Origin: a bacterium BMS3Bbin13
GTDB taxonomy: Bacteria > Pseudomonadota > Gammaproteobacteria > 21-64-14
Length of the DNA stretch: 39,385 nucleotides
Assembly: GCA_002897735.1 (NCBI GenBank)
Contig: BDTW01000040.1
Span: 1 to 39,385 of the forward strand
Direction of reading: 5' to 3'
Position numbers and translations under genes: made by a program. The notes beneath the pieces were generated by a model. It worked only from the letters and a program-made list of their open reading frames with translations, did not search any database and was not told the DNA's origin. Positions 1-39,385 of this stretch are shown here, one piece after another (positions within the stretch are counted from its first letter, which is position 1; the number at the start of each line of letters is the position of its first letter).

Positions 1-2458
1 CCAGCGCCCACGCGAACTCCCCCACCCGCAGCGCCCCGCTCAAGCGCCCGCTGCCCTTCAACGTGTGGAACGAGCGCCGGATCGTCCCGAGCACCTCCCG
101 GTCCTGCGGCTGCGCCCGCCAGCGCGGAAACTGCTCGCGCAGCGACGCCAACTCCTCATCCGCCTCCTCGATAAAGATCTCGAGAATCTCCGGGTCCACT
201 TCCTCCCCCAGTACCGGCGGAAGTTCCACCACCTCGACCCCATCGTCCGCGCGCGCGCCCGCAACCGGCGATTCCGATTCCCCGCCCGCCTCCGGCCCCA
301 CACCCGGACCAGACTCCATGTCCGGGGCGGGCCCCTCGTCCGGGGCGGGTCCCTCGTCCAGGGCAGACTCCTCGTCCGGGGCAGACTCCTCGTCCAGGGC
401 GGATCCCTCGTCCGGGGCGAACGCGGCCCCACCTTCCGAACCTCGCTCCGGCGCGAGCGCCACCTCCGGCGACCACGCCGATCCCGGTTCGTACGCCGGT
501 TCCCGATCCGCTTCCTCCCGTCCCGCGTCCTGATCCTGTTCATCTTCGGGGTCCGCTGCGGCCGGTGCCGCGGCCTCCGCCGGCTGGAGATCCGTGGTCG
601 ACTGCACGTCGGCCGGTTCTTCCGGGGTGGGGGAATCGACCTCCGTAGCCGGCATGGGTCCGGCTTCACCACCACCCCCGCCCGACGACACACCAAGGCG
701 GCGCAACCCGTCCTCCACTTGGTCCAGGATGGCCTCCCGGTCCCTGCGGCGCTCGACGACGGCCTCGAGGTAATACTCGATCCCGGCGATGACCTCCGCG
801 AGCGCTTCCTGGTCGGTCGTCTCGGGGGTACCCTCGCCGCCTGTCAGTCGCGTGGACACATAATCGGCCAGGGCCTGTACGGATCCGGCGGCGCGCGACA
901 GATCAAGGATCTGGAAGCTGCCTTTGAGTTCCGCAAGCAGCCGTGGGACCTCCGCGAACGCCTCGCCACCGGGGCCGGCATCGGCATCGGTTCGGGGCGC
1001 CTGCAGGTAGGCAAGCACCGCCGCCTTGACCCGCGCGATGTCCTCGGCGGCCTCGCGCGCCATGGCCAGCATCAGGAGCCGGAACTCCGGATCGCTGACC
1101 CGACCCTGGTTGACGTGGGACTGCGCGCTGCCCGCACCCGCCTCGGCTCCCGGCGCACCGGCCTCCTCTCCGGCGCCGTCCCCGACATCCTCGTCGGGTG
1201 CCTCGGCCCCCGAGGCCATTTGATCCAGCGATGCCTCCACCAGCAGGATGGCCTCGGCGATCTCGGTGAATTCCTCATCGCCCGGATCGACATCGCCCTC
1301 GGCGATCGCCTGGACGCGATCCGCCTGCTCCTGAGCGATCCGCCGCAGGGAACCCAGCGCCAGCATGCCAAAGGTGTCCGCCACCCGCCGCAGGATCTCC
1401 GGCACCCGGGCCAGGTCCTCGGGATCGCGCGGCGCGCTGCGCACATAGAGATCGAGACTGTCCTTGACGGCGGTAAGATCCTCCTTGACCGCCTCGGAGA
1501 CCGCGCGCAGGGAGTCGATTCCCGGCCCCATGATTCCACCGCCGGCGAACGCCTCGCGCGGCAGGAGCCGCTCCAGTTCGAATGCGTCCTTCAGGGCCCG
1601 CACCCGCTCGCCCCCGTCCGCGGCGCGCGCGACGTAGTAGAGGAGATTGCGCAACAGATCCGGCGACAGTTCCGCGGCGAGGCCCGCCTCGCCATCGTCG
1701 ATCAGCCGCTTGATCCGGCGATCCACCTGCCCGAGCAGCAGCTTCACCGAGACGCTCGCATCGAGCGCGCCCGCGCGCAGGGCCTCCACCAGACCGGCGC
1801 TGACCCACCACAGCCGGCGCACCGGCTCGAGCTGCGTGACTTGATCGAGGTGCTCGATGACCGCCAGGATCCGATCGAGACCGTCCTCGGGATCGCTCCC
1901 CCGGTACCAGCCGAGCAGGCCGAGCTGCAGGTCGTGACGCAGGCGGCACAGCAGCCGGTGCAACTCGCCGGAGTCGCGCGCAAACGCCTCGCGCTCGCGC
2001 GGCGGCGGCACCGGCACCGTGAGGTCGGGGTTGAACAGCGCGCTCTCCGAGAGCAGCGGCTCCCCGCGCAGGGCGCGCACGTCGTTGAGCAGCGGCAACA
2101 GGACGATGGGCACGTCCGGGTGTCCGGCCTGCACGTGGTCGAGGTAGTCGGGCAGTTGCAGGATGCCGCGCATGAGGACCTCGTAGGCCTCGCCCCTGCG
2201 CTCCACGGTCTCGTCCAGGAGCGCGCGGCCGAGTCCCTCGAGTTCCTCGGCGAGCAGTGCGGCGCCGTCCACCTCGACCATCTGCAGCGTTCCGCGCGCC
2301 TGATGCAGGTAGGTCGCGCAAAACTGCAACTGCGAGGCGTCGCTGGTATTCTCGACGAATGCCTCCAGCGCGAGACGCGCCTGGCGGATCGTCTCGTCGA
2401 GTTCCTTCTTCACCCAGTTCAGGGCGCTGTGGTCCATTCCTTCGTTGCGCGGCATCAT
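1..2458 (-). CDS. chpA: ChpA-type hybrid chemosensory histidine kinase, N-terminal part (3' end beyond window)
   Basis: Sensor kinase of the Pil-Chp system that controls type IV pilus activity; in Pseudomonas, ChpA carries several Hpt domains, a CheA-like kinase and a receiver. About 819 N-terminal residues are visible and the frame runs off the left edge. The first part resembles the FimL-like N-terminal region of ChpA. Near the edge, around residues 792-804, the sequence SFHTLKGSG is a histidine phosphotransfer motif, with the phosphorylatable His at about residue 798. A long acidic linker (about residues 600-740) includes an 18-nt repeat. The start is the first of two adjacent ATG codons, preceded by AAGGA about 8 nt upstream. 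It lies 11 nt downstream of the cheR stop, so it is the last visible gene of the pilGHIJK-chpA operon. The kinase and receiver domains cannot be checked here. Confidence 0.92.
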   Translation of the reverse strand, partial: MMPRNEGMDHSALNWVKKELDETIRQARLALEAFVENTSDASQLQFCATYLHQARGTLQMVEVDGAALLAEELEGLGRALLDETVERRGEAYEVLMRGILQLPDYLDHVQAGHPDVPIVLLPLLNDVRALRGEPLLSESALFNPDLTVPVPPPREREAFARDSGELHRLLCRLRHDLQLGLLGWYRGSDPEDGLDRILAVIEHLDQVTQLEPVRRLWWVSAGLVEALRAGALDASVSVKLLLGQVDRRIKRLIDDGEAGLAAELSPDLLRNLLYYVARAADGGERVRALKDAFELERLLPREAFAGGGIMGPGIDSLRAVSEAVKEDLTAVKDSLDLYVRSAPRDPEDLARVPEILRRVADTFGMLALGSLRRIAQEQADRVQAIAEGDVDPGDEEFTEIAEAILLVEASLDQMASGAEAPDEDVGDGAGEEAGAPGAEAGAGSAQSHVNQGRVSDPEFRLLMLAMAREAAEDIARVKAAVLAYLQAPRTDADAGPGGEAFAEVPRLLAELKGSFQILDLSRAAGSVQALADYVSTRLTGGEGTPETTDQEALAEVIAGIEYYLEAVVERRRDREAILDQVEDGLRRLGVSSGGGGGEAGPMPATEVDSPTPEEPADVQSTTDLQPAEAAAPAAADPEDEQDQDAGREEADREPAYEPGSAWSPEVALAPERGSEGGAAFAPDEGSALDEESAPDEESALDEGPAPDEGPAPDMESGPGVGPEAGGESESPVAGARADDGVEVVELPPVLGEEVDPEILEIFIEEADEELASLREQFPRWRAQPQDREVLGTIRRSFHTLKGSGRLSGALRVGEFAWAL
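321..428. repeat. 18-bp tandem repeat inside chpA (six units)
   Basis: Six consecutive 18-nt units of the form TCC(G/A)GGGCGGG(T/C)CCCTCG run in register. On the coding strand they encode an acidic hexapeptide, (S/P)A(P/L)DE(G/E), in the linker before the visible Hpt domain. The last unit is degenerate. The unit length is a multiple of three, so copy-number change would keep the frame. Confidence 0.85.
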
Positions 2459-2469
2459 GCGCTGATTCC

Positions 2470-3372
2470 TTATCCGTTGTGTTCGGCGTCGTCGCGCCGC
2501 CGGTAGGCCAGGGTGTCGGGATAGACGACCCGTTCCATGCCGGGGTTGCGCCAGGCGAGCAGATCGCCCGGCGCGAGCACCAGGCCGCCGCCGGGGCGCA
2601 GATGGTCGGCCAACCGCCCCACCAGTTCCATACGCCGCGTGCGATCCAGGTAGATCAACACGTTCTGGCACAGGATCAGATTCATCTTCGGGAGCGGCGA
2701 ACACTCGAGGTCGAGCACGTTCATGTATGCGAAGCACACCCGGCGGCGAAGCGCGTCGCGGACCTGCGACCGCTGGTCGTCGAGGCGATTGAAGTAGCGC
2801 GCGCGCAGGGGAGGCGGTACGTCCTTGAGCCGCGCCGCCCCGTAGACCCCGAGCCGCCCGACGCCGAGGGCGGCATAGCTGATATCGGTGGCGGTCACTC
2901 CGAAGTAATACTCACCGCCCAGGCCGCTCAGGTGCTCGTCGATCAGCATCGCGAGGCCGTAGGGTTCCTCCCCGGTGGCGCAGCCGATGCTCCAGGCGTT
3001 GTACGAATGCGGCCCCGGACCGGCCGCTCCCTCGATCGGCAGAAACCGTTCGCGGATGAGCCGAAAGCTGGGCGGGTGACGGAAGAAGCGTGTCTCGTGC
3101 ACCGTGAGCCGATCGAGCAGCACCGCCCACTCCACCGCCCCGTGACGGCCCGCCAGCAGAAACTCGTGGTACTCCTGAAGATCGTCGCAGCCGATCTCGC
3201 GCATACGCAGCGCAATGCTGGTCGCCAGAAACGACTTGCGCTCCGGCGGCACGACGATGCCGGTACGCTCCTCCAGCAGTTGCGCCCACTGCCGGAACTG
3301 CCCGTCGGTCATCGCAGGCAGGGAACCGGGACGTGGAGACCCGCTGAACCGCACGTTTTCACTCGCCGCCAT
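2470..3372 (-). CDS. pilK: CheR-type methyltransferase (PilK)
   Basis: S-adenosylmethionine-dependent methyltransferase that methylates glutamates on the chemoreceptor, here presumably PilJ next door. The CheR family is clear: an N-terminal helical domain, then LTVHETRFFRHP around residue 90, the SAM-binding motif SIGCATGEEPYGLAM around residue 128, ATDIS, and NLILCQNVLIYL late in the protein. The length (about 300 aa) is normal for CheR. An upstream in-frame GTG at 3375 is directly adjacent to the ATG at 3372; I chose the ATG. Seventeen to twenty nucleotides separate it from pilJ, and chpA follows after 11 nt, so it is co-transcribed with both. Confidence 0.9.
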   Translation of the reverse strand: MAASENVRFSGSPRPGSLPAMTDGQFRQWAQLLEERTGIVVPPERKSFLATSIALRMREIGCDDLQEYHEFLLAGRHGAVEWAVLLDRLTVHETRFFRHPPSFRLIRERFLPIEGAAGPGPHSYNAWSIGCATGEEPYGLAMLIDEHLSGLGGEYYFGVTATDISYAALGVGRLGVYGAARLKDVPPPLRARYFNRLDDQRSQVRDALRRRVCFAYMNVLDLECSPLPKMNLILCQNVLIYLDRTRRMELVGRLADHLRPGGGLVLAPGDLLAWRNPGMERVVYPDTLAYRRRDDAEHNG

Positions 3373-3392
3373 CACCGATCGGCACCTGAGCC

Positions 3393-5441
3393 TTACTCCG
3401 GAAGCTTGAAGCCGGCGACCGACTTGCGTAACTCGTTGGCGAGGTCGGCCAAGTTGCCGATCGACGTCGCCGTCTCGTTCGTGCCGGTCGCAGTCTGGGT
3501 CGTGATATCCAGGATCGAGTTCATCGTATCGGAGATGTCGACCGAAGCCTGGGCCTGTTGGCGCGCCGCATCCGAGATGTTCTGAATGAGATCCGCCAGC
3601 TGATCGGACACGCTCTCGATCTCGGCCAGGGCCTCGCCCGCGCTCTCGGCGAGCCTCGCCCCGCTGACGACGCCCGAGGTGCTCTCCTCCATGGAGATCA
3701 CCGCCTCGTTGGTGTCGGTCTGAATGGTCTTCACCAGCGCCTCGATCTGCTTGGTGGCGCTGCCCGAACGTTCCGCGAGACGCTGCACCTCGTCGGCGAC
3801 GACCGCGAAACCGCGGCCCGCCTCGCCGGCCATGGCCGCCTGGATGGCGGCGTTCAGCGCCAGGATGTTGGTCTGGTCGGCGATGTCGTTGATCAGTTCG
3901 ACGATGTCGCCGATCTCCTGGGAACTCTCACCCAGGCGTTTGATACGCTTGGAGGTCTCCTGGATCTGCTCGCGGATGGTGTCCATGCCCTGGATGGTGC
4001 GCCGTACCGCCTCGGCGCCGTTGTGGGCGAGGAGTACCGACTGCTGCGCCACCCCGGCCGACTCGGACGCGTTGCGCGAGACGTGCTCGATGGAGGCGGT
4101 CATCTCGTTGACCGCCGAGCTGGCCCCGGTGATCTGCTGCGCCTGACGGTCGCTGGCCTCGGCCAGGTGCATGGCCGTCGCCTGCGTCTCCTGCGCCGCC
4201 GAAGAGACCTGCACGGTGGTCTCGTTGATGGTGCTGACCAGACCGCGCATGGCGTCCACGGCGTAGTTGATGGAATCGGCGATCGCGCCGGTCATGTCCT
4301 CGGTGACCGTGGCGTGGACCGTGAGATCCCCGTCGGCCAGCGTGCTCAGTTCGTCGAGCAGGCGCAGGATGGCCTGCTGGTTGCGCTCGTTCCGGTTCGC
4401 TTCATTTTCGTACTGGCGCGTGGCGGCCTTCTTCAGCTCCCAACCGAGGACACCGAGCAGGATCAGCGCGACCCCGCCCAGTTCAAAGGGCAGTTCGCTC
4501 GAGATCACCCGCTTCTTGGGCGCCGAGGCGTAGGCCGCGACGAGCTGGTCGGCGAGCGTCGACAACTGGGTCGCCTGCGCGGCCGCACGGGCGGAGGCCT
4601 CGCGGATCCGGAACAATTTCGAGGTCCGGGCGAGTGCGCCCGAGAGTTCGCGGTTGAGTTCATCGGTGAACTTCACCGCCCGCAGCAGATCGGCCCGTGC
4701 GGCCCGATCGGTGATCGGCTTGATTTTCAGCCCGTGGTCGCCGTTGAGCAGCGCCTGCTGGACGCGGTTGAAGCGGGTGATGTTGCGCCCGAACCGGTCC
4801 GCGGCCTGCGCCCCGGACTGGCCGCCCCGGAAGATCTTGCGCAGGTTGTTCTGCATCCGATCGAGCAGCGCCGACTGGCGGCTGGCCACGACCACCAGCG
4901 CATTGCCGACCTTGGACCGCACCGTCCGACCGGTGAGCCGCTCATATCCGATCCAGACGAGCTGTTGATAGATCGCGGAGATCTTGGGGATGGTCTGATC
5001 CACCCGCTTGAGGGACCGGTCGACGGAAGTGACCGTGATCCCGCCGGCGAGGATGGCGTCCACGTTTTTGCGCACCGAGCCCCAGGTGGTGGACAGCAGG
5101 TCGAGGGCCGGGCGTACGCTCTCCGGCGGCAACCCGGTGTCGGGACCGCCGTTGCGCAGGCGGTCGAGGTTGCGCTGGAACCGATCGCGGTCCACGCGCA
5201 GCTGCGCCATGGCGTCCGGCTGGCCGCGGGCGGCCTCCAGGGACTCGATCGCGATGCGCTGAGCCAGGCCCCGTTCCTGGTGCACTTGGTCGACGGCCAT
5301 CTGATCGAGGCCGTTCTGGCGGATCGTATACACGATCGACGCCGCCATGGCGGCGAACAGAACGACCACCAAGGCGATCAGATAGACCAGGGCCTTGTTC
5401 GTACCCAGTCGTCCGAAATAGTCGCCGCTTCGTGCCTTCAT
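3393..5441 (-). CDS. pilJ: PilJ, methyl-accepting receptor of the type IV pilus system
   Basis: Inner-membrane chemoreceptor that feeds the Pil-Chp kinase. At 682 aa it is a usual length for PilJ. A transmembrane helix lies at about residues 18-40, a long periplasmic helical domain follows, and a second membrane helix lies around residue 320. A coiled-coil cytoplasmic signalling region follows. The hairpin tip, [20 protein letters not shown], starts near residue 521 and is the MCP signature in its PilJ form. The C-terminus lacks a CheR/CheB docking pentapeptide. It is flanked by pilI upstream (90-nt gap) and cheR/pilK downstream. Confidence 0.95.
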
Positions 5442-5531
5442 CGTTGCTCTCCTTTACAAGCCTCCCCGATGCCGTCGGCCGACACCGGGTCTACGCAACT
5501 CCCGTACCGGAGAGCGCACCGCGCCCCGGAC

Positions 5532-6095
5532 TCATACCGCCACCTGCAGGAACCGCGGGCTCTCCGCCAGCGCATGCAGGCTGAAGATCGCCCAGTGCTC
5601 ACCGCCCTTGCGGAACGCGTAGGTGATGTAGGGGCGCACCCCCTCGTCCACATCGGGCAGGATGCCGGTCCGCTCCTCTTCCAGGAAATGTCGGATCCCA
5701 AATACCTCGTCCACCAGGAGTCCCGCGAGCACTCCGTCGTGATGCACCACCAACGCGCGGGTGGTGCGATCGGATGACGTGCGGCCGCGCCCAAGGTAGC
5801 CCTGCAGATCCATGATCGGCAGCAGGTTGCCGCGCACGTTCGCGACCCCCTTCACCCAGGGTTTGGCCATCGGAACCCGGGACACTTCCGGGTGGGTCAG
5901 GATCTCGGACACCTCGGACAGCGGCGCCACCAGGGTCTCCGCCCCGATCCGGAAGCCGATGCCGGTCCAGATCCCCTTGACCTCCGTCTGACGCGGCAGG
6001 CCCGCGGCATGCGCGCGGCTGCGCCGCTCGATCTCGATCAGTAACGCGAACGGATCGCCGGGACAGTGGTCTTCTGGAAGCGCCCCCTGCTGCAT
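5532..6095 (-). CDS. pilI: PilI, CheW-like adaptor
   Basis: Adaptor protein of the CheW family that couples the PilJ receptor to the ChpA kinase. It has 187 aa with a single CheW domain from about residue 40 to the end. Recognisable segments are GIGFRIGAETLVAPLSEVSE, the turn VKGVANVRGNLLPIMDL typical of CheW, and the VDEVFGIRHF strand. The ATG start lies only 4 nt after the pilH stop, which supports translational coupling. No membrane segment is visible, so it should act in the cytoplasm at the receptor array. Confidence 0.93.
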   Translation of the reverse strand: MQQGALPEDHCPGDPFALLIEIERRSRAHAAGLPRQTEVKGIWTGIGFRIGAETLVAPLSEVSEILTHPEVSRVPMAKPWVKGVANVRGNLLPIMDLQGYLGRGRTSSDRTTRALVVHHDGVLAGLLVDEVFGIRHFLEEERTGILPDVDEGVRPYITYAFRKGGEHWAIFSLHALAESPRFLQVAV

Positions 6096-6099
6096 GGTC

Positions 6100-6465
6100 C
6101 TATGCGTCCAATACCGTCTTGATCTTGCTGAGCAGTTCCTGTTCGGTCACCGGCTTGGTGATGTACTCCCGGGCTCCCTGGCGCAACCCCCACATCTTGT
6201 CGGTTTCCTGATCCTTGGTGCTGATGATGATCACCGGGATCGCCGAGGTGCCCGGATCCTTGCTGAGCTGGCGGGTCGCCTGGAAGCCGTTCAGGCCGGG
6301 CATGACGATATCCATGAGGATCACATCCGGTTTCTCGGCCTGCGCCTTGGCGATGCCGTCTTCGCCGTCGGCCGCGGACGAGGCCTGGAAGCCGTTCTTC
6401 TCGAGCATGGTCTTGAGGACGTGCACCTCGGTGGGCGAATCATCCACGATCAAAACATGTGCCAT
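6100..6465 (-). CDS. pilH: PilH, CheY-like response regulator
   Basis: Single-domain receiver of the Pil-Chp pathway. In Pseudomonas, PilH opposes or drains PilG signalling and is linked to retraction. The 121 aa form one receiver domain. It opens with HVLIVDDSPTEVH (acidic pair), has the phospho-acceptor Asp in VILMDIVMPGLNG around residue 52, and the conserved Lys in YITKPVTEQEL. I placed the start at the ATG at 6465, which has AGGAG 8 nt upstream; an in-frame codon 30 nt further upstream lacks such a site. It has no output domain. Confidence 0.94.
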   Translation of the reverse strand: MAHVLIVDDSPTEVHVLKTMLEKNGFQASSAADGEDGIAKAQAEKPDVILMDIVMPGLNGFQATRQLSKDPGTSAIPVIIISTKDQETDKMWGLRQGAREYITKPVTEQELLSKIKTVLDA

Positions 6466-6547
6466 CGCTAGATCTCCTGTTGAAGTCCCAACCAACCCCT
6501 GTTACGCCCACCATGCCCTGCGCCGTCGTCCGCTCGTGCGCCGCCGT

Positions 6548-6985
6548 TCAGGCGGGCTCCCGGACCACGTAGTCACGAATCGCCTGCAACAGTTCCTCAC
6601 GGGTGAAGGGCTTGGTCAGGTACTGCTCCGAACCCACGATGCGCCCCCGGGCGCGGTCGAACAGGCCGTCCTTGCTCGACAACATGATCACCGGCGTCGA
6701 CCTGAACACCTGGTTGTGCTTGATGAGCGCGCAGGTCTGATACCCGTCCAGCCGCGGCATCATGATGTCGACGAAGATGATGTCCGGGCGCTGGTCGGCG
6801 ATCTTGGCGAGCGCCTCGAATCCGTCGGTCGCCGTGATCACCTCGCAACCCTCCTTCTTGAGAAGGGTCTCCGCGGTGCGGCGAATCGTCTTGCTGTCGT
6901 CGATGACCATCACCTTGAATCCTGCAAGGGCATGCGCCGTCACTTCGCCTTCCGCCACGGTGTGCTCCTGTCCAAGTGTGCTCAT
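6548..6985 (-). CDS. pilG: PilG, CheY-like response regulator
   Basis: Receiver protein that promotes pilus extension downstream of ChpA in Pseudomonas. About 145 aa. After a short, variable N-terminal tail come VMVIDDSKTIRRTAETLLKK, the acceptor Asp in IIFVDIMMPRLDGYQTC, and YLTKPFTREELL. The match to Pseudomonas PilG over the core is nearly word for word. The start at 6985 has GGAG-type purines about 10 nt upstream; the open frame continues 30 nt further upstream. This is the first gene of the pilGHIJK-chpA operon, and its promoter should lie in the divergent gap to gshB. Confidence 0.94.
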   Translation of the reverse strand: MSTLGQEHTVAEGEVTAHALAGFKVMVIDDSKTIRRTAETLLKKEGCEVITATDGFEALAKIADQRPDIIFVDIMMPRLDGYQTCALIKHNQVFRSTPVIMLSSKDGLFDRARGRIVGSEQYLTKPFTREELLQAIRDYVVREPA

Positions 6986-7349
6986 GCCGCCGCTCCGCTC
7001 CGCCCCGGATGCCACCGGATGTCCTCGAACCTATCTCTTCCACCGACCCGGTACCGCGACGGGAACCGGGTCGGGACCGGGTCCGGATCGACCCGTTTCG
7101 CTGCGCCGCCGGATTGCGCTATCATGGCGGGTACGGTCGGTTGGCCCTCACGGCCCCTATCGGCGTGGTTTCACGAAACTTTATCCGATGACTCCGTCCC
7201 CCCCGAGCCGCCCGCCGATACCCTCTCCGCCCCGCCCCGCGGGCCGCCGGACCCGGCCGACGACGACCGGACCCGCCTCCCGTTGCGTATCGGCGTGCCC
7301 CGGCGGGAGCTTGAACCCACGCCGTACGACCGGCCGGGGGGCGACCTGA
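6986..7349. promoter_or_regulatory. Divergent intergenic region pilG / gshB
   Basis: This 364-bp gap separates the minus-strand pil operon from the plus-strand gshB block, so it should carry both promoters. I see no convincing -35/-10 pair; the best plus-strand -10-like hexamer is TATCAT near 7120, with a poor -35. The open frames crossing the gap have no start signal or family resemblance. I find no RNA gene in it. Confidence 0.35.
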
Positions 7350-8297
7350 ATGACCGTGCGACTCGGAGTGGTGATGGACCCGATCGGGTCCATCAAACCC
7401 GCCAAAGACAGTACCCTGGCGATGCTCCTGGCGGCCGCCGCGCGCGGCTGGGAACTGCACTATCTCGAACCGGGAGACCTGTTCATCCGCGACGGACGCG
7501 CCTTCGGGCGGACCCGGGCGTTGCGGGTGTTCGACGACCCCGAGCGCTGGTACGAGTTGGGGGAGCGTCGCACGCCGGCCCTCGCCGAGTTGCAGGTGAT
7601 CCTGATGCGCAAGGACCCGCCGCTCGACATGGAGTACCTCTACACCACGCAGATCCTGGAACGCGCCGAGTACGAAGGGTGCCTGGTGGTCAACCGGCCG
7701 GCGGGCCTGCGCGACGTCAACGAGAAACTCTACACGGCGTGGTTTCCCGAGTGCTGCCCGCCCACGCTCGTGACCCGCGACCCGGACCAGGTTCGGGAAT
7801 TCCTCGACGAAATGGGCGAGATCATCCTCAAACCGCTGCACGCCATGGGCGGCGCCTCCGTGTTTCGGGTGCGGCGCGGCGACCCCAATACCGGGGTGAT
7901 CCTCGAAACCATGCTGGAGTACGGACACCGGTTCGCGGTCGTGCAACGCTTTCTCCCCGAGATCCTGCAAGGGGACAAGCGCATCCTCCTGGTGGACGGG
8001 GAACCGGTGCCCTATGCCCTGGCCCGAATCCCGGCGCCGGGGGAATTCCGCGGCAACCTCGCGGCCGGCGGTCACGGCGAGGGGGTGGCCCTCTCGGCGC
8101 GCGAGCGCTGGATCTGCGAACGCGTCGGGCCGACGCTGCGTGAGAAGGGCCTGCTGTTCGTCGGGCTCGACGTCATCGGCGACTACCTCACGGAAATCAA
8201 CGTGACGAGTCCGACCTGCATCCGGGAACTCGACGCCCGGTACGGCCTGGACATCGCCGGCTCGCTGCTCGACCGGATCGAGACACGGCTCGGATGA
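7350..8297 (+). CDS. gshB: Glutathione synthetase
   Basis: ATP-grasp ligase for the second step of glutathione synthesis: gamma-glutamylcysteine + glycine + ATP to glutathione, in the cytosol. The length of 315 aa equals the usual bacterial GshB. The N-terminus LGVVMDPIGSIKPAKDST is diagnostic. Further family segments are VVNRPAGLRDVNEKLYT, the ATP-grasp strand IILKPLHAMGGASVFRV, a glycine-rich loop with GGHGEG, and the metal site in FVGLDVIGDYLTEINVTSPT. The ATG at 7350 opens the gene. gshB next to pilG and tonB is the Pseudomonas order. gshA is not in the window. Confidence 0.96.
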   Translation: MTVRLGVVMDPIGSIKPAKDSTLAMLLAAAARGWELHYLEPGDLFIRDGRAFGRTRALRVFDDPERWYELGERRTPALAELQVILMRKDPPLDMEYLYTTQILERAEYEGCLVVNRPAGLRDVNEKLYTAWFPECCPPTLVTRDPDQVREFLDEMGEIILKPLHAMGGASVFRVRRGDPNTGVILETMLEYGHRFAVVQRFLPEILQGDKRILLVDGEPVPYALARIPAPGEFRGNLAAGGHGEGVALSARERWICERVGPTLREKGLLFVGLDVIGDYLTEINVTSPTCIRELDARYGLDIAGSLLDRIETRLG

Positions 8298-8472
8298 GGG
8301 GTCCGCGCGACGGAAACCCCGCGGCGCGGCGGATGGGGATTCGCGAAGTGCCTCCGCCCGCGAAGGGCGACACCTTCCGGATGAACCCCGGCATGGCACG
8401 AAAGGTGCATTTTACAGGACCAAAACCGCACGGCCCGGTGGTGGCGAGCCCCGCTCCCGCCGGCGAAGCCGG

Positions 8473-8507
8473 TATACTTCCCGCGCTTGAGGGATCCGAA
8501 ACGGATC
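8473..8507 (+). promoter_or_regulatory. Possible promoter -10 and leader hairpin before tonB
   Basis: The hexamer TATACT (8473-8478) is a good -10 match about 37 nt upstream of the tonB ATG, but I see no good -35. Between it and the start codon is a perfect 6-bp inverted repeat, GATCCG-AAA-CGGATC (8493-8507), ending 7 nt before the ATG. It could be an operator or a leader hairpin covering the ribosome-binding region. No Fur-box-like sequence was recognised. Confidence 0.35.
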
Positions 8508-8514
8508 GTGACCG

Positions 8515-9420
8515 ATGCAAACCATGGCCCCGCCATCGCCGGTCGACTTCCGAACCGGTCCCGACATCGGGTCCGGAGACCGCCTGGGACTCACCCTGTT
8601 CCTGTCGGTGACGATCCACGCATTGGTGATCCTCGGCATCGGCTTCCACGGCATCCTGTCCCAGGCGCGGGAACCCACGTCGCGGCTGGATATCATCCTG
8701 GTGCGGGGCCGATCGCCCGCGCCGCCCAGGAACCCGGACTACCTGGCCCAGGCCAATCAGGACGGCGGCGGGAACGTGGCCGAGCGGGTGCGGCCCCGCA
8801 ACCCGCCGGGCGGCACCTCGCCGTTGCCGCGCCCGGGCGCGGCCCCGGTCGATACCGCGCCCGCGCACGCCGCACCGCCCGAGCGCCACCCGCGCCGGGT
8901 ACTCACCGCCACCGACTCCCGGCACCGCGTCGACAGCGCCACGAACCGCCCGCCGCAACCCCGGAGCCCGGTCCCGAACGCCGGCGAACTCATCAGCCGC
9001 AGCCTGCGCATCGCGAGCCTCACGGCCGGGTTGGACCAATCCCTCCGGTCCTATGCGCGACGCCCCCGCCAGACCTATATCTCGGCGCGCACCCAGGCCT
9101 ACAAGTACGCCAGTTACATGCAGGCGTGGGTGGCCAAGGTCGAACGCATGGGGAATCTGAACTACCCGGACGCGGCGACACGCCGCGGACTGACCGGGAC
9201 CCTGCTCCTGGACGTGGCACTGCTCCCGGACGGCCGCGTGGAGAAGATCACCCTGCTGCGCTCCTCCGGCCACAAGGTGCTGGACGACGCGGCGATCCGG
9301 ATCGTGCGCCTGTGCGCACCCTACGCGCCCTTCCCCCCGGACATCCGCAAGGACACCGACATCCTGCACATCACCCGGACCTGGCAATTTCTGGCCGGGA
9401 ATCAATTCGCCACCCGATGA
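8515..9420 (+). CDS. tonB: TonB-family energy transducer
   Basis: TonB proteins carry energy from the inner-membrane ExbB-ExbD complex to outer-membrane receptors. This 301-aa protein has the expected build. A short cytoplasmic N-terminus is followed by one membrane anchor (about residues 25-47). A long proline- and arginine-rich periplasmic stretch (about 60-155) comes next, and then a C-terminal TonB domain (about 200-295) with YPDAATRRGLTGTLLLDVAL and LRSSGHKVLDDAAI. exbB and exbD are not adjacent. The position after gshB matches the tonB paralogue near pilGHIJ in Pseudomonas, which has been linked to twitching motility, so a role in pilus function rather than iron uptake is possible (inference). 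Confidence 0.88.
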   Translation: MQTMAPPSPVDFRTGPDIGSGDRLGLTLFLSVTIHALVILGIGFHGILSQAREPTSRLDIILVRGRSPAPPRNPDYLAQANQDGGGNVAERVRPRNPPGGTSPLPRPGAAPVDTAPAHAAPPERHPRRVLTATDSRHRVDSATNRPPQPRSPVPNAGELISRSLRIASLTAGLDQSLRSYARRPRQTYISARTQAYKYASYMQAWVAKVERMGNLNYPDAATRRGLTGTLLLDVALLPDGRVEKITLLRSSGHKVLDDAAIRIVRLCAPYAPFPPDIRKDTDILHITRTWQFLAGNQFATR

Positions 9421-9529
9421 CCCGCGACGCCGCCCCGGGGCCCTTGCGGGGTCCATACATTACCCGTGGATAGGGTCCCGCCGCACCGAGGCCCTTGCGG
9501 GGGTGCGGCCGGTGCCGGATACTAGAAAT

Positions 9530-10093
9530 ATGATTGGGGCTACGGATCTCACGAATCACTTCCTGATCGCCATGCCGCAGCTCGCGGACCCGAATTTCTC
9601 CCGGACGGTGACCTACGTCTGCGAGTACGACGGGAAAGGGGCGCTCGGAATCGTGATCAATCGGCCGCTGGAGCTGCGGCTCGGGGAAGTCCTCGCCCAC
9701 ATGGATCTGAAGGTCGACAGCGACGCGGTCGCCGCCATGCCCGTGTACCTGGGCGGTCCGGTGCAGACCGACCGGGGTTTCGTGTTGCACCGCGGGGACC
9801 GCCGCTGGGAGACGACGCTGGCCGTGACCGAGGACATCGCGGTGACCTCCTCGCGCGACATCCTCGTCGACATCGCCCGCGGCGAAGGACCGGAGCAACT
9901 GCTCGTGGCGCTCGGTTACGCGGGCTGGGGCGCCGGCCAACTGGAACAGGAGATGGCCGAGAATTCCTGGCTCAGCGGCCCGGCGGACCCGGAGATCCTG
10001 TTCGAGATCCCCGATGAGACACGCTGGGAGGCTGCCGCGGCGCGCCTCGGGGTGGATCTCGGCCTGCTGCCGGGGCAGGCCGGCCACGGATGA
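9530..10093 (+). CDS. yqgE: YqgE/AlgH family protein
   Basis: Conserved small protein of the UPF0301/AlgH family, molecular role not settled; named AlgH in Pseudomonas for an effect on alginate. 187 aa from the ATG at 9530. Typical segments: LTNHFLIAMPQLADPNFSRT at the N-terminus, GALGIVINRPLELRLGEVL, VYLGGPVQTDRGFVLH, and GYAGWGAGQLEQEMAENSWL. An in-frame GTG at 9503 would add 9 residues and sits after a G-rich stretch; I prefer the ATG, where family similarity begins. The stop overlaps the ruvX start by 4 nt. This yqgE-ruvX pair is widely conserved. Confidence 0.92.
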   Translation: MIGATDLTNHFLIAMPQLADPNFSRTVTYVCEYDGKGALGIVINRPLELRLGEVLAHMDLKVDSDAVAAMPVYLGGPVQTDRGFVLHRGDRRWETTLAVTEDIAVTSSRDILVDIARGEGPEQLLVALGYAGWGAGQLEQEMAENSWLSGPADPEILFEIPDETRWEAAAARLGVDLGLLPGQAGHG

Positions 10094-10575
10094 GCGGGAA
10101 TCCGCCTCGAACCACGCCGCGGGCGACGCCACAGCGCACCTGCCTCGGTTTCGACTACGGGCTGCGGCGCATCGGGGTCGCCGTCGGCGAGACGCTGACG
10201 GGAAGCGCCCGGCCGTTGCAGACGGTGGCGGCGCGCGACGGCGAGCCGGACTGGGACGCCCTCGGCGGGCTGATCCGTTCCTGGGAACCGGACGCCCTAG
10301 TGGTGGGGGTACCGCTGCACCTGGACGGCGCGCGACAACCCATGACCGACGCGGCGCAGCGCTTCGCACGCCGGCTCGAAGGCCGCTACCGGCTGCCCGT
10401 GCACCGGGTCGACGAGCGCCTGAGCAGCGACGAGGCGCGGCGGGTGCTCGCCGCACGCGGCGTCTCCGGGCGCGCCGCGCGCACGCGGCTCGATCCGGTG
10501 GCCGCGCAGATCATCCTCGAGACCTGGCTCAATCGACGGGTGGCCGATACCCATGACACAGACACTGAACGCTGA
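10090..10575 (+). CDS. ruvX: RuvX/YqgF, Holliday-junction-resolvase-like nuclease
   Basis: RNase H-fold protein of the YqgF family, linked to 16S rRNA 3'-end processing and proposed as an alternative Holliday junction resolvase. 161 aa. Visible motifs are LGFDYGLRRIGVAVG with the first catalytic Asp, LVVGVPLHLDG, and VDERLSSDEARRV with the second acidic site. An Asp in RLDPVAAQIILETWL completes the active site. The N-terminus carries about 17 extra residues before the core. It overlaps yqgE at its start and pyrR by 23 nt at its end, so translation is probably coupled through the whole block. Confidence 0.94.
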   Translation: MSGNPPRTTPRATPQRTCLGFDYGLRRIGVAVGETLTGSARPLQTVAARDGEPDWDALGGLIRSWEPDALVVGVPLHLDGARQPMTDAAQRFARRLEGRYRLPVHRVDERLSSDEARRVLAARGVSGRAARTRLDPVAAQIILETWLNRRVADTHDTDTER

Positions 10576-11071
10576 GGAAATCGAAGCGCTGATCGAGGCG
10601 ATGGCCGGGCGGCTGCGGGCGCTCATCACGGAACGCCGCCTCGACGAGGCCGCCATGATCGGGATCCACACCGGCGGCGTGTGGGTGGCGAGCCGGCTGC
10701 ACCGCCGGCTCGCGCTGGCCGAACCGCTGGGCGCCCTCGACATCTCCTTCTACCGGGACGACTTCACCCGCATCGGTATGAATCCCCAGGTGCGCCCGTC
10801 GCAACTGCCGTTCAACGTCGACGACCGGCACATTATTCTGGTGGACGACGTCCTGCACACCGGGCGCACCATCCGCGCGGCCCTCAACGAGATCTTCGAC
10901 TACGGGCGCCCCGCCTCGATCCTGCTGGCGGTGCTCGTGGAGCGCAGCGGCCGCGAGTTGCCCATCGAGGCGCAGGTGGTGGGCCGGCACATGGAACTCA
11001 GGCGCCGCGAGCACGCCAAACTCAGCGGACCCGAGCCTCTCAGCCTCACCGTAATCCACAAGGACCCATGA
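10553..11071 (+). CDS. pyrR: PyrR, pyrimidine operon regulator / uracil phosphoribosyltransferase family
   Basis: PyrR is a PRPP-binding protein of the type I phosphoribosyltransferase fold. In Bacillus it binds pyr mRNA and attenuates transcription; in gammaproteobacteria the role is less clear. 172 aa. The PRPP loop [17 protein letters not shown] is intact (about residues 97-113), preceded by [10 protein letters not shown] with the residues typical of PyrR. It overlaps ruvX by 23 nt, and its TGA overlaps the pyrB ATG. I see no antiterminator/terminator leader or PyrR-binding loop in front of it, because it sits inside coding sequence, so RNA control here is unproven. Confidence 0.93.
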
Positions 11072-12072
11072 GCGGCGCCAACCTCCAGGTCGACGAGAAC
11101 GGTCGGCTGCGCCATTTTCTGACCGTCGAAGGGCTGCACCGCGGACTGTTGGTCGAGATTATGGACACCGCGGAATCGTTCCTGGGCGTCGTCGAGCAGA
11201 GCGTCAAGAAGGTCCCCCTGCTGCGCGGCAAGACCATCGTCAACCTCTTCTTCGAGGCCAGCACCCGCACGCGCACGACCTTCGAGCTGGCGGCCAAGCG
11301 CCTGTCCGCCGACGTGCTGAACATCAACGTCGACGCCTCGGCCACGGTCAAGGGCGAGACGCTGCTCGACACGTTGCGCAACCTGGAGGCGATGCACTGC
11401 GACATGTTCGTGGTGCGCCACGCCGACAGCGGCACCGCGCACTTCTTCGCACGGCACGCCGCGCCCCACGTGAGCGTGATCAACGCCGGCGACGGGCGAC
11501 ACGCGCACCCCACCCAGGCGTTGCTCGACATGCTCACGATCCGCCGGCACAAGGGCGGATTCGACCGGCTGCGGGTAGTCATCGTGGGGGACATCCTGCA
11601 CTCGCGGGTGGCGCGCTCCCAGATCCGGGCCCTCAACCTCCTCGGCGCGGGCGAGGTACGGGTCGTGGCGCCGCACACGCTGCTGCCCGTGCGGGCCGAG
11701 ACCTTGGGAGTCCGCGTCTTCCATGATCTCGAGGCCGGCATCCGCGACGCCGACGTCATCATCATGCTGCGCCTGCAACACGAGCGCATGCGCGGCGCCC
11801 TGCTGCCGAGCGAGCACGAGTACTTCCGGCTGTTCGGACTGACCGCGGAGCGGCTCACGCTGGCCGCGCCCGAGGCGATCGTCATGCACCCGGGTCCGAT
11901 CAACCGCGGCGTCGAGATAGACTCGCAGGTGGCCGACGGCGCGCACTCCGTGATCCTCGAACAGGTCCACTACGGGATCGCCGTGCGCATGGCGGTGATG
12001 TCGCTCGCCATGCACCGGCGGATACCGGCCCCCGAGGCGCGCGAAGCCGGGGCCGAGCGGGAGATCGGATGA
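11068..12072 (+). CDS. pyrB: Aspartate carbamoyltransferase catalytic chain
   Basis: Catalyses carbamoyl phosphate + aspartate to carbamoyl aspartate, the committed step of pyrimidine synthesis. 334 aa from the ATG that overlaps the pyrR stop. Signature segments: [20 protein letters not shown] (carbamoyl-phosphate site), the [17 protein letters not shown] block, and [12 protein letters not shown] near the C-terminus. There is no pyrI regulatory subunit. Instead pyrB overlaps a dihydroorotase-like gene by 4 nt, the arrangement of class A transcarbamoylases such as that of Pseudomonas, where the two chains form a dodecamer (family knowledge). Confidence 0.96.
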
Positions 12073-13379
12073 CGGGCATCGAACGCGAGAGCGAAACCCC
12101 GGCCACGGTGATCCGCGGCGCCCGCGTCATCGATCCCGCGGACGGCGTGGACGGCGTACACGACCTGTTCCTGCAGAACGGGTGCGTAGCGGCCCTCGAC
12201 CGGGCCCCACCGGGATTCCGCGCCGAGGTCGAGATCGACGCCCGCGACCGCGTGGCCTGTCCCGGTATCGTCGATCTGTGCGCGCGGTTGCGCGAGCCCG
12301 GCCAGGAGCACAAGGCCACCATCGCCAGCGAGACCGCGGCCGCGGTGCGGGCGGGCATCACCAGCGTGTGCTGCCCGCCGGACACCCGGCCGGTGATCGA
12401 CACCCCGGCGGTGGTGGAGCTGATCCGCCGGCGCGCCGAACAGCAGGGCGCCGCGCGGGTATTCACCGTCGGCGCACTGACGCAGGGGCTCGCGGGCTCG
12501 CAACTGACCGAGATGGCCGCACTCAAGGCCGCCGGCTGCGTGGGCGTGAGCAACGCGCCGGCGCCGTTGGCCAGCCTGCTGGTGCTGCGCCGCGCTCTGG
12601 AATACGCCGCCACTTTCGATCTCACCGTCTTCCTGCAGGCCGAGGAACCGTCGCTGCAGGACGGGGGCTGCGTGCACGAGGGCGCACTTGCCACGCGCCT
12701 CGGGCTGCCGGGCATTCCGGAGGCCGCCGAGACCGCGGCGCTCGCCGCGGCGCTGGCGCTGATCGAGCAGACCGGCGTGCGCGCGCACTTCTGCCGGCTG
12801 TCGGCGGCGCGTTCCGTGCGCATGGTGGCGCGCGCCCGTCACGACGGGGTGCCGGTCAGCGCCGACGTCTGCGCCCACCAGTTGTTCCTGACGGAGACCG
12901 ACGTCGCCGAGTTCAACGCCCTCTACCACGTGCGCCCGCCACTGCGCACACGACACGACCGCGACGGGCTGCGCGAGGGCCTCGCACAGGGGGTGCTCGA
13001 CGCCGTGTGTTCCGACCACCAGCCGCACGAGGCCGACGCCAAACTCGCCCCGTTTCCCGCCACGGAGCCCGGGATCTCCGGCCTGGAGACCCTGCTGCCG
13101 CTGACGCTGCGGCTGGTCGAGGAGGGGGTGCTCGATCTGCCCACCGCCATTGCACGGCTCACCGTGGACCCGGCGCGCATCCTCGGTATCCCCCACGGCA
13201 CGCTGGCGCCCGGGGCGGCGGCCGACGTGTGCATCTTCGACCCGCGGCGACCCTGGCGCCTGGATGCGGACACCCTGCACAGTCGGGGACGCAACACACC
13301 GTTCCTGGGCTGGGAGTTCACGGGCCGGGTCACGCATACGCTGGTAGGCGGAAGGATCGTGTTCGAGGATCGCGGATGA
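12069..13379 (+). CDS. pyrC': Non-catalytic dihydroorotase-like subunit (PyrC'/PyrX)
   Basis: Homologue of type I dihydroorotase, 436 aa, with the amidohydrolase fold intact along its length. The active site is not. The metal-binding H-x-H before LREPG is replaced by Cys71 and Arg73 ([10 protein letters not shown]). The His of the usual HxE site is Gln190 (LQAEEPSL). The second His of the HxxH site is Arg243 (HFCRLS). Only SDHQPH (about 315-320) keeps the family form. It should not hydrolyse dihydroorotate. As in Pseudomonas, it probably serves as the structural partner that assembles PyrB into active aspartate transcarbamoylase. It overlaps pyrB by 4 nt. An active pyrC must lie elsewhere. 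Confidence 0.92.
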
Positions 13380-14299
13380 GCGACGCGACGTACGCACGCC
13401 GGACGACGATCTTCGTGGAGGATGCGGAGATCCTGGCGCACGAGGCGTTTGCGGCCCGCCAGCACGTGCTGCGGGTGCAGGCCCCGCGTTGCGCCCGGCA
13501 CGCCACCCCCGGAAGCTTCGCCCACCTGCGCTGCGACCCCGCCCTGCCGATGCGCCGCCCGCTGTCGATCATGCGCACGGATCCCGAGGCCGGATGGGTG
13601 GAATTCCTATATAAAGTCGTCGGCACCGGCACGCGGGCGCTCGCCGGGCGCCGCCCGGGGGAACGACTCAATCTGCTCGGGCCGATCGGCCGAGGCTTCG
13701 AGACCCGTCCCGAGCGGCCTCGCCGCCTCCTGATCGGGGGTGGCGTGGGCATCCCGCCCCTGATCTTCCTGGCCGAGACCCTGCACCGGAGCGGCGCGGA
13801 CGCCGCGACCCTGGTGCTGATGGGCTCGGAGACGGAATTCCCGTTCACCGCCCGGCCGTCGAAGATCCTGGTCCCGGGGATGCCGGACGGCGTGATCGCG
13901 GCACTGCCGCTGCTCGATGACCAAGGGATCCCCAGCCGCCTGGCGAGCGGGCGCGGGGAGCCGGGCTGCCACCCCGGCCACGTCACCGAACTGGCCGGGC
14001 ACTGGCTCGCGGCACTGGCGCCGGAGGCGTTGGGCGAGGTCGAGGTGTTCGCCTGCGGGCCGAGCGCCATGCTGCGCGCCGGCGCCGCCCTGGCCGCGCG
14101 TTTCGAGGTGCCCTGCCAAGTCTCGCTCGAGGAATTCATGGCCTGCGCGGTGGGCGGCTGCGCCGGCTGCGCCGTGCCGGTGCGCGGCCCCGCGGGCGTG
14201 GTCATGAAACGCGTGTGCGTGGACGGACCCGTATTCGACGCGCATGACGTATTCGACGGGGCGTCGGCGGGCCAAGGCCCGCCCTCCGGGAGAACGTAA
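13376..14299 (+). CDS. pyrK: PyrK-like dihydroorotate dehydrogenase electron-transfer subunit
   Basis: FAD- and [2Fe-2S]-binding reductase subunit. In class 1B dihydroorotate dehydrogenase it passes electrons from dihydroorotate to NAD. 307 aa. The order is as expected: flavin motif RPLS at 61-64, nucleotide motif GGGVGIPP at 121-128, the CGP turn near 227, and a cluster Cys set C257, C262, C265, C281 (CX4CX2CX15C). The start overlaps the pyrC' stop by 4 nt. No pyrD lies in the window. The last residues and the stop codon are encoded inside a palindromic repeat, so the natural C-terminus may have been altered. A relative that serves another oxidoreductase cannot be excluded. Confidence 0.85.
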   Translation: MSDATYARRTTIFVEDAEILAHEAFAARQHVLRVQAPRCARHATPGSFAHLRCDPALPMRRPLSIMRTDPEAGWVEFLYKVVGTGTRALAGRRPGERLNLLGPIGRGFETRPERPRRLLIGGGVGIPPLIFLAETLHRSGADAATLVLMGSETEFPFTARPSKILVPGMPDGVIAALPLLDDQGIPSRLASGRGEPGCHPGHVTELAGHWLAALAPEALGEVEVFACGPSAMLRAGAALAARFEVPCQVSLEEFMACAVGGCAGCAVPVRGPAGVVMKRVCVDGPVFDAHDVFDGASAGQGPPSGRT

Positions 14300-14340
14300 C
14301 CCGACTTAGCGGGGCAAGGCCCGCCCTACGGGAGAACGTA
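14267..14340. repeat. 42-bp-period palindromic REP-like repeat (about 1.8 copies)
   Basis: A 32-nt unit at 14267-14298 recurs at 14309-14340 with two mismatches, 10 nt apart. The first unit opens with a perfect palindrome, GCGGGCC-AA-GGCCCGC; the second copy has one stem mismatch. The first copy carries the pyrK stop codon. The form resembles GC-rich REP-type elements scattered between genes in gammaproteobacteria; mobility is inferred, not seen. Confidence 0.7.
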
Positions 14341-14341
14341 G

Positions 14342-14359
14342 GGCCGGGCTCGCCCGGCC
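14342..14359. terminator. GC-rich hairpin between converging pyrK and pilU
   Basis: A perfect 8-bp stem with a 2-nt central gap, GGCCGGGC-TC-GCCCGGCC, sits in the 88-nt gap where pyrK and pilU converge. It has no T-run on either side, so it is not a classic intrinsic terminator. It could still block read-through from both sides, alone or with the REP-like repeat just before it. Confidence 0.45.
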
Positions 14360-14387
14360 GACGGCGCCATTGCGGGCCGAAACCGCC

Positions 14388-15506
14388 CTACTCCTCGACC
14401 AGCGACACCCCCTCGAGCGCGGCACCGTCGTACCGGTCGGGACCGCTCTTGCCGAGCTTGATCATCAGACGCACCTCGTTGGCCGAATCGGCGTGCTGGA
14501 TCGCGTCCTCGTAGGTGATCTCCCCGGCGGCGTGCAGCTCGTAGAGCGCCTGGTCGAAGGTTACCATCCCCTGCTGCGTGGACTTCTTCATCAGATCCTT
14601 GAGCTTGTAGATCTCGCCCTTGCGGATGAGGTCCGCGACGAGCGGCGTGTTGATGAGGATCTCCACCGCGATGCGCCGCCCCTTGCCGTCGGGCGTCGGG
14701 ATGAGCTGCTGGGCGATCAGCGCCCGCAGGTTCAGCGATAGTTCCATGAGGAGCTGATTGCGCCGGTCCTCCGGGAAGAAGTTGATGATCCGGTCGAGGG
14801 CCTGATTGGCATTGTTGGCGTGCAGGGTCGCCAGACACAGGTGCCCCGTCTCGGCGAAGACGATCGCGTAGTCCATGGTCTCGCGGGTGCGAACCTCGCC
14901 GATCAGGATCACGTCCGGCGCCTGGCGCAGGGTGTTCTTGAGGGCCACCTCGAAGGACTCGGTGTCGAGGCCCACCTCGCGCTGCGTGACGATGCAGCCG
15001 GCGTGCTGGTGGACGAACTCGATCGGGTCCTCGATGGTGACGATATGGCCGCTGCTGTTGTGGTTGCGGTAGCCGATCACCGCCGCCAGCGACGTCGACT
15101 TTCCGGTCCCGGTGGCGCCCACGAAGATGATCAGCCCGCGCTTGGTCATCGCCAGGGTCTTGACGATGGGCGGCAGCTTGAGTTGCTCGACCTCCGGGAT
15201 CTTGATCTTGATGCGACGCAGGACCATGCCGGCGTGGTTGCGCTGCTGGAAGGCGCTCACCCGGAAGCGGCCGATCCCCGAGGCGCTGATGGCGAAGTTG
15301 CATTCGCGGGTCTCTTCGAATTCCTCGCGCTGGCGCTCGCTCATGACGCCCAGCACCACCTCGTGTGCCTGATCCGCGGTCAGGGCCGTCTGCGAGGCCG
15401 GCGTGATGCGTCCGTTGATCTTGAGGCTGGGCGGCAGACCGGCGGTGATGAACAGGTCCGACGCTTCGCGGTGCACCATCAGTTTCAGCAGCGATGTGAA
15501 ATCCAT
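14388..15506 (-). CDS. pilU: PilU, type IV pilus retraction ATPase
   Basis: Hexameric secretion-type ATPase that works with PilT to retract type IV pili. 372 aa. The N-terminus has the PAS-like segment ASDLFITAGLPPSLKINGRI, and Walker A GATGTGKST is at about 130-138. The Asp box TIEDPIEFVHQH and the His box (HLCLATLHANNANQALDRII) follow. The extended C-terminal tail, beyond PilT length, is a PilU trait. GAGAGG lies about 6 nt before the ATG. It follows pilT by 60 nt on the same strand, the standard pilTU order. Confidence 0.95.
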   Translation of the reverse strand: MDFTSLLKLMVHREASDLFITAGLPPSLKINGRITPASQTALTADQAHEVVLGVMSERQREEFEETRECNFAISASGIGRFRVSAFQQRNHAGMVLRRIKIKIPEVEQLKLPPIVKTLAMTKRGLIIFVGATGTGKSTSLAAVIGYRNHNSSGHIVTIEDPIEFVHQHAGCIVTQREVGLDTESFEVALKNTLRQAPDVILIGEVRTRETMDYAIVFAETGHLCLATLHANNANQALDRIINFFPEDRRNQLLMELSLNLRALIAQQLIPTPDGKGRRIAVEILINTPLVADLIRKGEIYKLKDLMKKSTQQGMVTFDQALYELHAAGEITYEDAIQHADSANEVRLMIKLGKSGPDRYDGAALEGVSLVEE

Positions 15507-15566
15507 GGTCGACCTCTCTGGCTCGTGCGAAGATCCGGATCGTCACCCGTCCGCCCCGTGCTTCGT

Positions 15567-16604
15567 TCAGTGGAACAGGCCCTTGTTGACGGCCCTGGCA
15601 CGCGCCTCGATCCGGCTCACCAGCCCGCGCCGCACCAGTTCCTGCAAGTGCTGGTCGAGTGTCTGCATGCCCTGCCCCTGTCCGGTCTGGATGGCCGAGT
15701 ACATCTGCGCCACCTTGTCCTCGCGGATCAGGTTGCGAATCGCGGGCGTGCCGATCATGATCTCCCAGGCCGCCGTGCGCCCGCCCCCGTTCTTTTTGAG
15801 CAGGGTCTGGGAGACGACCGCCCGCAGTGATTCGGACAGCATGGAACGCACCATCGACTTCTCACCCGCCGGGAAGACGTCGATGATGCGGTCGATGGTC
15901 TTGGCCGAGGAACTGGTGTGCAGGGTACCGAACACCAGATGGCCGGTCTCGGCCGCGGTCAACGCCAGGCGGATCGTCTCCAGGTCGCGCATCTCGCCCA
16001 GCAGAATGATGTCCGGGTCCTCGCGCAACGCCGAACGCAGGGCCTCGCTGAACCCCAGGGTGTCGCGATGCACCTCGCGCTGGTTGATCAGGCACTTCTT
16101 GCTCTCGTGCACGAACTCGATCGGGTCCTCGATGGTGAGGATGTGGGCGAAGTGATGGTCGTTGAGGTAGTCGATCATCGCCGCGAGCGTCGTCGACTTA
16201 CCCGAACCGGTGGGACCGGTCACCAGCACCAGGCCGCGGGGCTGGTCGGTGACCTCCTTGAAGATCGGCGGGCAACCCAGGTCCTCCAGGGACAGGATCT
16301 TGGTCGGGATAGTCCGGAACACCGCGCCCGACCCGCGGTTTTGGTTGAAGACGTTGACCCGGAAACGCGCCAGGCCGGGCAGCGCGAAGGAGAAGTCGGT
16401 CTCGAGAAATTCCTCGTAGTCCTTGCGCTGTTTGTCGTTCATGATGTCGTAGACGAGCGAGTGGACCGTCTTGTGATCCACGGCCGGCACGTTGATACGG
16501 CGGATATCCCCGTCCACCCGGATCATCGGCGGGAGCCCGGCGGAGAGGTGCAGGTCAGAGGCGCTGTTCTTGACGGAAAAGGCGAGCAGTTCGGCGATAT
16601 CCAT
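15567..16604 (-). CDS. pilT: PilT, type IV pilus retraction ATPase
   Basis: Main motor for pilus retraction and twitching motility, acting at the inner-membrane base of the pilus. 345 aa, the normal size. Visible are ASDLHLSAGLPPMIRVDG at the N-terminus, Walker A GPTGSGKST at 130-138, the Asp box ILTIEDPIEFVHESK, the Walker B region IILLGEMRDLETI, the His box HLVFGTLHTSSSAKTIDRII, and the AIRNLIRE motif typical of PilT near the C-terminus. A strong GGAGGAG lies just before the ATG. It is divergent from yggS across 116 bp, the same order as in Pseudomonas. Confidence 0.97.
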   Translation of the reverse strand: MDIAELLAFSVKNSASDLHLSAGLPPMIRVDGDIRRINVPAVDHKTVHSLVYDIMNDKQRKDYEEFLETDFSFALPGLARFRVNVFNQNRGSGAVFRTIPTKILSLEDLGCPPIFKEVTDQPRGLVLVTGPTGSGKSTTLAAMIDYLNDHHFAHILTIEDPIEFVHESKKCLINQREVHRDTLGFSEALRSALREDPDIILLGEMRDLETIRLALTAAETGHLVFGTLHTSSSAKTIDRIIDVFPAGEKSMVRSMLSESLRAVVSQTLLKKNGGGRTAAWEIMIGTPAIRNLIREDKVAQMYSAIQTGQGQGMQTLDQHLQELVRRGLVSRIEARARAVNKGLFH

Positions 16605-16720
16605 GCATCTCCTCCGGGGGTCTCCCCTGGCGTACGGGCGGGCCGTTCCGCTAATATCCCGGCTCGCAACCCTGTTTAGCGTCCGCAGGGGCCGGGGCCT
16701 TGAGCCCAGCGGAGAATACC

Positions 16721-17419
16721 GTGGCCATTTCTGACCCGAGTACCATACCCAAGCGCGTGCGCGAGATCCAAGCCCGCATCCGCGAGGCCGAGTCCCGCCA
16801 CCGCCGCGCGCCCGGCTCCGTGGCGCTGCTGGCGGTGAGCAAGGGCCATGGCGCGGAGGCGATCCGGGCCGCCGCCGGCGCGGGCCTCACCCGCTTCGGG
16901 GAGAGTTACCTGCAAGAGGCCCTGGCGAAGCGCGCGCGGCTCACCGACCTCGACGCGGAATGGCACTTCATCGGTCCGATTCAGTCGAACAAGACCCGCG
17001 AGATCGCCGCCGGCTTCGATTGGGTGCACGGCGTGGACCGGGTCAAGGTCGCCCGGCGCCTCAACGATCAGCGTGCCGCCGTGCTGCCCCCCCTGCAAGT
17101 ATGCGTACAGATCAATCTCAGCGGCGAGGCGGGCAGGTCGGGGGTCGCCCCCGGGGACCTCGGGGACCTGACGGCGCTCGTGCGCACCCTGCCGCGACTG
17201 CGACTGCGCGGGCTGATGGGCATCCCCGCGCGGGTGACCGGACTCGCCGCCCAGCGGCGCGCCCTGCGCCCGTTGCGTGAGGCCTTCGATGCACTCAACC
17301 TCGCGGGCTTCGCGCTCGACACCCTGTCCATGGGCATGACCGGCGACCTGGAGGCGGCGGTGGCCGAGGGCGCCACCCTCGTGCGGATCGGGACCGGCGT
17401 GTTCGGCCCGCGCGGGTGA
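16721..17419 (+). CDS. yggS: YggS/PLPBP family pyridoxal-phosphate-binding protein
   Basis: PLP homeostasis protein of the alanine-racemase-like barrel fold; it has no clear enzyme activity but buffers vitamin B6 and affects amino acid pools. About 232 aa. The PLP lysine lies in LLAVSKGHGAEAIRAA; other family marks are FGESYLQEA, WHFIGPIQSNKTREIA, LSMGMTGDLEAAVAEG and RIGTGVFG. I chose the GTG at 16721, which has GGAG 7 nt upstream; a TTG 21 nt further upstream is open but less well placed. The proC and yggT genes follow, a widely conserved order. Confidence 0.93.
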   Translation: MAISDPSTIPKRVREIQARIREAESRHRRAPGSVALLAVSKGHGAEAIRAAAGAGLTRFGESYLQEALAKRARLTDLDAEWHFIGPIQSNKTREIAAGFDWVHGVDRVKVARRLNDQRAAVLPPLQVCVQINLSGEAGRSGVAPGDLGDLTALVRTLPRLRLRGLMGIPARVTGLAAQRRALRPLREAFDALNLAGFALDTLSMGMTGDLEAAVAEGATLVRIGTGVFGPRG

Positions 17420-17507
17420 TGCACGCGCCGTCGAAGCCGGGCACGGTACGAACTCCTGAGCCCGACAGTCTGCTAGACTGGCGCCCTCGGACGGGAACCC
17501 CCGCGGT

Positions 17508-18335
17508 ATGATCGACGCGAACATCACCTTTATCGGCGGCGGCAACATGGCCCGAAGCCTGATCGGCGGCCTGCTTGCCGACGGCACGGACCCGCAGCGC
17601 ATCCGTGTGGCGGACCCGGACCCGGGACGACGCGAGGGCCTCACCGCGCAGGGGCCGGTGCGCGTGTTCGCGGACAACGCCGCCGCCGCGGCCGACGCCG
17701 ACGCCGTGGTGTTCGCGGTCAAACCCCAGGTATTGCGTGCCGCCGCCTCGCAGTTGGCGCCGGTGGTGCACCGCGAGCGCCCGCTGGTGATCTCGATCGC
17801 CGCGGGAATCCGCAGCGCCGACCTCGATCGCTGGCTGGGCGGGGACGCGGTCGTGGTCCGCGCCATGCCCAACACGCCGGCCCTGGTGCGCAGCGGGGCC
17901 ACCGCCCTGTACGCCAACTCCGCGGTGAGCGCCGTGCGGCGTGACCTCGCCGAGTCGATCCTGCGAGCGGTGGGGATCACCCTGTGGGTGGCGGACGAGG
18001 CGATGATGGACGCGGTCACCGCACTCTCCGGAAGCGGCCCCGCCTACTTCTTCCTGGTGATGGAGGCCTTGGAGGCGGCCGGCGTCGAACTCGGCCTGAC
18101 GCCGGAGACGGCCCGCCTGCTGACCCTCGAGACCGCCATCGGCACCGCACGCATCGCGATGGAATCCGACGAGGGCGTGGGTCGGCTGCGCCGGCGCGTG
18201 ACCTCGCCCGGCGGGACCACGGAAGCGGCCCTGGCGGTGCTGGAACAGGCGGGGTTGCACGAGCAGTTCCGTCGTGCGCTGCGCGCCGCGCGGGACCGCT
18301 CGTGCGCGCTGGCCGACGAGTTCGGGGCGTCCTGA
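17508..18335 (+). CDS. proC: Pyrroline-5-carboxylate reductase
   Basis: Last step of proline synthesis: reduces 1-pyrroline-5-carboxylate with NAD(P)H. 275 aa. The N-terminal Rossmann motif is ITFIGGGNMARSLIGGLL. The family blocks are VVFAVKPQVL, VISIAAGI, VVRAMPNTPALVRSGA, and the catalytic-dimer signature SGSGPAYFFLVMEAL. VTSPGGTTEAALAVLE lies near the end. The gene starts 88 nt after yggS and is followed 2 nt later by yggT. No strong ribosome-binding site is visible before the ATG. Confidence 0.96.
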   Translation: MIDANITFIGGGNMARSLIGGLLADGTDPQRIRVADPDPGRREGLTAQGPVRVFADNAAAAADADAVVFAVKPQVLRAAASQLAPVVHRERPLVISIAAGIRSADLDRWLGGDAVVVRAMPNTPALVRSGATALYANSAVSAVRRDLAESILRAVGITLWVADEAMMDAVTALSGSGPAYFFLVMEALEAAGVELGLTPETARLLTLETAIGTARIAMESDEGVGRLRRRVTSPGGTTEAALAVLEQAGLHEQFRRALRAARDRSCALADEFGAS

Positions 18336-18337
18336 CC

Positions 18338-18919
18338 GTGGGCAGCCCCTATGCCGCAAACGCCGCAGTGTTCCTCATCAAGATCGTCTTCGGACTGTAC
18401 TTGACGGCGGTCCTGCTGCGCTTCCTGCTGGGCTGGTCGCGCGCCGACTTCTACAACCCGGTCTCCCAGTTCCTGGTGCGCGTGACGAACCCGCTGCTGG
18501 TCCCGCTACGACGCGTGATCCCGCCGCTCGGCCGGGTGGATCTCGCCTCGGTCCTGTTGCTGCTGGGCCTGAGCATGCTGGAATTCTGGCTGGCGGACCT
18601 GGCGCAGGGGCTCTCGGCGGCCCCCGCCGGCCTGGCGGTACTGGCATTCGCCAGTCTTCTGGACCTCACCCTGCGCATCTACCTGATCTCGATCCTGATC
18701 CAGGTAGTCCTGAGCTGGATGAACCCCGGGGCCTACAGCCCGGTAACGGCGCTGCTCTACAGCCTGAACGAGCCGCTGCTCGCCCCGGCGCGGCGTCTCC
18801 TCCCGCCGATCGGCGGTATGGACCTCTCGCCCCTGCTGGTGCTGGTCGCACTGCAACTCGCCTCGATCCTGCTGATCGCCCCGCTGCGTGATCTGGGTCT
18901 GGGCCTCGCCGGGGGCTGA
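18338..18919 (+). CDS. yggT: YggT family integral membrane protein
   Basis: Small inner-membrane protein of the YGGT family, which is a duplicated unit here: two similar halves, each with a membrane helix pair and a turn of the type NPxxxPLRRxxPPxGxxDL (around 18490-18540 and 18770-18825). 193 aa, four likely membrane segments. The start is a GTG 2 nt after the proC stop; no in-frame ATG exists nearby. Function is not settled; links to osmotic or potassium stress and to division proteins have been proposed for relatives. The proC-yggT-yggU order supports the assignment. Confidence 0.88.
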   Translation: MGSPYAANAAVFLIKIVFGLYLTAVLLRFLLGWSRADFYNPVSQFLVRVTNPLLVPLRRVIPPLGRVDLASVLLLLGLSMLEFWLADLAQGLSAAPAGLAVLAFASLLDLTLRIYLISILIQVVLSWMNPGAYSPVTALLYSLNEPLLAPARRLLPPIGGMDLSPLLVLVALQLASILLIAPLRDLGLGLAGG

Positions 18920-18932
18920 GCGCGCCGCGCCC

Positions 18933-19241
18933 ATGCGCGAGACACCCCGATGGTTCCGCTGGGACGGCACGGACCTGATTCTCCAGGTACGCGTGCAGCC
19001 GCGTGCCGCGCGCGACGAATTCGCGGGCGTGCACGAGGACCGCCTCAAGGTACGCCTCACCGCGCCGCCGGTGGAGGGACGTGCCAACGAACGATTGCGG
19101 CGTTACCTCGCCACGCGGTTTCGCGTAGCGTTCTCCGACGTGACCCTCCTCGGCGGCGAGCGCGGCCGGCTCAAACGCGTGCGCATCCACGGCGCGCGCG
19201 AACTGCCGCCGGAACTCGGCCTCGAAGCCGACCGGACTTAG
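18933..19241 (+). CDS. yggU: DUF167/YggU family protein
   Basis: Small conserved protein of the UPF0235 family, unknown function. About 102 aa. Family marks are LILQVRVQPRAARDEFAGV, LKVRLTAPPVEGRANERLRR (the best conserved block) and DVTLLGGERGRLKRVRI. I used the ATG at 18933, 13 nt after the yggT stop; an in-frame GTG inside yggT is less likely. It is the last gene of the yggS-proC-yggT-yggU run and converges on xthA 53 nt away. Confidence 0.88.
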   Translation: MRETPRWFRWDGTDLILQVRVQPRAARDEFAGVHEDRLKVRLTAPPVEGRANERLRRYLATRFRVAFSDVTLLGGERGRLKRVRIHGARELPPELGLEADRT

Positions 19242-19294
19242 CCCGACTCAGGAAGATTCAGGGGGTCAGCGGAATCCGGGGTCGATGCGTGAAT

Positions 19295-20083
19295 TCACGA
19301 GCGGCCCACACCCGGCTCCAGATCGTAGTCGATGATGAGCGGGGCGTGATCCGAGAACCGTTGCGCCTTGTAGATGCGCGCCGCGCGCACCGCCGCGCGC
19401 AGCCGCGGCGTGACGACCTGGTAGTCGATCCGCCAGCCCACGTTCTTCTCCCAGGCGCGCCCGCGGTTCGACCACCACGTATACTGCTCCGGGCGCGGGT
19501 CGACCACGCGAAAGGCGTCGACGTAGCGCATCGGGCCGAACAACTCGTCCATCCAGGCGCACTCCTCGGGCAAGAACCCGGAATTCTTCCGGTTCTCGCG
19601 CCAGTTCTTCAGATCGATCGGCTTGTGGGCGATGTTCCAGTCCCCGCACAGGATGTAGTCGCGCCGCTTGCGGCGCAGCGCGCGCAGAAACACCGCGAAA
19701 CGCTCCAGAAAGTCGAATTTGGCCGCTTGGCGCTCGGGTCCGGAGGAGCCGGAAGGCACGTATACCGAGGCGACGCTGAGGGAACCGAAGTCGGCCTGCA
19801 GATAGCGGCCCTCGGCATCGAAATCCGGCCAACCGAAACCGCGGACGACCCGGTCCGGTTCACGCCGGCAGTAGAGCGCCACACCGCTGTAGCCGCGCTT
19901 CTCGGCATCGAAGAAATAGGCGTGGTAGCCGCGAGGACGAAAACCGTCACCGTCGAGCTGGTGCTCCTGCGCCTTGGTCTCCTGCAGGCACACCACGTCG
20001 GCGCGCTGGTGCGCCAGCCAGCGGAAGAACCCCTTGCGGGCGGCGGAGCGGATCCCATTCACGTTCAGTGTGACGATGCGCAT
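19295..20083 (-). CDS. xthA: Exonuclease III family nuclease at the crc position
   Basis: Metal-dependent endonuclease/exonuclease/phosphatase fold, 262 aa. All expected catalytic residues are present: Asn in LNVNGIR, Glu35 in CLQETKA, Tyr108 (VYVPSG), Asp148 and Asn150 (GDWNIAHKPIDLKN), and the Asp-His pair 245-246 (SDHAPLI). It should act on abasic sites and 3' blocked ends in DNA repair. The protein also shares segments with Pseudomonas Crc (RRKR-R-DYI, NWRE, DYQV-TP). It sits divergent from pyrE, exactly the place of crc, yet Crc lacks the catalytic residues. The start at 20083 has GGAG about 6 nt upstream; the open frame extends 30 nt further. Repair enzyme is the most likely call. Confidence 0.9.
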   Translation of the reverse strand: MRIVTLNVNGIRSAARKGFFRWLAHQRADVVCLQETKAQEHQLDGDGFRPRGYHAYFFDAEKRGYSGVALYCRREPDRVVRGFGWPDFDAEGRYLQADFGSLSVASVYVPSGSSGPERQAAKFDFLERFAVFLRALRRKRRDYILCGDWNIAHKPIDLKNWRENRKNSGFLPEECAWMDELFGPMRYVDAFRVVDPRPEQYTWWSNRGRAWEKNVGWRIDYQVVTPRLRAAVRAARIYKAQRFSDHAPLIIDYDLEPGVGRS

Positions 20084-20180
20084 CCCGGTCTCCGGCCTCG
20101 AGCGTTCCCGCACGCCGCCTCAGGCGGTATGATACGCGAAACCGTTGCGGCTCCGCCCGCGCCATCGACCGGGCCCCGCC

Positions 20181-20834
20181 ATGGAACCCTACCAGCAGGA
20201 CTTCATCCGTTTCGCACTGGAGAGCGGCGCCCTGCGCTTCGGCCGCTACACCCTGAAATCGGGCCGGGTGAGCCCCTATTTCTTCAACGCCGGGCTGTTC
20301 AACACCGGCCGACGCATCGCACGCCTGGGGCGCTGTTACGCGGCGGCGATCGTCCATTCCGGCTTTGACGCGGATATGCTCTTCGGACCCGCCTACAAGG
20401 GCATCCCGCTGGTGACGGCGACCGCCGCCGCACTCGCCGATCATCATGCACGCGATCTGCCCTATGCCTTCAACCGCAAGGAGGTCAAGGACCACGGCGA
20501 GGGCGGCAACGTGGTGGGCGCGCCGCTCGCGGGCCGGGTGCTGATCGTCGACGACGTGATCACCTCCGGTCTGTCCGTGGAGGAGTCGGTGGCGATCATT
20601 CGCGCCGCCGGCGCCGCGCCGGCCGGCGTGGTCATCGCCCTCGACCGCCAGGAACGCGGTCGCACCGGATCCTCGGCGATCCGGGAGGTACAGGCGCGCT
20701 ACGACATCCCGGTGGTGAGCATCGTGACGCTGGCGGACTTGATCGCCTACCTCGGGGACGGCACCGGCGATCCCGACGTGCTGGCGGCGATCCGCCGCTA
20801 TCAGGCCGAATACGGAATCGACGCCGGGGTGTAG
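20181..20834 (+). CDS. pyrE: Orotate phosphoribosyltransferase
   Basis: Converts orotate + PRPP to orotidine monophosphate in pyrimidine synthesis. 217 aa from the ATG at 20181. Typical segments: the N-terminal [50 protein letters not shown] (flexible catalytic loop), and the PRPP motif [17 protein letters not shown]. Divergent from the exonuclease III/Crc-family gene, as crc and pyrE are in Pseudomonas. It is separated from the pyrRBC'K block by about 6 kb and read from its own region. Confidence 0.96.
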
Positions 20835-20885
20835 CGGACACGCCCATCCGGGCGCACCCGCTTCTTCAGCGGCGGTTCCCTGTGT

Positions 20886-22265
20886 TCATCGACGGGTCGG
20901 TTTACGGCGCGCCTCGACGAGGGGGCCGGCGGCTGCGGCGATACGCCCGCGCAGGTCGTCGGGCACACGGAATACGAAGGCGCGACCGCGCTTGCGCTGC
21001 TCCAGCAGGCCCCCCCCGGCGAGACGCAGCAGGTCGGTGCGCGCGGTCTGGGTGGTGACCCGGTGGGAGCGGCGGTGGCTCTCGACGGTATAGTCGTGCC
21101 CCGGATGGCGCAGGGCGTGGCTGAGCAGCGCCACTTGGCGGTGGTTCAGGTCAGCGGACAGGCCGGGCGCATGGCGCAGCAGGTTCTCGGCGCTGCGCCG
21201 TTCGACGGCCTTGCGGTCGAGGTATTCGTACAGCGCGGCGATGGCCTGCTCGATGACGCCGAGCTGGTGAATGATGAAATAGGTCGCGTCGTTGTCATCG
21301 GTCTCGGTGTACAGATAGGCGCGGCTGTAGCGGGCGGGGGCCCGTCTGAGCAGGCGCGATATGGAGACGTATTCCAACAGCCAATAGCCGTCGCGCGCCA
21401 GGCTCCAGTAGAACAGGGCACGCGCCGTGCGGCCGTTGCCGTCCACGAAGGGATGGTCGTAACCGAGCATGAAGTGGAGCAGGATCGCGCGGATCACCGG
21501 ATGCACGAAGGGCTCGGCGTCGTCGGCGCGGTCGGCGAAATCGCACAGGGCCGCCAAGCGCGCCGGCAGGTCCGCCGCCGCGGGCGGATCGTGCAGGACA
21601 TTGACGTGTTGGGCGTCCACCACCTGCACCCGTTCGCCCTCCACCCGCAGGCGGCCGGCGGCGCCCGGGTCATCCAGGGTGTCCGCGGTGACGATGCGGT
21701 GCAGTTCCAGAACACGCTCCGGCGTGAAGGGTTCCGCGCGCAGCTCGCGGATCCGCTCCATCGCCTGGAAATTATTGAAGATCATGCGCTCGCTGCGATT
21801 GCGCGGCCGGCGCCCGGAGCGCAGCATGGCCTTGGCCTCCTCGCGGGTGGTGGCCGCACCTTCGAGCTGACTGGAGGTGATGGCCTCCTCGATGAGCGAG
21901 CTGACCAGATAGCGGTCGCGATCCTCCCCCGAGACGACCGGGGATTCCATACTCAGGCTGCCGGCGGCACGGCGGTCGATGTTGTGCAGCGCCCGCAACA
22001 CCGGGTCGGGCATGCCGAACCTCATGGGTCCGCCGTGCTTGTCCCGAAACGGCAGCACCTTGAGCAGCCCTGCGCGCGCCAGCTTGATCCCCGCCCACCA
22101 GTCCTCGTGGCTCAGTCCCTCCGGCGGGGGCCGGTGGCGCAGTTCGTCCCAATGCAGATAGCGCCCACTCACCAACGGGTCGGCGGCGTGCACGGCGTCC
22201 GGTCCGCGGCGCAGCAGTTCGGACAGCAGCCGCTCCATGGGTGGGGGCGACAGGGGAATCTTCAT
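20886..22265 (-). CDS. Fic-domain protein with N-terminal inhibitory helix and C-terminal winged helix
   Basis: Fic proteins usually transfer AMP from ATP to a target side chain. This 459-aa protein has a Fic_N-type front part and an inhibitory motif SSQLEG at 131-136, matching (S/T)xxxE(G/N). The full catalytic motif HPFVDGNGRTAR is at 271-282, and a C-terminal winged-helix region is around 380-445 (SHRVTTQTARTDLLRLAGGG). The inhibitory helix before the core marks a class II Fic enzyme, so activity should be held back until relieved. The gene is alone, between pyrE and argB, with an AT-rich promoter full of inverted repeats that points to autoregulation through its own DNA-binding end (inference). 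Target unknown. The start ATG at 22265 could also be the Met 27 nt later. Confidence 0.88.
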   Translation of the reverse strand: MKIPLSPPPMERLLSELLRRGPDAVHAADPLVSGRYLHWDELRHRPPPEGLSHEDWWAGIKLARAGLLKVLPFRDKHGGPMRFGMPDPVLRALHNIDRRAAGSLSMESPVVSGEDRDRYLVSSLIEEAITSSQLEGAATTREEAKAMLRSGRRPRNRSERMIFNNFQAMERIRELRAEPFTPERVLELHRIVTADTLDDPGAAGRLRVEGERVQVVDAQHVNVLHDPPAAADLPARLAALCDFADRADDAEPFVHPVIRAILLHFMLGYDHPFVDGNGRTARALFYWSLARDGYWLLEYVSISRLLRRAPARYSRAYLYTETDDNDATYFIIHQLGVIEQAIAALYEYLDRKAVERRSAENLLRHAPGLSADLNHRQVALLSHALRHPGHDYTVESHRRSHRVTTQTARTDLLRLAGGGLLEQRKRGRAFVFRVPDDLRGRIAAAAGPLVEARRKPTRR

Positions 22266-22274
22266 GAGATTGGC

Positions 22275-22363
22275 AAGTTAATGCTGAATTTTCCAGAATT
22301 AGCAATTGGCTGGCAGTTTAACAGATAACTGCTAATTCTTGTCAAGTTAGCAATTCATTTGCC
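22275..22363 (-). promoter_or_regulatory. Promoter and operator array of the fic gene
   Basis: On the minus strand there is a perfect -35 TTGACA (22340-22345), with GTTAAA at 17-nt spacing or TAAACT at 19-nt spacing as -10. A perfect 9-bp inverted repeat, GAATTAGCA (22296-22304) and TGCTAATTC (22330-22338), encloses the -10 area. The half-site TTAGCAATT recurs directly at 22299-22307 and 22347-22355, and a weaker copy lies near 22277-22290. The stretch is much more AT-rich than its surroundings. Such half-sites around a promoter fit binding of a repressor. Confidence 0.6.
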
Positions 22364-22420
22364 GTTGGCACGCCGACCAAGCCGAAGCCTGCCGCCTACA
22401 GGTGCAGACGGTCGGAGACC

Positions 22421-22467
22421 GGATCGGGGATCGGGGATCGGGATCGGGGATCGGGGATCGGGGATCG
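22421..22467. repeat. Heptamer tandem repeat GGATCGG (about seven copies)
   Basis: Seven copies of a 7-nt unit with GATC at the core follow each other, one of them shortened to 6 nt. They lie in the gap between the argB stop (22496) and the fic promoter. The unit is not in a gene I accept. It looks like a slippage-prone simple repeat; the seven GATC sites would also be Dam sites if that methylase is present. Confidence 0.75.
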
Positions 22468-22495
22468 AGCGAAGGGACTCCGGCCCCGTGCCGGA

Positions 22496-23431
<936 letters not shown>

Positions 23432-24817
23432 TCAGAAGGGCAGCGCGAGCCCGGGCTCGACGGCCAGCATCTGACGACGGAAGATCTCCTGGATGCGGTG
23501 CAGTCCGGCCTCGTCCTCGGCCTCGAAGCGCAGCACCAGGCACGGCGTGGTATTCGAGGCGCGCACCAGGCCCCAACCGTCGGTGAAATCGGCGCGCACG
23601 CCGTCGATGGTGCGCACGACGGCACCCTCGAAGTGCGCCTCACGGACGAACCGTTCCATGAACCGGAAGTGCCCGCCCTCGCTCATCTCGACGCGCAGCT
23701 CCGGAGTGTTGACGCTGTCGGGCAAGGCCCCGAAGACCGCGCTCGGATCGCGCCGGTCGGCCGCGAGCACTTCGAGCAGCCGCGCCGCCGTGTACAGGGC
23801 GTCGTCGAAGCCGTACCAGCGCTCCTTGAAGAACACGTGCCCGCTCATCTCGCCGGCGAGCAGCGCGCCGGTCTCGCGCATACGCGCCTTGATCAGCGAG
23901 TGCCCGGTCTTCCACATTTCCGGTTCCCCACCGGCGGCGCGGATCGTCGCGTCCAGGTGGCGGCTGCATTTTACGTCATAGAGGATGCGCGCACCGGGGT
24001 TGCGCGCGAGCACGTCGACGGCGAGCAGCATCAGCAGCCGATCGGGCCAGATCACCCGCCCGTCGCGGGTCAATACGCCGAGGCGGTCACCGTCGCCGTC
24101 GAAGGCGAGCCCCAGGTCGGCGTCGCCGGCGAGCACGGCCGCCCGGAGCGCCTCCAGGTTCTCCGGTACGCTCGGGTCCGGGTGGTGATTGGGGAAGTGC
24201 CCGTCCACGTCGCAGTAGAGTTCGGTGACCTCGCAGCCAAGCGCGCGCAGCAGCTGCGGGGCCGCGACGCCCGCCACACCGTTGCCGCAGTCGACCACCA
24301 CGCGCAGCGGGCGGGCGAGCCGTACGTCGCTCGTGATGCGCTCGATGTAGGCCGGCAGCACGTCCTGCGTGCGCCGGCGGCCGGGCGCCTCGTGCAGGTC
24401 GCCGGACTCGATGCGCCGCCGCAGGTCCTGGATACCGCCCTCGGCGAGGGTGTCGCCGGCGACCATGATCTTGAGCCCGTTGTAGTCGGGCGGATTGTGG
24501 CTGCCGGTGAGCATCACGCCGGTGCCGCTGCCGAACTCGCAGACCGCGAAGTAGAGCACCGGCGTGGGCACCAGCCCGATGTCCACGACCTCGAGCCCGG
24601 TCGCCTCCAGCCCCGCCCCGAGCGCCGCCGACAGCTCCGGCCCGGACAGGCGCCCGTCGCGACCGAGGAACGCGCGCGTCTCCCCGCGCTCGACGGCGAC
24701 GCTGCCGATCGCCCGGCCGATGGCGTGCACGCCCTCCGCGGTCAGTGTACGCCCGGCGATGCCGCGGATATCGTAGGCGCGGAAGATTGACGGCGGAATC
24801 TTGGTGGCGGCGTTCAT
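23432..24817 (-). CDS. algC: Phosphomannomutase/phosphoglucomutase (AlgC)
   Basis: Alpha-phosphohexomutase that interconverts 6- and 1-phosphates of mannose and glucose, feeding LPS and exopolysaccharide precursors. 461 aa. The four-domain family marks are all here: RAYDIRGIAG at the N-terminus, the phosphoserine loop GVMLTGSHNPPDYNG with Ser106, the metal loop AFDGDGDRLGVL, and the sugar loop GEMSGHVFFKERWYGFDDAL. A C-terminal phosphate site sits near VRASNTTPCLVLRFE. The ATG at 24817 has AGGG 7 nt upstream; the open frame continues upstream without support. Confidence 0.95.
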   Translation of the reverse strand: MNAATKIPPSIFRAYDIRGIAGRTLTAEGVHAIGRAIGSVAVERGETRAFLGRDGRLSGPELSAALGAGLEATGLEVVDIGLVPTPVLYFAVCEFGSGTGVMLTGSHNPPDYNGLKIMVAGDTLAEGGIQDLRRRIESGDLHEAPGRRRTQDVLPAYIERITSDVRLARPLRVVVDCGNGVAGVAAPQLLRALGCEVTELYCDVDGHFPNHHPDPSVPENLEALRAAVLAGDADLGLAFDGDGDRLGVLTRDGRVIWPDRLLMLLAVDVLARNPGARILYDVKCSRHLDATIRAAGGEPEMWKTGHSLIKARMRETGALLAGEMSGHVFFKERWYGFDDALYTAARLLEVLAADRRDPSAVFGALPDSVNTPELRVEMSEGGHFRFMERFVREAHFEGAVVRTIDGVRADFTDGWGLVRASNTTPCLVLRFEAEDEAGLHRIQEIFRRQMLAVEPGLALPF

Positions 24818-24898
24818 CGGCGACCCTACCCCCTGAATACGAATGGCGCTGAACTTATGGCTCCGACTGTTGAAGCCGGCCCGAACAGCGTTGAGTTG

Positions 24899-24951
24899 AG
24901 CCACGGAACGCACGGAAAAACATTGTGTCCTTCTCCGTAGGTTCCGTGGCT
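24899..24951. repeat. Long stem-loop between dut and algC
   Basis: An 18-nt arm (24899-24916) pairs with 24934-24951 at 16 of 18 positions, including a perfect outer 11-bp match AGCCACGGAAC / GTTCCGTGGCT. The loop is 17 nt. It lies in the 204-bp gap between the same-strand genes dut and algC and is not in a gene. It may be a transcript-end hairpin for dut or a small palindromic repeat element. There is no U-run after it on the minus strand. Confidence 0.6.
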
Positions 24952-25021
24952 ATCTTTTCCCGATATGGGCCGCAGTGAATACCATTCCCGGCCCCTTCCC
25001 GGAAACCCGCGCGGCGACCTG

Positions 25022-25480
25022 TCACAAGCGCCCGGAGTGGCCGAAGCCCCCGGCGCCGCGCGCGCTCGCCTCGAATTCCTCCACGCGCTCGAAGCGCGCC
25101 TGCACCACCGGCATGAACACCATCTGCGCGATGCGCTCGCCGATCTCGATCGTGAACGGCGCGCCGCCCCGGTTCCAGCACGAGACGAACACCTGACCCT
25201 GGTAGTCGGAGTCGATCAGCCCCACCAGATTGCCGAGCACGATCCCGTGCTTGTGACCCAACCCCGAGCGCGGCAACAACACCGCCGCGAGACCGGGGTC
25301 GTCGATATGGATCGCGATGCCGGTGGGGATCAGCGTGGTTTCGCCCGCGGCGAGCGTGATCGGCGCGTCCAGGCAGGCGCGCAGATCCAACCCCGCGGCA
25401 CCCGCGGTGGCGTAGTCCGGCGGCGGGATCTCACGCCCGATTCTGGGATCGAGGACCTTGAGCTGTACGGTTCTTGGCAT
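25022..25480 (-). CDS. dut: dUTP diphosphatase
   Basis: Trimeric dUTPase: dUTP to dUMP + pyrophosphate, which keeps uracil out of DNA and supplies dUMP. 152 aa. The five motifs appear in order: [10 protein letters not shown] (1), [17 protein letters not shown] (2), [11 protein letters not shown] with the Asp and Tyr (3), [13 protein letters not shown] (4), and the C-terminal [10 protein letters not shown] (5). Its first 50 nt overlap the end of coaBC, so the two are translated from one message; the coaBC-dut-algC-argB order is the Pseudomonas one. Confidence 0.96.
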
Positions 25481-26678
25481 GATAGCGTTCCACCATCAGG
25501 GCGATGAGCCGGCGCGCGAGGCGCTCCTTCGGTGCGTTCGGCAACGAGGCGCCGCCGCCTTCCCAGACCACTTCCAGGGCGTTGTCCGCGACCTCGAAGC
25601 CGCGCCCCTCTCCGACCCGGTTGGCGGCCACCATGTCGAGCCCCTTGGCCATGCGCTTGGCGCGCGCATTCTCGATCAGGCGTTCGGTCTCGGCGGCAAA
25701 ACCCACGCTGAACGGGGGCCGCGTGCGCGCCGCCACCTCGGCCAGGATATCCGGCGTGCGCGCCAGGCGCAGCATCCACGGATCGGGACCCTTCTTGATC
25801 TTCTGCACCGCCGGGCGCTCGACGGTGTAGTCGGCGACCGCCGCCGCCCCGATGAAGATATCGGCCTGCGCGACCCGTTCGAGCACCGCCGCATGCATCT
25901 GCGCCGCGCTCTCCACGCTCACCCGCGTCACCTCCGGGGGCGCGTCGAGCGCCGCCGGGCCGCTCACCAGGATCACCCGCGCGCCGGCCTCGGCGGCGGC
26001 CGCAGCCAACGCGTAGCCCATGCGCCCGGAGCTGCGGTTGCTCAGGAAACGTACCGGATCGAGCGCCTCGCGCGTCGGGCCCGCCGTGATCAGCACCGTC
26101 ACACCCGCCAAGATCCCCGGCGTTCCCGGCGCAAACAACTCCTCGAGCCGCTCCACGAGCGCCGACGGCTCCAGCATGCGCCCGGCGCCGGTCTCGCCGC
26201 ACGCGAGATCCCCCTCGGCCGGTCCCCAGATATGCGCTCCCCGGGAGGCCAGCGTTTCGCGGTTGGCCTGCGTGGCCGGGTGCGACCACATCACGTGGTT
26301 CATGGCCGGGGCCAGCGCGAGCGGCGCGGTACTCGCCAGGCACAGCGCCGCAAGCAGATCGTCGGCACGCCCCAGTGCCAGACGCGCCAAGGTGTCGGCG
26401 GTCGCCGGAGCGATCAGGATCGCGTCGGGCCAGCGCGCGAGGCGGATGTGGCCCATGCCCGCCTCGGCATCCGCGTCCAGGAGATCGCGGTGTACGGGAT
26501 GCCCGGACAGGGCCTGGAAACTGAGCGGGGTCACGAAGGCGGCGGCGGCCTCGGTCATGACCACCCGCACCTCGGCGCCGGTCTCGCGCAGGCGCCGTAC
26601 GAGGTCGCACGCCTTGTAGGCGGCGATGCCGCCGCTGACCCCGAGCAGGATCCGCTTGTTGGAGAGCCGTGCGTCCAT
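25431..26678 (-). CDS. coaBC: Bifunctional phosphopantothenoylcysteine decarboxylase/synthetase
   Basis: Two steps of coenzyme A synthesis in one protein: CoaB joins cysteine to phosphopantothenate with CTP, and CoaC decarboxylates the product with FMN. 415 aa. The CoaC half has [12 protein letters not shown] at the start, the active-site His77 (GHIRLARW), PAMNHVMW at about 124-131 and Cys160 in [13 protein letters not shown]. The CoaB half begins near residue 190 with [20 protein letters not shown] and includes [21 protein letters not shown] and the KIKKGPDP lysine loop. The start at 26678 fits the family; the open frame upstream is not supported. It diverges from radC. Confidence 0.96.
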
Positions 26679-26788
26679 TCCGGCCAAAGTGTACCAGAAA
26701 CCCCGTCGGCACCCGGCCGGACTATCGGCCGGCGCCCCGTGCAGGTTAGAATTCCGCCCGCGATGACTGCCACAAGGAGGTGGCACCC

Positions 26789-27463
26789 ATGTCCATCCGT
26801 GACTGGCCGGCGGCCGAGCGGCCGCGGGAGAAGTTGCTTTTGCGCGGGGCCGGTGCACTTTCCGACGCCGAGCTGCTGGCCATCTTCCTGCGTACCGGAC
26901 GCCGCGGCAGCACCGCCCTCGATCTCGCCCGCGAGTTGCTGACGGCCCTCGGCGGGTTGCGGCCCCTCCTCGATGCCCCCCGCGAGCGTCTGTGCGCGAC
27001 TCCGGGGCTCGGCAGCGCCAAGTTCGTCCAGCTTCAGGCCGCGCTCGAACTGGCGCGGCGCCACCTGGAGGCCGGGCTGATGCGCGAGGCGGCGCTGCGC
27101 AACCCGGCCGACACGCGCCGCTATCTCCTGGCGCGGATGCGCGGCCACCACCGCGAGGTCTTCGCGTGCCTGTTCCTGGACACCCGCCACCGGGTGATCG
27201 CCTACGAGGAGCTGTTCTTCGGCACCCTGGCCGCCGCCAGCGTCCACCCCCGCGAGGTGGTGCGCCGCGCCCTGGAACGCCACGCGGCGGCAGTCATCCT
27301 GGCCCACAACCACCCCTCGGGGGTGGCCGAACCCAGCCGCGCGGATGAGGCCCTGACCCGGCGCCTGCGCGATGCACTCGACCTGATCGACATCCGGATC
27401 CTGGACCACCTGGTAATCGGCGACCGGGAGGTGGTCTCCTTCGCCGAACGGGGACTGCTGTAG
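26789..27463 (+). CDS. radC: RadC family JAMM-domain protein
   Basis: RadC-type protein, 224 aa, named for a supposed DNA repair role that has been doubted; molecular function is open. An N-terminal helix-hairpin-helix region (about 60-85, [19 protein letters not shown]) precedes the metallo-isopeptidase-like MPN/JAMM domain. The metal motif is intact: His173 and His175 in [17 protein letters not shown] and Asp186. The start is the ATG at 26789, which has AAGGAGG 8 nt upstream. It is divergent from coaBC and followed by a palindromic element and rpmB, matching the conserved radC-rpmB-rpmG order. Confidence 0.94.
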
Positions 27464-27465
27464 GA

Positions 27466-27555
27466 AAAAATAGGGGACAGACCACGGTTTTATCGACAGA
27501 GTGTCGAGTGCTTCGAAAGGAATTGGGATAAAACCGTGGTCTGTCCCCTATTTTT
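27466..27555. repeat. Palindromic element, copy 1: 29-bp perfect inverted repeat
   Basis: Arms 27466-27494 and 27527-27555 are perfect complements over 29 bp with a 32-nt loop; the core is GGGGACAGACCACGGTTTT. It starts 2 nt after the radC stop. The right arm ends in a T-run, so it could also serve as an intrinsic terminator for radC. A second copy lies after rpmG. The shape and repeated core suggest a REP-like element moved by a RAYT-type transposase, which is not in the window. Confidence 0.85.
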
Positions 27556-27566
27556 CTTTTTCGTTC

Positions 27567-27595
27567 TTGTGCCCTGGCCGCCCCTCTGCTATAAA
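27567..27595 (+). promoter_or_regulatory. Promoter of rpmB-rpmG
   Basis: TTGTGC (27567-27572) and TATAAA (27590-27595) are spaced by exactly 17 nt, with TG one base before the -10 (extended -10). Transcription would begin about 34 nt before the rpmB ATG. It lies just after the palindromic element, so the ribosomal protein genes have their own start even if radC read-through stops there. Confidence 0.6.
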
Positions 27596-27635
27596 GATCG
27601 GCTCACGCTGCCAGTGGCTACACGGGGTCGGAAGC

Positions 27636-27872
27636 ATGTCCAGGATCTGTCAGGTGACCGGAAAGGGTCCCATCACCGGGAACAACGTCTCGCACGCCAA
27701 CAACAAGACGCGGCGGCGGTTTCTGCCCAATCTGCACTACCAGCGCTTCTGGGTGGAGAGCGAGCGGCGTTGGGTGCGCCTGCGAGTGTCTCGGCAGGGT
27801 ATGCGCGTCATCGACAAGCTGGGCATCGATCGGGTCCTGACCGACCTGCGGACCCGCGGCGAGAAGGTCTGA
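27636..27872 (+). CDS. rpmB: Ribosomal protein bL28
   Basis: Large-subunit ribosomal protein, 78 aa, the exact usual length. It begins [20 protein letters not shown] and continues with [40 protein letters not shown] lies toward the end. It is the zinc-free form: only one Cys near the start and no CxxC pairs. rpmG follows after 19 nt, the conserved pair. Confidence 0.98.
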
Positions 27873-27891
27873 ACGGAAAGGAGAGCGCATC

Positions 27892-28047
27892 ATGGGCGAG
27901 AAGATCAAGCTGGTCTCCAGCGCGGGCACCGGGCACTACTACACGACGACCAAGAACAAGCGCAACACCCCGGGCAAGCTGGAGCGCAAGAAGTACGACC
28001 CGGTGGTACGCAAGCACGTCCTGTATAAGGAAGCGAAGATCAAGTAA
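27892..28047 (+). CDS. rpmG: Ribosomal protein bL33
   Basis: Large-subunit ribosomal protein, 51 aa: [20 protein letters not shown] at the start, then [20 protein letters not shown] and a lysine-rich end. It contains no Cys, so it is the zinc-independent form usual in gammaproteobacteria. AAAGGAG lies about 8 nt upstream of the ATG. Its stop codon directly touches the second palindromic element. Confidence 0.97.
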
Positions 28048-28134
28048 GGGGACAGACCACGGTTTTATCTCATTCCTCTGAAGCGTTCCCTCGAAGTCTT
28101 CGACCCTCTACCAGAAAACCGTGGTCTGTCCCCT
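28047..28134. repeat. Palindromic element, copy 2: 20-bp perfect inverted repeat
   Basis: Arms 28047-28066 and 28115-28134 are perfect complements (AGGGGACAGACCACGGTTTT) with a 48-nt loop unrelated to the loop of copy 1. The arms match the core of copy 1. The left arm begins at the last base of the rpmG stop codon. It could form a hairpin that ends or protects the rpmBG message. Confidence 0.85.
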
Positions 28135-28302
28135 ATTTCGCTATTTCGCTCGACGCGGAACCATCGCGCACCCCTCCGGTCGAATTGGGCATCGGTGGAT
28201 TGTGAACACCCCGCGGGTGAGGTCGCCATCCGTCGGGCTCTGCGCGGGGAGTCCAACCACCGAACTGGCGAATACGGACCGGCTTCCACTAAACAAACCA
28301 AT

Positions 28303-29283
28303 ATGTCCGACGATGTCCTGATCCGCGTCGAGAACCTCCATCGCTACTATGGCGAGTTGTGTGCGGTGCGTGCGCTGAACTTCGAGCTGCGCAAGGGCGA
28401 GGTCCTGGGCTTGCTGGGACCGAACGGCGCCGGCAAGACCACGGCGATGCAGATCATCAGCGGCAACCTCGCCCCAAGCGTCGGGCGGGTGTGGATCGGC
28501 GGCATCGACCTGCTGGATGATCCGCGGGGCGCCAAGACGCAGCTCGGCTACCTGCCGGAGCAACCCCCGCTCTATCGCGAGTTCACGGTCGACGAGTACC
28601 TGGGATTCTGCGCGCGCATCCATGGCATCCCGCGCGCGGGCGTGCGCGACGCGGTGGCGCACGCCCGCGCGCGTTGCGGGCTGCGTGAGGTGGGCGGACG
28701 CCTGATCGGCAACCTCTCCAAGGGCTACCGGCAGCGCATCGGGATCGCCCAGGCCATCATCCACACGCCGGCGGTGGTCATCCTGGACGAGCCGACCGTA
28801 GGTCTGGACCCCATACAGATCCTGGAGATCCGCGACCTGATCCGCTCGCTGGGCGAGGCCCACGGTGTGATCGTCTCCACCCACACTCTGCCCGAAGTGC
28901 AGGCGGTCTGTAACCGGGTGCTGATGATCGACCGCGGCGAGCGCGTGCTCTACGGCTCCCTCGAGGAGATCACGCGCGACGGGGGCGACCACGGCCTGAC
29001 CGCCGCCTTCCGGCACCCGCCGCAAGCCGCCGAGGTGGCGACGCTGCCGGGCGTGGCGCGCGTGGAGGCGCTCCCCGACGGGCGCCTGCGCGTGCAACCG
29101 AAGCCGGGCGCGGATCCGGTCGAGGCGCTCGTGGCACGTGCCGTCGAGGGCGGCTGGGGCCTCTACGAACTGATTCCGGAACGCACGTCCCTGGAGCGAT
29201 TGTTCGTGGACTTGGTGTACCGCGACGCACGTCCCGGGACCAAGCCGCCGTCGCCGGCCCCCGTCCCGACGGAGGCGGCATGA
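28303..29283 (+). CDS. ABC transporter ATP-binding protein, GldA-like
   Basis: ATPase subunit of an ABC-2 type system. 326 aa. Walker A GPNGAGKTT at 39-47, the Q-loop region YLPEQPPLYREFTVDEYL, signature NLSKGYRQRIGIAQA, Walker B VVILDEPTVGLDP and the switch His in VSTHTLPEVQ. A C-terminal extension of about 90 residues after the nucleotide domain is typical of GldA-type proteins. The ATG at 28303 was chosen; the open frame upstream has no supporting similarity. Its stop overlaps the permease start by 4 nt. Substrate unknown; see the next three genes. Confidence 0.9.
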   Translation: MSDDVLIRVENLHRYYGELCAVRALNFELRKGEVLGLLGPNGAGKTTAMQIISGNLAPSVGRVWIGGIDLLDDPRGAKTQLGYLPEQPPLYREFTVDEYLGFCARIHGIPRAGVRDAVAHARARCGLREVGGRLIGNLSKGYRQRIGIAQAIIHTPAVVILDEPTVGLDPIQILEIRDLIRSLGEAHGVIVSTHTLPEVQAVCNRVLMIDRGERVLYGSLEEITRDGGDHGLTAAFRHPPQAAEVATLPGVARVEALPDGRLRVQPKPGADPVEALVARAVEGGWGLYELIPERTSLERLFVDLVYRDARPGTKPPSPAPVPTEAA

Positions 29284-30032
29284 TCCGCACGCTGGCGTTG
29301 CGCGAACTGCGTAGCCTGTTCCTCTCGCCGCTGGCGTGGGCCATCCTCGCCGTGGTGCTGTTCCTGCTGGCCTGGCTGTTCCTGGCACAGGTCGAGTACT
29401 TCCAGATGGTCCAGCCCCGGCTCGTCTCGATCCCGAATGCGCCGGGGATCACCGCCATCGTGGTCGCGCCGATGCTCGGCGACGCGGCGATCATTCTCAT
29501 GCTGGTGGCGCCGCTGCTCACCATGCGCCTGATCGCCGACGAGCGGCGTAACCACACGCTTCCGCTGCTGCTCTCCTCGCCGATCTCGATGACCGAGATC
29601 GTGCTCGGCAAGTACCTGGGGCTGCTGCTCTTCTTCCTGATCCTGCTGGCGCTGATCGCCCTCATGCCGTTGTCGCTGCTCATGGGCGGCGGCCTGGATT
29701 TCGGCACGCTGGCCGCGGGCTTCCTCGGACTGGCGCTGCTGCTCGCGGCCTACAGCGCCGCCGGTCTGTTCATGTCGAGCCTCACCCGCCAGCCGACCGT
29801 GGCCGCGATCAGCACCTTCGGGCTGCTGCTGCTGCTGTGGGTCATCGACTGGGCCGGCAACGCACGGCCCGGTATGAGCGGCGTGTTCACCTACCTCTCA
29901 CTGCTGCGCCACTACGAGTCGCTGCTCAAGGGCCTGTTCAACACCAAGGACGTGCTCTACTACCTGCTGTTCATCACCACCTTCCTGGTACTGAGCATCC
30001 GGCGCCTGGACGCCGACCGGCTGCAGCACTGA
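29280..30032 (+). CDS. ABC-2 type permease, GldF-like
   Basis: Membrane subunit of the same transporter, 250 aa with about six membrane helices. The segments LALRELRSLFLSPLAWAILA at the N-terminus, TMRLIADERRNHTLPLLLSS and SPISMTEIVLGKYLG are those of the GldF/ABC-2 permease family. It overlaps the ATPase gene by 4 nt. A gap of 120 nt separates it from the GldG-like gene; I accept no gene in it. Confidence 0.88.
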   Translation: MIRTLALRELRSLFLSPLAWAILAVVLFLLAWLFLAQVEYFQMVQPRLVSIPNAPGITAIVVAPMLGDAAIILMLVAPLLTMRLIADERRNHTLPLLLSSPISMTEIVLGKYLGLLLFFLILLALIALMPLSLLMGGGLDFGTLAAGFLGLALLLAAYSAAGLFMSSLTRQPTVAAISTFGLLLLLWVIDWAGNARPGMSGVFTYLSLLRHYESLLKGLFNTKDVLYYLLFITTFLVLSIRRLDADRLQH

Positions 30033-30152
30033 GAGCACCGGAAACCCGAGCATGACCCACACGAGCGCCGCTCGACGAACCCACCCGAATGCAGGCCGCG
30101 CCCGGCGCATCGGGTCGCACGCGCACGCCGCCCCGGCGCCGGAGATGAAGCG

Positions 30153-31541
30153 ATGGAGGTAAGCGCCCGCTCCCGGCTCCGGGTCCGCATCCAGAACATC
30201 GCCTTCGTGGTGCTGTTCCTCGGCGTCATGGGCCTGCTGGCCTGGCTGAGCACCCAGTACACCTATCAGGCGGACTGGACCGCCGGACACCGCAACACCC
30301 TGACGCAGGCGAGCGTGCGGGTCCTGAAGAGGATTGCGGGTCCGGTGACGATTACCGCCTACGCACGCGAGAACCCGCAACTGCGCCGGCGCATACGCAA
30401 CCTGGTGGATCGGTACCGGCGGGCCAAATCCGACATCCGCCTCGACTTCATCAATCCCGACACGGTACCGGCGCAGGTACGCCAACTGGGCATCACCGTG
30501 GACGGCGAGCTGGTCATCCAGTACCGGGGGCGCAGCCAGCAGCTCACGCAACTCAGCGAACAGGCGCTCACCAACGCCCTGCTGCGGGTGGCGAGCGGCA
30601 CCAAGCGCCGGGCGGTGTTTCTCACCGGCCACGGCGAGCGCGCCCCGCTCGGGCGCGCCAACTTCGATCTCGGCGACTTCGGCCGCGAACTCGAGCGCAA
30701 GGGCATCGCGGTCCGCACGCTGAACCTGGCCGACGTCCCGAACATCCCCGCCGGCACCACGGTACTGGTGATCGCGAGCCCGCGCGTGAACCTGCTGCCC
30801 GGCGAGACGGCCGAGATCGTCGACTACGTCAAGAAGGGCGGCAACCTGCTCTGGTTCCACGACCCGGGTCCGCTGCACGGCCTCGATCCGCTCGCCAAGG
30901 CGCTGCACATCCGCCTCCTGCCCGGGACCATCGTCGATCCGGCGGCGGTGCGCCTGTTCAGGGCGCCCTTCGCGCTGGTCACCCGATACCCGCCGACCCC
31001 GGTGACGCAGGGAATGAACCTGCTCACGCTGTTCCCGGAGGCCGCGGCGATCACCATCGACGGGAACCACGACGACTGGCAGGGCGGTGCGTTCCTGCAA
31101 AGCAGCGCCGCCAGTTGGGACACCACCCGGCCGCTCAAGGGCACCATCTCGTTCGTCGCGGGCAAGGACCGGCGTGGTCCTCAGGACATCGGGGTCTACC
31201 TGACCCGGGCGATCCCATCCAAGGACGTCGGCAAACGGAAATCCGCGCCCGGCTCCTCCGCACGCCCCCGTTCCCAGCGTATCGCGGTGATCGGCGACGG
31301 CGACTTCCTGTCGAACACCTATCTCGGCAACGCCGGCAACCTGAACCTCGGACTCAAGATATTCCAATGGATCACCCACAATGACCGCTTCGTCGACGTA
31401 CCCGCCAGGACCGCCCCCGACCGCACGCTGACCCTAAGCGCCTCCGAGGAGGGGATCATGGGATTCGGCCTCCTGTTCGGGTTGCCGGTGCTGCTGCTCG
31501 GCAGCGGCATCGTGGTCTGGTATCGCCGTCGCCGCCGATGA
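30153..31541 (+). CDS. GldG-like auxiliary protein of the ABC system
   Basis: Periplasmic-facing protein of the GldG/ABC-auxiliary family, 462 aa. One membrane helix lies near residues 14-33 and another close to the C-terminus (about 438-456), with a large soluble region between. Family-like parts: LTQASVRVLKRIAGPVTITA near residue 50, AVFLTGHGERAP around residue 155, VLVIASPRVNLLPGE, and RIAVIGDGDFLSNTYLGNAG toward the end. In Bacteroidetes GldG works with GldA and GldF in gliding. In proteobacteria the trio is widespread with no settled role. The start codon at 30153 has no strong ribosome-binding site. Confidence 0.85.
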   Translation: MEVSARSRLRVRIQNIAFVVLFLGVMGLLAWLSTQYTYQADWTAGHRNTLTQASVRVLKRIAGPVTITAYARENPQLRRRIRNLVDRYRRAKSDIRLDFINPDTVPAQVRQLGITVDGELVIQYRGRSQQLTQLSEQALTNALLRVASGTKRRAVFLTGHGERAPLGRANFDLGDFGRELERKGIAVRTLNLADVPNIPAGTTVLVIASPRVNLLPGETAEIVDYVKKGGNLLWFHDPGPLHGLDPLAKALHIRLLPGTIVDPAAVRLFRAPFALVTRYPPTPVTQGMNLLTLFPEAAAITIDGNHDDWQGGAFLQSSAASWDTTRPLKGTISFVAGKDRRGPQDIGVYLTRAIPSKDVGKRKSAPGSSARPRSQRIAVIGDGDFLSNTYLGNAGNLNLGLKIFQWITHNDRFVDVPARTAPDRTLTLSASEEGIMGFGLLFGLPVLLLGSGIVVWYRRRRR

Positions 31542-32473
31542 GCACCGTGCGCAGCCGCACCCTGCTCAACCTCGCGCTGATCGTGGTCGCCGCGGCCCTG
31601 GGACTGGTCGTCTACCTGCGCCCCGGGCACCGGCCGCCGCCGCCGAAACCACCCATCACCCCCCTGCACGTGAAGGACATCGCGCGCATCCGGATCGTCC
31701 GCCCGGGACACGAGACCATCGAACTGCAACGCAACCACGGAGTATGGAGGATCACCGCGCCGATCCGGGCGCGCGCCGATACGATGAGGGTGGAGGGCAT
31801 TGAAGCCGCCGCGGGCGCGCGCAGCCTGGCCCGCTATCCGGTCGCGCGACTCAAGCTTGGGGGGGTCGGGCTCGCCCCCCCCAAGGTGCGACTCCGGCTC
31901 AACGGGCGGGAACTCGACTTCGGGGGTACCGATCCGATCAACCAATGGCGCTACGTCAAGGTCGGCGACACCGTGCACCTGACCACCGATACGGTGTATC
32001 CGTTCCTCACCATGCCGCCGACGGCGTTCGTGAATCTCGCACTGCTCCCGCCGGGCGCGCAGATCACCTCCCTTGCACTGCCAAAGCTCACGTTGCACCG
32101 CGGCGCGAACGAGCACTGGTCGATCACGCCGCCGCACCCCGGCATCGACCGCGCCCGCATCCGATCCCTGCTACGGCGCTGGCGCGACGTCCGTGCGCTG
32201 TTCGTTCAACGCGACCACGGCGGCGCATCCAAGGGCCGCATCACGATCCGCCTGAAGGGACGCAAGTCCCCGCTGCGCTTCGTCATCCGCCGGACGCACC
32301 CGGGTCTGGTTCTGGCCCGACCCGATGCCGGACTGAGCTACCACCTCGGCAGCTCCGGGTCACGGGGCCTGCTCGCGCTCCCGCCGTCGAAGACACCGGC
32401 CGCAAAGCCGCCCAAGCCCCCCACCCGATCACCGCCCGACCCCCGGGACAAGGCCGCGGGTCGCGCGCCCTGA
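31538..32473 (+). CDS. DUF4340 domain protein linked to the Gld-like ABC system
   Basis: 311 aa, function unknown. An N-terminal membrane anchor (about residues 9-27) is followed by a soluble region with the DUF4340 pattern: a first part with IRIVRPGHETIELQRNHGVW and ITAPI, then LGGVGLAPPKVRLRLNGREL. The C-terminal 40 residues are rich in Pro, Lys and Ala and probably disordered. It overlaps the GldG-like gene by 4 nt; this four-gene order is seen in many proteobacteria (family knowledge). It likely faces the periplasm and works with the GldG-like subunit (inference). Confidence 0.83.
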   Translation: MSTVRSRTLLNLALIVVAAALGLVVYLRPGHRPPPPKPPITPLHVKDIARIRIVRPGHETIELQRNHGVWRITAPIRARADTMRVEGIEAAAGARSLARYPVARLKLGGVGLAPPKVRLRLNGRELDFGGTDPINQWRYVKVGDTVHLTTDTVYPFLTMPPTAFVNLALLPPGAQITSLALPKLTLHRGANEHWSITPPHPGIDRARIRSLLRRWRDVRALFVQRDHGGASKGRITIRLKGRKSPLRFVIRRTHPGLVLARPDAGLSYHLGSSGSRGLLALPPSKTPAAKPPKPPTRSPPDPRDKAAGRAP

Positions 32474-32602
32474 TCGCGCGCCGTCGTTTCATCCGACGCG
32501 GGGAGATCCCCCCTTGAAACGCGCGGACGTGGAGAGGCGTGTGCGAGGCGCCCTCGCGGCGCGCATCACGAACGCTGTCCGTGGTACGGCCGGGAATCCG
32601 GC

Positions 32603-32803
32603 TCACAGAGCTGGCGGTTGGGGCGCATGAATTGAACCAGAATAGCGTGGAGACTCTTCCTTCATCAACGCCCTGATCGCCCGAACTACGTTAGTTTTTC
32701 CCGAATTATTTGGTCCGCATATGGCGGCATATGAGGATGGAAAGTCCAGGTCAACGTTCTCGAGTGTCCGGTAGTTTCGGATCCTAAAGGCAGTGATCTT
32801 CAT
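32603..32803 (-). pseudogene. 5' remnant of an OLD/RecF-like AAA ATPase gene
   Basis: Sixty-six codons remain. The first 50 read as the start of an overcoming-lysogenisation-defect or RecF-type ATPase: MKITAFRIRNYRTLENVDLDF, then Walker A CGPNNSGKTN around residues 29-38 and VVRAIRALMKEES. After that the similarity stops and the frame ends within 16 codons. A good ribosome-binding site (AGGTG, 6 nt before the ATG at 32803) shows that this was a real gene start. Full proteins of the family have several hundred residues, so the rest has been lost. Confidence 0.72.
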
Positions 32804-33391
32804 TCGTTCACCTGCTTGTGCATCGTCGCAGTAGGAACACCGGTTACCAAGTACCCCCTGCACAGATTCCGACGTGCGGTTTTGGTGAGTAGGCTGGTTC
32901 TTCCTGCCATGGCAGGATGCAGTTTACATTCTCTGTACCGCCTGATTTCTCGGTGGTGCCACAATATCGCACCCACTTAAATCCTCCCTGACGGGCCACA
33001 TGGGCACGCCTTCTCCCCCGGCGCTCACGACAACGGTCTTCAGTCAATGCCGCCCCCGGGGGTATGAAACCAGTCCCTGCAGGCAGACTCCGGGGGGTCG
33101 GCTCCTCCATCACTTCAGCAGCTTCTAGCACATCAATGTCGGCTCCTGCCGTTCGATCCGCGCGCTACGGCACACTCAACTATCCTGACAGAGGGCTCTC
33201 TTCAGGTTCCAACATCGCGTATCAGATCACAATAGATCCGTTTTCAACGGCAGCCCTTCGGTCTGCCTGGACCACACGATCACACCCCCTTCGGGAAGAT
33301 GCCGGCCTTCGGCCTCGATTGCGTGGTGCTGCGCCATTCCGGGTACTGTGCGCCCTGATGCACCGCGCCAGCGGCGGACTGCCCCACAGTT
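32804..33391. other. Accessory gap without a recognised gene
   Basis: This stretch between the two gene remnants is less GC-rich than the core. Several open frames of about 90-110 codons cross it on both strands, but none has a recognisable domain and codon use does not convince me. It contains a small palindrome CTGCCATGGCAG near 32916-32927. It is probably debris of mobile or defence genes; I see nothing more definite. Confidence 0.5.
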
Positions 33392-33454
33392 TGCTATGTC
33401 GCGGCTCATGGTCACCACCATCGCCTTACCTTCCATCGCGGCTTGGCGCTTCTT
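33392..33454 (-). pseudogene. Short remnant of a second, unrelated HsdR
   Basis: One frame reads KKRQAAMEGKAMVVTMSRDIA, which resembles the second RecA-like domain of another type I restriction subunit family (pattern EGKAM(V/I)V-MSR-I). The intact hsdR just upstream has a different sequence at that point (QARAMVVTSGIERAI), so this is not a duplicate of it. Similarity ends on both sides within a few codons. The match is short, so confidence is moderate. Confidence 0.5.
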
Positions 33455-33486
33455 CCTGCGCCCGGCGATGGATGCCGCCCCGCCCA

Positions 33487-36400
33487 TCAGCGAGGATCCG
33501 ACGAGGCCGCGCCGCCCTGCGTGTACGTCAGCCCGAACACCGTATCGGTCATCCACCGCCGGAACGATTCGTTGTCCATGAACTGCCTGAACAGTTCCGT
33601 ATCGTCCTTCAGCACCGCCGTCATCACGCGCGCCAGCGCCTTGTCGTGCTCGATGCGGGCGTTCTGCTTGTCCGAGTTGTTCTTCGCGTTCTGGTAGGCC
33701 GTGTCGGCGGCGACCCGGACGGGGATGTCCTCGATGATGAGCCTGTGCACGCGGTCGGTGTCGCTCCAGGGGATGTTGCCGAACTGGTCGTTGAAGGTCT
33801 TGAGGATATTCGAGAGCCGATCGATCTCCGGCTCAGGCTTGTGGCCGCCGCTGGTGGTCGGCACGGGCTCGATCTCCGCGTCCGCGTCGGGAAGCTGGAT
33901 CTTCACGGCGGCCTGTTTCTCGACCCGGTAGCTGTCCATGTCGATGGCTTCGAGGATGCCCTTGGACAAGTCCTCCTCAACCGGTGCCGGCAGCTTGGGC
34001 ACGAGGAAGGTGAGGAAGATCGAGAGCTTCTCCCACTCGGCATTGGTATAGGGCAGGACCTGTGACAGGAAGCCATAGGCCCGCAGGAACGCCTTGGCCT
34101 TGCCCTTGAAGTCGACCTGCCCATCCTCGTCAAGGTGCTCGCGGTAGTCGGCCACGCAGGCGTCGAGAATCGGGTCGAGGCGGTCGCGATCCGCCCCGCC
34201 GAGGTACTGTTCCACGAACTGGTCGATCTGCGCCGTCACATAGACCTGGTAGCCGTCGAGCGCCGCCTTCAGGTCGTGCAGCTTGTCCGGATCGGTCTCC
34301 TCGGCGAGGATCGTGATGCGATAGTAGTCGCTGAACGCGGCCTTGATCGTGTCCGTGTCGTTCATGAAGTCAAGCACGAAGACATCGTGCTTCTGCGGGT
34401 GCGCGCGGTTGAGGCGCGAGAGCGCCTGTACCGCCTTGATGCCGGAGAGCATCTTGTCCACGTACATGGTGTGTAGGAGCGGCTCGTCGTAGCCGGTCTG
34501 GAACTTGTCGGCACAGACGAGGAAGCGGTACGGGTCCCGCTGGATCTCGTCGGTGATCCGGCTCGACGGGAAGCCGTTCAGCGAGGCCTCGGTGACCGGC
34601 GCGCCGCCGTATTCGTGCTCGCCGGAAAAGGCGACGATGGGGCGGTACGGGCTCTTGCGCTCGACCAGGTAGTCCCGAATGGCATGGTAATACTGGATGG
34701 CCCGCTCGATGCCGCTGGTCACCACCATCGCCCGCGCCTGGCCGCCGATCTTGTTCAGTCCCAGCACCTGTTCGTGGAAGTGGTCGACCATGATCTCGGC
34801 CTTGAGCCGGATCGCGTGCTCGTGGCTCTCAACGTAGCGACGCAGCTTCTTCGATGCCCGCTTGGTGTCGAACTCGGGGTCGTCCACGACCTTCTTGACC
34901 AGATTGTAGTAGCTCTCGATTGGCGTGTAGTGCCGGAGCACATCCAGGATAAAGCCCTCCTGGATCGCCTGCTTCATGGTGTAGCTGTGGAAGGGCCGGT
35001 GGCGCACCGTCCCGTCGGCCTGCGACTCGGGCTCGCCGAAGATCTCCAGGGTCTTGTTCTTGGGCGTGGCGGTGAAGGCGAAGTAGCTGGCGTTGGGCAA
35101 CAGTTTCTTGGCCTCCATCAGCCGGTTGATCGTGTCCTCAAGGGTTTCGTCGTCCTCCTCCGCGCCGTCGGCCGACAGCGCCAGCGACAGCGCTGCCGAG
35201 GTGCGCCCGCCCTGGCTCGAGTGCGCCTCGTCGATGATGATCGCAAAGCGCCGCCCCCGATGATCGCTGCCGATCTCATCGAGGATGAACGGAAACTTCT
35301 GCACCGTGGAGATGATGATCTTCTTGCCCTCGGCGATGAACTCGCGCAGGTCGCCCGAGCGCTCCGCGTGCCCCACGGTCGCGCCCACCTGCGCGAACTG
35401 CTTGATGGTGTTCTTGATCTGTTGGTCGAGGAGCCGCCGGTCGGTGACGACGAGGATCGAGTCGAACACCGGCGCGTCGTCCTTAGTGAGCCCGATCAAC
35501 TGGTGCGCGAGCCAGGCGATGGAGTTCGACTTGCCGCTGCCCGCCGAGTGCTGAATCAGATACCGACACCCTGCTCCGCTCTCGCCTGCATCGGCCAGCA
35601 GCCGGCGCACTACGTCGAGCTGGTGAAAGCGCGGCCAAATCTGTGTGCGCTTCTTGCGCCCGGTCTTCTCGTCTTTCTCCTCGACGATCTGGGCGTAATT
35701 TTCGATAATGTCCGTGAGTCCGTCACGCGTCAGGATGCGCTTCCAGAGGAAGTCGGTCTTGAGCCCGTTCGGGTTGGGCGGATTACCGGCGCCATCGTTC
35801 CAGCCCTGGTTGAAGGGCAGGAACCACGAGGCCTTTCCTTTCAGGTGCGTACAAAAGCGCACCTCCTGATCGTCCACCGCAAAGTGCGCGATACAGCGGC
35901 CGAACTCGAACAGCTTCTCGCGCGGGTCGCGGTCGCGCTGGTACTGCTCCAAGGCGTCCGCGACCGTCTGCTTGGTAAGACTGTTCTTCAACTCGAAGGT
36001 GGCGATAGGCAAGCCGTTGATGAACAGTCCCAGGTCGAGCGCGAGCTGCGCCTCGTCGCGGCTGTAGCGCAGTTGCCGCGTGACGCTGAAGCGGTTGGCC
36101 GCATAGCGCTCGGCAGCCTTGGCGTTGCCCGGCGATGGCGTGCCATAGAAGAGATCGAGATGGAGCGGACCGTGCTTGATCCCGTGGCGCAGCACATCGA
36201 TGGTGCCACGCCGTGTGATCTCGCCCTGCACACGCGCCAGAAACTTGCGCCGCGTGGGGCCGTCCTCGCCGAGGGCGAGTGCTTCGGCGGCGTCGGGCTG
36301 CGTGTCCCACAGGAAGGCCGCAAGCTGCGCCAGGTCCACACAGTACTCGCGGTCGTAGTCCTCGGAACGGCCGCCGATCCAGCCGGCGCCGTAGATGGCC

Positions 36401-36513
36401 GGCCGCTCCCGCACCTGACTGGCCGGTGGCACCGCACCCGGATCGCAGGCCTCACCGGTCAGCGCCGTGCAGATCAGCCGTTCGAGGCCGCGTTCGCTGG
36501 TATCGGTGGTCAT
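33487..36513 (-). CDS. hsdR: Type I restriction enzyme endonuclease/translocase subunit HsdR
   Basis: Cuts DNA after ATP-driven translocation when the site is unmethylated; works with HsdM and HsdS. 1008 aa from the ATG at 36513. The N-terminal nuclease site is intact: Asp160, Glu174, Lys176 in LDLGLFINGLPIATFELK. Then come Walker A SAGSGKSNS (about 324-331), helicase box AIIIDEAHSSQGG near 430, and later helicase motifs such as FQTGYDEPLLHTMYVDK and QALSRLNR. The C-terminal helical part ends with RRWMTDTVFGLTY. No frame break is seen. A 392-bp repeat-rich gap precedes it, so it may have its own promoter or rely on read-through from the AlbA_2 gene. A GTG 27 nt upstream is a weaker alternative start. 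Confidence 0.95.
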   Translation of the reverse strand: MTTDTSERGLERLICTALTGEACDPGAVPPASQVRERPAIYGAGWIGGRSEDYDREYCVDLAQLAAFLWDTQPDAAEALALGEDGPTRRKFLARVQGEITRRGTIDVLRHGIKHGPLHLDLFYGTPSPGNAKAAERYAANRFSVTRQLRYSRDEAQLALDLGLFINGLPIATFELKNSLTKQTVADALEQYQRDRDPREKLFEFGRCIAHFAVDDQEVRFCTHLKGKASWFLPFNQGWNDGAGNPPNPNGLKTDFLWKRILTRDGLTDIIENYAQIVEEKDEKTGRKKRTQIWPRFHQLDVVRRLLADAGESGAGCRYLIQHSAGSGKSNSIAWLAHQLIGLTKDDAPVFDSILVVTDRRLLDQQIKNTIKQFAQVGATVGHAERSGDLREFIAEGKKIIISTVQKFPFILDEIGSDHRGRRFAIIIDEAHSSQGGRTSAALSLALSADGAEEDDETLEDTINRLMEAKKLLPNASYFAFTATPKNKTLEIFGEPESQADGTVRHRPFHSYTMKQAIQEGFILDVLRHYTPIESYYNLVKKVVDDPEFDTKRASKKLRRYVESHEHAIRLKAEIMVDHFHEQVLGLNKIGGQARAMVVTSGIERAIQYYHAIRDYLVERKSPYRPIVAFSGEHEYGGAPVTEASLNGFPSSRITDEIQRDPYRFLVCADKFQTGYDEPLLHTMYVDKMLSGIKAVQALSRLNRAHPQKHDVFVLDFMNDTDTIKAAFSDYYRITILAEETDPDKLHDLKAALDGYQVYVTAQIDQFVEQYLGGADRDRLDPILDACVADYREHLDEDGQVDFKGKAKAFLRAYGFLSQVLPYTNAEWEKLSIFLTFLVPKLPAPVEEDLSKGILEAIDMDSYRVEKQAAVKIQLPDADAEIEPVPTTSGGHKPEPEIDRLSNILKTFNDQFGNIPWSDTDRVHRLIIEDIPVRVAADTAYQNAKNNSDKQNARIEHDKALARVMTAVLKDDTELFRQFMDNESFRRWMTDTVFGLTYTQGGAASSDPR

Positions 36514-36523
36514 CCGGCGCCAC

Positions 36524-36637
36524 CCTTCCCGATCAAGCACCCGTCAAGGAAGGCCGCGCCTCCCAAGTAATTGAAAAACATGGAGACGGTGATTCGGGGC
36601 CGGCTTCTTGGAACCTTCCTGATCAAGTACCCATCAA
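36524..36637. repeat. 90-bp-period direct repeat before hsdR
   Basis: The 24-nt sequence CCTTCC(C/T)GATCAAG(C/T)ACCC at 36524 onward recurs at 36614 with three mismatches overall; both copies end in TCAAG. The first copy runs across the region just before the hsdR start, so the duplication may have moved or copied a leader sequence. Confidence 0.6.
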
Positions 36638-36668
36638 GTAACCTGGTAGCACCCGGATGTCCGCCGCC

Positions 36669-36778
36669 CCGGCAACGGCTGGAGAGGCCTTTGCCGAGTC
36701 CTTTGGTGTAGGGTTGGAAAGTGTTTACCCATAAACAATTTCCGGCAACGGCTGGGGAGCGTTTTGCCGAGTCCTTTG
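36669..36778. repeat. 73-bp-period direct repeat in the hsdR leader
   Basis: A 37-nt sequence starting CCGGCAACGGCTGG and ending GCCGAGTCCTTTG occurs at 36669-36705 and 36742-36778 with four mismatches. Extra partial copies of TCCTTTGCT follow at about 36784 and 36895. An open frame of 91 codons (36634-36909) runs through these repeats but shows no family resemblance, and I do not accept it as a gene. Confidence 0.65.
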
Positions 36779-36785
36779 CTGGATC

Positions 36786-36824
36786 CTTTGCTAGACCAGC
36801 GAACCACAGCAGGGTCTAGCAAAG
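36786..36824 (-). terminator. Perfect 12-bp stem-loop after the AlbA_2 gene
   Basis: CTTTGCTAGACC (36786-36797) and GGTCTAGCAAAG (36813-36824) form a perfect 12-bp stem with a 15-nt loop, about 80 nt downstream of the AlbA_2 gene stop. There is no U-run, so a simple intrinsic terminator is not certain; it could instead be a protein-binding operator for hsdR or an mRNA processing site. Confidence 0.45.
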
Positions 36825-36905
36825 CGCTATGTAGCTGTTCTAAAAAGGTTTGCGCCGGCGAAGACGCGCTACGAGCCCCGTTCTGGGCCTGACTCCTTTG
36901 CTCGG

Positions 36906-38591
36906 TCATGGCAAGTCCTCGTCCGGATTACGCTCGACAGTCACCCACTGGGGCTTCGACCGACTGCCGCGGTTGTCGATCTCTCCGGCTCGACGCAGCT
37001 CCTGAAGGAGGTTGTGGACCTTGCGGCGCTTCTGCTCCTGCGTGAGGCGATCCGGCAGCTTGGGCACGAGGAGCTGATCCACGTCCCTCCGATCCACCGG
37101 CTGGTGTTCGCGCACCAGGGCCAGAATAAGATCGTGGTAGTACTGCTTGTCGAAGCCCCGCTCGCGAATATGCCGGCCCGCTTCGCCGGCCGCCTTCGCG
37201 ACCGCACCGGCCACGATGAGGTTGGGATAGCGGCCCTCGACCAGACCGGCGGACTTCAGGCGGCGGTGCTCGTCCCGGTCGATCCGCTGCCCCTTCTGCA
37301 CCCGGTCGAGAAGCATGACTTGCCTAAGGTCGAGGTCGGTCCGCTCCATCAGGAGCCGCGTGTAGCGCTCGTCCAGGATCCGACCGCTGAGACTCACTGC
37401 CACCTGGCCCGGATCGTTCAGGTCGTAATCCGGCAGTGGGAACGAGCGCCGCCGCTGCGTCTCGAACATGCGCTTGATCCCACCGCCCTGGGTGTCGATC
37501 AGGTTCAGTTCGACCATCGCGTCGGCCAGGAACGGATTGCGGTAGAGGGCCTGCGGCGCGTCCTGTTGGATCACCGTCTCGACGTCGCCCGGCAGGAAGT
37601 CGCCGACGTTGGTCACCAGCAACCGGTCCGGAAACTCGATCACGATGATGCGACCGCTCCGGCGATAGTCCTGGTGTGCAATCGCGTTGTGCAACGCCTC
37701 GCGGATCACCCACGGGTCATACTGGGTGATCTCCAAGGGGAACAGCGTCCCGCTCGGCAGCGCGCGCACGACGAGGTTGCGAATATGCTTGAGCAGGCGG
37801 TCACCGGCGAGCAGAAACGGCGGTCCAATGTGCTCATAGTCGAGTTCGCGATTATCCGCGTCTTTGAGTATCCACGAGATCTTGGCCACCGCCGGCGTAA
37901 GGAGGGTCGCCGATTCGGCGCGTCCGAGCAGCAGAAGCGCCGCGTTCGTGACGGTACCCTGCCTCAGCACGCGTGCCTTGTTGAGAAAGGTCGAGTCGTC
38001 CCAGCCGGCCACCTCGGATCCCTGGCCCGGATGCTTGACGACGAACTGCTTGCGGGCCGTGGCCACGGCGTCCGGGTCGAGGTCTGCCAGCGACGCCACT
38101 TCGCATATCTCCGCCGACCAGTCGCGGCCCCGGGTCCAGAGCGCTCGCGCCTTCTCGGGATGGTTTCTCAGCTCGGTCTTGCTGGCGCCGACGCGTATGT
38201 GCGCTGCGCCGTAGAAGGCTACCGGCTCACCTTGCGCGGGGCCGACCCCGAACAGGACGACTCGACCATCCGGATGCTCGACGACCTGCACGTCGAACCC
38301 GGTGTTCGGGCGCAGCCCTACCGTGAGCCACGGCAACAGGTCTTGATTGCCCTTGCCCTTCTCCGCGTACGGATCGAAGTGTGTGCCGACAACAGCGTGC
38401 GTCGCGTCGTCGATGCCGAATACGAGGTAACCACGAGGCTGATTTGCGAGGCAGGCGGCATTTGCGAGCGCAGACAGGTATTCGCCGAGCAGTTGGGGCT
38501 GGTAGTAGTTGCGTTTGAACTCGAGCCACTCCGTCTCCGCCGGCAGGGCACGCAGGCGGTCGATGAGCACGATGTGCTCGCGCCGGCTCAC
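36906..38591 (-). CDS. Schlafen/AlbA_2-domain ATP-binding regulator inside the type I RM operon
   Basis: 561 aa. The N-terminal AlbA_2 (Schlafen-like) domain shows the ExxExK motif, Glu21-Glu24-Lys26 in AETEWLEFKRNYY, and GYLVFGIDD around residue 54. The middle carries a GHKL-type ATP-binding fold: N-box REALHNAIAHQDY at 297-309, NVGDFLPG at 328-335 and TQGGGIKRMF at 367-376. The C-terminus (about 480-555) looks like a winged helix. Such proteins are annotated as putative transcriptional regulators and often sit in restriction operons; whether they act on RNA, DNA or the restriction complex is open. It starts with GTG overlapping the hsdS stop by 4 nt, so it is translationally coupled to hsdS. 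Confidence 0.85.
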   Translation of the reverse strand: MSRREHIVLIDRLRALPAETEWLEFKRNYYQPQLLGEYLSALANAACLANQPRGYLVFGIDDATHAVVGTHFDPYAEKGKGNQDLLPWLTVGLRPNTGFDVQVVEHPDGRVVLFGVGPAQGEPVAFYGAAHIRVGASKTELRNHPEKARALWTRGRDWSAEICEVASLADLDPDAVATARKQFVVKHPGQGSEVAGWDDSTFLNKARVLRQGTVTNAALLLLGRAESATLLTPAVAKISWILKDADNRELDYEHIGPPFLLAGDRLLKHIRNLVVRALPSGTLFPLEITQYDPWVIREALHNAIAHQDYRRSGRIIVIEFPDRLLVTNVGDFLPGDVETVIQQDAPQALYRNPFLADAMVELNLIDTQGGGIKRMFETQRRRSFPLPDYDLNDPGQVAVSLSGRILDERYTRLLMERTDLDLRQVMLLDRVQKGQRIDRDEHRRLKSAGLVEGRYPNLIVAGAVAKAAGEAGRHIRERGFDKQYYHDLILALVREHQPVDRRDVDQLLVPKLPDRLTQEQKRRKVHNLLQELRRAGEIDNRGSRSKPQWVTVERNPDEDLP

Positions 38592-39385
38592 GCCTCGGCC
38601 TCCTCGGATACCGCATCAAGGTCGGCGGATGTGGCATCCTCAGCGTCGATAAGGGCATCGTCATCTTCAAGCGACTCTGGCTCGTCATCCTCATCCGGCA
38701 AGCGTGCTGCCACCTCGCGCACGTCGAGCTTGCCGGTGACCACGTCAGCGATCAGGCGGGTGCGGTACTCGCGGAGGAGGGAGATTTCAGACTGAACACG
38801 AGCACGAACTGGCGCGATCGACCGAATGAATTCATCCAATTCGCGCTGCTCCTTGAATGGAGGAACAGGTACTCGCTCCTTGAGCAGTGTGCGAATATTT
38901 AGCGGTCGATTGCGCCCTGCTGCGCCGCGAGAGTGCTGATCAAGAAGCATTGCGCCGAAATCAAATCGCAACAAAGCGAAGAGATAAGGTGTTGTTGACC
39001 GACCTTCGACACCCCGCAACAGGTGGTAACGATGGCTAACGACCGTGTTCTCCTCGGAGTGGGTGGCTAACGTGACGGCCCCTTCCCAAGCGAAGCGAAT
39101 TGACCACTAATCACCAGGTCTCCGAGCTTGACCCAGAAGAACGTGGAATCGCCTAACTCAGAACCGGACCTTGGGGCCTTGTGAAAAAGGCCGCGACCAC
39201 GATTGTAGAGGCCCAATGGAGTGTAGTCATTCGTGTCATTTCTCGTAACTGAGCGAAGGGGCTGAGTCGTAATTCTTTCTAGTCTCTCCGACTGGCGCTC
39301 TGTGTGACGCATCGCTTCTGCGGCTTTCACAGTAACCTGCTCCTCCAGCAGCTTGATCAGCGTCTGCTTGGCGCGAATGTAGCGC
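38588..39385 (-). pseudogene. hsdS: HsdS specificity subunit, C-terminal part, frameshifted (5' end beyond window)
   Basis: The specificity subunit chooses the target of the type I enzyme. The visible part begins with the central conserved helix (RYIRAKQTLIKLLEEQ). It continues through the second target-recognition domain (FFWVKLGDLVISGQFA) and ends with the distal helix (EQRELDEFIRSIAPVRARVQ) and an acidic tail. The frame breaks at 39088-39097, where a 5-nt unit is doubled. The upstream frame then stops at 39067-39069, while the correct reading continues as WEGAVTLATHSEENTVVSHR in another frame. Removing one 5-nt copy restores the protein. As written, the product lacks the end of its second recognition domain and the distal helix. 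A sequencing or assembly error is possible. Confidence 0.85.
39088..39097. repeat. 5-bp tandem duplication that shifts the hsdS frame
   Basis: AAGCG occurs twice in direct succession on the plus strand (TTCGC on the coding strand, within CAATTCGCTTCGCTTGGG). The unit is not a multiple of three. With one copy the coding strand reads Q-F-A-W-E-G-A, which is what HsdS proteins have at this place; with two copies it reads Q-F-A-S-L-G and stops soon after. Confidence 0.85.

What the first reader, a model, noticed from the sequence alone, without database searches (positions are those of the whole stretch)
39088..39097. A 5-bp tandem duplication breaks hsdS inside its second recognition domain
The sequence shows AAGCG twice in a row exactly where the HsdS reading changes frame; dropping one copy gives a continuous HsdS. 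It is either a recent loss of specificity (the R and M subunits left without a target), a slippage-type on/off switch of the restriction system, or a base-calling error. A reversible switch would be the most interesting case, because hsdR and the AlbA_2 gene are still intact and the AlbA_2 start is coupled to the hsdS stop.
Basis: seen in the sequence. Interest (0 to 1): 0.6.

Follow-up and report, generated by a model that had tools for sequence, protein, structure and literature searches.

The report
Frameshifted type I restriction specificity gene
A five-base stutter has knocked the target-recognition gene of a bacterial DNA-restriction system out of frame; it looks like an ordinary, fairly recent gene-breaking mutation, and nothing available here shows that it works as an on/off switch.

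Summary
AAGCG occurs twice at 39088-39097 (2.4 copies to 39099). On the minus strand hsdS changes frame exactly there, inside the SGQFAWEGAV motif that three annotated plasmid HsdS homologues read without a break. Their DNA has no second copy, so the two-copy state is derived. The reading stops at 39069-39067, truncating the protein in the middle of the second recognition domain. Everything downstream is still open, AlbA_2 and hsdR are full length, and other conserved genes checked in the window are intact, so the break is probably real and recent.

The switch reading is not supported. The window holds 50 perfect 5-bp tandem pairs, so two copies is ordinary. The homologous site has no repeat tract, no relative shows this break, and published pentanucleotide switches of methyltransferase genes have 14-27 copies.

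The window is a whole contig that ends inside hsdS, 286 bp beyond the duplication. The matching hsdM is not in the assembly, so "R and M left without a target" cannot be tested. Most likely: a single duplication inactivated, or at least truncated, HsdS. The best alternative function is a NgoAV-like half-HsdS with altered, symmetric specificity.

The parts
39088..39099 (+). AAGCG tandem duplication, 2.4 copies (AAGCGAAGCGAA); on the coding strand TTCGCTTCGCTT
   Evidence: exactly 5 extra bases relative to the S. baltica plasmid homologue
39067..39384 (-). hsdS upstream fragment: first dimerisation helix (D1) end plus the N-terminal part of recognition domain 2, then off-frame residues and a stop at 39069-39067; runs off the contig end
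38588..39094 (-). hsdS downstream fragment, open to its stop: rest of recognition domain 2 and the C-terminal helix
39333..39385 (-). D1 block (RYIRAKQTLIKLLEEQ), 85-89% identical DNA across distant loci; the contig ends inside it
38588..38591 (-). GTGA overlap: hsdS stop and AlbA_2 start; arrangement conserved in relatives
36906..38591 (-). AlbA_2 (Schlafen AlbA_2) plus HATPase_c_4 protein, 561 aa, full length
   Evidence: PF04326, PF13749; 85% identity over 559 residues to L004
33487..36540 (-). hsdR, 1017 aa, full length
   Evidence: HSDR_N, SWI2_SNF2, T1R_D3-like; 86% identity over residues 10-1008

Best explanation
It is an ordinary frameshift mutation. A single replication-slippage event duplicated CGCTT (coding strand) between two TT dinucleotides in an intact hsdS gene. 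Translation then ends a few codons on, in the middle of the second recognition domain, so no full-length HsdS is made. The type I enzyme of this locus most likely lost its normal specificity, and with it both methylation and restriction. Because AlbA_2 begins inside the hsdS stop codon, early termination about 480 nt upstream probably also lowers AlbA_2 translation. Shown: the duplication, the frame change, the derived state, open downstream frames, and conserved overlap. Inferred: slippage as the cause, recency, loss of function, and the effect on AlbA_2.
For: Exact 5-base excess at the frame change relative to homologous DNA. The protein motif across the break is unbroken in three plasmid homologues. 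The downstream part is open for about 168 codons with no second lesion. AlbA_2 and hsdR are intact. Ten other window genes were submitted to NCBIfam; nine match named families over essentially full length and one (a GldG-like ABC-transporter protein) matches only in its N-terminal part, so the sequence is not generally error-ridden. In 24 of 27 informative relatives an open frame of at least 379 codons ends at or near the AlbA_2 start, so disruption is not recurrent. A second, clearly decayed hsdS-tail/AlbA_2 copy lies elsewhere in the same genome, showing that this lineage does lose such loci.
Against: No reads were available, so an assembly or sequencing error is not excluded, and the site is 286 bp from a contig end. 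The first half of hsdS and its hsdM are missing. A truncated HsdS can remain active in other systems (PMC3874165, PMC9577141).
Confidence: 0.72

Rival explanations
1. Sequencing or assembly artefact: the real molecules have one copy and hsdS is intact.
For: The site is 286 bp from the end of a contig, and the contig breaks in a DNA block shared by many hsdS genes, where mixed alleles are expected. The genome is a 62-contig draft.
Against: A 10-12 bp tandem repeat is far shorter than reads or usual k-mers, and a 5-bp duplication is not a typical base-calling error (general knowledge, not tested here). None of the ten other genes tested is broken by its family match.
Confidence: 0.13
2. Truncated but active HsdS: the product (TRD1, D1 helix and a partial TRD2) dimerises and gives the enzyme a new symmetric bipartite target, as in NgoAV and the EcoDXXI Tn5 mutant.
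For: Published precedent: in NgoAV a frameshift at a poly-G tract leaves an active 208-residue HsdS with palindromic specificity (PMC9577141); Tn5 insertion in the C-terminal TRD of EcoDXXI HsdS did the same (PMC3874165). The truncation here likewise keeps everything before mid-TRD2.
Against: TRD1 and HsdM are off the contig, so the product cannot be described. About 80 residues of partial TRD2 plus off-frame residues remain attached. The review states that no such homodimers had been reported outside type IC (PMC3874165), and this locus was not assigned to type IC.
Confidence: 0.09
3. Reversible slippage switch (phase variation) of the restriction system, possibly switching AlbA_2 by translational coupling as well.
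For: A tandem duplication can be lost again. The hsdS-AlbA_2 overlap is conserved. hsdS genes with repeat tracts are a known class of switch (PMC7394358).
Against: Only 2.4 copies, against 14-27 in published pentanucleotide methyltransferase switches (PMC4996451). Fifty such pairs occur in this window alone. Homologous DNA has no tract. No relative shows the break.
Confidence: 0.06

Closest known systems
hsdS frameshift pseudogenes in type I restriction-modification loci
   Same: Single small indel, rest of the operon intact, specificity subunit lost first.
   Different: Nothing in kind; here the contig end hides the hsdM side.
NgoAV (Neisseria gonorrhoeae), phase-variable hsdS1/hsdS2 (PMC9577141)
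   Same: Frame change inside hsdS leaving an N-terminal HsdS product and an out-of-frame second part.
   Different: NgoAV varies at a poly-G tract near the end of the first half; here it is a 2.4-copy pentamer inside TRD2, with no evidence of variation or activity.
EcoR124I / EcoR124II (12-bp repeat in hsdS; PMC3874165)
   Same: Short tandem repeat copy number in hsdS alters the protein.
   Different: There the repeat is in frame, in the D1 helix, and changes spacing; here it is out of frame and in TRD2.
Pentanucleotide on/off switches of methyltransferase genes (e.g. Bibersteinia trehalosi, PMC4996451)
   Same: Five-base unit; copy number decides the frame.
   Different: 14-27 copies there; 2.4 here.

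Membership tests
Type I restriction-modification locus (hsdS) | HsdS with recognition domain followed by conserved helices, next to hsdM and hsdR | tested here: inconclusive
   HsdS homology in two frames and hsdR present; the first half of hsdS and the cognate hsdM are off the contig and not in the assembly. The gene order in relatives is complete.
Simple-sequence-repeat contingency locus | Multi-copy repeat tract at the site | tested here: not met
   2.4 copies; 50 comparable pairs in the window; no tract in homologues
Simple-sequence-repeat contingency locus | Copy-number variation within a clone or between relatives | not testable with these tools
   No reads and no sister strain with the same recognition domain
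NgoAV-like truncated active HsdS | Complete first recognition domain and D1 helix upstream of the break | tested here: inconclusive
   End of D1 present; the first domain lies beyond the contig end
NgoAV-like truncated active HsdS | Methylation of a symmetric bipartite target | not testable with these tools
   Needs long-read methylation data
Inverting (recombining) hsdS locus | Second hsdS copy with inverted repeats nearby | tested here: inconclusive
   The last 126 bp of the contig have no second copy in the assembly, but the sequence on the far side is missing

The most novel reading that the evidence does not exclude
The duplication is a low-frequency reversible switch that changes HsdS from a full-length to a truncated, homodimerising form and at the same time changes AlbA_2 output through translational coupling.
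Probability: 0.04. Interest if true: 0.6.

Novelty: new member of a known kind. Interest (0 to 1): 0.15.

Why it matters
If it is an ordinary break, it matters little: it shows one more type I system losing its specificity subunit first, while the costly R subunit stays open. If reads showed both states, it would be a new place for a specificity switch and the first sign that an AlbA_2 gene is co-switched by translational coupling. The conserved hsdS/AlbA_2 overlap is the more durable observation, because it predicts that AlbA_2 is made in step with HsdS.

Tried and rejected
Linking the contig to C62 or C42: their HsdM proteins resemble the L031-type HsdM at only 34% over about 300 residues, so neither was accepted as the partner; the GmrSD_N (DUF262) accessory gene of L031 is also absent from the assembly.
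Programmed -1 frameshifting back into frame: read by eye from the codons around the break; no standard slippery heptamer seen, so not pursued.
Restart downstream: several TTG/GTG/ATG codons exist, but none has a convincing ribosome-binding site by eye; a restarted fragment would lack half of TRD2 in any case.
Relatives with the same recognition domain: best is a Shewanella baltica plasmid at 54%; none in viral contigs; one weak phage hit; nothing close enough to compare copy number.
Mapping the break on a solved structure: no PDB match.
Two papers with thresholds or primary data on repeat-driven hsdS switching were not held.

Full report
Observation. AAGCGAAGCG lies at 39088-39097 and nowhere else in the window; the perfect run is AAGCGAAGCGAA, 39088-39099. 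On the minus strand, the reading that enters from the contig end runs ...FFWVKLGDLVISGQFASLGKGPSR and stops at 39069-39067. A second frame continues FAWEGAVTLATH... to the stop at 38590-38588. HsdS proteins from plasmids of Shewanella baltica, Acinetobacter baumannii and Paracoccus pantotrophus align to the window in exactly these two frames, and each reads SGQFAWEGAV without a break where the window changes frame.

The two-copy state is derived. The S. baltica DNA is CAATTCGCATGGGAAGG; the window is CAATTCGCTTCGCTTGGGAAGG, five bases longer. A. baumannii and P. pantotrophus likewise have no second copy. The inferred earlier form has a TT on each side of CGC, enough microhomology for a slippage duplication (inference).

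Is the repeat itself unusual? No. There are 50 perfect primitive 5-bp tandem pairs in the window, covering about 1.3% of it; another, AAATCAAATC at 38958-38967, lies in the same gene without breaking it. What deserves attention is only the coincidence with the frame change.

State of the rest. The downstream part of hsdS is open for about 168 codons. AlbA_2 (Schlafen AlbA_2 and HATPase_c_4 domains) and hsdR are full length. Of ten other window genes sent to NCBIfam, nine match named families over essentially their whole length; the tenth, GldG-like, matches only in its N-terminal part. So the window is not generally broken by errors.

What the window cannot show. It is a complete contig, G000:C40, of a 2.69-Mb, 62-contig genome, and it ends at 39385 inside hsdS. 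The L031-type hsdM expected beyond the end is not in the assembly; the two HsdM genes that are there, on C42 and C62, share only 34% over about 300 residues with it. So the claim that M is left without a target is untested. The contig ends in the D1 helix block, which at DNA level is 85-89% identical over 53 nt in distant loci while recognition-domain DNA is about 55%. Such a shared block is a natural place for an assembly to branch and for recognition domains to be exchanged. In line with exchange, third-position GC is 0.54-0.57 in TRD2, against 0.94 in the short D1 stretch (16 codons), 0.83 in AlbA_2 and 0.89 in hsdR.

Relatives. Of 30 loci with both AlbA_2 and hsdR, 27 keep sequence upstream of AlbA_2; in 24 of these an open frame of at least 379 codons ends at or near the AlbA_2 start, and in 19 the stop overlaps the start by 4 nt. 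The three others (L015, L016, L019) have a short frame there for reasons not examined in full; in L016 an hsdS match lies further upstream. Open-frame length is not proof of function, but there is no sign of recurrent frameshifts at this position. In the window's own genome C57 holds a second hsdS tail and AlbA_2, the latter with an internal gap of about 350 bp relative to the window copy and frame changes, beside a transposase-like stretch.

Interpretation. The simplest account is one slippage duplication that truncated HsdS, probably recently. A type I enzyme without its specificity subunit neither methylates nor cuts at its target (established knowledge). The GTGA overlap suggests AlbA_2 translation is coupled to hsdS, so AlbA_2 output may fall as well; this is inference.

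Could it be a switch? About 7.9% of hsdS genes carry repeats thought able to vary (PMC7394358), and NgoAV varies at a poly-G tract between two active forms (PMC9577141). But the published pentanucleotide cases have 14-27 copies (PMC4996451), and here there are 2.4, with no tract in homologues. A reversible switch is therefore unlikely, though a tandem duplication can always revert at some low rate.

Could the truncated protein still work? In NgoAV and in a Tn5-truncated EcoDXXI the N-terminal half of HsdS dimerises and reads a palindrome (PMC3874165; PMC9577141), and an engineered half-HsdS did so in another system (PMC6158711). The break here leaves a comparable N-terminal product plus part of TRD2. 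This cannot be judged without the missing half of the gene and methylation data.

Verdict. Observation confirmed; interpretation partly supported; ordinary mutation most likely; interest low.

Noticed in passing
window 39333-39385: The contig ends inside the hsdS D1 block, whose DNA is 85-89% identical across loci labelled as several phyla, while recognition-domain DNA is about 55%.
   Followed up: yes
window 38873-39336: Recognition domain 2 has third-position GC of 0.54-0.57 against 0.83-0.94 in D1, AlbA_2 and hsdR, as if imported by domain exchange.
   Followed up: partly
L085 (G000:C57) about 560-1920: Decayed second copy of an hsdS tail and AlbA_2 with an internal deletion and frame changes, next to a transposase-like stretch.
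   Followed up: partly
L099 (G000:C62) 516-640: A 30-bp unit repeated 4.2 times inside an hsdM reading frame (QPVGAGLVPA repeats in the protein).
   Followed up: no
window 36669-36907: Between AlbA_2 and hsdR: five 17-nt direct repeats containing CCTTTG, a 40-nt repeated pair and a 12-nt perfect inverted repeat.
   Followed up: no
L031 5626-8559; L004 3108-7093; L006 2402-6845: In relatives the stretch between hsdM and hsdS carries variable accessory genes, including a GmrSD_N (DUF262) protein.
   Followed up: partly
L127 (G029:C113) 8851-11925: An hsdR relative whose match falls into at least seven pieces in several frames, suggesting decay or a poor assembly.
   Followed up: no
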